A stretch of DNA of 64,000 bases, from NCBI RefSeq assembly GCF_032854445.1, contig NW_027017953.1, positions 1,180,501 through 1,244,500 on the forward strand, written 5' to 3'. The stretch's first letter is position 1. Each line of letters starts with the position of its first letter. Of this stretch, positions 1-64,000 are shown piece by piece. A program made the translations under genes and the position numbers. This stretch comes from Liolophura sinensis. Its lineage: Eukaryota; Mollusca; Polyplacophora; Chitonida; Chitonidae. The notes under the pieces were generated by a model. The model did not search any database and was not told the origin of the DNA. It worked only from the letters and a program-made list of their open reading frames with translations.

Positions 1-451
1 ATTTGATTTTAGAGACAAAACTACATTGGCTGGGTTGACCAGTGTAAGAGCTTCACAAAAAGTACAATTTTGTCAGACTACACAGAATAATATCTTCAGA
101 ATATGCTTGAATAAACACCTTGCAAACTTGCGAAAGGTTGCAGTATGTGTATTTCATTCTCAATCGTGATGAGATTTATGAGGATGAATTCCAATCCATA
201 TATCACCAGCTGCAAATGGATTGCTTAAATCCTTCAAAAACAGGCAGCGAATACACCACAACCCCTGACCTCTAAATGATGGTATTTACTTCCTGACAGG
301 CCAACATAGGTACGACAGTTTATCACCTGGAGATGAAGTCTTCACGGTAACTCATTGTGTCGGCAGTTTATCTTCCTTTTACAATATGCTGGAATTTATG
401 TTACCGTAGCCAAAATTCTTCCAAAATAGAGGGCCAATCCTAGGTCTTGTC
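1..451. other. No gene seen
   Basis: AT-rich sequence with no convincing exon, RNA gene or repeat on either strand. Confidence 0.5.
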
Positions 452-735
452 AACACCTAGAACCTTAAAGAGAAGTTGTAACTTCCTCGCTAACTTAAGG
501 GGATAGTGCAACCATTGGTTGACCCGTATCAGTATAATGGCTCAGGTGGGGCAGCTTACTTCATTTCGGTAAGTTGTTTCAGTGAAGCTGCATTGGTAAA
601 AGAACGGTGGAAGTCCGCCCTGCAAACAAGAGGGTACATTACACGTACATACACTCTAAGTACTCCTTCGTCGCCTTGTGACTGAAAGATTGCTAAGTTT
701 GACATCAAACCAAAATCACTTAAAACGATAGCGCG
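452..735 (+). mobile_element. SINE family B, 5'-truncated copy
   Basis: Matches the fuller copy at 14448-14792 over most of its length: the motif around AAGTTGTAACTTCCTCGCT, then GGGGATAGTGCAAC, GGTTGACCC, ATAATGGCTC, AAAAGAACGGTGGAA and TCCGCCCTGCA occur in the same order and spacing. The tRNA-like head present at 14448 is missing here, as expected of a 5'-truncated retroposon. Confidence 0.7.
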
Positions 736-1029
736 GGCGTCACATAGCCTGTCTACAAAACGCTCCACCACAGTCAGAATCAACAGTCTCTTATAAACTC
801 ATTTTATGCTGTCCAAAGAATTCGTTATATTCTATCGCGGCTGTTTAATACAGGTTTACAGATTCATTTCAGCTGGTGGGCAGTCTGAGTTCACCAATAT
901 GCCTCTGGACAAGTGGTCTCTATCGAACGTTGAACAGTGCCTCATTGTCTCCAAGGCCACACAAGCAGCCAGAGCGCAGGAATGAAAAATATTTTCAAAA
1001 TTCAAAGGTCCATCAAGGACAAGGGGACA

Positions 1030-1312
1030 TCCGTGGCCTAGTGCTTTTGCATCCTAGCGTAGCACAAAGGGCCCAGGACCCTTGCAATCAATTTATATGA
1101 TTGCTATGCCTTCAAGTCCAGCTCATATATACTGGCTTCCTCCCTGGTCGTACTTGGGAAGGTCTGCCATCAATCTACGGATGGTCGTGGGTTTTCCTCG
1201 GTTAAGCCCCATTTTCTCCCACCATAATGATTCTATTAAGTAATATTATAATAATGGTATACTGGAGTACCGCTTAATGCTCCAATCAAGTAAATAAATA
1301 AACAAATAATCA
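1030..1312 (+). mobile_element. SINE family A (tRNA-derived), divergent copy
   Basis: Shows the order of the family A consensus: a CCGTGGCCTAG head, a box B-like TTCAAGTCCAGCTC, GGGAAGGTCTGCCA, GGATGGTCGTGGG, CTCCCACCATAATG and an AAATAAATAAAC tail. Compare the near full-length copy at 57655-57930. The middle is diverged and the usual GGCGTAAAACACC near the tail is degraded. Confidence 0.75.
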
Positions 1313-2144
1313 TCATGGACACATGTACAATGACGTTCCACTCATCTCTATACATGTAACTTTATGACGGAACAATTGGCTACTCACTGGGCACTAGCAC
1401 TCTCAATATTATTCACATACGATTCATGAAATGCTGATATCTTGGCAAAGGTGTATACAGTGCCTGTAGAATATAACATCTTCTTACCAATTAATGATGG
1501 CAAAATAAAGGGCCCAAATATGGAGTTACAGTGATGTCTATGTATACTGTATATGTTATCCCGACCTTTCCACGCATTTGTTTTGGGTTATCCTGGGAAA
1601 ATAATATATAAGCAACACATACATAGATATATTTATACATATATCCCATACAACGGGCACAAAACATACCATTCTCAGATTTCTGGCCCGCTTACTGTTT
1701 TTGTGACCGTTTAAACACAAAGCTATTAGCTGGTGCACAAATAATTCCATGTCATAACGGGATATATAATGCTAGGAGCTGTTTATGGACCTCAATATAT
1801 CCCCGCCACCCACGTCCGTCCGTTTTGTCAGATCGGAGCAACTTTCAGAACTTTTTTGAAAACAGTTCACCGTTTTGGTTGGAAACTTAGTTTCACTTGG
1901 GCGAGTTACAGATCAAGGTCGAGTTTTTGTAATTTTCGTCAAATCTGGATAAAAGTATGGCCGTTTTTTTCTGTTTTATACTTAACACATTGTTCCAGAC
2001 CGTTTGAAAATTTCTATATTGAAAATTAGCACATTGCTTCATTAAGACAAATTACAGGCTAAGGCCGAGTACGGAGTCGTTTCGTCCATTTTCGACAAAA
2101 TTCTGGTCATTTCTGTTCTGTTGTAGACGTTGACATTTTTATTA
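1313..2144. other. No gene seen
   Basis: Short open frames only, without splice context or recognisable domains. Confidence 0.45.
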
Positions 2145-2146
2145 CT

Positions 2147-2440
2147 CTGACGTCTCAAACAGGTAGGAGACACAAACAGGTAGGAGACACATATTTTGCC
2201 AACGTCTCAAACAGGTAGGAAACACATATTGCCAACGTCTCAAACACGCAGGAGACGCATATTTTGCCAACGTCTCAAACAGGTAGGAGACACATATTGC
2301 CAACGTCTCAAACAGGTAGGAGACACAAACAGGTAGGAGACACATATTACCAACCACCCAGACAGGTAGGGAACACATATTGCCAGCGACTCAGACAGGT
2401 AGGGGGCACATACTGCCAAAGACTCAAACAGGTAGCGGAC
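2147..2440. repeat. Minisatellite, about 33 bp unit
   Basis: Roughly nine irregular copies built from CGTCTCAAACAGGTAGGAGA followed by CACATATTGCCAA. Some copies carry an inserted extra AAACAGGTAGGAGACAC. Open frames on both strands across it are by-products of the repeat. Confidence 0.9.
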
Positions 2441-3505
2441 ACATGTTGCCACAGCAATATTTCCAGAATGCTTGCTACATGTATATTCAAGATTCGGCCC
2501 CTGTTGTTAAAAGTACATGCTCAGAAACTCCGTACTTGTGACCTATCCCATGCTAGGCCTGCCTATACCAATTGAAGAATTATCCAAGAAGTCAGTTTAG
2601 AGGATGAAGATATCAAGGAAATCAGCCTAGCCTCTAGGCATGTCTATTTATAGCGCTGTGACATTTCAGGAGGTCTACATTTCAGTGCGCATGCTCAGTT
2701 TCCCTCCAGCGCTAAAGTACAGACGAGTTACGACTTTGACATTCAGTATCTAAAGCTTATTTTTAGCTTCAGGCACTTTTATGACGAGACTGTTTAAATA
2801 AACGACTTAGTTCCCGTAAGGTCACATAGTTACAGAATACGCTGACCTCTCTTCTTTAATACACAAGCCTTCATTTAGAGCCGAAAAGGAAATGTCCATG
2901 GTTTCATTATGCTTACTAGAAGCTCCTGAGCCGCCCAGGGAGCTGAATGGGTGCTGGTTGGGTGGAGTGTGTTGATGAGGGGTGGTAAGGTGGGGTGAAG
3001 TCGGGGTTATATAAGAATGTGTTGTCAGTTATTTTATTGCACCTTGAATTAACAGACTTAAATGCGATTTGAGGCAAATTTTCTCCTCGTGTATCTTTGC
3101 GTAAATGACGTGTACCGGCTTGCGGCTTACAGTATCCCTACTGAGACTCGGTGAGGACTGGTTTTGTCACGATGCTGTAAAAACTACACATTGGGAAATG
3201 GAGATCGAAAAGCTATCAGGTCTTTTGCGTCGAGAAGATTCTTATTTATATATACTTGAAATTAAAGGACGAATTCGATATATTTACGTAGTATTTGTTC
3301 TTAGCTATTGTGCTATAGGCTGGGAAATTTTTCTTGTCAAGTATCCTTGAAGGTATTAAAAATTGTTTAATTGTCCTTGCTTTTTTGTAAATGACCAGTC
3401 TTGTAGTATACGTATATAACTGTTGGATCGGCAGTTGATACTGTGGAAAAGGGCCTCGTGATCATTGACTTAATAAATAAAAACATCATATTTTAATGGT
3501 TTTAT
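2441..3505. other. No gene seen
   Basis: No exon or repeat that I can support; one 81-codon open frame at 3105-3350 has no recognisable features. Confidence 0.4.
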
Positions 3506-3507
3506 CG

Positions 3508-3888
3508 TACCCGTGTATGTGATATGATAATGGGCTTATTGCATATCCGTGTATGTGATATGATAATGGGCTTATTGCATATCCGTGTATGTGATATGAT
3601 AATGGGCTTATTGCGTACAAGTGTATGTGATATGATAATGGGCTTATTGCGTACAAGTGTATGTGATATGATATTGGTCTTATTGCATATCCGTGTATGT
3701 GATATGATAATGGGCTTATTGCGTATCCGTGTATGTGATATGATAATGGGCTTATTGCGTACAAGTGTATGTGATATGATATTGGTCTTATTGCATATCC
3801 GTGTATGTGATATGATAATGGGCTTATTGCATATCCGTGTATGTGATATGATAATGAGCTTATTGTGTATCCGTGTATATGATATGAC
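3508..3888. repeat. Minisatellite, 36 bp unit
   Basis: About ten copies of GTGTATGTGATATGATAATG plus GGCTTATTGCATATCC. Two variants alternate (CATATCC or CGTACAA at the end, and ATAATGGGC or ATATTGGTC inside). Because 36 is a multiple of three, both strands stay open. Confidence 0.95.
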
Positions 3889-4032
3889 TATTTTTTCTAT
3901 TGTGTCGCAACACGATGTTGCTATTGTAGTTTGAGTGCGATACCGTTTTACTCATCTTTCTCGGTGCATACCTTCAACCGTAAAATCATGACTGGATGGA
4001 AATTAGCTACAGAATTATGGTTATTGTGGTTG

Positions 4033-4037
4033 GCAAT
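4033..4037. repeat. Target site duplication, left copy (GCAAT)
   Basis: GCAAT directly abuts the left LTR and is repeated exactly at 7359-7363 beyond the right LTR. A 5-bp duplication is usual for Ty3/gypsy integration. Confidence 0.8.
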
Positions 4038-4190
4038 TGTAATACAGTCACACAAGGCTTCGTGTGTAAAAGGCACAGTGAAGTTTATAATGACAGTGAA
4101 CATCGATCAAGCGTCGTGCTCTATGAGCGCAGTCATTACATGTGCACATTAACTGTTGTGGCGCTATACGCGCTTATACACGATGTTACA
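4038..4190 (-). repeat. 3' LTR of the gypsy-type element
   Basis: 153 bp; shares GTAAAAGGC, CAGTGAAGTTT, GACAGTGAACATCGATC and CTGTTGTGG with the copy at 7207-7358. Termini are TGTAA and TTACA. This is the downstream LTR in the element's own orientation. Confidence 0.85.
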
Positions 4191-4491
4191 ATTCTCTTAA
4201 TTCCATTGAATCCGGTCTTGGTGTCAACGACAGATTCATCCGTCTGGTCGTGTTCTTTTCTGCACAATTGCTGGTATCCATTTCTTCCCTCTGCCATAAT
4301 TGTGAACACAGACCATGTTGTTTTCCAATATAGTGCGACTTTTCGCATGTCGATCATGGTATGTCCTCTGCTACTATTGCTTATGAGTCATCGATTTATC
4401 AACATTTCAGCACGTGACAAGCTTGTTGCCTGTGGAGTGATTCTAGACTGAAAAATTAACGGATTCAGTTTGTCCTGAAGGGAACCATCTT

Positions 4492-4866
4492 TTATCTCGG
4501 CCATAATCCGAGATATAATCTTATCTCGGCAAAGGACTGTTGTAGTTTCTCAATGGTCGATCTACTAGTCGATCCATTGATTGTCAAGATTTCCAGCCAT
4601 GTTGTATAGGAATCTATTGCTAGGAGAAAATGTTTTCCCATGTATGGTCCCCCATAATCGATGTGAATTCTGGACCGAGGTCGACCTGGACTTTCCCATG
4701 GGTGGAATGGTGCTTCCTGTAGTGTACGCTCATATGGTTGACACTCTGTACAACTGCAGACTTTGTTTTCAAGTTCATTGTCCATATTGGGCCACCACAC
4801 ATCGCTTCTGGCAAGGTTTTTTATACGAGAAATCCCTGGATGAGTTACATGAAGTTGCTGTATCAC
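4492..4866 (-). pseudogene. Integrase fragment of the gypsy-type element
   Basis: The translated minus strand shows the N-terminal zinc-binding region (a THPGISRIK segment, VWWPNMD, then CSCTECQ) followed by the start of the catalytic core (RIHIDYGGP and AIDSYTTWLE). These match the layout of Ty3/gypsy integrases, including the first catalytic Asp in the HIDYGGP segment. The frame ends soon afterwards, before the second Asp and the Glu of the DDE triad, and no chromodomain or C-terminal region is seen before the 3' LTR. It is therefore a broken copy without activity. Confidence 0.85.
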
Positions 4867-4985
4867 CTGTTGACATCCCTGTGGAGGTACAATGACATGT
4901 GCTCAACACAGAAGACAACCATTGTGTACATGGAGTTGTGTCCGTCTTGTGAAAAACGGTTGCAAGTTTGCTTCCTGGCATTTAT

Positions 4986-5960
4986 CTAGCCAACCCTGAA
5001 GAACAGATTTGAGTTCTCTGGACAACGCTGAGACCATGGTTTGACTTGTTTTGGGCTTACAGGTCCATGAATGTCCAGATGTCCCATGAGTAAAATGTTC
5101 TGTCCTGGGATTGGTGGATTTTTACCGCCTGATGAATCAGGACATGGCAAACGACTTAAAGCATCTGCGTTTGCATTTGACTCACCAGATTTGAAGACCA
5201 ACTCATAGTCCTAGGCTGACAAGGTCAATACCCATAGCTGAATATGTGCTGCTGTCATAGCTGGTATTCCCTTGGTTTCTTTCAACAGTCCAAGTAATGG
5301 TTTGTGGTCACTCATTATGGTAAAATGTCGCCCATAAAGAAATTGATGATTCATGAGTGTGCGCAACATGAAGCCAATGGGTCACTCTGTTCCGTCCGCC
5401 ATTTTGTGAGAGAGCATTGCCCCAATTTCTTATGGTGACGCATCACAGCCCAATACCAAGGGTTGCTTGGGTCGAAGTGGACTAACACATCTGAAGACTA
5501 TGACAATCCTTTTAACTTAAGGATTTTCCATCGTTCTCTGGAAAATTAGAACTGCACTGGGCATCCTATATGGTAGTCGGTTATACTGAAATAACCCCTG
5601 AGTGTTAATTGTGCTGAATAAAGATTATTTAGAATCTTCGTCCGGTAACATCTGTTGGTAGCCTCGAGAGAGGTTTAACTTTGTAAACTGTAGCATACAA
5701 ATCTTTAGCGCTAGGAATTGGATAGCCGTCCAATTTGGAAACTAGATTAACTGTTTGTTTTTAGTTTCCACATATGGGGATAGATTTGTCTCTCTTCATT
5801 ACTGGTACTACTATTGCCTCTTCTGACTGAAATCTGTACAATTCCAGATCAGTTTTCTCAAGTAAGACATACGGTAGTGGTCTTGGTCTGAAGAAGTTAG
5901 GCTAAGCATTTTTCTCCACAGTTATCTTGGCCTTAACTCTCTTAAAGGTGCCTAATCCCT
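4986..5960 (-). pseudogene. Reverse transcriptase / RNase H remnants
   Basis: On the minus strand, in several frames, traces of the polymerase and RNase H occur in the correct order. The RNase H end is the clearest: a SDHKPLLGLL segment near 5295-5325 and NANADALSRLP near 5140-5180, both typical of gypsy-group elements just before the integrase. Further upstream are short polymerase-like stretches interrupted by stop codons; the active-site YxDD box was not found, so the region has probably suffered a deletion. No intact enzyme is encoded. Confidence 0.75.
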
Positions 5961-6129
5961 CTTTGAAGAGGTCAGGATACTTGTCCAACACAGTTCCTGC
6001 TGTAACTGATTTTTTATTTATTTCAGAAATGTCTCTCCAGTTCAATCTGATTTGACTTAACCAGTCTTTGCCTAGCACGTTGGAACTGTTGCCTTTAGTG
6101 ACAACTGCTATAAGGTTAGCGGATTGTCC

Positions 6130-6715
6130 ATTGTATGATACCTAGACCACAACTGTACCTAATACTGGAATTTCCTCCCCTGTGTATATCCTGAGTTTAA
6201 CTTTGGATTTCTGGAGTGTCCCAGTTTTCAGCTGGTTGTATGTCTTTTCATCCAGCACAGTAAATGATGATCCAGTGTCTGATATGGTTTCTTGTTCCAA
6301 TCGCGCTGAAGGCTTAACACTGTATAGACGTCCTCGTCTTCCCCGACAGATTTGGCCTCGCGTTTTACAAGATTGGCTTGCTGTGGTTTTCGACGGCATT
6401 TATTTTTGTTATGGTCTGACGGCTTTGAGTGACTTTGTTTCGCTTGACCAGGATTATTACCACGTTGCTGTTTGTTCCAAACAGGTCTTGTCAATGTGTC
6501 CCCATTTCTAACAAAAAACACACGTTGAATGGGTATGGCGACGTGTAGATGGCCATTACCACCGTGTTGTTTGTTCCAAACAGACCTGGTCAATGTGTCC
6601 CCTTTTCTGACAGAAACCACAGGTTGAATGGATGTTACGACATGTAGATGGCTCGTGATTTCCCGTACAGCGAGAGCATACTGTAAACGAAGTTTTACTT
6701 GTTTTAGCCGGAATT
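6130..6715 (-). pseudogene. Gag zinc knuckles and protease remnant
   Basis: The minus strand carries two cysteine-histidine knuckles near 6600-6680, one of CX2CX3HX4C form and one of CX2CX4HX4C form. A second copy of the latter lies in a tandemly duplicated segment (6455-6625) and contains a stop. Downstream, at about 6271-6279, is a DTGSS aspartic protease motif followed by FTVLDEKTYNQL, as in retropepsins of Ty3/gypsy elements. The reading frame changes between the knuckles and the protease, so the Gag-Pol reading is broken. Confidence 0.75.
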
Positions 6716-7185
6716 TTATTGACTTTTGTTTATTTTACAGGTTGTGTGGATTGCTGAGTGTGTTGGAGGTCCTATGTATCTTCTTTCCCTCTACATGTCA
6801 GCCTGTCTCTTAACATATCATCATATGTTTAGAAAGTCGACGTAATTCAGACACAAACACAGCAACTGACTTGCCCGTGGCCCTTACTCGACTGTTGAAT
6901 TTGCATCTCTGAACATGCGCTGATGGCGAGGGATCGTGGTGATCACCGGTTCGTTAAACGTTTTTGCGCCAGGGTTTTCATGTGCAACTAAATTCCTTAT
7001 GAGTTTATAAGTCCTCCCTCCACAAATACTGAGTAGAATTGAGCGCTTTTTCATCTTCAGTGTCATTAGCAGTGAGGTAATGTTCTAATCGTTTAATGTA
7101 TGCAGTCCAACTGCCGCTCACCTTTTCATCGAATTCCTCGATTTTGGCGTGCGAAGCCATCGATAGTATAACCTATACCACAGAT

Positions 7186-7202
7186 CCCATCCTCGTCGCC
7201 AA
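7186..7202 (-). other. Putative primer binding site
   Basis: On the minus strand, four or five bases after the 5' LTR end, the sequence TGGCGACGAGGATGGGA begins. The leading TGG is complementary to a tRNA CCA end, the expected position and form of a retroelement primer site. The donor tRNA was not identified. Confidence 0.55.
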
Positions 7203-7206
7203 AATA

Positions 7207-7358
7207 TGTAAGAAAGGAACACGAAGCTTCGTATGTAAAAGGCGCAGTGAAGTTTGTATTGACAGTGAACATCGATCGACCATAGTGCTATATGAACGCA
7301 GCCATTACAGGTGCACATAACTGTTGTGGTGCTATACACACTTGTACACGATATTACA
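7207..7358 (-). repeat. 5' LTR of the gypsy-type element
   Basis: 152 bp partner of 4038-4190, with the same TGTAA/TTACA ends and abutted by GCAAT at 7359-7363. It would contain the element's promoter; no clear TATA box was identified. Confidence 0.85.
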
Positions 7359-7363
7359 GCAAT
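7359..7363. repeat. Target site duplication, right copy (GCAAT)
   Basis: Exact match to 4033-4037. Confidence 0.8.
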
Positions 7364-7439
7364 AATTATCTCAACTGGACAGCCAGCTTATTTATGGCTT
7401 ATTGTATTGTGTGGTAACGTGTATTTGGGACGCATGATT

Positions 7440-7702
7440 AACGTCATTTATTTATATGATTGCTGCTTTACGCCATACCCAAGAGTATATTTCACAACGG
7501 CAGCCATCATTATGGTCGAAGGAAGCCGGGAAGGGAACCTCATGACCATCCAAATATTGCTGACAGACCTTCACTCGTACAAACGGAGAGGAAGCCGACT
7601 TGACCTGGATCTGGTCAAGATCTGGTGGGCGGCCACATTGGTAACAGGCACCTATATCACTACGCTGTGCTAGCGCTCTGACAATTCGACCACGAAGGGC
7701 CT
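7440..7702 (-). mobile_element. SINE family A, near full-length
   Basis: Read on the plus strand it starts with the tail (ATTTATTTATATGATT), then CTTTACGCCATAC, CAAGAGTATATTTCAC, CATCATTATGG, TGACCATCC, GCTGACAGACCTTC, GGAGAGGAAGCC and ends in CGCTGTGCTAGCGC and GACCACGAAGG, the reversed tRNA-like head. It lies about 75 bp beyond the LTR element. Confidence 0.8.
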
Positions 7703-9087
7703 AGTCACGATGAACTTGGTCATGCATTAGTGGATGTGGATGGCTGGTGCTCGTTTTTCTCAGAACACAAGTTTATTTAACTGTCATGAGGACAATCTTC
7801 GTCCGCCCGATATTGTTTATGCCGCGAGCCGCTCAGTAGAGACCTCAGTGTCAATTTGACCCAGGCGTCTGTTAACCTTCATCACTGCCGGGCACACAAT
7901 CTGTTGTCTCTTGTACGTGGACGCTCCCTACAAAAAAAAAAAAAACCGCACGTGATGCCCTTAGACGTAACCCGGGGGTCGTCCAGATAAGCTGTTTTGG
8001 CATCACCCCAGGGGTGCTCAGAATACCGAGACCCGTGTGCATACCTTTGCAAGTGCGTAGTTACTGTCGTTAAAAAGTCCAGTAAAATACCACTATTGTA
8101 GTAGATTACTAATAATTACCGTATAAATCTATGGCAAGAGATGAACTCAGTCTAGATATTTCTGGCTACATGAGTAAATGCCAAGACAATTACACTAAAA
8201 GCATTTCCCAGTTGTGACCATGCCATTAATGCCAAATTTGCGTGCACAATTTTTGGAATATTTCGCTCTTCTTTGTGTCAATATAGCTGGCAAACACGAA
8301 GTCGATCGGATGATTGGATGTGGAAAAAATCCAAGGACAGATATAGGTACAGAGATTCCTTCTTTTACAGTGATTGAAACCTGGAAGAGTTCACTCATGC
8401 AGCGTCAATTATGTAGTCAAACAACAAGTAATCAGTCAGTGAATCAGTCAGTCGATCGTTAAGGAGTTGTGTTGCAACATTTATCAGTATCATGACATCT
8501 TTTCACTATAATGGTTTACTATCAATACCTTGTTTGATAATATTCAATCCGGAGGTAAAACATGGGAAGCCAGTTCTGTTTTTGCATCCGGAAACTTCGT
8601 ATTTGCGCATTTTTTTATCATTTGACATTGACAGAATTTGCTGACGTCGATTGGTTCAAATGACCGATTGTTGTTTAATCAAGAATATAGGACTGAAGTG
8701 ACGACTGTTAGTTTGATGGATGGACGAGACCAGAGTGTCGGAGTAAAATCTCATCCTTTGTGTATTCCGTGTTGGTCTCCAAGTTAAGTCATCTTCAGTG
8801 AACTTTACGAGCCTGAATTGTAAGCAATGGGCATTTTGACCGGTTAAAACCGACTACTATTTGATGGCAATTTTGAGGAAATGTAGCTGCTGATTTGTAC
8901 TCTAGTATCATTTATAAGAACAGATCCGGAACCTGGCTTGTTAGTAAATAGTGCATTATGTCTGGACGCAAAATGTCTACCGAGATTTTGTTTTCAGCAT
9001 ATACCTAAACAGAAAGAATACGATATATTAATCTAAATCATTCATTTTGACCATATTTACTGAGAGATGACATTTCTCTCTTTGCAG
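7703..9087. other. Upstream of first recognised SEA-gene exon; nothing certain
   Basis: Exon 9088-9510 begins in the middle of a codon behind a good acceptor, so an upstream exon with the signal peptide must exist. I could not find it here. A 14-A run occurs near 7930 and a short CAGTCAGT run near 8430. Confidence 0.4.
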
Positions 9088-9510
9088 GAATTGTGGTATC
9101 TGCTACAAGATCAGACATAATAGTTCCCAGGAGGGAAGACGGTAGTGTACATGTGGACGCTTATGGTGATAGTGCTGTTAGGGTCAAAAGACAAATTTCA
9201 GAAGGTGCGCCGACTGATGACAAGAAGCCTTTAGAGCCTCAGATTACCAGCAGCGGAGAGGCACCAACAGACGGGGCAATCACCGAGTTCCTGAACACCG
9301 AAAATGTCTCGCCCGAATCAGAGTCAGGGACCAACGAGACGACGTCTATAGCGACGCCTTGGTGGAACCGAGTAGACACGGAAACTGTGCCCTGTAACGC
9401 GGAGACGCACGAGGGATGTGACGTCACCAACTTCAAGCGCTGTTCTAAAGATGGCGTGTGCATGTGTCTGAAGGGTTACGCCTTAAATAGAGAGTATTCT
9501 CAATGTGTAG
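9088..9510 (+). CDS. SEA-gene exon: linker plus EGF-like module
   Basis: Acceptor TCTCTTTGCAG, donor GTATGT; enters with two bases completing a codon and leaves one base over. It encodes about 140 residues: IVVSATRSD start, a RVKRQ basic site (furin-like), an acidic Ser/Thr/Pro-containing stretch with a NETT glycosylation motif, then six cysteines in EGF spacing (CNAETHEGC ... CMCLKGYALN ... QCV). The module looks like the compact EGF-like domain often placed before SEA. There is no initiator Met suited to a secreted protein, so this is an internal exon. Confidence 0.85.
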
Positions 9511-12500
9511 GTATGTACCTTAATGGATCTGTCACCTCCAGCTGGAACCTTAAAATCAGTTTAAATTGTTTAAAATTCACCATAGGCGTGGACATTTCCA
9601 CATCTCAAGGAAGGTGGGGTGGGGGTAGGGGGTGATGAAAACGAAATCAGGGCTCAACATTTTAAGAGTTTTCTTCTCCATACTGGGAAGAAGAGAAGTT
9701 TACCCAGACACCCGTAAGAACGTGTTTGTTCGTGATGTAGCCTGTTTTAGGGTGTTTGTTTACAGCCTAAGGCAAATCTGTATCTACATCATGCATTTCC
9801 TCGAATTCCGGACTCAGCGTTAGGACACATTATATTAGAGGGTATACAGAGATTGGAAGATGTTTAGCTGTTACCGGATTTGATCGGAATTCCCAGCTGA
9901 AAACGACCATGGAGGGATAGAGAGACTGTGTAGGAATAGGCCATGGAGGGATAGAGAATGTGTGTAGGAATAGGCCATGGAGGGATAGACTGTGTAGGAA
10001 TAGGTCATGGAGAGATAGAGAATCTGTGTAGGAATAGGCCCTGGAGGGATAGACAGACTGTGTAGGAATAGGCCATCTGTGTAGGGGATAGGCCATGGAG
10101 GGATAGACAGACTGTGTAGGAATAGGCCCTGGAGGGATAGAGAATCTGTGTAGGGATAGGCCATGGAGAGATAGACAGACTGTAAGAATAGACCATGGAG
10201 GGATAGACAGACTGTGTGGGAATAATTCATGGAGGGATAGACATACTGTGTAGGAAAAGGAATAAAGCGTAACATAAAACTTCCCACATACAGCTGTGAA
10301 TTTATTCACATTACCTTAACCTGCAGTGACTGCTTACATCTGGGTATAACAGAATTTGTCAGAATGGAAATATTCACCACCTGGGCAAATACAGGTTTAA
10401 ATAGTAACCTGTGCATCCATTAAGGCGTTTTGAGCGGATGGGTGCGGAACGTGAGGTGTGTATTTAACAATCTCCACAGGTAGATGTTATATTTTCTGCG
10501 CAGATCTACTATCGTCTGTGTAATTTGTCCATCTGACAGGGAAAGGCTTTGCTTTGTTCTGCAAAATGATGAAACCGTCTCTTGGACGTAAATTTGGAAG
10601 GTGTACGTGGAATATCAAAAATTTCTTTGAATGGTAGAAACTTGCTACTGTTTTTTTTGTCCTGTATGTATCCAGGTCTATTCTGTACGAATGGCTTTGC
10701 ATGTTGATTGGTATCTTTTTATGTTAGAAATATTTGCGACTAGTATACGAATGTCGGATTTGACGTCAATATCCTGTCTTACCTTTTCTGTAGCTGCGCA
10801 GTATTTTCGGGGTGATATCCGGTTGTTCATTGACCTGAATCAATGGCTGAATGGAACAGATACGCTTGATGGTCGGACGCTGCTCAAGGCCCAGTTCCGG
10901 AACGCTGTGAGTTAATACACAGTAATAGCGAACCTTGATCCGCGATGCAACCCAATACACTGACCACACGCCATATATGTTGATGATTTATTGTCTTTAT
11001 TTGATTGGTGTTTTTACGCCTTACTCAACAATGCTTCACCCCTATAACTTTGGTCAACAGCTGAATGGATAAAACTGACAATCCTGCTGACGTAAACACA
11101 GAGCGAACTACCGCACTCTGAATTCAAACGCTCAGTGGTAAAAAGCCCTAATATCAAACCTACGGTACAGCTCGACCGACGGAGGATCCCGGTGTCTGTA
11201 GTTCGTCTTTCACTCATAACAAATGCGCTTCACGTAGGTGATTTATCATCTATACATATATTTACGATTGCTCAGGACTGTGCTGTTAAATTATTTGTTC
11301 ACAACTAAACTGACGTTGGCAACCCTTCTTCTAGTGCTGATGGACAGACATGTGAGAGCTTATTTTCTGGAATTTCTCAGCGCTTACGTCTTTTTAAACA
11401 AACAATCTGTATACGCTGGTCAGATCAAATGTTTGGTATTCACCGAGAATAGCTCATGTTATTAGCTTTCAGAAAATACCATATGTAGGCCTACTAATTA
11501 CAGTGTTAAAATGATTCTTAACTTTGAAAAAGTTGTAATGTAACCGGATTTACGATTTTTAGGAAATTTGAACACAAAGGTATGTGCTGACTAGGCTGAT
11601 ATTTTGCGAAAGGTAATTATTTTGGGCTATTGTCATCTATTAGCAAAAGTTCGATTGGATTTACGCCGGTATAGTCTCATTAATATAAACATGGTTACAT
11701 TTGTTAGAGTTCAATGGACGCTGTGAATGTTGAAATCATGTTACCTAACGACTTCATGAATTTAGCACTTGTTTACATGGAACTCAGATAAAAACTGTTT
11801 TGGCCCCCCTCCAGTTGTTGTCCGTTCTGAGTACGGAGGACGTAGACAGCCTGTTGGATGTTCAGGTAGTAGGAATCGAGCAGCGATCAGGAGTGATCGT
11901 CACCTTTGAGATGGTACTGGACAAGAGGGCGGCTCCCAGACAGGAAGGGCTACAGTCCACCTACCGCTTCTCCATCATGAATAACCTAGTGACCAATCAG
12001 GTCGGTTCCTACGTCATCAGAGGCACCAGTCTGGTCGTCGCTCCGGTCCGAGCTAACCTCACGGATGTGATCAACTCGCTGTCACTCAAAGGTAGGGTCG
12101 TCTGCTTCTACATAACTATTTTCATTTCTCTCATACAGATTTTACATCCAGTATAGTTTTATCGGTTCACTCTGTACTCTGAATAAAATGTGAAATTTTA
12201 AAAACTGCTGTAATTCAAAAGGCCATGTCTCTTCCGCGTCATTTAAAACTGTGGAATACATCCGCATTATTGGCGAATTGCATGTGTATCGAAGAGGGTT
12301 GAGCCAGTAGACGAATATGGGGTCATTCTAGGGGTAATGGTCAATGAGACAAGTAATAAATCGCTGATGTGTGTAAGACTTTAGTACAATGCTGTTTTTT
12401 TATACCGCCTTACTATAACCTCATCACTGGGGTATAGTATACAAATACCATTTGCCCCGCTAACAAAGTGCCAGTGTTACGTTTTTTGTCTCGACATGGC

Positions 12501-15500
12501 GTTCCAGTGAGGCATCATTATATTTGTGTAGTTACATTTTAGGGATTTTGAGATGAATTGCCGTGACATAATCTGAGCCTATTACAAGAGCTGTTTTATT
12601 CCTGGGTCGTTTGTGTCGTCTTGCAGATTTCAACCACTGTCTGGATCCCGGACATAACTATTGTGACCACAATGCCATCTGTACTAACCGGATGGGATCG
12701 TTCGTGTGTCGCTGCCGCGTCGGTTACACCGATGTCTCCCCCGACCTCCAAGCCTCACCAGGGGAACATTGCACACGTAAGATTTACCTGTTTTTGTCAT
12801 AGGTTCATCCCAAAACAGACTACCTGTATCACGTAACCGCCACACTTCCTGTGTAAATATCCTGCTTGTACTGACATGTCAGCTGTGGCCATGGGATGGA
12901 TATATAACTGCGGGAGGATTTAGACAGTCACATGACATAATACAGAAAGCTACCGCAGTTATGCAAGTGATAGGGAAAAACTATGCATACGTGTTGATAT
13001 GTTAATATGGCTCCAGGCTTATATGAAATCAATTGGAAGTACTTCAAACCTTTATATAAATAACCTTTAATGACTGAACTTTTCTCCTTTCTCAAGTGTT
13101 CGTGCAAACTTGGATAATGCCGTATGACTCTAAAAGATTTATTTACTTGATTGGTGTTTTACGCCGTTCTCAAGAATATTTCACTTATATGACGGCGGCC
13201 AACATTATGGTGGGTGGAAACCGTGCAGACCCCGAGGGAAACCCACGACTATCGGCAGGTTGCTGACAGATCTTCCCGCGCACGGCCGTAGAAGAAGCAT
13301 TGGTGAGATACTCCTGGGTCATTCCGCAGCGCTGGTACGCAAACTACCTTGGCCACGTATACATTGACTCTGAATGATGGAAAGGGGATGCTTATTCCCA
13401 TATAATTACTCATCGGTTAAAAAGACATCGGAAAGTTTCCACAAATCTCTTTGAATAATTTAATAGCTGAATGAAAAACTTTTGAAAACTAACCAGTGCA
13501 TGGACTTTCCTCCATTTCCTCCACCTATAATCAAATGAAGCAAAGAACCTACTTAATGTCTGTCAGGTTGATAGAATGCAGATTACCAGATCTCCAGATA
13601 CGTGACTAACATCGTGGCAGAAATGGAGCCATTTGAGGACGAATATGTAATACAAATAGTCTTCTTTACAGTATTTTATTGGCTCAAAAAGGTAACAGAA
13701 AGTCTTTTGCGAGAAGAGTTTATCACGTATGTTCAGCTTATAAATATTAGGGTGACCATTTTGATTCCCTAATGTAAATTCCTTCTCAGAAATTGACAAT
13801 AAAGGATTTAATTGGTCATTCATTGACTCATTGTTCATACGTGAATGTGTGTTTTTGATTCCCTGCATGATGATTGATATCCTGCATGATGATTGATTCC
13901 CTGCATGCTGATTGATATCCTGCATGATGATTGATTCCCTGCATGATGATTGATATCCTGCATGATGATTGATTCCCTGCATGATGATTGATATCCTGCA
14001 TGATGATTGATTCCCTGCATGATGATTGATTCCCTGCATGATGATTGATATCCTGCGATTGATTTCCTGCATGATGATTGATATCCTGCATGATGGTTGA
14101 TTCCCTGCATGATGATTGATGATTATAAGTAAACTGCACACTGGAATGCCATATATGTGTGTGAGTATCTATTTTGAATGGCTGAATAAACGGTCAACAG
14201 GAATAAACGGTCAGCAGGAATAAACGGTCAGCAGGAATAAACGGTATAAAAGTTAAATGCCCATTGAAACAGCAAGTCCAGTTTCGTGTTTTTAAGAAAA
14301 CCCACAAATGACAATTTCAAGTTCAAATATTAGATTCTACTGTAATGTTCTATCGTTCGCGCTAATGTCTCTTAACACCAGGCGGTTTTTCTTTCCTGGA
14401 ATAAAAATGCTCTTATTTTAGTTTTAAGATATCTTCTTACAGCCGGCCCCGATAGCACAGTAGTAGAGCGTCCGCTTCGGAAGCGGTAGATTCAGGGTCA
14501 GTCTTGGGTCGAGTCACACCTAAGACCTTAAAAGAGGAAGTTGTAATTTCCTCGCTTGTCGTTCAGCACGAAGGGGATAGTGCAACGACTGGTTGACCCA
14601 TATCAGAATAATGGCTCGGACGGGGCAACTTACTTGCCTTAGGTTAGGCGTCTCACTGAAGCAGCACTAGATAAAAGAACGGTGGAAATCCGCCCTACAA
14701 CAAGGAGGCACATTACATGCACTCTAACGATTCCTTCGTCGTCATATTACTGAAGAGTACGACATTAAACGTCAAGCACTCACTCACTCATTCACTCTAT
14801 CGGCCTGTCAATATCCCAGTGTTGAAGGTGTAATGCTGGTAACCAGTTCAACACGTTCATCGTTTCTGGTTTTTTTTCCTAATCGGTTCTGTTTTCCTTG
14901 TGATTAACGCAGTATGATAAAACCATTAAACAAGTTGATTTCTGCTCGTTATGTATACAGTGTTTCGCGATCTAATGTTTTTCTAAATAAGTTCGTTAAA
15001 ACTACAATGAATTTTCGTGCTTGAATTATGTCACCGGAAAAACTTCATGAACGATATTTGATTCCTGACGAAGGCTTTATATTACATGCCTATAGATGTA
15101 CCAAATCCATTCGTTCAATGCCCTACTCTCGTTGCGTTATAATCCTGTCTGCTCTAAGCTTCGACACTGACGTTTCCTTGGTGTGATCTGAACACTGGCC
15201 ATCATCCACATTCACTACAGATTTTTGGTTACCGGCCATAGCTGAGATTTTGAGATTTACTTAGTCTGACATAAAATCTAACACGTGGGTTCTTTGTTAT
15301 CATTGATTCAGTGTTATTTAGTGTAGTTTCACTTGCCTATCTCCCGCACCTCGACTCGCAGCTGGCCATTAAACTAAGATGTTGACCACTCTGCTTATGG
15401 CTGTCCAAGTCTCTAAGATAGGATAATCTTAAAACACCGACACGAGAATATTTTTTGGACCACAAGTAAACTCCTTTAACACCCTTCTAAACCTGCTCTT

Positions 15501-18500
15501 TCAGCAAGCACCAGAGTTTTCAAGGTTATATCGGGGAAATACGGTTTTATTGTTGGACGTGTGTATTTGTCAGTATGGCTATTGTTCAAAGTGTAAACAG
15601 TCAAACAATTTTCCGGGCAATTGGCCAATAGAATCTTTGTTTACCTAATGCTCAGGCGCAATACGAAAATCAAATGTTTTTGTGTGTCCTCTGTTGATTG
15701 GTTTATTGTGATCGGTTTGACACTGAAGGTCAGTCTGTTTACAGTAAGGTATTTGAAGAATTACTTTGTACTTATTTGGGCTAATAACGTTTATCGAGTT
15801 CAGCCGGCTCGTGCTTTTACACGGAGGGCTGTCTGTTTTCCTTTGCCTCACGATGCAAGTACTGATTTTTCTTTGTTCAAAGGTATCCATCAAGCTTAAA
15901 ACGATCTTTCTGATGTTTGTCAAAGATCCATGAACTTTCAGTCTAAAGCTAGGAAGAAATTATCAATCTATAAAATACACTAGTCATAATGATATTCATG
16001 TACATAATGGCGGGGAGTTTTGTTTCGTGTGGTATAGGCACTGGAAAAAGCTGAAGGTAGCACTAACCCTCGTTAGATCTGGCGAATTGAAGCAGACTTC
16101 AAAGGGATATTCTCAGTTTTTGTAACCCATAAATCTGACATCCGAGATATAAATGAATAATAATAATAATAATAAACACCAATGCATAAATAATAAATGT
16201 GTCGGACAAACCTGCACACATGAGTCATGAGTCACGCCCGGGTCTGCCGTATCCTAACACACGACATCATTGGTACAACGACGACTTGTTCCATGTAGAG
16301 CATACCGCTCGGCACTGACGCTGATATGATATTTAATTTGAAATAAAAATAGTGCAATTTACGAAAAATGTTCTACAATAATGTCTTGAAACTTGGGCAA
16401 GCTAACAGTCACTGATGAGTATGTTTTCTTTTCCTGCTCACAGCAACTTGTGGCTGTCAGAATAACGGTACCTGTGTGATTAACGACGGCCTTGTGTCCT
16501 GCAGGTGAGACAAAATCTGTGCTGTGGTGTCATCAGGTAATAAAAAACTTGTATTGTGGTGTCATCAAGCGAGACAAAACTTGTGCTTTGGAGTCATAAG
16601 GTAAGAGAAAACCTGTTCTATTGTGCTATCAGGTGCGACAAAATTTGTACTGTAGTGTCCTGAAGGTGAGATAAAACTCGTGCTGTGGTGTCACGATGGG
16701 GTCGTGTTCTGTAGGTGAGAGAAAACTTGTACTGTGGTGTCGCCGTGGCGTCGTGTCCTGCAGGTGAGATAAAACTTTTACTGTAGGGTGAGCATGGTGT
16801 CGTATCCTGGAAGCGAGACAAGACTTCATTGTGGTGCGCAGCTCAGCCTGTCTGAATCTTTACTCTTGCTTCCCAAGTCGTAAGACTGGCTTCTGTACTC
16901 ACCTCTCATGGGCAAACAAAGTACGGTGTCCACATTATACATATATGCGCTGAGAGTTTTAGGATTTTGTTCTTTGCGTTTTACCAAACTTTTGGAGCTC
17001 ATATCCTTATGTCCGTTGTAAGCAGACCAGTGTGGAAAGTTTATCAGTTTGCATTTTTCGAGTTAATAATCCCAAACGCTGAATTGTCACAGTGTAAATC
17101 GCAAACGTTGTGACCTTGATACGGCGCAAATATGAGGAGGACCTGTGTAGTGACCGGGTAAGGTGCAGGTGCGAGCTTTTTGTTGTGTATGATATAATCC
17201 AGCACCGGTGGTAAACAACGGAGAGAACACCGGCCCGGGAATTGTCAGAAATGTTTCCTTATTGGGCCTGTTATCCCAGCAGCACGCCTCGGGGCGAGGG
17301 CACCTGTGGCGGGCCTTGATTATGTTTGTGGTACCCTGATATTGCTATGGAACAATTGACGCCCATGTTCCCCTGTGTATATTTGCCCTTCGCAAAGAAG
17401 TTCCCCAGCGCTCACTCTATCGCCCCCAATTCTGAGTTCAGAGTCACCCAGTCCATAGACGAAGACACATCTTGTATTCACGGAGGAAATCATCCACTGA
17501 ATATATAGCATATATACAGGTTGTACATACTATGCAAAAGGTTACACAGTTTGGTTGACGATGGTTACTAGAGCGTCATCCTGGCGCTTTGCTGGCCAGT
17601 ACAACTTGTACCTTGGACGGTCGTAACTGTTCGACAGTTTTGCCAACTCCCCTCTGCAGGAACTTCATGTACCATGGACGGCCATAACTGTTCTACAGCG
17701 TTACCAACTCCAGGCCGCAGGAATAGTTGTGCAGTAGCATGGTAAGAGTTGGTCTTACTTGAAGGTATTGGTCTACAACGGGAAAATAACACAATGATGA
17801 CAGTAGTAATAACACAGTGATGACACGAGTGGTAACACATTGATGATAGTAGTGGTAACACAATGATGACAGTAGTAATAACACAGTGATGACAGTAGTG
17901 ATAACACAGTGATGACAGTAGTGATAACCCGGCGATGACAGTAGTGATAACACAGTGATGACAGTAGGGATAACACGGTGGTGACAGTAGTGATAATACG
18001 GTGATGACTGGTGATAACACTGATAAGAGTAGTGATAACACAGTGATGACAGTAGTGACAATACAATGATGACTGGTGATAACACGGTGATGACAGTTGT
18101 GATAACACAGCAAGTCTCGTCTTCTTTACGTGACTGACACATTTTACATTTTATTATATGGCCTCATCACTCATCTATTTCAGGTGTCCACAATGGTTTC
18201 TAGGAGAAAAATGTGAAATCGATGGCAAAAGTAAGTGACAAATAATCATTTCTTAATAACAATATCACTTTACATTGGTACTTCCTGCCTTGTGTCATCC
18301 CGACATAATGCTTACCGCCGTCGTGTAAGTGAAATATTCTTCAGTATGGCGTAAAGCATCAATCAAGTAAATAAATACTCCCTTTTTGAAGCAACTTAAG
18401 CTCCACTGAGTGAAATGTCTCGTTCTGCTGACTGTCACAAAACAAGAAAGAAAAATAATTACACGTGAAATACGTGTTGTTTTATACATCCAAGAGATTG

Positions 18501-21500
18501 GCCCACGGACTGCTTTCACATAAATTATCATCTTTTAACTTTTGTTAATATTTACAATTTGTACTGTCCTTCATCAGTGTTAGATTCTTTCGCGCTTTTT
18601 TAACATCCAGCAAAACAGCTTCGCAAAACTTAATATCTCTTTAACTTAATGATATTTAGATTTCGTACAAAATTTTTGGTGTTTCTTCGGCCTGTATCTT
18701 TAATTTGCTTCATGACCGTGATCTTCTGTCTGATCTGTGTCTGTATCTTATGTCTTATCTCCACAGTGTTGCTGATCGTCCTGTGCTCTGTGCTCGGGGG
18801 TCTTCTGCTCATGACACCGATCTTCTGTCTGATCTGTATCTGTATGTTATGTCTTATCTCCACAGTGTTGCTGATCGTCCTGTGTTCTGTGCTCGGGGGT
18901 CTTCTGCTCATGACACCGATCTTCTGTCTGATCTGTGTCTGTATCTTATGTCTTGTCTCCACAGTGTTGCTGATCGTCCTGTGCTCTGTGCTCGGAGGTC
19001 TTCTGCTCATGGCCGTGATCTTCTGTCTGATCTGAGTCTGTATCTTATGTCTTGTCTCCACAGTGTTGCTGATCGTCCTGTGTTCTGTGCTCGGAGGTCT
19101 TCTGCTCATGACACCGATCTTCTGTCTGATCTGTGTCTGTATCTTATGTCTTGTCTCCACAGTGTCGCCAATCGTCCTGTGCTCTGTGCTCGGGGGTCTT
19201 CTGCTCATGGCCGTGATCTTCTGTCTGATCTGTGTCTGTATCTTATGTCTTATCTCCACAGTGTCGCCAATCGTCCTGTGTTCTGTGCTCGGAGGTCTTC
19301 TGCTCATGACACCGATCTTCTGTCTGATCTGTGTCTGTATCTTATGTCTTGTCTCCACAGTGTTGCTGATCGTCCTGTGCTCTGTGCTCGGAGGTCTTCT
19401 GCTCATGGCCGTGATCTTCTGTCTGATCTGTGTCTGTATCTTATGTCTTGTCTCCACAGTGTTGCTGATCGTCCTGTGTTCTGTGCTCGGGGGTCTTCTG
19501 CTCATGACACCGATCTTCTGTCTGATCTGTGTCTGTATCTTATGTCTTGTCTCCACAGTGTTGCTGATCGTCCTGTGTTCTGTGCTCGGAGGTCTTCTGC
19601 TCATGGCCGTGATCTTCTGTCTGATCTGTGTCTGTATCTTATGTCTTATCTCCACAGTGTTGCTGATCGCCCTGTGTTCTGTGCTCGGGGGTCTTCTGCT
19701 TATCACCATGATCTTCTGTCTGGTCTTTGTCTGTATTTTATGTCTTATCTCCACATTGTTGCTGATCGTCGCGTTGTCTGTGCTCGGAGGTCTTCTGCTC
19801 ATGACCCTGATCTTCTGTCCGATCTGTGTCTGTATCTTATGTCTTATCTCCACAGTGTTGCTGATCGTCCTGTGCTCTGTGCTCGGAGGTCTTCTTCTCA
19901 TCACCATGATTTTCTGTCTGATCTGTGTATGTGCCTTCAAGAAGAAAGCCAGGTAAGGCTAATAGCTTATGTCTACTCCCTTGTGTGTGCACGACATATC
20001 TTTGTGCCTGTTACAATTATTACCTGAGAACATGAGTTGTTCGTTCCTCCGAACCTGAAACACCCTCAGCCCCATGTATCAAATGTAAAGGCTTTAATTA
20101 TGAAACAGTTATAAATAATGGGTTGACAAACAAGTCTTAGGCACTAAGTCAAGAAGTAAACAGGCCATTGAATAAAGTAACAGCTTAACAGCTTAAGGAA
20201 GCTTAAGGAAGCGTGAATTCCGAGTCAGTAGTAGCCACAGAGAGCGTCCAAATCCTCCATGCCCTATCCAGTGCTCTGCCCACCAGGACAGTCAGCAGTG
20301 TATGGATTTTCTGTGATTTGTCTTTGTGTTGACCTCAGCTGTCCAGCACACCAAATGCCTTCGTATAGACCTCAGCTATCCAGCACACCAAATGCCTTTG
20401 TCTTGGCTAAGCTGTCCAGCACATCAAATGCTTTCCTTAAATGGGTGTTGTCCGTTACATATTGGGTACTGTGTACGAATACAAATTGGGCTCTGAAGTT
20501 TTGGAATTTAGTTCCGAGGCTTTTCTGTTTCATACCACAACGAGGCACAATATTATCATTTCATCACCGAGTATGTTTACAAAAATCTTGACTATAGCGT
20601 ACGAATACGTAGATACGGTGCCTAACGACGAAAACAAACTAACCTAAAGTTACGCACTACCCATCTGTATCCCTGAGAGCTTCCTGAGGAAACACTTGTG
20701 TTTAACAGCATCTGTTTTCAAGGTAAAACGAATGTTTTATACATGTATCTGTGGTTACAAACAATTGTAAAATGCCTCAAGCCCCATGTTCTGTCTGACA
20801 TCCCGTGATCTGTCAGTATCGATATGGTCATTAAACCTCACCTTGTTCTGCATCTACATGTACAGGTGTTTCGCTTAAGAAAATTTTGCACACATAATCC
20901 CTCCCCCCCCGTCACCCCCCAAAAGAAGAATTCAATTGAAGTAAACATTTTTAAGTAGCAGATAACGACTGTCGAATTTTCAAGTTTGCTATAAACTCAG
21001 AGCACATCCTTTTTTTTATCACAGTTATTTTCTCTCCAAAGATCGATTTGGTACAGACATGTCTATACAATGAGTAATTGCCAAAGTGTTTAAATCACTT
21101 TGTTGTTGTTTTAGACGTGCAAAGCGGAGCACAGCGGCTACAATATCCAGTATAGATTCCACCCTAATTAAGCTCCCCAGACCATGGATGGATACCAGCA
21201 GATCTTATGAGGCTCCACCACGTGACCTCAGGAGGTGGAGCTACGTGTCTGAACCAATCAGATACGCGGACGAACTGGTAAGCGACGTGATAAGTGATTA
21301 CGCTACCTAACGAAACACCACATAACCAACCTCTTCATTTAATAAGAAAGTAATGGATTTGTTAATGTGGGTATTTATTTAAATATCACTTTAAACGACC
21401 GGGGAGAAGCCCTCATGAACTGAATTTGAACTCACAGAGATCGCATTGGTGAGAGGCTTCTGAATCATTATTTTGTGTACCACATTAACAGCTCGACCAC

Positions 21501-24500
21501 GGAGTCACAGGTGTATTTATACCTTATTTTTTATTAAGAACGAAATAATGCTTCAGAGCCATGCCAATTGGCACTGAATCTGGTATCGCCAGATGGCTTT
21601 AAAATTGACAACGTAACAGAAGTTGTGTAGCTTTCATGTATACAAACCACACTTGTATACCTCTTACGATAAATTCAGTTTCTGTGCTGCTGTGCTGCTA
21701 GCGTTACCCCGATTGTGGGTTAAGCAATACATATTCTGGTCATTTCACAATTCTGTCCGTCACTCATCTAATCAGTCTGTCACTCACCTAATCAATCTGT
21801 CACTGATCTAATCAACCTGTCTCTCATCAAATCATTCTGCCACTCACCAAATCAATCTGTCATTCACCTAATCAATATGTCACTCACTTAATCAATCTGT
21901 CGCTCACTTAATCAATCTGTCACTGATCTAATCAACCTGTCTCTCATCTAATCATTCTGCCACTCATCAAATCAATCTGTCACTCACCTAATCAATCTGT
22001 CACTCACCCAATTAATTTGTCACTCACTTAATCAATCTGCCACTCACTTAATCAATCTGTCACTCACCTTAGCAATCTATCACTCACCAATTCAATCTTT
22101 GAATCTTCAAATCATTCTACCAATCAACAAATCAATCCATCACTCACCTAATCAATCTGTCACTCACCTAATCAATCTGTCACTCAGCTAGTCAGTCTGT
22201 CACTCATCAGATCATTCTGTCACTCACGCAGTCAATCTGACACTCACCTAATCAATCTGTTACTCATGAGATCTTTCTGACACGCCCTTAATCAATCTGT
22301 CACTCAGCTAGCCAATCTGTCACTCATCAGATCATTCTGTCACTCACCCAGTCAATCTGACACTCACGTAATCAATCTGTCACTCTCCAGATCATTCTGT
22401 CACTGACCAAATCAATCTGTCACTCACCAAATCAATCTGACACTCACCTTATCAACCATTCACTCACCAGACCATTCGGTCACTCATCTCATCAATCTGT
22501 CACTCATCAAATCAATCTGTCACTGGCCTAATCAATATGTCTCTCACTGAATCAATCTGTCACTGGCCTAATAAGTCTGTTACTCATCGGATCTTTCTGT
22601 CACTCCCTTAAACAATCTATCACTCGAGAAATCAATCTGTCTCTCACCAAATCAATCTGTCACTCGCCTAATCAATCTGTCATTCACCTAATCAATCTGT
22701 CTCTGACCTAATGATGACTGTTGTGTTTCTGGCAGATGATTGATGACCATTACCACTCAGAGACGTTACCACTACCCCACAGTTATGACCAAACCCGCCG
22801 CCAGATGGCTTCCTATCAGGTACGCTACAATTATGCTACAGGTATGCTACATTTATGCTACATCTACATGTACTGTACATGTCTCTCTGTCTCATTTAGT
22901 GACTTGTGGGTGTTCTTATCGGTGAAGGCAAGGGGAACTAATTGTGATGAGTTCCAATTCATGTTCTTGTGACTCAGGTATGTGTACTCACCTCCTCTCG
23001 GGCTGACACTGACATCCTACATTTGTGTACGGGCCGTGCACACACCTCCTCTCTGGCTGACAGTGACATCCTACATTTGTGTACGGGCCGTGCACACACG
23101 TCCTCTCTGGCTGACAGTGACATCTTACATTTGTGTAAGGCCGTGTACTTGCCTCCTCTGGGGCTGACAGTGACATCTTACGTTTGTATACAGGCCGTGT
23201 ACTCGCTTCCTCTCGGGTTGACTGTGACACCTTACATTTGTGTACAGGCCGTGTACCCGCCTCCTCTTGTTCTGACAGTGACATGTTACGTTTATATGCA
23301 GGCCGTGTACTGACCTCCTCTCGGTCTGACAGTGATATCTTACATTTGTATATAGGCCGCGTACCCGCCTCCTCTCGTTCTGACAGTGACATGTTACGTT
23401 TATATGCAGGCCGTGTACTTGCCTTCTCTCGGTCTGACAGTAACATCTTACATTTGTATATAGGCCGTGTACTTGCCTCCTCTCGTTCTGACAGGGACAT
23501 CTTACATTTGTATATAGGCCGTGTACTTGCCTCCTCTCGTTCTGACAGGGACATCTTACATTTGCATGCAGGCCGTGTACTGACCTCTCGGTCTGACGGT
23601 GATATCTTACATTTGTATATAGGCCGCGTACTCTCCTCCTCTTGTTCTGACAGTGACATGTTACATTTGTATATAGGCCGTGTACTCGCCGCATCTCGTT
23701 CTGACAGTAACATCTTACATTTGTATATAGGCCGTGTACTGGCCTCCTCTCGGGCTGACAGTGACATATTACATTTGTACATAGGCCGTGTACTTGCCTT
23801 CTCTCGGGCTGACAGTGACATATTACATTTATATATAGGCCGTGTACTTGCCTCCTCTCTGGCTGACAGTGACATATTACATTTGTATAAAGGCCGTGTA
23901 CTTGCCTTCTCTCGGGCTGACAGTGACATATTACATTTGTATATAGGCCGTGTACTTGCCTTCTCTCGGGCTGACAGTGACATGTTACATTTGTATATAG
24001 GCCGTGTACTTGCCTCCTCTCGTTCTGACAGTGACATCTTACATTTGCATGCAGGCCGTGTACTGACCCCCTCTCCGTCTGACGGTGACATATTACATTT
24101 GTATATAGGCCGCGTACCCGCCTCCTCTCGTTCTGACAGTGACATCTTACATTTGTATATAGGCCGTGTACCCGCCTCCTCTCGTTCTGACAGTAACATA
24201 TTACATTTGTTTATAGGCCGTGTACTGGCCTCCTCTCGGGCTGACAGTGACATATTACATTTGTATATAGGCCGTGTACTTGCCTCCTCTTGTTCTGACA
24301 GTAACATATTACATTTGTATATAGGCCGTGTACTTGCCCCCTCTCGGGCTGACAGTGACATCTTACATTTGTATGCAGGCCGTGTACTGGCCTCCTTTCG
24401 GTCTGACGGTGACATCTTACATTTGTTTGCAGGTCGTGTACTTGCCTCCTCTCGGGCTGACACTGACATACTACATTTGTGTACAGGCTTTGTACTCGCC

Positions 24501-27500
24501 TCCTCTCAGTCTGACAGTGACATCTTACATTTGTGTACAGGCTGTGTACTCGCCTCCTCTCAGGCTGACGGTGACATTTTACGTTTGTGTACAGGCTGTG
24601 TACTGGTCTCCTCTCAGGCTGACAGTGACATCTTACATTTGTATAATGGACGTGTACTCGCCCCCTCTCGGGTTGACATTGACATTTTACGTTTGTGTAC
24701 AGGCCGTGTACTTGCCTCCTCTCGGGCTGACGGTGACATCTTACATTTGTGTACAGGCTGTGTACTCGCCTCCTCTCAGGCTGACGGTGACATTTTACAT
24801 TTGTGTACTGGCCTCCTCTCAGGCTGACAGTGACATCTTACATTTTGCCCCGACTCGCGGCATACTACATTAATTCTATTTAATTACTCTCAAATCATGG
24901 TGCCTGATACAGGAAGAGTTTATACCTACATCTAAAACATTGTCCGAGACAAATGGAATAAACTCTAACTGGAGTAAAGCATCGCCATTTATGTGTATCG
25001 AGGCGAAAATTTCGCTTTTCTGTATCACAAACCGTTAAGCAGGAATGGCTCAGCAGCATTAGGATTCATTTCGCCACCTCATTTTTAGTGCATAAATCAT
25101 TGTGTCACGAGGAATATCTCGAAAAACACATCTGGGACCTCTTGCAAAAATCTTTGCAGAAACTTATTCGAAAATGACACATTAAATTCACCTGAATTAT
25201 GTTCCAGGATATCTTTGAGGTATATGAAACAGTCGTGGCGTTTGTTGGCGTAATAGTATATAGAGTGTAGTCGGTTAGAAATTCTCAGGCCGTTAATTAA
25301 ATTATCCCGAGACAAGCCGAAAGGTCTACGAGTGATATGGGACTTGACCGTTAGGTTCTCTGTCCACACTTTTGATGGATTCCTCCAGAAGTGGTTGTGT
25401 ACCCGCCCCTGTATTAATTGTTATGTATAAAGCCAGCGTGTTGGACATTCAGATTGTGGCCTACTCTCTACACTGTATTAAGACCCCATAACAGCACTGT
25501 AAACCCGTGTAGACGTACATCACCCACGTAATCTTACCACAGCCTGAGTTTGTTAAGGGTGGGTGATTAGCGCGGACCCTGAGCGTGCATGTAAGTCGGG
25601 AGAGTCCAGCACTCACCGTCAACACGATGGGTTTGCACATGGCACAGGGCAATGTTGACACATCTCATTGCTATTGACTGTGTACAAGCTTTGTGTCCCC
25701 TCCTCCCACAAATTGCGTAATGTATTTGATATATGCTTAAAGGGACAAATAATGCGTAAAGCCCTTGTTTACTTTTGCGTGTTAGATCACTTAAGCTATC
25801 AAGAATTCCGTTGTTAGGAACCGGTGTTGATTTTTAGCTTTGGACAAACCATCCTTTTACTTCTAGCATAGTGATAACACTGTCTTTGTCTTTGACAAAC
25901 CGCCCTGAAGGTACCGAGATATTAGAATTACATATAATTGTGAACAGTGACACTGACAGCCTAGTTATTTTGTCACATCAGTTAACATGTGTAAGTGAGG
26001 TTCCCAGTGTATGCAGAAAGCAACCCAGCTATAAACACTGAGGATTACGCACGTGACTCCCTTTTAATTAGATGTAAATCGTTACTCATGGTAGTCTTTG
26101 TAGTTATGGAATGGTATGGAAATTTCACTTGTACTTTGATGTTCATTTGTAGTTATGGAAAGCTATGGAAATTTCCCCTGTCCTTCGGTGGTCATTTGTA
26201 GTTATGGAATGCTATGGAAATTTCACCTGTAACTCGGTGTTCATTTGTAGTTATGGAATGGTATGGAAATTTCCCCTGTCCTTCGGTGGTCATTTGTAGT
26301 TATGGAATGCTATGGAAATTTCACCTGTAACTCGGTGTTCATTTGTAGTTATGGAATGGTATGGAAATTTCCCCTGTCCTTCGGTGGTCATTTGTAGTTA
26401 TGGAATGCTATGGAAATTTCACCTGTACCTCGGCGCAAAACTAAAATGAAAACAATAATACAGAATCTGCTTAGATATCTTACATATAAGAAGTGAAACA
26501 CTTTATTTGTTTGTTGGATTCGTGTTATGCGCCGCAGACAACTTATGCGTGGGTCGTTCAGTTTATGTGTGGATGATGACGTGTAGAGATTTGAGATAGC
26601 GACTTCATCTTGCTGGGTTCGTGACAAAACTCCTGACGTATGGCCGCAACAGAAGAGGACATAGCTGGATACCAACACGCGACCTCCTGGGTGATAGGCT
26701 ATAACTTGTAGAGATTTGAGATAGCGGCTTCATCTTGCTGGGTTCGTGACAAAACTCCTGACGTATGGCCGCAACAGAAGAGGACATAGCTGGATACGAA
26801 CACGCGACCTCCTGGGTGACAGGCTATAACTTGTAGAGATTTGAGATAGCAACTTCATCTTGCAGGATTCGTGACAAAAACTCCTGACGTATGGCCGCAA
26901 CAGAAGAGTACATAGCTGGATACGAACACGCGACCTCCTGGGTGACAGGCTATAACTTGTAGAGATTTGAGATAGCCACTTCATCTTGCCGGGTTCGTGA
27001 CAAAACTCCTAACGTATGGCCGCAACAGAAGAGGACATAGCTGGATACGAACACGCGACCTCCTGGGTGACAGGTTATAACTTGTAGAGATTTGAGATAG
27101 CGACTTCATCTTGCTGGGTTCGTGACAAAACTACTGACGTATGGCCGCAACAGAAGGGGACATAGCTGGATATGAACACGCGACCTCCTGGGTGACAGGT
27201 TATAACGTAGAGATTTGAGATAGCGACTTCATCTTGCTCTGTTTGTGACAAAACTCCTGACGTATGGCCGCAACAGAAGAGGACATAGCCTAGCTGGATA
27301 CCAACACGCGACCTTCTGGGTGACAGGCTATAACTTGTAGAGATTTGAGATAGCGACTTCATCTTGCCGGGTTCGTGACAAAACTCCTAACGTATGGCCG
27401 CAACAGAAGAGGACATAGCTGGATACGAACACGCGACCCCCTGGGTGACAGGTTATAACTTGTAGAGATTTGAGATAGCGACTTCATCTTGCTGGGTTCG

Positions 27501-28984
27501 TGACAAAACTACTGACGTATGGCCGCAACAGAAGAGGACATAGCTGAATATGAACACGCAACCTGCGGAGTGAGAGGCTATAACGGCCACACCTAATGCA
27601 GTCTTGACCTTTGGTCTTTAGCTGGTTGGCCGTTTTCTCAGGCTCCTTGGACAGAATACATGGATTTGAAGTCAGGATATTAATTGTGGCAGGATAGAAG
27701 TGAATGCGGCAACCATTGATATTAGTACATGAGTGATATAGCGTTTATGTTAGATATTTATTTATTTATTTGATTGGTGTTTTATGTCGTACTCAAGAAT
27801 ATTTGATTTAGACGACGGCGGCCGGCGGGATGTTGGAAGGAAACCGGGCAGAGCCCAGAGGAAATCCACGACCATCCGCAGGTTGCTGGCAGACCTTCCC
27901 ACGTACGGCAGGAGAGGAAGCCAGCATGAGCTGGACTTGAACTCACAGGCCCCTCATTGTTGAGAGGCTCCATGGTTCATTACGCTGCGCTAACGCGCTT
28001 CAAAACTGGGCCACGGACCTCCCCCCCCCCCCCCCATAATATAGCATTGTAAGAGTAGGGGAAATGTCCTATTGTGTGAATGATAGAACCGGCATTTCAT
28101 CACACCGGCAACCAGATAAATATTCCAGATGTGTTTGAGTTTTGTGCAAAATCCCGATTCTGTGTTCGAGTCATTTGTGTTGATAAAACTGGCTTCGGCA
28201 TGTTTTGGCAGAAGCGATCATTTTACCTTCTAACCTTGAACAGAAGAGCGCTGTTTGCGGGCTATACATGAGGGCTGAGTTAACCCTTTACCCTATCCTT
28301 TCATCTACATGTATTTATGTGACTGATGCTTACCACCGTACAGAAGAGCGCTGTTAGTTGGCTATACCTGAGGGCTGAGTTAACCCTTTACCCTATCCTT
28401 TCATCCACATGTATTTATGTGCCTGGTACTTAATGCCATACAGAAGAGCGCTGTTTGCGGGCTATACATGAGGGCTGAGTTAACCCTTTACCCTATCCTT
28501 TCATCCACATGTATTTATGTGCCTGGTACTTAATGCCATACAGAAGAGCGCTGTTTGCGGGCTATACATGAGGGCTGAGTTAACCCTTTACCCTTCATCC
28601 ACATGTATTTATGCGACTGATGCTTACCACCGTACTGAAGAGCGCTGTTTGCGGGCTATACATGAGGGCTGAGTTAACCCTTTACCCGTCATCCACATGT
28701 ATGTATGTGACTGATGCTTACCGCCGTACAGAAGAGCGCTGTTTGCGGGCTATACATGAGGGCTGAGTTAACCCTCTACTGTATCCTTTCATCCAGTTGG
28801 GGGGTGGGAGTGGATAATATACATTTGTTGAGAATGCCAAATGTTTGTATATCTTGTGTTCGATATTTGTTTTGGTTTACAAACCTGTAACAGTTTCTTC
28901 CCAATGTGTTTTCAGAACCCGGTGTATCACAGCGAGACTCTGCCGGCGAGGCCGTCTTACCATATGGCAAAGTACCGGATGTGA
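9088..28984 (+). CDS. SEA/EGF single-pass transmembrane protein, ten exons, 5' end missing
   Basis: Ten exons (9088-9510, 10794-10906, 11815-12091, 12627-12776, 16444-16504, 18184-18230, 19856-19952, 21115-21277, 22736-22819, 28916-28984) join with matching codon phases at every junction. Together they give about 490 residues. Order: an acidic, Ser/Thr-containing linker with a RVKR furin-like site, an EGF-like module, an SEA domain, a calcium-binding-type EGF, a second complete EGF, a transmembrane helix, KKK stop-transfer residues and a tyrosine-rich cytoplasmic tail of about 108 residues ending AKYRM. SEA-EGF membrane proteins include membrane mucins and interphotoreceptor matrix proteoglycans; I cannot assign an orthologue. 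The signal peptide exon lies upstream. Odd points: the transmembrane exon is amplified in tandem, and SEA lacks the usual Gly-Ser cleavage pair. Confidence 0.88.
9905..10255. repeat. Intronic minisatellite, about 33 bp unit
   Basis: About eleven copies of GGCCATGGAGGGATAGA plus CAGACTGTGTAGGAATA with small indels. The unit's ATAGAGAATCTGTGTAGG faintly resembles the end of the preceding exon (ATAGAGAGTATTCT...TGTGTAGG), about 400 bp upstream. Confidence 0.92.
10794..10906 (+). CDS. SEA-gene exon: first part of SEA domain
   Basis: Acceptor TTTTCTGTAG, donor GTGAGT. The first two bases complete the Ala codon left open by the 9088-9510 exon, which decides between this acceptor and a second CAG eight bases downstream. 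It encodes QYFRGDIRLFIDLNQWL followed by NGT (a glycosylation motif), then LLKAQFRNAV. This fits the first strand and helix of an SEA domain. It ends in phase 0. Confidence 0.85.
10983..11036 (-). mobile_element. SINE family A 3'-end fragment
   Basis: Short piece with TTTATTTGATTGGTGTTT, TTACGCC and TTACTCAACAATG, the reversed 3' end of family A. Confidence 0.6.
11815..12091 (+). CDS. SEA-gene exon: second part of SEA domain
   Basis: Acceptor CCCCCCTCCAG, donor GTAGGG, phases 0 in and 1 out. It encodes about 92 residues beginning LLSVLSTEDVDSLLDVQVVG. The strand IEQRSGVIVTFEMVLD aligns with the autoproteolysis strand of SEA domains, where the consensus is Gly-Ser-Val/Ile-Val-Val; here Ser and Gly are exchanged, so self-cleavage is doubtful. 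A long insert-like stretch follows, then SLVVAPVRANLTDVINSLSL with an NLT glycosylation motif. Confidence 0.85.
12092..13135. other. Intron sequence around the 12627 exon
   Basis: Apart from the exon at 12627-12776, nothing recognisable is seen. Confidence 0.4.
12627..12776 (+). CDS. SEA-gene exon: calcium-binding-type EGF
   Basis: Acceptor CGTCTTGCAG, donor GTAAGA, phase 1 on both sides, the classic symmetrical phase of EGF exons. The first residue after the junction is Asp, giving DFNHC, then C, C, TNRMGSFVCRCRVGYTD and a final C. The D-x-N-x-C start and the N...GSF.C.C pattern are those of calcium-binding EGF domains. Confidence 0.9.
13136..13368 (-). mobile_element. SINE family A
   Basis: Reversed tail and body: TTACTTGATTGGTGTTTTAC, CAAGAATATTTCACTTA, CAACATTATGGTGGGTGG, AAACCCACGACTATC, then CATTGGTGAGA, GCAGCGCTGG and CTTGGCCACGT. 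About 30 bases of the box B region are missing. Confidence 0.8.
13850..14125. repeat. Intronic minisatellite, 19 bp unit in a 38 bp dimer
   Basis: About fourteen copies of TGATGATTGATTCCCTGCA alternating with TGATGATTGATATCCTGCA. One unit is deleted and a GATTTCC variant occurs near 14060. Confidence 0.95.
14178..14245. repeat. Short tandem repeat, 17 bp unit
   Basis: Four copies of AATAAACGGTCAGCAGG. Confidence 0.9.
14448..14792 (+). mobile_element. SINE family B with tRNA-like head
   Basis: Begins CCGGCCCCGATAGCACAG, TAGTAGAGCG (box A-like), TCCGCTTCGGAAGCGG (anticodon-stem-like hairpin) and TAGATTCAGGGTC, then the family B body shared with 452-735. It ends GACATTAAACGTCAAGCACT and CACTCACTCATTCA. 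Structure and position (inside an intron) fit a tRNA-derived SINE, not a functional tRNA. Confidence 0.8.
14793..16443. other. Intron sequence, nothing recognised
   Basis: Long intron between the two complete EGF modules; only an (AAT)n tract near 16155 stands out. Two 92-codon frames near 15621-15923 lie on opposite strands and have no recognisable features. Confidence 0.45.
16444..16504 (+). CDS. SEA-gene exon: first half of last EGF
   Basis: Acceptor CTGCTCACAG, donor GTGAGA, phase 1 in and 2 out. It encodes TCGCQNNGTCVINDGLVSC, the first four cysteines of an EGF with an NGT glycosylation motif. The exon end GTGTCCTGCAG and its donor are repeated several times in the intron that follows. 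Confidence 0.88.
16485..16830 (+). repeat. Donor-anchored minisatellite after EGF exon
   Basis: Seven or so diverged copies of 45-65 bp built from TGTCCTGCAG|GTGAGAYAAAA, CTTGTACTGTGGTGTC and, in some, GCCGTGGCGTCG. The first copy is the real exon end with its donor. Later copies with CAG|GTGAGA or AGGTGAGA lie near 16653, 16714 and 16760; others read GGTAAT, AGCGAG or AGGTGCGA. Confidence 0.85.
17785..18112. repeat. Intronic minisatellite, about 23 bp unit
   Basis: About fourteen copies of GTGATGACAGTAGTGATAA plus CACA with deletions. Confidence 0.93.
18184..18230 (+). CDS. SEA-gene exon: second half of last EGF
   Basis: Acceptor CATCTATTTCAG, donor GTAAGT. With the preceding exon it completes R-CPQWFLGEKCEIDGK, the C-x-C...G.x.C end of an EGF. 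Phase 2 in, 1 out. Confidence 0.9.
18290..18375 (+). mobile_element. SINE family A 3'-end fragment
   Basis: CATAATGCTTACCGCCGTCG, TGTAAGTGAAATATTCTTCA, GTATGGCGTAAAGCATCAAT and the tail AAGTAAATAAATA match the 3' end of family A. Confidence 0.8.
18708..19952 (+). repeat. 99-bp tandem array of a transmembrane exon with its acceptor
   Basis: Twelve exon-like copies start at 18767, 18866, 18965, 19064, 19163, 19262, 19361, 19460, 19559, 19658, 19757 and 19856, exactly 99 bp apart. Each includes the pyrimidine-rich acceptor TGTCTTATCTCCACAG and the coding segment LLIVLCSVLGGLLL. Only the copy at 19757 has lost its AG (CACATT). From 19064 onward the copies are open in the exon's reading frame up to the final donor; a TGA at 19033 closes the frame in the third copy. 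Only the last copy ends in KKKAR and a GTAAGG donor. Most copies alternate ATGACACCG and ATGGCCGTG, a 198-bp higher-order unit. Confidence 0.95.
19856..19952 (+). CDS. SEA-gene exon: transmembrane helix (last copy of array)
   Basis: Acceptor CTTATCTCCACAG, donor GTAAGG; the first two bases complete an ATG codon with the A left by exon 18184-18230. It encodes MLLIVLCSVLGGLLLITMIF followed by CLICVCAFKKKAR: one long hydrophobic helix with four cysteines and a basic stop-transfer cluster. Chosen over the upstream copies because it alone has the donor and gives a single membrane pass; use of acceptors from 19064 on would add 33-residue hydrophobic units in frame. Confidence 0.85.
19953..21114. 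other. Intron sequence, nothing recognised
   Basis: Contains three diverged copies of CTCAGCTGTCCAGCACACCA near 20335-20425 and a CCCCCCCC run near 20900; no exon seen. Confidence 0.4.
21115..21277 (+). CDS. SEA-gene exon: juxtamembrane tail
   Basis: Acceptor TTGTTGTTTTAG, donor GTAAGC, phase 2 in, 0 out. It encodes a basic juxtamembrane segment RRAKRSTAATISS, then PRPWMDTSRSYEAPP and RRWSYVSEPIRYADEL. Three tyrosines lie in SYEAPP, SYVSEP and RYADEL contexts that could be phosphorylated; this is inference from sequence only. Confidence 0.88.
21395..21507 (-). mobile_element. SINE family A 5'-half fragment
   Basis: Reversed head: GAATTTGAACTCACAGAGAT, CGCATTGGTGAGAGGCTTCT and AGCTCGACCACGGAG correspond to the box B and tRNA-like start of family A. 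Confidence 0.65.
21755..22715 (+). repeat. Intronic 20-bp satellite ending at the acceptor of the 22736 exon
   Basis: About 48 copies of CACTCACCTAATCAATCTGT with many point variants. Most units contain CTAAT or CTAAC, which fit the animal branch-point consensus YTNAY. The last CTAAT (22708-22712) is about 24 bases before the AG of the real acceptor. Confidence 0.95.
22736..22819 (+). CDS. SEA-gene exon: tail repeat 1
   Basis: Acceptor GTGTTTCTGGCAG, donor GTACGC, phase 0 on both sides, 28 codons. It encodes MIDDHYHSETLPLPHSYDQT followed by RRQMASYQ. The YHSETLP motif recurs in the next exon. A second donor-like CTACAG|GTATGC lies 22 bases downstream and would shift the frame. Confidence 0.88.
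22978..24850. repeat. Intronic minisatellite, 54 bp unit
   Basis: About 34 copies built from GTGTACTTGCCTCCTCTCG, TTCTGACAGTGACATCTT and ACATTTGTATATAGGCC. As 54 is a multiple of three, frames of several hundred codons stay open on both strands; they show only the 18-residue periodicity and are not genes. Each unit has a TATATAG or TGCAG acceptor-like motif. Confidence 0.97.
24851..26090. other. Intron sequence, nothing recognised
   Basis: No exon, SINE or array supported here. Confidence 0.4.
26091..26430. repeat. Intronic minisatellite, 49 bp unit in a dimer
   Basis: Seven copies of ATTTGTAGTTATGGAATG plus GTATGGAAATTTC and a variable end. The ends CCCTGTCCTTCGGTGGTC and ACCTGTAACTCGGTGTTC alternate, giving a higher-order repeat of about 98 bp. 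Confidence 0.95.
26581..27590. repeat. Intronic satellite, about 125 bp unit with tRNA-like piece
   Basis: Eight copies of GAGATTTGAGATAGCGACTT ... GACGTATGGCCGCAACAGAA ... TGGATACGAACACGCGACCT ... GGTGACAGGCTATAAC. On the minus strand the unit reads TAGCCTGTCACCCAGGAGGT then CGCGTGTTCGTATCC, which resembles the anticodon arm and box B of a tRNA, so the unit may come from a tRNA-headed SINE. Confidence 0.95.
27753..28018 (-). mobile_element. SINE family A, near full-length
   Basis: Reversed copy: TTTATTTGATTGGTGTTTTA, CAAGAATATTTGATT, ACGACGGCGGCCGGCGGGAT, ACGACCATCCGCAGGTTGCT, GGAGAGGAAGCCAGCATGAG, CTGGACTTGAACTCACAGG (box B) and GGGCCACGGACC. It is followed by a run of about 16 C at 28021. 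Confidence 0.9.
28140..28795. repeat. Intronic tandem repeat, about 100 bp unit
   Basis: Six copies with CAGAAGAGCGCTGTTTGCGG near 28240, 28341, 28441, 28541, 28637 and 28729, followed by GGGCTGAGTTAACCCTTTAC and ATCCACATGTATTTATGTG. The last units are a few bases shorter. Confidence 0.93.
28916..28984 (+). CDS. SEA-gene last coding exon: tail repeat 2 and stop
   Basis: Acceptor CCAATGTGTTTTCAG, phase 0. It encodes NPVYHSETLPARPSY followed by HMAKYRM and a TGA at 28982-28984. NPVY fits the NPxY signal used for clathrin-dependent uptake and PTB-domain binding. YHSETLP repeats the motif of the preceding exon. A longer open frame in another phase (28906-29154) is not in the phase set by the upstream exons. 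Confidence 0.85.
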   Translation, partial: NPVYHSETLPARPSYHMAKYRM

Positions 28985-29471
28985 GGCGTCCGCGATACGA
29001 AGTTGTGCCCGATAGAGGCGTTGTGATTTACAACAAAGCCAGAGAAAACCTGCCGACCAATTCCATGACAGAAAACTCCGCCTCAGCGATGCATGGCGGA
29101 AGAGGAGCACAACACATGCCACACTGTGAAACGCATGCGAAGACGCTGCTGTAAAGTATTCATACTCTGCAAAATGACCGCGACAGTCTTACTGGAGACT
29201 TTAACCATTAGATGTGAGCAGAGTCTGAACTGCGCGCAGCTGAACAAAGAACAGCTTAAATCTTTTGGGCCATTCAAGCTCTTGGCTACTTTCTTCTCTT
29301 GTATAACACCCATGTTTACGTGATTAATTTCAGGATGCAACTGCAATCTGCGAAACGTCAGCTCCGAAAACAACACTGTGTGTTTAAAGGGTTGAGTTTA
29401 AACCGCCTATTAGTGAAGTTTGCTTCAGCAAAACATGGAAATGCTAAACTATTATGCAGAATACTACCGTG

Positions 29472-29477
29472 AATAAA
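29472..29477 (+). promoter_or_regulatory. Candidate polyadenylation signal for the SEA gene
   Basis: AATAAA about 490 bases after the stop codon, before the 66-bp array. Position is plausible; no transcript evidence. Confidence 0.35.
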
Positions 29478-29504
29478 CTATTATCCATAAAATAGTGTAC
29501 TAGT

Positions 29505-29715
29505 AAATATCTGGACTTGTGCAGCACCCGTGTTTCGCTGTCCAGACCAAAGACCGTTGATAAGGCTTGTGAATATCTGGACTTGTGCAGCACCCGTGTT
29601 TCGCTGTCCAGACCAAAGACCGTTGATAAGGCTTGTGAATATCTGGACTTGTGCAGCACCCGTGTTTCGCTGTCCAGACCAAAGACCGTTGATAAAGCTT
29701 GTGAAAATCTGGACT
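29505..29715. repeat. Tandem repeat, 66 bp unit
   Basis: Three and a fraction near-perfect copies containing GAATATCTGGACTTGTGCAG, CACCCGTGTTTCGCTGTCC and GACCAAAGACCGTTGATAAG. Confidence 0.95.
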
Positions 29716-29719
29716 TTTC

Positions 29720-30250
29720 GTGGGAGGCAGCAGACTGGAGTCTTACTTCTTACTAACTCGGTATATATAGACCTATGGTATGATATGGACAAAATGGAGT
29801 GGAACAATCGTAATACATATTGTATAAATTAGTGCACGATGTATATTGTTGAGAACTAGGCTTGTTCACACGTAATAGTAAACATTAAATTAATACAGGC
29901 TTTGTTTTGCGCTGGATTATATGAATTATATTCTTAGAGCTGCAAAGGTCATGGTGGAAAAGTCATGGTGCAAAGATCATGGCAAATAGGTAGACACTCT
30001 GTATTTAGGACACTTCAAGCATCATCATTGTGACTTAAGACTTCAGGTGTATTCCTCACCCAAACGGTAAGGCAGAGGCACCAACGCTTTCATAACAAAG
30101 ATAATAACAATGGATTTCCTCCTAGCACTGTGTAAGGAGAACAATGAGTGAACTTTTCAGCTCAGAGAGATTGCTACCGTTGCCTCCGCTATCCTTAGCC
30201 TCGCCAAGTTAATTGTAGTCAACAAGGATACAAATATCTTTTTTTCTATT
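29720..30250. other. No gene seen
   Basis: AT-rich intergenic stretch without supported features. Confidence 0.45.
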
Positions 30251-30252
30251 TC

Positions 30253-30748
30253 TTGCTATGTTACTTAGGCCACGGTGACTATGTCTTGCTATGTTACTTA
30301 GGCCACGGTGACTGTGTCTTGCTGTGGTACTTAGGCCACGGTGACTATGTCTTGCTATGGTACTTAGGCCACGGTGACTGTGTCTTGCTGTGGTACTTAG
30401 GCCACGGTGACTAAGTCTTGCTGTGGTACTTAGGCCACGGTGACTAAGTCTTGCTGTGGTACTTAGGCCACGGTGACTGTGTCTTGCTATGTTACTTAGG
30501 CCATGGTGACTGTGTCTTGCTATGTTACTTAGGCCATGGTGACTGTGTCTTGTTATGTTACTTAGGCCACGGTGACTGTGTCTTGCTATGTTACTTAGGC
30601 CACGGTGGGTGTGTCTTGCTATGTTACTTAGGCCATGTTGACTGTGTCTTGCTATGTTACTTAGGCCATGTTGACTGTGTCTTGCTATGTTACTTAGGCC
30701 ACAGTGGGTGTGTCTTGCTATGTTACTTAGGCCACAGTGACTTTTCCT
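30253..30748. repeat. Minisatellite, 33 bp unit
   Basis: Fifteen copies of CTTGCTATGTTACTTAGG plus CCACGGTGACTGTGT, with TGTGGTAC and CATGGTG variants clustered. Confidence 0.96.
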
Positions 30749-30752
30749 GACA

Positions 30753-30835
30753 GGGGCCGATTCCACAAAGCCATATTTGATTTAAGCTACGATTTTAGAG
30801 CTTATATTTAGGTCCTATAAAATTAAACTTGGCCA
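30753..30835. mobile_element. Possible foldback element half
   Basis: Starts GGGGCCGATTCCACAAAG, very like the left end of the foldback element at 45850-45992; the rest is diverged. Confidence 0.3.
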
Positions 30836-32430
30836 CATCACAGGTATTATATTACGACTGTTGTGTCAAAATTGTAACATCCTGAGCCAAAAGCTAAGCA
30901 CTATGACGGGGTGAGTAAGGGCTTTGTTTAAGTGGCCGCATGCAGTACCTTGGTCAGTTTTCAAGTACGGTTACCCTGTTTTGCAGATCTGTTACCACCT
31001 ACTTAGACTACGTCTGTCATTACATTCATCTGTATATGCTTTATAACGACGGCTTTTGTGTCAAATCACTCAGAGTTTTAGAACAGGTCCGAATCTAGGC
31101 GAGCTAGACGTCGAGGGTTATTTGTATCTCCAAGAGAAACAAGGCGACGCACACAAGTCGATGAAGCTCCATACTGATAGCAATATGAACGTAGGCGAAA
31201 TTAGCCGGAACTCTGCTCCGTAAGTTGAGCACGTTACCTTGTTTCCTTTAGCAGGACTGAATCGTGATTTCGTCATCATTTTGTTTATGCCACAGAGCAC
31301 CGTCCTGGTATTATTTTTCTTCATTTGCCTCTAACTCAATCAGGACATGATAGTAAGTGTACGCTTCTGCAGTCAGCATGCCAATAATCTATCGTTCGCT
31401 CCGCTTTATGTGTTCGGTCACGTGACTATACACTGGCAGGTAATTACATAAATCATCCGATTTACAGAAACATCCGTTTTACATCTGTAATCATATTTAT
31501 GTATGAAAAATGCCTTTGGGGACTTAAAATCGTTTAGAAACGTAGTATATAATATACCGTGGGCATTATATGCAGCCTCATTATAGATTTGCTAAACATG
31601 CGTACTCAATCCAGGTGCTCTGCCCGGTCGTAATTTGCATTCACACTCAATCCAGGTGTTCTGCCCGGTCGTAATTAACACTGCCTACGCACACCTGCGA
31701 TGTTTGAATTTGAAATTGTATAATTCGACGATTTGAATATCTACTTGATTTCGATTCCTCTTTAATTTGTAAATATCAGGAATTTTTGTTACATCGCGTT
31801 TGATACATGTACACTTGTATATATATATAAATAAAGTTTTTGTAAATTCTTCTTCTGCTTGCCGTTGGTTTGTGGATATTTGACATGGTGTCTTCGGAAC
31901 TCTTCCTGGCACGCAGAAAGGATTACATATTCAATCTCCATGAATATGTGGTCTTGGATTTCCTCTTGAAGTTCACCTGATTGCTACACGTTTGTTTCCC
32001 ACTGACTTGGGTCAAATGTATACTGACATAACAGACAACGGCCTGTCAGTGGTGTCGATGGTGTCAGTAGGTTGTATATTTCAAAACATTCAAAGCTTAG
32101 CGTTTAGTTCAAGTAAAACGGCTGGCTGTATAGACAATGTATATTCATTATTAAGACAGGAGGGAAAAGCATTCCAGGCAGGGACATGGAGTCGTTGGAG
32201 CTGAAGTTAGTCATGTAGATGAGGTACCATTGTCACAAAGATAACGGGAGTTACGTCCCCTGATTTTTTCAATAACTAAAACCTGGGATTACGGTCGTAA
32301 TCACAGCTAAAACACCTAAATTAATACTGTAATTTTTACTGGAGATTCAAAATGATGGTGTACCTGGCTTTAGTCAGTGTTCTGTGAAAAGAACAGTGCG
32401 GGTTAGGCGAGGACGCCAAATAGGGTATTG
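30836..32430. other. No gene seen
   Basis: Intergenic. A short duplicated segment (CACTCAATCCAGGTGCTCTG / CACTCAATCCAGGTGTTCTG) occurs near 31604-31680. Confidence 0.4.
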
Positions 32431-32434
32431 TGTG

Positions 32435-34015
32435 GTATCAGGACATGTCATTTACACACTGTACAGTCAGTTATTGTGTGATGTCACGGACATGTCATTT
32501 GTGTGAGACACTGTACCGTCGGCTATTGTGTGATATGAAAGATACCTCATTTGTGTTACAACACTCTACTGTCGGATGTCATTTGTGTTGCATCCTGTAC
32601 AGTCAGCTATTGTGTGATGTAAGGGACACACCATTTGTATGACACACTGTACAGTCGGTCATTGTGTGATGTCAAGAACACGTCATATTTGCGACACACT
32701 GTACTGTCGGTATTTGTGCTGCGTATTGTACAGTCGGTCATTGTGTGAAATCAAGGAGACGTCAGTTTGTGTGACAAACTGTGCAGTCGGTCATCGTATG
32801 ATATCAAGGATAGGTCATTTGTGTCACACACTGTACAGTCAACTTTTGTGTGATATCAAGGGCACGTCATTTGTGTCACGCACTCTACTATCGGTTATTG
32901 TGCGATATCCCGTACGTCATTTGTGCGACACACTGTACACTGAGCTATTGTGTGATACCACAGGCACATCATTTGTGTGACACACCGTCCACTCAGCTAT
33001 TGTGTGATTCCAAGGACATGTCATTTGTGTCACACACTGTACAGTCGAATATTGTGTGATGTCACGGACACTTCGTTTGTGTGACACACTGTACTATCGG
33101 TTATTGTGCGATATCACGCACGTCATTTGTGTCACACATTGTAGAATCGGTCATTGTGTGATATCAAGGATATACCATTTGTATGACACAGTGTTCAATC
33201 ATCTATTGTGTGATATCAAAGACAAGTCATTTGTGCGACACACTGTGAAGTCGGTCATTGTGTGATACAAAAGACACGTCATTTGTTTGACTCACTACAA
33301 TCAGCTATTGTGTGATGTCACCGATATGTCATCTGTGTGACACACTGTACTATCGGTTATTATGTGATATCACGCACGTCATTTGTGTGACACACTGTAC
33401 AGTCGGCTATTGTATGATATCAACGACACGCGATTTATGTGACACACTGTGCATAAATCTATTGTATGATATCAACGACACGCTATTTGTGTGACACACT
33501 GTGCAATAATCTATTGTATGATATCAAAACACATCATTTATGTGACACACTGTAAAGTCAGCCATTGTTTGATATCAAAAACACATCATTTGTGTGACAC
33601 ATTGTACAGTCAGCTGTTGTGTGATTTTAAGGACAAGCCACATTTGTGACACACTGTAAAGTCGGTCATTATGTGATATCAAGGACACGTCATTTGTGTG
33701 ACGCACTGTACAGTCAGCTATTGTGTAATATCCAAGATACGTCATTTATGTGACACACTGTACAGTTGACTATTGTGTGATATCAAGGATAGGTCATTTG
33801 TGTGACACACTGTACAGCTGGATATTGTGTGATGTCACTGGCAGATCATTTGTGTGACGCACTGTGTAATCATCTATTGTGTGATATCAAAGACACGTCG
33901 ACTCACTGTACAGTCGGCTATTGTGTGATATTACGGACATGATCATTTGTGTGACACAGTGTACAGTCGGCTATAGTCTTATATTAAGGACACTTCATTT
34001 GTGTGACATACTATA
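32435..34015. repeat. Diverged satellite, about 50 bp unit with palindromes
   Basis: About 30 copies of TCATTTGTGTGACACACTGT, ACAGTCGGCTATTGTGTG and ATATCAAGGACACG. The unit contains the perfect 10-bp palindrome ACTGTACAGT and the near-palindrome GTGTGACACAC. Copies are more diverged than in other arrays, so it is older or less homogenised. Confidence 0.93.
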
Positions 34016-34089
34016 AATGTATGTGTCTGCTGTAATATCCTTCTGTGAGATTCAAGAGGGTTGTGGTAGGGGGTGGCGGAGGGATTGCC

Positions 34090-34352
34090 TCTGGCCGGGT
34101 TAGCGTGCTAGTGCTGCGCAATGACCCAGGAGCCTCTCACCAGTGCGGTCGCTCCAGTCGTAGGTGAGAAGTTTTCCGAGTTCTCCGGTCGTAGGTGAGA
34201 AGGTCTGGCAGCAAACTGAGGATGGGAGTGGATTTTCCCCGGGGTCTTCCCAGTTTCCTTTCCCCATAATGTTGGCCGCCTTCGTGTACGTGAAATATTC
34301 TCGAGTATGGCGTAAAACCTCGTCAAATGAATAAATAAAAAAATAAATAAAT
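34090..34352 (+). mobile_element. SINE family A, rearranged copy
   Basis: GGGTTAGCGTGCTAG, CAATGACCCAGGAGCCTCTC, GTGCGGTCGCT, then an internal duplication of CTCCRGTCGTAGGTGAGAAG, and the usual CATAATGTTGGCCGCCTTCG, GAGTATGGCGTAAAACC and AAATAAATAAA tail. Confidence 0.82.
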
Positions 34353-35141
34353 TCTATGAGATAAAATTTTATGTAAGACAGAGAGGTAGATAACTGCTCA
34401 TGTGTTGGACCATAAGCTCCCTAAGCCATTCAATAATGGTAGGATCACAGGCTCAGTGGGCCCTTTCTTCAATTCAAATACGCCCACATGCATATATTAA
34501 ACAAAAACAATTACTACCAGTTGTAAATTCAAATTTGGCCAGTTTAATGTGTCAAGCACAAAGGCAACAGATTTATAAAAAAAAAACTTATCGGAACCAC
34601 CGACTACACACAACACACAATTATCATCAGAAAGATAATAAAGCAACATTTGTGTACGAAACTATATCTGTGTGGAGATAAAAGTGTTTAGCACCATTAT
34701 TGTCTCACAGCTTAACACTAGAGAGGGAAGGTTGTAGCGTCCACAGCCAGGTGACACAAAAGCTCTGACATTACGGAGAATCTTCATGCGTCCAGACAAC
34801 AAGCTTACAAAACTGACAACATCTGTAAAGTCAACGCTACTGAAAGTCTGTTTGTCTTACATATTACCTTTGCAGGTTGTGTGCGGTTGACATCATATTT
34901 TCTGTAAAAATAATTAAAAATCTACAAGTACTAATCCCATACTACTGTCAGTGTTCTTATAGTGCCTTACAGACCCATAGTCGTTGGGCGAGTTTTGTGT
35001 AATAAATTTCTAAATGATGAGAAAGTTGTTTGGTGTGGACGAGTCAGCCGTCTTGTCTTGACATGGACGGGCGTTATAATAGGTAAGGGATGCTTCAGAG
35101 TTTTTGTGTCCGCGTGTCTTGGCCCACTCTGGCTTGACATT
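34353..35141. other. Region downstream of the DUSP23-like gene
   Basis: Holds the 3' UTR of the minus-strand gene; no clear minus-strand AATAAA was identified. Confidence 0.35.
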
Positions 35142-35357
35142 CTAGCGCTTGACCGGTTTCCAGTTTTCTTCGTTCCTCAGCTTCTGCTCATATTCCGCAA
35201 TCAACTGTTCCTGCTCCACAGTCTCCACTGATCCCGGTCTCAACTCCCGGATCACGTCAATGGCATCCTTGGCCGTTAGGTGGCGCTCATTCACGAGGAA
35301 GCAGGCCACCATGGTGCCAGTACGCCCTCTACCGGCTGCGCAGTGAATAGCAACGGC
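35142..35357 (-). CDS. DUSP23: DUSP23-like exon 3 (catalytic loop)
   Basis: On the minus strand an acceptor CTAAATCTTTTCAG precedes AVAIHCAAGRGRTGTMVACF. The exon ends at a TAG (35142-35144) after WKPVKR. The tail is about nine residues longer than in vertebrate DUSP23. Confidence 0.93.
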   Translation of the reverse strand, partial: AVAIHCAAGRGRTGTMVACFLVNERHLTAKDAIDVIRELRPGSVETVEQEQLIAEYEQKLRNEENWKPVKR

Positions 35358-36299
35358 CTGAAAAGATTTAGGAGAACGAAATGTGGAAATCTTCAAAACT
35401 GAAGTTGAACGATGTTAAATTCAGGTGAAAATTTAAACCGCTGGAAAATTAAACAGCTATTTTCGAAAAAAATCAAAATTCATGTGATGGTGTTTGGGAA
35501 TAAACAGTTTGAAACTTCATCCAGGTAATGTCAATCAATTCGACGAAAACTTCGATTTTTTAAAAAATTTCCACGGTTAAGTTGTGAAGGAGGGCCGTTG
35601 ATAAGGGCAAACGCTCGTGGAATCTCTGTCCTGACGCTGTATGTTTTGTATTTTGATATCGTCAATTTCAAAGGAAAGTCCTACAGGAAATCCAGCCGAT
35701 ATTTGCAAGTAACTAAGCTGTACTTACCGTTTTCTTTTTCTTGGCCTCCTTGACTATCTCTAAGAACTTTTCCACCTGCTCCATGGTTGGGGGAGTGAAG
35801 TCATGGATCTTGAGCTGCGTCCATTTCAGCTCTAAACAAAATAGTTGCAAATAATCATTAGTGTCTTTTTAAAAATTCTTTCAGAAACCAAATGCCGGAG
35901 TGATGCAGCGCTCTTAGCGCCACGCCATGTAACTACCTGTGAGCGATTTGCAGGTGTCTCGATGGCTTGGCAACTATGTAACTACGTTTACAGATTTGGC
36001 GAGTGCTCCTAGCGCTGGATTTCATTACCGTGAATTTCTGTTGTTCATCCACAAAGAAGTTTACTCAGACTAATCTGTTTGTTGTTGATTAAGCGCTGTA
36101 TTTGTCCAAGACATCTGAGGACTAAACGAACGTTCATACCTGGCACCTCCTTGACAGGTGGACTGGACTCGGCGGTGAGGGAGACCAGGTAAGTGACCCC
36201 CTGATTGACCAGGTACTGTAGGTGTTCCTTCTCCCCGGGAAACGCCAGGGCAGCCAGCAGACCCTCCGACACCCACGAAAAGTTCGGCGGAAAACTCAT
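35142..36299 (-). CDS. DUSP23: DUSP23-like dual-specificity protein phosphatase (three exons)
   Basis: Exons 36140-36299, 35728-35831 and 35142-35357 join in phases 1 and 0 to give about 159 residues, close to the 150 of vertebrate DUSP23. The start MSFPPNFSWVSEGLLAALAF and LVNQGVTYLVSLTA match the N-terminal half of that family. The middle has LKIHDFTPPTMEQVEKFLEI with the general-acid Asp in the HDFTPP loop. The catalytic loop HCAAGRGRTGT contains the nucleophile Cys and the phosphate-binding Arg of HCxxGxxRTG. RELRPGSVETVEQE is a family-typical C-terminal segment. DUSP23 enzymes are small cytosolic phosphatases acting on phosphotyrosine and phosphoserine/threonine. All key residues are present, so the gene looks functional. 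The start Met is chosen by alignment with the family. Confidence 0.93.
35358..36139. other. DUSP23-like gene introns
   Basis: Two short introns around the middle exon; no repeats or other features seen. Confidence 0.5.
35728..35831 (-). CDS. DUSP23: DUSP23-like exon 2
   Basis: Minus-strand acceptor TTTTGTTTAG, donor GTAAGT. The first two bases complete a Glu codon with the G left by exon 1. It encodes LKWTQLKIHDFTPPTMEQVE then KFLEIVKEAKKKKT. Confidence 0.92.
36140..36299 (-). CDS. DUSP23: DUSP23-like exon 1 (start codon)
   Basis: ATG at 36297-36299 on the minus strand, donor GTATGA at 36139. An acceptor-like GTGCAG lies 12 bases upstream of the ATG (36312-36316), so a 5' untranslated exon probably lies at higher coordinates, beyond the 36-bp array. 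Confidence 0.9.
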
Positions 36300-36411
36300 C
36301 CTTACCAACACCTGCACATGATCACGGCAAAAATTTATGTACATAAAGACATTTTTATATACCACTTGGCACAAAAAAAAACATTTTGTATATTCACATC
36401 TGAGCGTACAA

Positions 36412-38090
36412 AACAACGTCCTTAAGGATGTACACCTGGACATAGACAACACTATTCTTCAGAATGAAAACCTGGACATGGAAAACAACATCTTTAAAGA
36501 TGTACACCTGGACTGTAGTCAACAACATTCTTAAGAATGTACACGTGGTCACAGACAACCACATCCTTAAGAATGTACACGTGGTCACAGACAACCACAT
36601 CCTTAAGAATGAACACCTGGACATAGAAAACAACTTTCTTAATGATGCACACCTGGTCACAGACAACAACATCCTTAAGAATCAACACCTGGTCACAGAC
36701 AACAACATCCTTAAGAATCAACACCTGGACACAGACAACAACATCCTTAAGGATGTACACCTGGACACAGACAACAACGTCCTTAAGAATGTACACCAGG
36801 TCATAGACAACCACATCTATAAGCATGTACACCTGGTCACAGACAACAACGTTCTTGAGGATTTACACCTGGACAGGCAACAACATCCTTAAGGTTGTAC
36901 ACCTGGTCACAGACAACAACATCCTTAAGAATGAACACCTGGACACAGACAACCCCATCCTTAAGAATGTACACCAGGTCATAGACAAAAACATCTATAG
37001 GCATGTACACCTGGTCACAGACAACAACGTTCTTAAGATTGTACACCTAGACACAGACAACAACATCTATAAGCATGTACACCTGGACACAGACAACAAC
37101 ATCCTTAAGGATGTACACCTGGACACAGACAACCACATCTTAAAGAATGAACACGTGGACACAGACAACAACATCTATAAGCATGTACACCTGGACACAG
37201 ACAACAACATCCTTAAGGATGTGCACCTGGTCACAAAAACAATGTTCTTAAGAGTGTACACCTAGACACAGACAACCACATCTATAAGCATGTACACCTG
37301 GACACAGGCAACAACACCCTTAAGGATGTACACCTGGACACAGACAACAAACTCCTTAAGGATGTACACCTGGTCACAGACAACAACATCCTTAAGGATG
37401 TACATCTGGACACAGACAACAACGTCCTTAAGGATGTACACCTGGACACAGACAGCAAACTCCTTAAGGATGTACACCTGGTCACAGACAACAACGTTCT
37501 TAAGATTGTACACCTAGACACAGACAACCACATCTATAAGCATGTACACCTGGACACAGACAACAACATCCTTAAGGATGTACACCTGGACACAGACAAC
37601 AACGTCCTTAAGGATGTACACCTGGACACAGACAACAAACTCCTTAAGGATGTACACCTGGTCACAGACAACAACGTTCTTAAGATTGTACACCTAGACA
37701 CAGACAACAACATCTATAAGCATGTACACCTGGACACAGACAACAACATCCTTAAGGATGTACACCTGGACACAGACAACAAACTCCTTAAGGATGTACA
37801 CCTGGACACAGACAACAACGTCCTTAATAATGTACACCTGGACACAGACCACAAACTCCTTAAGAATGTACACTTGGACACAGACAACAAACTCCTTAAG
37901 GATGTACACCTGGTCACAGACAACAACGTCCTTAAGGATGTACACTTGGACACAGGCAACAAACTCCTTAAGGATGTACACCTGGTCACAGACAACAACG
38001 TCCTTAAGAATGAACACCTGGACACAGACAACAACGTCCTTAATAATGAACACCTCGACAGAGGCAATAACATTCCTAGGGCTGAACACC
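36412..38090 (-). repeat. Minisatellite, 36 bp unit, upstream of the DUSP23-like coding exon
   Basis: About 46 copies; on the minus strand the unit is GTTGTCTGTGTCCAGGTGTA then CATCCTTAAGGATGTT. Each unit therefore has a TCCAG|GTGT acceptor-like motif followed by AAGGATG, the same order as GTGCAG|GTGT...AAGGATG at the start of the real exon. Variant units cluster (CACAAACTCC, ATCTATAAGC). Long frames on both strands are repeat by-products. Confidence 0.96.
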
Positions 38091-38865
38091 TGTCATATCC
38101 TTGATCTTTATTTAAATTTTTTTTGAAAAGAGTTAAGTAATTAGAACTGTTTAGTGGACTCTCTGAATCTGGTGTTCAGGCCCTCTGACGTCAAGTGTAG
38201 TTTGTCGCAGCCTGTAAAGGCTTTTTAATGTTGGAATAGCTCGTGAATAATGCCCTAATAAAATTGGCCTGTAGGTTAAATTAAAGAATAAAGGAAAGTT
38301 GATGCAGTGCACCCTATCACAAGCAATACTGTCCACAATATCCACATTACGAACATAAGTATAATACCATGGCCATGACTGTTTTATGTTACACGAGTGC
38401 ATTGATTTCCCTTACTATTTATCTAGTAAATTTGTTAACTTAAATCTGAAAAATATACACCTAACTTTGCGTGGTACAATGCCATACCATCACATACAGC
38501 TTGAACTTTTCACTACAACATATCAGGACAATTAAGCTAGCGTGACTACCATTTTATAGCTGTGATTGCTGGAAGTGAAGTCATAGCATTTTGTTACCTT
38601 GGTAACCTCAAGGAAGTTGGGATGTAGCACTGACAAAGCCGTTTTCAGTTCTACCCAACATAGATCCAAAACTCTGATATATATTAACTAGGTGAAAACT
38701 AACAGTGCACAAATTCATAGCGTAACAACAACCTAAAATGTCTGTGTTGCAGTATTAGCCAATCACTGCTCCTCCTCTCTTCAGTTTTCAGGCAAATATT
38801 GAACCTAATTGCCTGGGTTGTGCATATGTAACCTTCAGTTGTGCGCTGTACGATGGGTTGTGTCC
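38091..38865. other. No gene seen
   Basis: Intergenic or 5' flank of the DUSP23-like gene; no supported feature. Confidence 0.4.
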
Positions 38866-38869
38866 GCTG

Positions 38870-38990
38870 GTGCGGTCTAACTTTCCCTGCAGATCACTTG
38901 TCTCCCACTGTCTCCCACCTCCATGTGAAAAAATCTTGAGTACGGCATTAAACAACAGTTAATCAAATAAACAAATAAATCAATAAATAA
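38870..38990 (+). mobile_element. SINE family A 3'-end fragment, diverged
   Basis: CTCCCACCTCCATG, TCTTGAGTACGGCATTAAAC and the tail AATCAAATAAACAAATAAAT. Confidence 0.65.
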
Positions 38991-39077
38991 ATATTTCAGT
39001 TGTAAGCTTTTTTTCTTTCGTTTTAAGAATTCCCACCTGGACATTACGGTTTAGTACACTGTTGTAAGCGAACTGAA

Positions 39078-39236
39078 AAGGGGACACGTGGGAAGGTCTG
39101 TCAGCAACCTGCGGATGGTCGTGGGTTTCCCTGGGCTCTGCCCGGTTTCCACCCACCATAATGCTGGCCGCTATCGTATAAGTGAAATATTCTTGAGTAC
39201 GGCGTAAAACACCAATCAAATAAATAAATAAATGAA
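39078..39236 (+). mobile_element. SINE family A, 5'-truncated
   Basis: Starts at GTGGGAAGGTCTGTCAGCAA, continues GGATGGTCGTGGGTTTCCCT, CACCATAATGCTGGCCGC and CGGCGTAAAACACCAATC, ending AAATAAATAAATAAA. Well conserved. Confidence 0.9.
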
Positions 39237-39734
39237 AATGGGACATTGCTGACTGTTGTGCAGCGCAGAGGTTGGCAGAAATTGAGATATACAGAGATAT
39301 ACATATATAGACCTACAGTAACTGATAGAGAATGATCATTTGTCAGTGTCATGAAAGTGATTTGGGTAGAAGTCTGCCTGATGCTATCTACAGCACAAAT
39401 GTGGTATGGCCCATGTTCAAGTTATCACTACATCTGATAACGTCCACAATTAACCTCCAGGGCTAATTTTGTCACCTTCTGCGTCGCTTGGCTGGGAAAA
39501 TTCACGCTTCACTGCCTTCATTTCCACTTTTGTTTAGTTGTTTTACGCGAAGTCAATGTTCAAGGCCAAAGTTTTTTTCGTTCTCTCGTTAAACGAGAGC
39601 TATTCCTAAACTACAATGATCTCGTCTGAGAGTAAATATGGTAGACTAAGGCATTGCTTTCCCAGGCACATGCGCCCGAATCTGACCAAAATATGTCACT
39701 TAAGCGCCACGTCACTCAAAATTAAGGAAACACA

Positions 39735-40332
39735 CTATACTGTATCCAAAAGTTGATCCAGAATATACAAAGCAGCAACAAGGGCAGACGGCATCCTTAC
39801 GAAATCTCGACTAAATCTGGCAATGTCGACCAAATTATTAAGTTGTTTTACGTGGGACAAGAGTATTTCGCTTTCAGAGAAGTGTTGATTTGTAATGGCG
39901 TTTTCCGCCCCAACGAGGTGAGGCACGCCAGCCAGCGCTTGAAGTTCTTTACTGTCAATTCAAATGTTTAAAAAAAAATTATCTGTAGTTCAGTAGATTA
40001 AGTGACCATAATCCTCCATGTCATTTCCTAGAATCCTAGAGTAGCTAGAATCTATGGCATCGAGTTAGGAATTTTGCAACAGCCTGAAATACTGTATTAT
40101 GATTTTCCATAGCGCTCAATTCTGTAAGTTTATTAAAACGACGAATGCCGAGGAGGTGAGGAACATGTCGGGGGTACGTGTGACGTGGGAATCGAAATAT
40201 AAGATGGGTCATCGAATCCTGCTCGCAAAGCCCTGTATCGTGGAGCAGATAGAAGTCGAAATAACAGTATTTCATCCTGACGACGATTAAGCGACGGGTC
40301 AAAGCATAAAGCAACAAACGTGTTACGTTCAT
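39735..40332 (-). pseudogene. Possible non-LTR retrotransposon C-terminal remnant
   Basis: On the minus strand a frame at 40045-40332 contains MTHLIFRFPRH, then RRFNKLTELSAMENH and VAKFLTRC. This order (a histidine-containing motif, NKL...S.EN, then AKF) resembles the region after the reverse transcriptase in LINE-type elements of invertebrates. No polymerase motif is seen, and the neighbouring frame 39735-39926 is unassigned. Weak call. Confidence 0.3.
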
Positions 40333-42145
40333 GGAAAAACCTCCCTTTGCCGGAATTATCCCATTAGCGCTGCCAGATATCTGTGAACTGCTTTACTGAA
40401 CTAATTGCCTCCTTCAACGATAGGGGGATAGTAGGGGTTATAACAGGTAACAGAAGAGCTTGTTTAGACCTAACAAACTAGTCAGCCAACTATATTTCAC
40501 TTTTAAAATGGCGATAGTTTATAAAAGCCTGAACCAGTTATCCCTGATTTTAGGCGGCGGACTCCCCGGTGAGTGGTGTATAATAACAAGCAACCTGACT
40601 GGTCAGGGATAGACATCGTCAGAGGGCGCTAACAGCGAGACTTGTGGTCAGGCAATCTCAATTAGACACCGTCATTCCTAACGCAGTGCCATATAGCGCC
40701 CAGTATAGGCCATGGTAGTAACGTTCACGTAATAACGCCAAACCTCGGTTATACGTCATGCCCTCACTGCTTGGTCATCGCCGTGGCTGCTTGTTTCTAA
40801 AGGAGAGCTCGCTTGACTAAAACCGACTGTCGTGTGCCAATATCCGGATGGCCTACCGCTCCTGATCTATGATACATAACCGCATGTCCTTTCTGTACCC
40901 GAAACAACCACAAATGACGAAATGATAAACACTCATTTACTACATCATATCCGGCGGGGTAACACCGTATCTGTGTACTCCACAAACTCCTGAATCTGGT
41001 CTGGATGGCACCTAACGTTACTGTGACAGGAGTTGATAAAAATAACTTAATTATTTGTGGGTTGAGAGTTCAAATCCAGGCTGCACACACTTTGATTGCA
41101 ATGACAGAGTATTTGCAGTTACTTCGTAAAAATAGTAGGCAAAACGGGACATAAGTCTCAGAGTGTTGTAAACTACTACTCTGGTATATGATTCATTTAT
41201 GAGTTATATAACCGAGAAAGCAAGTGTTTCTTTCTTTAATTAGCAACATAAAAATTTGTATGTAGACTCATGTGTTAAATATGACACGTTTATGGTCTGA
41301 AATGGAGATCGTTGAGTAATATACGCAAACGGAAAAATACCGTTACTCATACTGTACAACGCAAAATGCTTCCTCTGTGTGTTTATGTTATGTCTATATA
41401 TGTATATTTATATACTCTTCCATGCATGTACTATATAAGCAGACCCTTACAGACACCCCACCCCCCTTTGTTAATTACACTGCGTCTGTGTATATATCAG
41501 AATCTATGACCTACACTCTATATTCACACGTCCCTGGCGTTATCTTTTTGGGCATATTCTAATTACTGCCTTAGGAGTGAGGTCATAGTACATGCGTCAG
41601 CAGTTTTAATGAGGAAATGCAATGTTAATCACATTAAGCATATACAGATGGGAGAATTCAGTCTAATGTTGAATAATAGGTTGGTTTGTTAACCCGTTCC
41701 ACCCGACCCCCCATTGGGATGTCATGGACCGTCTGTTAAGCGACAGTTTCACACGGTCATGCTTGCCTGACCCTCACCAACTGTTACAGGCTGCGGTGAA
41801 AAAAAACAACAGCGTAAGAAAACAACTCGAGTGAAGCAAAATGTAATACCATGAAATTCAAACTGGGGTAAATGCGTTGACTTTCTGGTTTGTTTATACA
41901 ACACTGTACAGCTTGCGTTTTCTGCGCATATATTAACGATATTATGATAGAGGGAACACGCGCTGAATACAGTACCAGGGTGGAAAAAACCGTTATTCTG
42001 AAGGTATAGCACCACAATAACTAACTTTCTGGACTTCTCACTCCCCTATGGAGCTGAAACCCACCAAACTATCGGCCTAAAATTATAATAAGTATCGTCA
42101 TAAACCAGGGGAATTGACAAAGCAACTTTGTTTTGACATTTTTAT
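40333..42145. other. No gene seen
   Basis: Intergenic; short unconvincing open frames only. Confidence 0.4.
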
Positions 42146-42149
42146 CCAA

Positions 42150-42515
42150 ACTACCGGTGTGCCTAATGTCGTGGTTCTATCAACTACTGGTGTGCCTATG
42201 TCTTGGTCCCATCAACTACCGGTGTGCCTAATGTCGTGGTTCTATCAACTACCAGTGTGCCTAATGTCGTGGTTCTATCAACTACTGGTGTGCCTATGTC
42301 GTGGTTCTATCAACTACCGGTGTGCCTAATGTCGTGGTTCTATCAACTACCGGTGTGCCTAATGTCGTGGTTCTATCAACTACCGGTGTGCCTAATGTCG
42401 TGGTTCTATCAACTACCGGTGTGCCTAATGTTGTGGTTCTACCAACTACCGGTGTGCCTAATGTCGTGGTTCTATCAACTACTGGCGTGCCTATGTCGTG
42501 GTTCTATCAGATCTA
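42150..42515. repeat. Minisatellite, 33 bp unit
   Basis: Eleven copies of CAACTACCGGTGTGCCTAAT plus GTCGTGGTTCTAT; some units lack AAT. Frames with an 11-residue period stay open but carry no other sign of coding. Confidence 0.95.
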
Positions 42516-42894
42516 CAATCTGGTTAACACTGAAGACGAATAGAACTAGAACTTTGGGCAAATCATATATCTAGGATATTTTGAGGAACCTATTGAAATG
42601 TTGTGTTGTCGAATATTTATGTTTATATAGCGAATAAGTGAAAGATAAGGGCTGGATTTACCTTGTTTTTGTTTGTGTGTTTGTTTGTTTTTTTTGATTT
42701 CCAGACACAGGAATATTATCCAGAATTATTTCGACGAAGCAGAAAACGACGTTTACAAAAAGTGCTTTTTACCCCATTCTGTGAGGCCACGTGTTAGAAT
42801 TCTGTCCCTGCTAGGTGAACTGAGACCTGGTGTTAGATATGTGGCTATGTTTGTAGGGCCATTTGTCAGTCTTCATAAAATGATGTTTATTTAA

Positions 42895-45849
42895 ACCAGA
42901 ATGGAGAAGAAAATTAAGAGTTACTTAAATTTATACCCAAAGCTTTTTGTAATTGTTTTATTTCGTTACATTAATAGAAAAAGGCTGGGTCACATACTGG
43001 ACGGAACAGGCTATAAAAGTACATGGGTATTTTTATTCGGATATCCGTGTAACATCAACCACACAGGCAGGTAAACGTAGTCGTTAACCCAGCACGAGGA
43101 CACCAGAGAATACCCGTTAAACCATGTTGGGTAACAGGACTGTTGTAACGCTTATGTCACCTGTCATGCCAATCCAATCTGGGGAACCATCAAATGGCTG
43201 AATGTTACAGAAATATAACAAAGCTTAGAATTGACCAAACAGTGGTACAATGTAGGTATTCAAATGTCCGCTGTCGGAATTACACATTGCCCTTGAGTAA
43301 CAGAGACAATTGTCAGGCTAACCTCTCTCATAACATTTGGTGACCTACGAATTTCGTTTCAGTGTGAAAAGTTTCTGTACTTATTGTACATCTGTTTAAA
43401 TTTACAAGCTAGCAAGAACAATAACATCTTATCTCTTATTCGGATATTTACAGTTTTTACAGTTGACCAACGATGTGAAAACTTTTCCAAAGAATTATCT
43501 CGACCGAAGTCTTTCTGTTACAGTGTCTCGCCACCATATTGCCGATGTGGCGTTCAGCCGTAATCATTTATTGGTGTGTCTCACAAAAGATACCTAAAAC
43601 TGTACCTTGGTTTGTTCATCTCATTTTTTCACGAAAAAGTCCTTTACTTTCTCAAAATGAATGCAAATGTAGACCTGTTATCATAATACATGAGTAGATG
43701 TAACTTTGAAGAACGTGAGATTCAGGCTATCTCGAAATTTCGGCGCTTTATTTTGCCAATTTTAACAAAATGACGACAATTGCAAAATAGAGCGCTGAAA
43801 TATGGAGGCAACAAAAATGTCACGTTTGTTGGAGTTACATTGATTTCGTGCAATGTTAAACTTTTTACTGCGTTTAAATGAATTATACGCGTTAAATATA
43901 ATTAGTTTTAAAATAAAAATATCTAAAAAACAAAACAAAAAAGAAAAAAAAAGAACAGAGAAAAGAAATAGAACATTTTGCTTACCGTGATTTGAAACCA
44001 AGCAAAATTTTGTCTCCGGGAGCTTCTGTTCAGTCCTGCCAACTCTGATGGTGTGTCTCGATTCTCCCCCCAGCACCGACTAGATATAACATATGTCACT
44101 CGGCAACACAACAGGGATCGTCAAACCAATAAAAACCCTCGACATAAATGCACGGCCATAACTGACTCGCATTCGGCGTCTTCTGGTGATGAAAATGAAC
44201 GAATTTCTTTTGGGTTGTGAATTTTTTTTCCCAGATGATCATAAAGAAAAGATTCATTAATAGCACTCTAATCCACAATCATTCATTCAAATTTCCTTTC
44301 GCCGGAATAGAACCATGGGTGTGTAATCGAGGCTATACTCCGGAAACTGACGACTTTACCCGAGGCAGAAAAAGTTTTCGGGCGACACCACTTGTGACAT
44401 TCCAAAAGTGGATTTTTTTCACGTAATATTAATAATAATTACAAAACCTGTTTTTGCGCGGTAAGTAAATGGTTGAATGCACATTTTTGTAACATTGTCG
44501 CTTTTCAGCCGATGGGTTAATACGTAAAGTTAACGGTCTGTTTTCAATTAAAATTTGGATTGTTACTTCCAGTTTTATAGCTGTCGTAGTTTATAAAAAA
44601 GCTGTTTGAGGTATTTTATTGAAGAGTTAGTGTTTTCTTAGGAAAACCCGGGATTCCTTTCGCCATTATGCCAGTGACTTGTCATGTGCTTTTCATAAAG
44701 TTTTATACACGGTTAAAATTCTGTGTAAAGGTTTATACCTTTGTGTACAACTTTTATGGATTTTGTGTAATGGTACAAAATTCCGTAAACGTTTCACCAT
44801 TTTCACAAATGTGGACAAATGAGGCCCAGATTTACTAACACATAGGTAAACATTTACGTCAGTCCTTTCAACTCAGTAATACCCTTGTTTTCGAAATTAT
44901 ATGTTGGAAAGCGTTCATAACTTTATAAGCGTAGCAGTTCTCAACAAATGTAATCCATTTTTAGCGGGTTTGTGAAGATCACACATGCGACACGTATAGG
45001 ACTATACCCTATATAGTTGATCGTATTCGCCAACATATACTTAAAATTCTAAAGCATGTGACACAAAATTTGCACTTTAAAGGCCTGTTTGAGATGTTCT
45101 GAGTGACAAATGTTTGTAAAAGTCCGTCTTAATACATCGATCCAAAGCAATACCTTGCCTATACCACGGAAGTAGAATTATCTAATCTACCACCATGTCT
45201 ATACAATTAACATCAGTCTCCATACGCCCAGTTTTACTTATTATTGAGGACAAGATTACTTGGAATGGTTTCATTACTACCTATAGCATTACACCAATAT
45301 TTAAACAAAAATTAAACCTTTGTCAGTAAACGTTTACCGTAAAGTTTACAGTGTATCATATTATTCACTAAGACTTACACCTACGGTTTATTAAAGACTT
45401 GTGTTAAATGGCAATTAAAGAACGAAAATTTTGCCTCATAATTTTGTGTGTGTTTTACTGTCAGTATTTCCATAGCATCAGTAGGTCATATAATCTCTGA
45501 CTCATCCTCACACGGCAGATTAGGGCGTATATTTGGGTTTTACTTTGTTTCACTGTGTTCAGTTTCTGTACGTTAACTTTAAACCATCGTCTTTGCCCTC
45601 GGGTATTTTAGCAAATTTTGTTTTCTGTAAAACTGAAGATGAATGTTAGGAGGTGGTCGGGTGGTGGTTGGGTTAGGGTAGGTGGAGTTTGGGGGCCTTC
45701 AGGAGTGGAGTCAGTTTGCCATCGTCCTTTACTTGACTCTCTGATGATTGATTGAGTGTTTAACGTTGCACTGAACAAGTTTCAATTTTACAATGGCGAT
45801 CAGTTTATGAGTGGAGGAAACTCACACTGCTTCTGCCAACATTCGATAC
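42895..45849. other. No gene seen
   Basis: AT-rich; includes an A-rich stretch at about 43920-43970. No supported exon or repeat. Confidence 0.4.
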
Positions 45850-45992
45850 AGGCCGATTCCACATAACCAATCCTGACTCAAATCAAAATTTGAAATGTAT
45901 GTCTAATTTTTATAAGTTACAAGTGCATTAAATTTAAACTTCTGGGACGCAGGATCAGGTTTAGATTGAACTGACTTGGCGGAACGAGCCCC
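45850..45992. mobile_element. Short foldback (MITE-like) element
   Basis: Left end AGGCCGATTCCACATAAC and right end ACTTGGCGGAACGAGCCCC are imperfect inverted repeats, enclosing about 110 bp of AT-rich sequence. A related left end occurs at 30753. No target duplication was confirmed. Confidence 0.45.
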
Positions 45993-46607
45993 ATACACTT
46001 TGTCTGTTCTTTCCTTGAGCTCAGCATCAAGCTTCAGGGAACAAAGATTGACAGTGATTGGAATCTTTTGTCATTACTCGACGCAAAATTGAACAAGACG
46101 TCCCCCTTTGGAGGTGTTTGCTGATAGACTATAGGTCAATCGTTTTTAAGTTACCTTGGGTATAGTTATGTGGAAGTTGCTGTCAGTGGTCCACGTCTAA
46201 CATTGCAGTGTTTTTATTTGCTATGCGACTTTCTCTGGTTTACAGATTTTTAGTCTGGCTATACCAAATCAGTGGTGACCGTTATTCGGTAGAGAAGGAG
46301 CTGAAAATGTCCACCCACTAGGTTTCTTCACACTGCTCATCCATATTTTGAGTGAGGTTTTTGTTATCCGTTTTCACCTCCTCAAGGCTGGAGTGTTCTA
46401 CATGTTAGCACCTGTGGTGACACGTGTGGCTTACAACTTTATCATGTGTTTGGTAGTGTGTCTTTATTGTATTGTAATGCGAGCTAACTGACAATCACGT
46501 AAAGATACTCTGGTGCAATCTGTGTTATATAACATGCCTGAATCTGGGTTCCCATTAAATTGTGAGGAGACACTGTACATGGTTAATACAGTAATAACGA
46601 ACATCTT

Positions 46608-46755
46608 CTTCTTCATCTGATTTGTGTTTTACACCGTACTCAACAATATTCCACTGACTTCCATACTTCCTACGGCGGTCAGCATTATGGTGGGGGGGGG
46701 GGGGGCGGAACCCGGGAGAAACTCAGGACAATCCGCAGGTTGCTGGCAAGCCTAA
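46608..46755 (-). mobile_element. SINE family A fragment
   Basis: Reversed: TGATTTGTGTTTTACACCGT, CTCAACAATATTCCACT, CAGCATTATGGTGGGG with a 13-G expansion, then GACAATCCGCAGGTTGCTGG. Confidence 0.8.
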
Positions 46756-47440
46756 TAAAGAACAGACTTTACAGTAAAGGCAGTGTGACGAGACTCCATT
46801 TTGTAACTAAATAACTCTCTTAATTCTGACTGTACGTTTACAGTAAACTGCAGGTAAACAAGCTAGTGTAAAAGTACAACATAGCCTCTTTGCAGCCTAA
46901 TTGCAGTTGAGGTATACGAATACCCATTAGATACACACCTGGATGATATAAAGTTACAACTGAAATAAGTGTATGGAAATCGATGGCAAATCAATGACAT
47001 GTGTTTGTACAGTTTTGTTGTAGATCTTCTCCTTTTGGCGTTGTGAAATATTTACATTAAATATAGTAAGACATTGCGATGTATACAGTTCTATAGACGG
47101 CTTACTGCCCTAGAGCAGGAGAGGAGACACCTGCTACATAAACAATCCACGCCCCCAAAATAAGACAAAGAACACTGACTTCAGAAAAACAACCAGCATG
47201 GCGGCAAAGATGTCAGTGTTGCCGCAGGCATTATTATTCCCCCCAGAATGCAGCAGTAAAGCTACTGTCTTGTAATGGTGGACACTTCTCGCCAAGCATA
47301 TTTCCCGTTTTCCCGTCTCTGTCCAGAGGGAACAGTTCTGCGTTAAACCAAAATAATATTGCTATTAAACCAACATGCCTGAATATATGTCATTGTGGTT
47401 GGGGTTGTTTGAAATATAAAAAGTGTAGTTGTCACTTGTA
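46756..47440. other. No gene seen
   Basis: No supported feature. Confidence 0.4.
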
Positions 47441-47453
47441 CCCCCCCCCCCCC

Positions 47454-47484
<31 letters not shown>
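47441..47484. repeat. Poly-C tract, about 44 bp
   Basis: C run with a single T at 47454. Such tracts can form i-motif/G-quadruplex structures and are prone to assembly length error. Confidence 0.95.
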
Positions 47485-47485
<1 letters not shown>

Positions 47486-48925
47486 TGGAATGGCAGGACG
47501 GTCACACCAGTACATATACAGAACTGAGGTATGAACAACTGGAGTAAGGTCGCCACCTGCTTCAGGGAAGTTTTCGTCAGACTTTTGTCAACCGTAGTAG
47601 CAATAGATATTTTTGTCAAAGCAAGAACATTTTCTAACAAACGTCAACCACACGCATATATTAACTATGGACTGCCTTATTTAAGGTCTGAACTGAGAAG
47701 CCTTAGCAATTCTGATGAATAAACCTATGTTAATTTAACATTAATTAACTCACTAAACACTCAGTCAGTTAATCACTCAACCAGCCGATCGTTACTGAAT
47801 AAATTAACAAGGTTAGCAGCTAAAATATGCCCGTGGTGGGTCAAGCATTGATATAAGAAAACATATTTATGTTGTGAATGAAAATAATTTAATTTATTCT
47901 GATGACACACAAAGCTGAGCGGATGTCGTTTGTATTCTCGCCGTGCTCATTGGATGATCTAATTAAAGTTAATAGGAGATTTAACCAACTGCGGAAATGG
48001 CATCTTTCAAAATTAAGCCGTCTCATGATGGTAACCATGGTAACGTGTTTCACCCGTAAAATTCTCACAATATGTGAAGGTCAGCGCACTTGAGAGTGAC
48101 ATTGCGGTGATGTTTGCATATAACTTAAACAATCTGCTTCCGTTAATGTAATTTACTGATTAACTTGTCGCCTAAGAAGGCCCTAATTAATTCCATCCGT
48201 TTTGTTTATTACGTTATAGAACACTTGATTATGATATTTTTTGTGACATAATTGAAAACATGATACTTATTAGCCGGCGGTGTTGTCGAGGAGAAGGGTA
48301 AAGAATGGAGACGTTTTCACAGTCTGATAGAGAACATGAATGCACCGACTTTTAATGGTGGTTTCAAGTCGCACTTCACTGACTTCGCTAACTGCGCTTC
48401 TGTTAAACAAAAAGCCTACATATGTAATCAGCCCCAACTTCACCTTTATTTCGAACTTCGATTTGACCGGTCAAGGCAATGATATTATAGCATCGAGCTC
48501 ATCCTTTACCTGGCTAAGCAACTCGAATGTCCATTTGTCAGAAAATTTGTAGGAAGAATCATTTATATCTTGATACAACCTGTGAACAGAAGACAATGTA
48601 ACGTGAATATCAAGCTGGACAAAAGCAGTATGACCTGTTATGTACATGTGGGTCCAAGGGCAACATCTGCCCAAGGGCCTAATCAAAACCTGAAATACCA
48701 CACCAAATCGGTATTCCTCGGAATTGCACGCGAAATCCCGCGAGAAATAATTGACTAGACCGTTAGTTAACGGCAGTAGCGTCGTAAAGAACAATGATGT
48801 GGCTATTGTGAATTCAGACCCCACCCAGACTAGCAGACGCTACACGTGTGTCAGTTATATCTGGCATGAGGCAGTCACTTCCCCGCCCGTCGCAGTACTG
48901 TGTGGTGAGGACCTGGTTTAATTTA
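47485..48925. other. No assigned gene
   Basis: A minus-strand frame of 117 codons (48471-48824) is the longest here; no domain was recognised and it overlaps a plus-strand frame. Confidence 0.35.
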
Positions 48926-49085
48926 AATATTTATTTATTTCATTGGTCTATATGCCGTTACTCAGGAATGTTTCACGCATACGACGGCGACCAGGATTAC
49001 GGTGGGAGGGTAACCGGGTACAGTCCGGGGGAAACCCACGACCATCCGCAGGTTGCTGCTAGACCTTCCCAAGTACCACTGAAGA
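48926..49085 (-). mobile_element. SINE family A, 3' part
   Basis: Reversed: ATTTATTTATTTCATTGGTC, ATACGACGGCGACCAGGATT, ACGGTGGGAGGGTAACCGGG, ACGACCATCCGCAGGTTGCT and AGACCTTCCCAAGTACC. The tRNA-like half is absent. Confidence 0.85.
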
Positions 49086-49742
49086 GTTAATTCAAATACA
49101 ACTCAGTGTTTTCTACAGACTGGTCTAAGTTTTTAAACTGTGGTTTTTGAATATTCATTAAGGATCGGTATGTTGAGGGAGAACTCTCTTCTTACACCAG
49201 CTCCTTGACCTTTTGTCTCAAGTGGGAGTCACAATTTTAGAGCGTACTTTTGGGGCATAAAATGTTGAAAATACTATCACGTCCTAAATGTTGTCCGATT
49301 GTCCAAATTCCAGGGTTAGGTTTAGGGTTAGTTGTGATGAGCATTGAAGATTTTGACTTAAATCGGAGATGGCCTTGTGGACTTGGACACATGGTGGGCG
49401 ACCCTCACATTGATTCCATTCGTATATACAGAAATGTAGAAATGGTGGACAAACTGGGGACTATATAATCCAGCCGTTATTAACTCCCATTCATGGACAC
49501 AAAAGGTAAATTGGGCATTCTGAATTGTGGATATCTTTCGTCCAGGATTCTGCAGCTAGTTTGACATGACTCGCGGATCGATGGACAGGAAAAGGAATCG
49601 ATCAATAACGCCCTGGAACTATCGGTGGTAATTATTCATGCTCCTGGGCCGCCTGGCGTTTTCCGTGTACAGGTGGAAGAGGCTGGCTTAGGGACAGGGC
49701 TTTGAGAAGTCGTCAGCAGTGATTCCTTCTTCACGGTCAATC

Positions 49743-49766
49743 ATGGCGCACGAGCTGGAAACAGAG
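49743..49766 (+). CDS. TXN: Thioredoxin exon 1 (start)
   Basis: ATG at 49743, encoding MAHELETE, donor GTAGGT. A second donor four bases on (GTAAAT) would change the phase and was rejected. Intron 1 is about 6.4 kb and holds two large arrays and a SINE. Confidence 0.75.
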
Positions 49767-52700
49767 GTAGGTAAATCAGGTGTAGCGACATTGATCAGGC
49801 AGCAACACACTTATATGACCGAGTCTCCCACCATTGCATGGTTCATCTTCAGATTATTTGCTCTGTGATCCCTATATCTGCTGAAGATGTACTATGTACA
49901 TTTTTTCACCTCACGATGCTTTTCCTGCATCCTGCTGTTTTTGCTTGCCTAAACCGTAGGAAAGAAAAAGACAAGACTATATTGCCCATTGCAAGTACCA
50001 AAAAGCTATACAGTTGATAAATGCGTTAATCCTTAACCGTGTCTGTGATGACGTTGTTATGTCGGTTTGGACGTACACATGCCTTTACGTTAACAGATGA
50101 AACATTCCGTAAATATCTCAACCCGAGCTGTGCTTACCAAATACATGTACTGTGAAAAGACAGATGAACACCTTATCTGGTGAAATAGCTTATGTGAAGA
50201 AATACCTTATCTGGAGAAATCCCTTATCTCAAGAAATACCTTATCCAGGTAAATACCTTATTTGGGAAGTATCTTTTTTGTTTTTATAACAGTTACAACA
50301 TACATCTACGATTTGTAGACTGGCTGTTTTTTGACAGTCGGGAATTGTAAAAAAAAATTGGTAGTTAACCATCCTTTTCTTATGGGATATTTGCTAACCA
50401 TAGCTAATGGTTATCGCGTTCTTCTATAGTTAATTATTTGTGCATTCTGCTATAGCTAATGGTTGTCGCGTTTTGTTATAGCTAATGGTTGTCGCGTTTT
50501 GTTATAGCTAATGGTTATCGCATTCTGCTGCACTAATGATTATCGCCTCTCATGATGGTTTAATCTGGAATGTACACCCAGGTAAGCAGACGTTACGGCG
50601 TCCTGCATATTACAATAAATACAATGTCAACTCGTCAAGTCAAGACTCGTCAGATAAATGTATGAAAATGTAAAGGGAACAGATGAAGTTTTTTGCCATG
50701 CCTATGTCTGTGTTCATACATTACTGATTGCATTCATACAGCTAGAGGGATTAGCTTGCAGGGTATACACAGCAAATGGCAATGGGGTATCAGGCAAAAG
50801 GTGAAAATCAATGGCCTGTACACAGAAATCACAGGTGAGTCGGCAGTGTGTTACAGGCTAATACAGGATCATTAGTTCTGATGGACTCAGCGGTGAGAGC
50901 GTATACATAGGTGAAAACAGGAATGATGGGCCTGATAAAGAGAAGCCTAATGCTGGATCGCTCTCATAAACTGCCTTCTCTTACAAAGATCAAAGATAAA
51001 ACCTAAAGGTAAAGGTGAATTTACCAATAAAAGCATTCACAGATGGGGGAAAATTGATTTATGAATGCGTCGCCTAGTAACCACACCATCCATTATACCG
51101 CCATGTCTGTTTAGGAACGGTACACGTCCGGAAGACAGTGTTGGAGAAATTGACAGAGATGTGAGGCGCTCGTAACGAACTGCGGTCGATAATTACGATT
51201 AGAGAGTATATATATATACAGCAATACTTGTGTCAATGTATAGACTTAAATAAGCAATGTATGACTTTCTCCTATACAAGTCCCATGTGGTATGAGGTTT
51301 ACCATCGCGAGCCAACGACAGTCTGCAAAATCTGCAAAATCCGACTTTGGCTTTTGTACAAATACACACAGATTACACACACTGTTAATTTACGAATTTT
51401 CCTAAGTGACGCTAAGAAGTGAGCCAACGGCATGTTTGCCTGTCCCGGAAATGGTATGATCAACCCATAAACCTGTCCGCCGTAATAGTTAAATCATCTT
51501 CAGTAAGGTGTTAGGGCGGTAAGAGTTAAATCTTCTTCAGTATGGTGTTATGGCGGTAAGAGTTAAATCTTCTTCAGTAAGGTGTTAGGGTGGTAAGAGT
51601 TAAATCTTCTTCAGTAAGGTGTTAGGGTGGTAAGAGTTAAATCTTCTTCAGTAAGGTGTTAGGGCGGTAAGAGTTAAATCTTCTTCAGTAAGGTGTTAGG
51701 GCGGTAAGAGTTAAATCTTCTTCAGTAAGGTGTTAGGGCGGTAAGAGTTAAATCTTCTTCAGTAAGGTGTTAGGGCCGTAAGAGTTAAATCTTCTTCACT
51801 AAGGTGTTAGGGCCGTAAGAGTTAAATCTTCTTCAGTAAGGTGTTAGGGCCGTAAGAGTTAAATCTTCTTCAGTAAGGTGTTAGGGCGGTAAGAGTTAAA
51901 TCTTCTCCAGTAAGGTGTTAGGGCGGTAAGAGTTAAATCTTCTTCAGTAAGGTGTTAGGGCGGTAAGAGTTAAATCTTCTTCAGTAAGGTGTTAGGGCCG
52001 TAAGAGTTAAATCTTCTTCAGTAAGGTGTTAGGGCGGTAAGAGTTAAATCTTCTTCAGTAATGTGTTAGGGTGGTAAGAGTTAAATCTTCTTCAGTAAGG
52101 TGTTAGGGCGGTAAGAGTTAAATCTTCTTCAGTAAGGTGTTAGGGCCGTAAGAGTTAAATCTTCTTCACTAAGGTGTTAGGGCGGTAAGAGTTAAATCTT
52201 CTTCAGTAAGGTGTTAGGGCGGTAAGAGTTAAATCTTCTTCACTAAGGTGTTAGGGCGGTAAGAGTTAAATCTTCTTCAGTAAGGTGTTAGGGCGGTAAG
52301 AGTTAAATCTTCTTCAGTAAGGTGTTAGGGTGGTAAGAGTGAAATCTTCTTCAGTAAGGTGTTAGGGTGGTAAGAGTTAAATCTTCTTCAGTAAGGTGTG
52401 AGGGCGGTAAGAGTTAAATCTTCTTCACTAAGGTGTTAGGGCCGTAAGAGTTAAATCTTCTTCAGTATGGTGTTAGGGCGGTAAGAGTTAAATCTTCTTC
52501 AGTAAGGTGTTAGGGCCGTAAGAGTTAAATCTTCTTTAATAAGGTGTTAGGGCGGTAAGAGTTAAATCTTCTTCAGTATGGTTTTAGGGATTATCCAACC
52601 ACTCAATGAATCAAAATTTACTCCAGAACTTTCCTGAAATTAGCCAAATAAATAACAAATATTTGACGGTTAAGGCCGTTGTGTCATTACATTTCGTGAT

Positions 52701-55700
52701 ATGTGGCCTGTGTTTATTAAAAATTGAATCCTTTACAGTAAACCATTGAGGTTAGAAAACAATCAATCGACAGAATTCATTAAACTAAACATTTGATTTT
52801 AAAAACTCAGCGCATCCATTGACACGTAACATCGGCATTTTACACGTCAGGTAAACAATTTTCATGGATGCATTTGTATGTAGAATTCCTCTATAAAGCG
52901 GGGCTATACTGACCAGATTTGTTTCCACCGCTATAGTTACGTAAGAAACAATCTCCTGGCGTGACACATCATAGTGGAGAATAATGGAAATTACTGAATA
53001 AGTGCTTTACTGGGGATTGTGCGAATACCTTGACTGTTATGATGTTACAGGGGATTGTGTAAATACCTTGAGCGTATGGGATTCTTGACTGTTATTTCGT
53101 TACTGGGGATTGCGTGAATACCTTGAGCGTATGGATTCTAGACTGTTATGATGTTACTGGGGATTGTGTGAATATCTTGACTGTTATGATGTTACAGGGG
53201 ATTGTGTAAATACCTTGAGCGTATGGATTCTAGACTGTTATGATGTTACTGGGGATTGGGTGAATATCTTGAGAGCATGGATTGTAGACAGTTATGACGT
53301 AACTGGAGATTGTGGGAATGCCTTGAGCGCATGGATGGTAGACAGTTATGACGTTACTGGGGATTGCGTGAATATCTTGAGCGCATGGATTGTAGACAGT
53401 TATGACGTAACTGGAGATTGTGGGAATGCCTTGAGCGCATGGATGGTAGACAGTTATGACGTAATTGGAGATTGTGGGAATGCCTTGAGCGCATGGATAG
53501 TAGACAGTTATGACGTAACTGGAGATTGTGGGAATGCCTTGAGCGCATGGATGTAGACAGTTATGACGTAATTGGAGATTGTGGGAATGCCTTGAGCGCA
53601 TGGATAGTAGACAGTTATGACGTAACTGGAGATTGTGGGAATGCCTTGAGCGCATGGATGTAGACAGTTATGACGTAATTGGAGATTGTGGGAATGCCTT
53701 GAGCGCATGGATAGTAGACAGTTATGACGTAACTGGAGATTGTGGGAATGCCTTGAGCGCATGGATGTAGACAGTTATGACGTAATTGGGGATTGTGGGA
53801 ATGCCTTGAGAATTTGAACGAGTAAGAAGAGGTTCTATTGACTTTAAACGTGTATTAAAATCTGAAACGTCACTTCAGGGAGAAACAAACAAACAATGTA
53901 TGTCATTTACAATATACTCTTCATACTAATTCAGTAGCTTATGTCCGCCGGGGTTTCTGTCTGCGGGGCTTTTGTCCGCGGAAAATTTCCGTCAAACGAA
54001 TTGAATATAGTGGTAGATGCTGTAGAGAATAAACATATTTACACACGAAAAGGATTCGATTATAATATTATCAGAGAATGTCAGTTTTTGCCATATTGTT
54101 TTGTAATAGTATGTGTACAAGGTTTATGAGAGGAAAGATGTTGTCCCCGAGTGTCCACTGAGATATGTTTTGATGACAGGCTTTTAGGGGGCAAACGAAG
54201 TGACACTAAATCAATTCCCACCAACAAAGATATAACATCATATTTTTTAAACTGTCGGATATGATTTATCCAGTAATTAGGACGACGCGGTTTTCGTTGC
54301 CGGGGTTTTTGTTCGCGGGGCTTTTGTCCGAGGAGCTTCTGTCCGCGGGGCTTTTGTCCTGGAATCATCAAAAACACCGGAACCGATGCCTCACTCACTC
54401 ATGGTAAAGGCCTTTGGACACCGGGCCGGCCAGAACTTGGTCTGAACAAGGAAGTAGCATGACTACCAAACATACAGGCTTTATATAACAATGGCATGAA
54501 TTAACGCGCGATTGTATATCTATGTCTTACTGCCTGATGCGAGGTTACCATAAACAGCTTTAATCCGTACAGGACGGTCTTGCCGTAAACACAGTTAAAT
54601 CAGATGTGAGTAAAACAGCCAAGGAGACTACTTCATAAGTCTGGGATATTTTTTGACTTGTAGCATCGATTTTATTTCTCTGTATCTGTTAAATATATAA
54701 GAGATATTACGCAGAAATGCCCTGGATAAGTACAGCTAATTCTGCGTTCTATTTGTGAACTCCATTACACGGATCTCCCAACGCGACACAGCAGACATTT
54801 CTTAAACCTTCAATCTCCTTCAGTCTCCTTCAGTCCGAGTTAATTATTTAGGACAGCCTTAGGGAATCGGTCACATGTTCAACAGACCGATGGGACGCGG
54901 CGGTTTGTCACTGGCTGTGTGTATATTGATTTTCACCTGTGGATACTCGTGCAGGTATTTTGTCCCTGCTTCAGAATGCTGTGGCCTACATACCACCATC
55001 ACAACAAATGTCTCACATCACAGATGTGACGGCCAGCACATGTTTGTTGACAGTCTGAAAGCCGAAACACCGGTATGATGTGAGAGAGACATAAAGGTAC
55101 ATATTAAACCCTCGATCGCCGTTTAAAAAAATATGCACTGACTTCAGATTCGTAGAATGAGAAGAGAGCTTTTCTATACTGTTTCCAAATAGGTACATGT
55201 ATGAAAGGCATCATTTGGAAATTCACCTCCAAATCACCTAAGGCAAACGAATAATCGAGCTGTATAGCATTTTCCCATTAAAACCACACCGCTCTCTGTT
55301 TTAAACAACACTGACCGTGAGGAAAGTCTACCACAAGACAGACTACAAGAACAGAAAGCTTGTCTGTCTGTTTGTCTGTTCTGTATATAACATCACATTC
55401 AACGTTACTCAGTCGTGAAAGAAGGGTTGCTCATCGTAGCTGGTCGAGACTAGACTGGTCTCATAGAAACACAGCTGACAAGATGCGAGATAACTCCAAC
55501 TGTACTAGCCCCTTACTGTATTTAACCATTGTTTATTTTATTTGATTGGTGTTTTACGCCGTGTTCAAGAATATTTCACTTATTTGACGACGGCCAACAT
55601 TATGGTGGGAAGAAGCCGAACAGAACAAGGGGAAACCCACGACCATCCGCAGGCTGCTGGCAGACCTTCCCATAAACGGATGGAGAGGAAGCCAATATGA

Positions 55701-58700
55701 GCTAAGCTCACAGGGATCACATTAGTGATTAGCTCCTGGGTCATTGCGCCGCGCTGGCGTGCTAACCACCTCGGCCACGGAGGCCCCCAATAAATCAGCG
55801 TACCTTTGATTTATAACAGACATTGTTAATGAGAATACTGTCGCCTGGATTTTAGTATATGGATCTAACCTTGGCAAAGACCCATGTACATCAAACTGTA
55901 CATAAGCAAATTCTTGCTTAGAGTCAAAAACACAATCCTTGTGGAAAAAACCCCCTGAAAAGCTACTTCATCACCATTAGCATTTTTTGTAGCGAATATA
56001 CTATACATGTACTGTTGACGTAACTCATTCGCTACAACACGTGATTAAACGTGTTAAACGTAAAACACGAGAATTAAACGCAATAAATCATAACGGATGT
56101 TCTCTAGTTCCATTTGAGTAAACGTACAGAGTATATTATATCCGTGTGTTTTTGTATCCTCAGGAACAGTTTCAGGAATGGCTGGAGAAGGCCGGCGAGA
56201 AGCTTGTGGTTGTAGACTTCTGGGCCACGTGGTGCGGGCCTTGCAGGGTGATTGGTCCAGTGTTTGATGTGAGTATCCAATCCAGTAAACCTTTGGCATC
56301 TAAATACTTCTTACACCAAAACCCATACTGTGAGAAATATAATGCTGGCTATATTGATCCCTCCATCTTTCCTTAAATAGCATCGGGATGTACATATCGA
56401 TATCCATTTAGCTTCTCCGACACAGGAGTTCATGCTTAAAAGACGAAAAACAAACTGAAGACAATTACGCATAATCAAATAGGGTTTATTATTTCTAATT
56501 ACTAAATTGGTTGACTCATGCGTAGACGATGTATTAAATCAAACAAATTGTCATATTTATCAACACGGCCTTTCCGGTTATGGTCTCTCTTATTTAGGAT
56601 AGGTTATTATCATTGATATAAATTGTTATTAACATTGAAGTGTATACGGAGAAGTGTTGACATCCCCGTGGAATGGAATAGGAGTTAAAGCTCAGCTATG
56701 AGCCCCTGTATATGTGGGAGATTCTAGAGTGTGACACCAATCAAATAAATAAATTTAATTAATTTCCGTCATACTATTCGTTTCTTTGCAAGGAACTTTC
56801 TGAAAACAAAGATCTGCAGAACTCCGTTATATTCCTCAAGGTGGGACGTTGACCTTCTGTCGGTAAATCAAATATTAATTTCACCTTCTCTATGTAAATC
56901 AAAACATTCATATAACCTTCTCTCGGTAAATCAAACACCCACATTACCCTTTCTTGGTAAATCAAACATTCATATCACCTTTTCGGTAAATCAAACATCC
57001 ACATCACCTTCTCTTGGTAAATCAAACATTCCATATCACCTTTTCTCCGTAAATCAAACATTCACATCACCTTCTCTCGATAAATCAAACATCCACATTA
57101 CGTTCTCTTGCTAAATCAAACATTTATATCAGCTTTTCTAGGTAAATCAAACATCAACATCACCTTCTCTCGGTAAATCAACCATTCCATATAACTTTCT
57201 CTTGATAAATCAAACACTCACATCACCTTCTCTTGGTAAATGAAACATTCATATCACCTTCTCTCGATAAATCAAACATGAACATCACCTTCTCTCGGTA
57301 AATCAAACCTTCATATCACCTTCTCTCGGTAAATCAAACATCCACATCACCTTCTCTGGGTAAATCAAGCATTAATATCACCTTCCCAAGTCTTTCCACT
57401 TGGTAAATTAAACAACAATTAACCAGTTTGTAGTCAAGGATTGGCATACACTTCTTTTTGGAAAATAAAACACGTACATAGTTCCCCTTTGTTAATGCAT
57501 GTAATACACTAATAATAGAAGAATAATACGATGTGAGCTTTTCTTTGCACATCGGATACTAATATCACTTTGTTTCCTTGAATCATCCATTCATTCGCTT
57601 AAATTATCTACTTATCCGATCTTCTTGGCAAATCAAGCACTTCATATTAAATCAGGAGCCTGCGTGGCTTAGTTGATTAGGGCGCTAGCGCAGCGTAATG
57701 ACCCAGGAGCCTCTCACCAATGCGGTCGCTGTGACTTCAAGTCCAGCTCATGCTGGCTTCCTCTCTGGCCATAAGTGGGAAGGTCTGCCAGCAACCTGCG
57801 GATGATCGTGGGCTTTCTCTGGGCTTCGCCCGGTTTCCTCCCACCATAATACTGGCCGCCGTCGTATGAGTGAAATATTCTTGAGTACGGCGTAAAACAC
57901 AAAATAAATAAATAAATCAATCAAATCATATTAAATAAAACATTTATTTCACCACTTTTACGTTTCCTTTGCCGGGAACAACATTAAAGGGAGGTAACTT
58001 ACTGATTGACGATCACAGCTGACTTATGCACCTTGTCTTGTTGATTAGGACCTTGCAGAAGATGCCGGAGTGGAGTGCATGCCCACCTTCATGTTCTTTA
58101 AAGGAGGTAAAAAGGTGAGAGATTTGAGAAATGCTAACGAGGAATAGTATCCGTATATAAGTTAATTCTCGGTTCAAACGTTAGTTTAGGAGGTACCATT
58201 ACTGCATATATATATATTCATTTCAATTGGCTAAAAATAACGACATCAAACTAGTATTTTGCGTGAGTTGCGGCGTAAAAATATCAGATGCCATGTGGCA
58301 GGATTTCTGGCCAGTTACGTTGTAGAACACATCTATATAACAATAGTGCTTATAAATATGCCTTCTCGGAGTCCATATTGTGTGGAATAAGACGAAAATA
58401 ATGGTTATTTTTCTTAGATGTTCCATTTATTCGAAACATGAAAAATTCAGCCATGGAAAAACACAATTACGGTTTTTTTTTTTATAAATGCTGTTGCTCT
58501 CTAAAACGTCTGACTAGCTGTACCTGCTGTACGTAGTGGTCAAAAGTCACAGTTTTACGCAAAATATCATTGGCCAAGTCTTCAATATGAGCCTACATAA
58601 ACCTTTATAATACTACTGGTAGACTACGCTTCATTTATGACCGACAAATTCCTGAAGAAGTTGATATTGTCGGAACAGGTAATTTGGAGGATGGGTGAGG

Positions 58701-59568
58701 TATTTTCAGACTTTATTTAGAATTTCCGGGCTTTTTTCTGGCCATCAGTTCCCATGCCTGGCGGTATAGTGTACGCTGTGGTTGGTTAGGGTGTTGTCTA
58801 TGGTGTACGCTGTGGTTGGTTTGGGTGTCGTGTGTGGTGTACGCTGTGGTTGGGTTGGGTGTCGTGTAGGGTTTACGCTGTGGTTGGTTTGGTTGTCGTG
58901 TATGGTGTACGCTGTGGTTGGTTTGGGTGTCGTGTGTGGTGTACGCTGTGGTTGGTTTGGGTGTCGTGTATGATGTACGCTGTGGTTGGTTTGGGTGTCG
59001 TGTATGGTGTACGCTGTGGTTGGTTAGGGTGTTGTCTATGGTGTACGCTGTGGTTGGTTTGGGTGTCGTGTATGATGTACGCTGTGGTTGGTTTGGTTGT
59101 CGTGTATGGTGTACGCTGTGGTTGGTTTGGGTGTCGTGTGTGGTGTACGCTGTGGTTGGTTTGGGTGTCGTGTATGATGTACGCTGTGGTTGGTTTGGTT
59201 GTCGTTTATGATGTACACTGTGGTTGTGTTGGGTGTCGTGTATGGTGTACGTTATGGTTGGGTTGGGTGTCGTCTATGGTGTAGCCGGCATGACACCTCC
59301 GTCAAGTGGAATCATTAATATGGGAACAGATGAAAACAATGTACAAAAACGAAGAGCTAAATTAGCTTAGTTTTTGGTTAATGTCAAAAAATTTGTACCA
59401 GACACGTGACAATGACTGTATTCGTTGGTTAGATTACCACACAACTAAACCACAGTAGTGAAAGAAAAACTAACGAATATTTTGTTTTCAATTATACATC
59501 ACCAGGTGGCATCGATGGCCGGGGCAAATACGAACCTACTCAGAGAATACGTGGAGAAGTACAAATAA
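49743..59568 (+). CDS. TXN: Thioredoxin (five exons), apparent frameshift in exon 3
   Basis: Exons 49743-49766, 56164-56268, 56793-56862, 58049-58114 and 59506-59568 give about 108 residues, near the usual 105. The fold is recognised from [16 protein letters not shown] (active-site WCGPC), [30 protein letters not shown] (with the conserved cis-Pro of MPTF) and [20 protein letters not shown] at the end. Thioredoxins are small cytosolic or nuclear dithiol oxidoreductases reduced by thioredoxin reductase. Exon 3 is odd: after FLK the family's VDVD strand is present but one extra G (the GGG at 56842-56844) breaks the frame. An alternative donor at 56841 restores phase but deletes seven residues of that strand. 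An assembly error, a polymorphism or a decaying copy are all possible. Confidence 0.9.
49767..51480. other. Thioredoxin intron 1, proximal part
   Basis: Has short repeats of CTTATCTGGAGAAATAC-like units near 50165-50280 and of GCTATAGCTAATGGTTGTCG-like units near 50395-50530. A donor-like ACAG|GTGAGT at 50834 follows an open stretch but I cannot support an exon. Confidence 0.4.
51485..52590. repeat. Satellite, 37 bp unit, in thioredoxin intron 1
   Basis: About 30 copies of GGTAAGAGTTAAATCTTCTT plus CAGTAAGGTGTTAGGGC. Very homogeneous. Each unit holds a strong acceptor-like TCTTCTTCAG, a donor-like GCG|GTAAGA 15 bases later, and one TTAGGG. The first, most divergent unit (CCGCCGTAATAGTTAAATCA, TCTTCAGTAAGG) resembles the 3' part of SINE family A. 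Confidence 0.97.
53020..53815. repeat. Minisatellite, 54 bp unit, in thioredoxin intron 1
   Basis: About fifteen copies with GGGAATGCCTTGAGCGCATG, GATGGTAGACAGTTATGACG and TAACTGGAGATTGT; 53-bp variants lack one G. The 3' half alternates ATAGTAGAC and ATGTAGAC versions in a dimer. Confidence 0.95.
53935..54365. repeat. Segment bounded by GC-rich GTCCGCGGGGCTTTT motifs
   Basis: GTCTGCGGGGCTTTTGTCCG near 53960 and CGCGGGGCTTTTGTCC repeated near 54314 and 54343, in the same orientation. They stand out from the AT-rich surroundings and may mark an old repeat. Confidence 0.4.
55530..55792 (-). mobile_element. SINE family A, near full-length
   Basis: Reversed: TTTATTTGATTGGTGTTTTA, CAAGAATATTTCACTTATTT, CAACATTATGGTGGG, ACGACCATCCGCAGGCTGCT, GGAGAGGAAGCCAATATGAG, GCGCCGCGCTGGCGTGCTAA and CTCGGCCACGGAGGCCCCC. 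Confidence 0.92.
56164..56268 (+). CDS. TXN: Thioredoxin exon 2 (active site)
   Basis: Acceptor TTTTTGTATCCTCAG, donor GTGAGT, 35 codons in phase 0. Encodes [20 protein letters not shown] followed by [15 protein letters not shown] with the redox-active CGPC. Confidence 0.95.
56715..56760 (+). mobile_element. SINE family A tail fragment
   Basis: GACACCAATCAAATAAATAA, the 3' end only. Confidence 0.45.
56793..56862 (+). CDS. TXN: Thioredoxin exon 3 with extra base
   Basis: Acceptor CGTTTCTTTGCAAG. Encodes [16 protein letters not shown], then GTGGGACGTTGAC where the family would have codons for V-D-V-D; one surplus G causes a shift. With the extra G ignored, the exon ends at TCG|GTAAAT and leaves exactly three residues before DLAEDAG, the family's usual spacing. 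The exon end doubles as the first unit of the array that follows. Confidence 0.75.
56851..57405 (+). repeat. Donor-anchored minisatellite, about 31 bp unit
   Basis: About eighteen copies of CACCTTCTCTCGGTAAATCA plus AACATYCATAT. The first copy is the end of thioredoxin exon 3 with its donor (CTTCTGTCG|GTAAAT). Roughly eleven copies keep GGTAAAT; others read GATAAAT, CGTAAAT or GCTAAAT. Confidence 0.95.
57655..57930 (+). mobile_element. SINE family A, full-length reference copy
   Basis: Head CGTGGCTTAGTTGATTAG (box A-like), CGCAGCGTAATGACCCAGGA, GCCTCTCACCAATGCGGTCG, CTTCAAGTCCAGCTCATGCT (box B), GGGAAGGTCTGCCAGCAACC, CTCCCACCATAATACTGGCC, GAAATATTCTTGAGTACGGC and a tail of AAATAAATAAAT. It is the most complete copy in the window and defines the family. 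Confidence 0.95.
58049..58114 (+). CDS. TXN: Thioredoxin exon 4
   Basis: Acceptor TCTTGTTGATTAG, donor GTGAGA, 22 codons: [20 protein letters not shown] then KK. An in-frame TAG just upstream fixes the exon start at 58049. Confidence 0.95.
58765..59285. repeat. Minisatellite, 34 bp unit, in thioredoxin intron 4
   Basis: Fifteen copies of GTGTACGCTGTGGTTGGTTT plus GGGTGTCGTGTATG. Strong strand bias: almost only G and T on the plus strand. Confidence 0.96.
59506..59568 (+). CDS. TXN: Thioredoxin exon 5 (end)
   Basis: Acceptor TTATACATCACCAG, phase 0. Encodes [20 protein letters not shown] and TAA at 59566-59568. Confidence 0.93.
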   Translation: MASMAGANTNLLREYVEKYK

Positions 59569-59821
59569 CCGGACAGGGGACGCAACTCTGTCACACCGAC
59601 AAGCGTATAGCTGGCGTCGTTTACAGCAAATTTATTAGCATTGTTATTCGAGCTATAAAAGGTACTGACAGCCTTGTGATATTTAGATCAATGTAAGTTT
59701 TGAATTTTGAACTACATGGAATTTGTATTTGTAACGTCTAAAGTCTAGCTTTATTCAAGAATGTATCATTACTCAAATCTACGCTGCGTTACATTTAGAG
59801 ATGCAGGTCTTACATGCATCA

Positions 59822-59827
59822 AATAAA
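59822..59827 (+). promoter_or_regulatory. Candidate thioredoxin polyadenylation signal
   Basis: AATAAA about 250 bases after the stop codon. Confidence 0.4.
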
Positions 59828-59829
59828 TC

Positions 59830-60512
59830 GCCCACAATCTGTTTGAGTTCTAGCCACGTGTTGGTTGAAAATGTACGGAAACAAAATGGCGGATCTATAA
59901 TGAAGTGATTATTTGTCATGTCCATGCACGACTCATTATTCCACTTTTCTTCATAATTCCAAAACATGATTAAATAGACATTCGGGGCAGTTTTCCAGAA
60001 AGGTGGGCATTTTTCTCTCTATTTCTCCGTCAAAACTCAGATCAAAGTCAGATTTCCATTGTTCGTTCATGGCACTACACAAATCCGTCAGCCATGAGTA
60101 TGAAGTAAGTTTTACTTCCAGAAACAGGATTTTATAGTTTATTATAGCCCTTTATTCAGTTTTTGTGCAGACATGTTTACCTACACAGCATATTTGATAA
60201 TCTCGTGACAAACCAATCTGAATAAACTGAGCTGGATATAGGAATATTCATCTGACAACTATCCCATGTTCACTTCGGCCTTTCTCGAGGCTGCATTGGC
60301 GAGATCTTTCAACCAATCAGCGAGCCGGGTAAACACAGGCAATTTGACACGTCTGACACGGGAGTGGATGAAAATGTAAGAGTGAAAATACGGTTGTTTT
60401 TTTTTTCACTGGAAGGTTTCTCTAAACCATATACATTTTACAAACGAGGGAATAAACTTTCTCTGTCAGTTGAGGTGTTTTCCGGTAAAGAGACTGATAT
60501 GTGAACTGACAT
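59830..60512. other. Intergenic, nothing recognised
   Basis: No exon or repeat supported between thioredoxin and the next small gene; its promoter should lie here if 60513 or 60564 is the start. Confidence 0.4.
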
Positions 60513-60612
60513 ATGATTGGCCGCTACTTTTACACGCATGTTCGCGTGTGCCTTCGTGGGCGCATGAAGAAAGGGTGCTGTAGCTGTCAGATGGATATTC
60601 CTATATATCCAG
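60513..60612 (+). CDS. Small gene, exon 1
   Basis: Open from ATG 60513 (an in-frame TGA lies at 60507), second in-frame ATG at 60564 in GGGCGCATGA. Donor CCAG|GTGAGT, one base left over. Confidence 0.55.
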
Positions 60613-61619
60613 GTGAGTTTATTCAGATTGGTGACAAACCAGATAGGTCTACCGTCCAGAGGCATTCATGTCGCGTGACCTTTTTATCAGTGTTTCGTCG
60701 TTTAACAGTGTTGAGTTAGCAGGTCCCTTAATCTACACAAGATGCTTACATCAGACAAATCCACGTAAACACATGATTTTCTCGTAAACATGAAAGACTA
60801 CAGTTATTTTTAACCATTTATGACGAAAATCTGAAAGGAGGTTGATTGTGTTTTATTTTTCTTATTGGTATTTCATTGCGTGTTTTGGCTATTTGCCAAC
60901 TTTCTGGACATCTTACGCTGCAGAAGTTGTATAACCCAGAGTTTCCGTTCATTTCACGTTTGTGATGTTATTATATACGATGACTTTTGTTCACCATGAG
61001 AGCATCTTTGTCTATAGCTGTAACAATTTATAAGATGAGAGACACGTTCGACAATGACTTGCCTCAAACGACAGTTCCAATGACTTTGGCCAGGAGCTCT
61101 GCCTCCTTTTTTCTCTTCTTTGAGCAATGTTCTTCCGACCGCTGCCTATTGTTATAATGGTTATACATATATAAGAACAGTTATCTCTGAAACAAAACAA
61201 GTTCAGTGAATGTAATAGGCGTGATGGGTTCACAATGGGTATCACTGAATTCCGAGTATTGGTGTTAAACTAAACGCAACATTATATCTAGGTATGTGTT
61301 TTCAACTTCCTGTAACAGTTTTGTTACCAGAACTATACCAGTGTTGATCTAGCAATTCCTTGTCATTTGTAGTGGGAATAAAATATCCAGAAGGAAAGAA
61401 GCTAAGCGTTGACGATGTGTATGGAGGCCCGTGAGTCTTAAAACACTTAGCCAAGTACTTTTAAGGAACACATCATCGCTTAATATTATCAGTGCATTGT
61501 GTGTGTAGAATTAATGGAAAACCGACCCCAGGTTTACCAAATTTTATGAGAACGTCAGTCTGCTGCAGTTTCGTTTCAGTCCCAAGTATGGCACTGTGCG
61601 GAGGGCTTCAGTTGTCTAG
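60513..61619 (+). CDS. Small three-exon gene, function unknown
   Basis: Exons 60513-60612, 61373-61430 and 61580-61619 join in phases 1 and 2 with good sites (two GTGAGT donors; acceptors TGTCATTTGTAG and TTTCGTTTCAG). The protein is 66 residues from the Met at 60513 or 49 from the Met at 60564: KKGCCSCQMDIPIYP, then GIKYPEGKKLSVDDVYGG, then PPKYGTVRRASVV and a stop. I do not recognise the family. CCSC could be lipid-modified or bind metal. RRAS fits a PKA-type site and the terminal SVV fits a class I PDZ ligand. It may instead be the end of a longer gene, as a TGTCAG acceptor within exon 1 is possible. The last residues and stop lie at the edge of a SINE. Confidence 0.6.
61373..61430 (+). 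CDS. Small gene, exon 2
   Basis: Acceptor CTTGTCATTTGTAG, donor GTGAGT. Encodes (V)GIKYPEGKKLSVDDVYGG with two bases left over. Coding is supported by phase agreement on both sides. Confidence 0.65.
61580..61619 (+). CDS. Small gene, exon 3 and stop
   Basis: Acceptor CAGTTTCGTTTCAG. Encodes PPKYGTVRRASVV and TAG at 61617-61619. The bases GGCTTCAGTTGTCTAG resemble the SINE head GGCTTAGTTGATTAG. Confidence 0.6.
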
Positions 61620-61833
61620 TAGCAAGCGTGCCAGGATCCTCTCACCAGTGCTGTGGCTATGAGTCCAACTCATAATGGTTTCTTCTCCGCTCGGACAGCT
61701 AACAACCTGCAGATGACGTGGGTTTCTCCCTGCCTGTGTCCAGTTTCCTCCCACCATAATGCTGGTTTCCGTCGTATAATTGAAATATTCTTGAGTGCGG
61801 CGTAAAACACCCGTCAAATAAATAAATAAATAG
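61604..61833 (+). mobile_element. SINE family A in the 3' end of the small gene
   Basis: GGCTTCAGTTGTCTAG head, CCAGGATCCTCTCACCAGTG, GAGTCCAACTCATAATGG, CTCCCACCATAATGCTGG, TCTTGAGTGCGGCGTAAAAC and the tail AAATAAATAAATA. The head overlaps the last codons of the upstream gene. Confidence 0.85.
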
Positions 61834-62170
61834 CGTGATGAACCGGCAGACAAGTCATAGGAGAAGCTATCTCACATAATTAGGACAAATTATACACGAG
61901 GGACTCTATCCGTCTTTCACAAAGCTATATTCATCCTTCACATGATGTGATGATTTCCAAAAACAGATTTGTAACTTCGGCTATAGGGAATGGAAAGTTC
62001 TCAAGTTCGATTTCGTTGAAGTCAAATTAGTCCGACAAATGGCATCGTGCGAATACGACTGTACCAATCACATCCATTTAACTGTGACTTCATACAATCT
62101 ATTAAGCACCGGAATTGGTTTGGCATCTCTACTGTAGCCTAATTAGGATAACCACAAGTATAAGTATAAT
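61834..62170. other. Intergenic, nothing recognised
   Basis: No supported feature before the CRE-like cluster. Confidence 0.4.
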
Positions 62171-62173
62171 GCA

Positions 62174-62244
62174 TGACGTCATGCCGAACACTATACGTGG
62201 CTATCAGCTGTGACGTCGTTTAATCTGACGTCACGTTGACGTGT
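62174..62244 (+). promoter_or_regulatory. Cluster of four CRE-like sites
   Basis: Full palindromic TGACGTCA at 62174-62181 and 62226-62233, plus TGACGTCG at 62211-62218 and TGACGTGT at 62237-62244. They lie about 110-180 bases before the ATG at 62353. CREB/ATF-type bZIP factors bind TGACGTCA; the spacing suggests a promoter. Confidence 0.6.
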
Positions 62245-62352
62245 AGACGCGAACAACGTCATAACAAAACTCGGGCGTCAACATTCAAACCGGAACTGCT
62301 GATGTAACGATACAGGACAAAGTTGGCTCCACTTCTGCAGTCATAGCCAATC

Positions 62353-62796
62353 ATGTTCAGAAAAGTCATGGGATTCAAGTTATACTTTGACGAGCCGATG
62401 TCGACCGCAGAGTCCTTATTTTCTCGGATAGAAGAGGACAGTGTGGGACCGGAACCAAACCCCGTGGCCGGCGCCTCCAAAGACGAGTGTCTGTTAGAGA
62501 TGGAGCGGTTACGGGCACGAGTGAAAGCTTTACAAGCCGACCTGGGTTCATTGAGGGGTCAGTCCAGGGATTTGTACCGAGAGTTCATGTTCCTTAACGG
62601 CAGTGTTGACCGCTCAGCCAGGCAGCTAGAGGAGGTACAGGTTCTGAGGGAGCGTCTGGATGACAACTACAGACAGAGTCGCTATCTGGACCGACTTCTC
62701 AACTTTCTCAGGTATAGCGGACACGGAATCCGCCTTGTGCCATACGAACTTCGTCGTCCAGGGGAGACAACTGATGAGGGAGACTCACCTGTGTGA
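62353..62796 (+). CDS. Intronless coiled-coil protein, function unknown
   Basis: A 147-codon frame starting CAATCATGT with an in-frame TAG nine bases upstream and ending TGA at 62794. Codon use is richer in G and C than the flanks and charge distribution is protein-like. The start MFRKVMGFKLYFDEPMSTAE is followed by an acidic segment, then from about residue 48 to 115 a predicted coiled coil (LEMERLRARVKALQADLGSL, QLEEVQVLRERLDD). The end YELRRPGETTDEGDSPV is acidic and Pro-containing. No signal peptide or membrane helix. I do not recognise a family. CRE-like sites upstream support a real gene. It could also be an exon of a larger gene, but no donor is needed. Confidence 0.7.
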   Translation: MFRKVMGFKLYFDEPMSTAESLFSRIEEDSVGPEPNPVAGASKDECLLEMERLRARVKALQADLGSLRGQSRDLYREFMFLNGSVDRSARQLEEVQVLRERLDDNYRQSRYLDRLLNFLRYSGHGIRLVPYELRRPGETTDEGDSPV

Positions 62797-63290
62797 ACGA
62801 CACACAGTCCTGTATTTACGTAATTGCTAATGAGTACTGCTGCACTGATTGAGTGTAACATATACTATAGAGACGAAAAAGTCAATATTAGGCCACCGGA
62901 TGTGACACAAACTGGCCTCATAACCAAACGTTCTCAATGGATATAAAAGCAAGGGAAAACTGACGATAGCTAGATCAATGTTCCTCAATATTCATATAAA
63001 GTGTGCGTAACTTTATCATAGGCACAACTGTTATGGCATTGTTTCTCTTCAGTATGTGTTACCATTATAATTATGCTCGCACGCGCTTTGTTGTCCGTTG
63101 ACGTTTGTTAATCGTACATGCCAGCTCACGTAGCGACACTCTGTCTGACAACATAGACAACGTGCTAACAGCCTGAACAAGGCGTTTATTTGTTCACTGA
63201 CAGATAAGAAAAAGTCATTTGGAAATTAAAATGGCCACATTTAACTGCCGTTGCACTGTTAAATTTGTTATTTGTTGCTGCTCTCTCTGG
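62797..63290. other. 3' flank of the coiled-coil gene
   Basis: AT-rich; no clear AATAAA. Confidence 0.4.
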
Positions 63291-63292
63291 AC

Positions 63293-63412
63293 TAGGGACC
63301 TCCGTTGCCGAGGTCGTTAGCACGCCAGCGCGGCGCAGTGACCCTGGAGCCTCTCACCAATGAGGTGGCTGTCAGTTCAAGTCCAGCTCATGCTGGCTTC
63401 CTCTCTAGCTGT
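63293..63412 (+). mobile_element. SINE family A, 5' half only
   Basis: Head CCTCCGTTGCCGAGGTCGTT, GCGCAGTGACCCTGGAGCCT, CTCACCAATGAGGTGGCTGT and box B GTTCAAGTCCAGCTCATGCT. It stops at CTCTCTAGCTGTACG, so the 3' half is missing. Confidence 0.85.
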
Positions 63413-64000
63413 ACGTACAGTACAGCCCAAGCCCAACGGCAAGTCGGGCGCGCATTTCACGCGGTCTGGCGGCGCTTCGTCAGTAATGTGTTCGCGCTCG
63501 GGCTGTGCACCGTTCGTGGTCTGTCGCTGCTCTGTACGCGCCCTGGTCACGCTCTGGCCGCTTCCCGACAGGCCTAATCAGCGAGACATGGCCGTGACGC
63601 ATCACCGCGGTAACAATATACATGTGCGTCCGCGATTGAAGGACGGTAATCTGTTAAATAGTTCTGTGAACGATTGCGTTAGTATTGATATCACCGATGA
63701 TATAAACGTATTTCGGTGGAAAAAAAAACGCGTGAATGAATGGTTCCAGTTATATATGGCTGTAAAATGCAGGAACAATTATAGCTTGTCATGATTATTT
63801 TGGAATCATTCCTGCGAACAACAGAAAACCGTTAACAGAATGCGGTCATGCGCAGATGGGGATGACAGTGTACCTGCGGAAATGTGTGTATATGAAACTA
63901 CTCACACTACATGTAGCTCTGAATGACCTGTTTTGCTTGTTTTTCATTTTCTGATCACTTTCAGAAAATATCTATATTTTGTTTTTACTGTTAACTTTGT
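63413..64000. other. No gene seen
   Basis: GC-rich for about 150 bases, then AT-rich; the open frames at 63305-63794 overlap the SINE and show no domain. Confidence 0.4.

Follow-up and report, generated by a model that had tools for sequence, protein, structure and literature searches.

The 64,000-nucleotide stretch of Liolophura sinensis DNA analysed here (the window) contains part of a gene that appears to encode a membrane protein with EGF-like domains. The chiton assembly, of 609.5 Mb in 632 scaffolds, was published as Liolophura japonica (PMC11068029), a species name since corrected to L. sinensis (PMC12441733). We modelled nine exons, all on the + strand, between 9088 and 22819. This model, which covers that span only and so is part of the gene, has AG before and GT after every exon and reads through 471 residues in a single frame. 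Exons 9088-9510, 10794-10906, 11815-12091 and 12627-12776 come first, and the last of these carries an EGF_CA domain (Pfam PF07645, E=1.2e-7). A second EGF-like domain, recognised by its cysteine pattern and matched only weakly in Pfam, is split over two exons, with its first half in 16444-16504 and its second half in 18184-18230 (donor GTAAGT). The presumed true membrane-helix exon, 19856-19952, is entered in phase 1 and left in phase 2 at the donor GTAAGG (19953), and is followed by the cytoplasmic-tail exons 21115-21277 and 22736-22819. After the EGF domains the protein has one hydrophobic block, then KKKARR and then a polar tail, and with 19856 as acceptor the model contains exactly one membrane helix. 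A 133-aa segment that the initial annotation called SEA has no Pfam match even at E<=10, and this name is unconfirmed.

When the genome was searched with the joined 329-aa protein, at least 112 matches came up, a lower bound as 122 of 177 candidates were scored, and among these no paralogue with a single, unexpanded helix exon was found. The strong matches were this locus and its second copy, described below. Matches elsewhere were weak (best E 2.6e-5) and lay mainly in the EGF region; a few weak ones extended into the helix, and none of those listed was confined to the helix or tail.

The boundary between the last intron before the membrane-helix exon and the exon itself lies in a tandem array. 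TRF places this array at 18710-19932 (+), with 12.4 copies of a 99-bp unit and 91% matches. The unit consists of the 3' end of the intron and the 5' part of the membrane-helix exon, that is, a possible branch point, a pyrimidine tract, an AG and then the start of the exon. There are 12 acceptor positions at an exact spacing of 99 bp, the last base of the dinucleotide running from 18766 to 19855. Copies 1-10 (18767-19755, +), with their exon-like halves, all have AG, and in the acceptor alignment only number 11, before 19757, has AT instead (19755-19756, +), so that 11 of the 12 positions keep AG. The reading frame through the units is broken once, by a TGA at 19033-19035 within copies 1-10. 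The remainder of the exon and the donor follow the last unit only, and in a scan of 18767-19952 for sites matching 7 or more of the 9 consensus letters, CAG/GTAAGG at 19953 was the sole donor-like site. Tandem alternative exons of the Dscam type likewise place a long row of similar coding copies inside a single gene. There, however, every copy is flanked by an acceptor and a donor, whereas in the array only the last unit has a donor, and so the copies of the array do not have the acceptor and donor apiece that cassette or mutually exclusive exons would need.

Acceptors 4-10 and 12 would give stop-free nested exons of 9, 8, 7, 6, 5, 4, 3 and 1 hydrophobic blocks, while acceptors 1-3 run into the TGA. 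The two-block exon is missing because acceptor 11 is AT. The nested exons of more than one block are 295-889 nt long, compared with 97 nt for the exon from the last acceptor. The initial annotation had described the amplified unit with its acceptor and helix coding sequence, the eleven in-frame AGs with a donor only after the last copy, and the nested exons from 19064 on (19757 excepted) with the first three acceptors meeting the TGA; the TRF array, acceptor listing and donor scan bear all of this out. It also placed the array correctly, except that the start is at 18710 and not at 18767.

Splice strength was gauged by pyrimidine fraction, branch-point-like motifs and donor consensus count, and not by a trained model. 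The 20-nt tracts of acceptors 1, 6 and 10 are identical to that of the last acceptor, and a CTGAT lies 33 nt upstream in 9 of the 12 acceptors, whereas that of the last acceptor is 45 nt away. By motif, therefore, 19856 is not the best acceptor of the series. Its nearest competitor in the window lies 198 nt upstream, because acceptor 11 is AT.

The array recurs 25 kb upstream on the same scaffold, and a 200-N scaffold gap separates the two copies of the locus. In the alignment, the first base past this gap corresponds to position 4252 of the upstream stretch, and the base immediately preceding the gap has its counterpart within the window. As the homology begins and ends exactly at the gap, the two contig ends overlap (C14:1154752-1205059, about 25 kb on either side of the gap). 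The mismatch between the copies in kilobases 0-14 of the window is 0.8-4.8% per kb and mostly 1-2%, close to the published Liolophura heterozygosity of 1.24% (PMC11068029), and we therefore read the duplicate as an unpurged haplotype overlap. Given the end-to-end overlap, the second copy very probably represents the other haplotype. A true 25-kb tandem duplication was also considered and is disfavoured, both ends of the homology coinciding with contig ends at the gap. Genes in the 25-kb overlap may be annotated twice.

Agreement between the two copies varies along the locus. In the right flank (two stretches, 1.8 kb) there are 3 mismatches and nine small gaps, in the far-left flank (two stretches, 3.8 kb) 48 mismatches and four gaps, and in the 0.6 kb immediately to the left of the array 7 mismatches and four gaps. 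The right-flank mismatch is only 0-0.4% per kb, unlike that of the left flank. The second array has 15.4 copies and 15 acceptor positions, 11 with AG and 4 with AT. The copy number thus differs (12.4 against 15.4) between what we take to be two haplotypes, while the penultimate acceptor is AT in both. The copy-number variation that the initial annotation had proposed to look for among individuals is in this way already present in the assembly, as 12 against 15 acceptor positions. The first seven units of the second array are 99 bp long, and units 8, 10 and 13 have 1-2 extra bases. The second copy also has two 1-bp insertions in the last exon and has lost the donor GT after it. We infer that its gaps and indels arose as consensus errors, the coverage being 14X and a contig end close by; if they are real, that allele is broken and would not splice as modelled.

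Comparison of the units suggests how the array changes. Internal units differ by a mean of 7.4 substitutions within the window array, 8.4 within the second array and 8.8 between the arrays. Units two apart are more alike than adjacent units, and the internal pairs without any substitution lie two or six units apart within one array (W2/W8, A6/A8 and A7/A9). The last unit, with its exon, shows 0 substitutions between the two copies, where internal units differ by 7-9 on average, and it stands 8-13 substitutions over 80 nt from the internal units of the window. The internal units are thus homogenised and the boundary unit is left out.

The internal units show no sign of coding constraint. In 22 of the 25 internal units of both arrays (the other three were dropped as their length is not 99), variants comprise 8 synonymous and 21 nonsynonymous changes and 1 stop, small numbers to be set against the proportions of 0.306, 0.674 and 0.020, respectively, predicted by neutral mutation of the consensus unit. 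Variation among the internal copies is of the kind expected under neutrality. Two forward frames and one reverse frame of the consensus unit have no stop, and further ORFs of 455 aa (+, in a different frame) and 442 aa (-) run through the array. An open frame is therefore expected as a by-product of the unit. T-rich DNA and the genetic code account for a pyrimidine tract that doubles as hydrophobic codons. As many as eight extra blocks would come with the nested exons; their mean hydropathy is about 2.75, and neither a charged residue nor a polar loop lies between them.

The surroundings are rich in minisatellites. Tandem arrays make up 25.4% of the 64-kb window, 62.5% of C14:300001-310000 and 20.8% of C14:800001-810000; around 61 loci centred on exons elsewhere, the flanks have 0.5-2.3%. 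These control loci (6 myosin, 30 kinase and 25 fn3) are the best-scoring matches of each search, and several of the fn3 loci are neighbours. Some array was present in 25 of the 61, with a top coverage of 15.7%, and in 3 of the 61 an array lay inside the domain match or within 120 bp of it. None of the 61 had an array crossing the edge of the domain match, a weak control since domain edges are not exon edges. The scaffold may be subtelomeric or some other special domain, and the density of minisatellites perhaps explains its lack of chromosome placement. Three of the 18 splice sites of the model (19856, 16504 and 22819) lie inside arrays. We asked whether arrays are specially drawn to splice sites and found no enrichment, 4.9 being expected where arrays cover 27.2% of the gene span (P(>=3)=0.90). 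One of these arrays, at 16494-16809 (+), repeats the donor region of exon 16444-16504, in nine donor-like copies of which 7 have GT. By eye, the other haplotype apparently has eight copies, one fewer.

Minisatellites that span intron-exon boundaries have been described in amphioxus as 'mirages', in the globin genes BflGb6 and BflGb9 and in Adh3 (PMC3087553). In BflGb6 the repeat is reported to comprise the 3' end of an intron and the 5' part of an exon, with 6 and 3 units in different haplotypes. Many but not all copies are said to retain the splice signal, the cluster boundaries to escape homogenisation and donor-side cases to occur too, and RT-PCR is reported to suggest regular splicing (all PMC3087553). 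The chiton array is similar in four features of its sequence, and we therefore assign it to the same kind: it spans a boundary, the acceptor at 19856 and the greater part of exon 19856-19952 both falling in 18710-19932; the splice signal is widespread among its copies but not universal (AG in 11/12 and 11/15); its copy number differs between haplotypes; and its internal units are homogenised while the boundary unit is not. It differs in its host, a mollusc and not a cephalochordate, in having a unit divisible by three with a frame open across nine blocks, in its 12-15 copies, and in the membrane helix encoded by its exon half. No mirage repeats outside amphioxus turned up in the literature surveyed, which was only partly aimed at this question, and the chiton case would extend them from amphioxus to molluscs. 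It has been proposed that new introns and exons can arise from boundary duplications of this sort (PMC3087553).

Our results suggest, with a high degree of probability, that this is a length-polymorphic, boundary-spanning minisatellite of the mirage type, most likely a passenger in the gene, with the last acceptor dominant. A minisatellite would have grown across the intron-exon boundary by tandem-repeat turnover. Since there is a donor-side array in the same gene and the scaffold is rich in minisatellites, a chance landing on a splice site is plausible. Splicing would normally join 18230 to 19856 and give one membrane helix, and the upstream copies would be intronic passengers rather than a selected generator of isoforms, although they may now and then serve as cryptic acceptors. 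The passenger reading is supported by the nine-exon model, with its one frame and single helix from 19856, by the haplotype overlap with 12.4 and 15.4 copies, by the neutral-like variation of internal units next to a last exon free of substitutions, by the AT at the penultimate acceptor of both copies, and by the shared anatomy with amphioxus. Several observations weigh against it, namely that the last acceptor is not the best by motif, that the frame is open over nine blocks, that the right flank has almost no mismatches, and, if real, the lost donor and the insertions of the second copy. On balance the array has the look of a rapidly evolving repeat under which the protein stays largely the same.

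The initial annotation had proposed instead that the array could produce isoforms with different numbers of membrane segments. Several acceptors would then share one donor to give 1, 3 and up to 9 hydrophobic blocks, and the anchoring or topology of the protein would vary by splicing and by allele length. The retention of AG in 11 of 12 copies, the one phase, the one donor, the stop-free frame from 19064 on and the similar tract strength at all acceptor positions are what such a generator would show, and yet we regard it as unlikely. Its internal units vary without sign of coding constraint, the other copy has lost AG from 4 of its 15 positions, and the open frame is a by-product of the unit, in which two further frames are equally open. 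The added blocks have no charged residue or polar loop, the nested exons are several hundred nucleotides long next to 97 nt for the last, and the amphioxus precedent is reported to be regularly spliced (PMC3087553). The proposal is not supported by these data, and we treat it as unproven rather than refuted. One version of it, a working series in which the single donor could be joined to various acceptors of the same phase to give anchors of 1 to 9 blocks over a range set by the allele, seems to us very unlikely; if true, it would be a protein-topology VNTR read through splicing.

It is also possible, if decidedly unlikely, that inner acceptors are used appreciably and yield mostly useless or aberrant transcripts, which end at the stop at 19033 or carry long hydrophobic runs, so that allele length would tune the amount of good mRNA and not the form of the protein. 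The competing acceptors do look intact, and in human ABCA7 an effect of intronic VNTRs on splicing has been reported (PMC5954066). The VNTRs of ABCA7 and TERT (PMC11830802) resemble the chiton array as intragenic tandem arrays of variable length that may influence splicing, but are apparently intronic, whereas the chiton unit includes an acceptor and coding sequence. The 198 nt between 19856 and its nearest competitor argue against appreciable use of the inner acceptors. That the assembler created the array length or the second copy we consider highly improbable. The initial annotation had allowed for a collapse or expansion of the array in assembly, and two copies of the region, separated by a gap, do occur in a single scaffold, the second copy having clustered 1-bp indels near a contig end. 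An unpurged haplotype overlap accounts for this duplicate. Long 99-bp arrays with their own variants occur in both copies, and HiFi reads with a reported mean of 8.3 kb (PMC11068029) exceed the 1.2-1.5 kb of the arrays. With 12 and 15 near-identical acceptor positions and one donor, the locus also offers a natural experiment on spliceosome choice among many similar 3' splice sites.

Other arrays occur in and near the gene. Among the neighbouring arrays, some change length from one copy of the locus to the other and some keep it. The array at 13855 has 14.3 against 21.9 copies in the two copies of the locus. A 20-bp array at 21759-22712 has 47.7 copies in both; its unit has a branch-point-like CTAAT, and 24 bp separate its end from the acceptor of exon 22736-22819. 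The donor of this exon is repeated by a 22-bp unit at 22817-22862 (2.1 copies). A 54-bp array at 22982-24845, with 34 copies, is open for 562 aa (+) and 505 aa (-), and many of its units have acceptor-like ends, TACAG/GC. Further along, ORFs at 35142-36458 (-) contain the motif HCAAGRGRTG and presumably resemble a small dual-specificity phosphatase; a 36-bp array at 36412-38092 adjoins them. Elsewhere in the assembly, contig C99 (108,685 bp) is a series of mitochondrial genomes that recur about every 15.5 kb, with seven COX1 matches. Its ORFs, named by eye, read cox3-nad3-nad2-cox1-cox2-atp6 on one strand and nad1-nad6-cob-nad4L-nad4-nad5 on the other.
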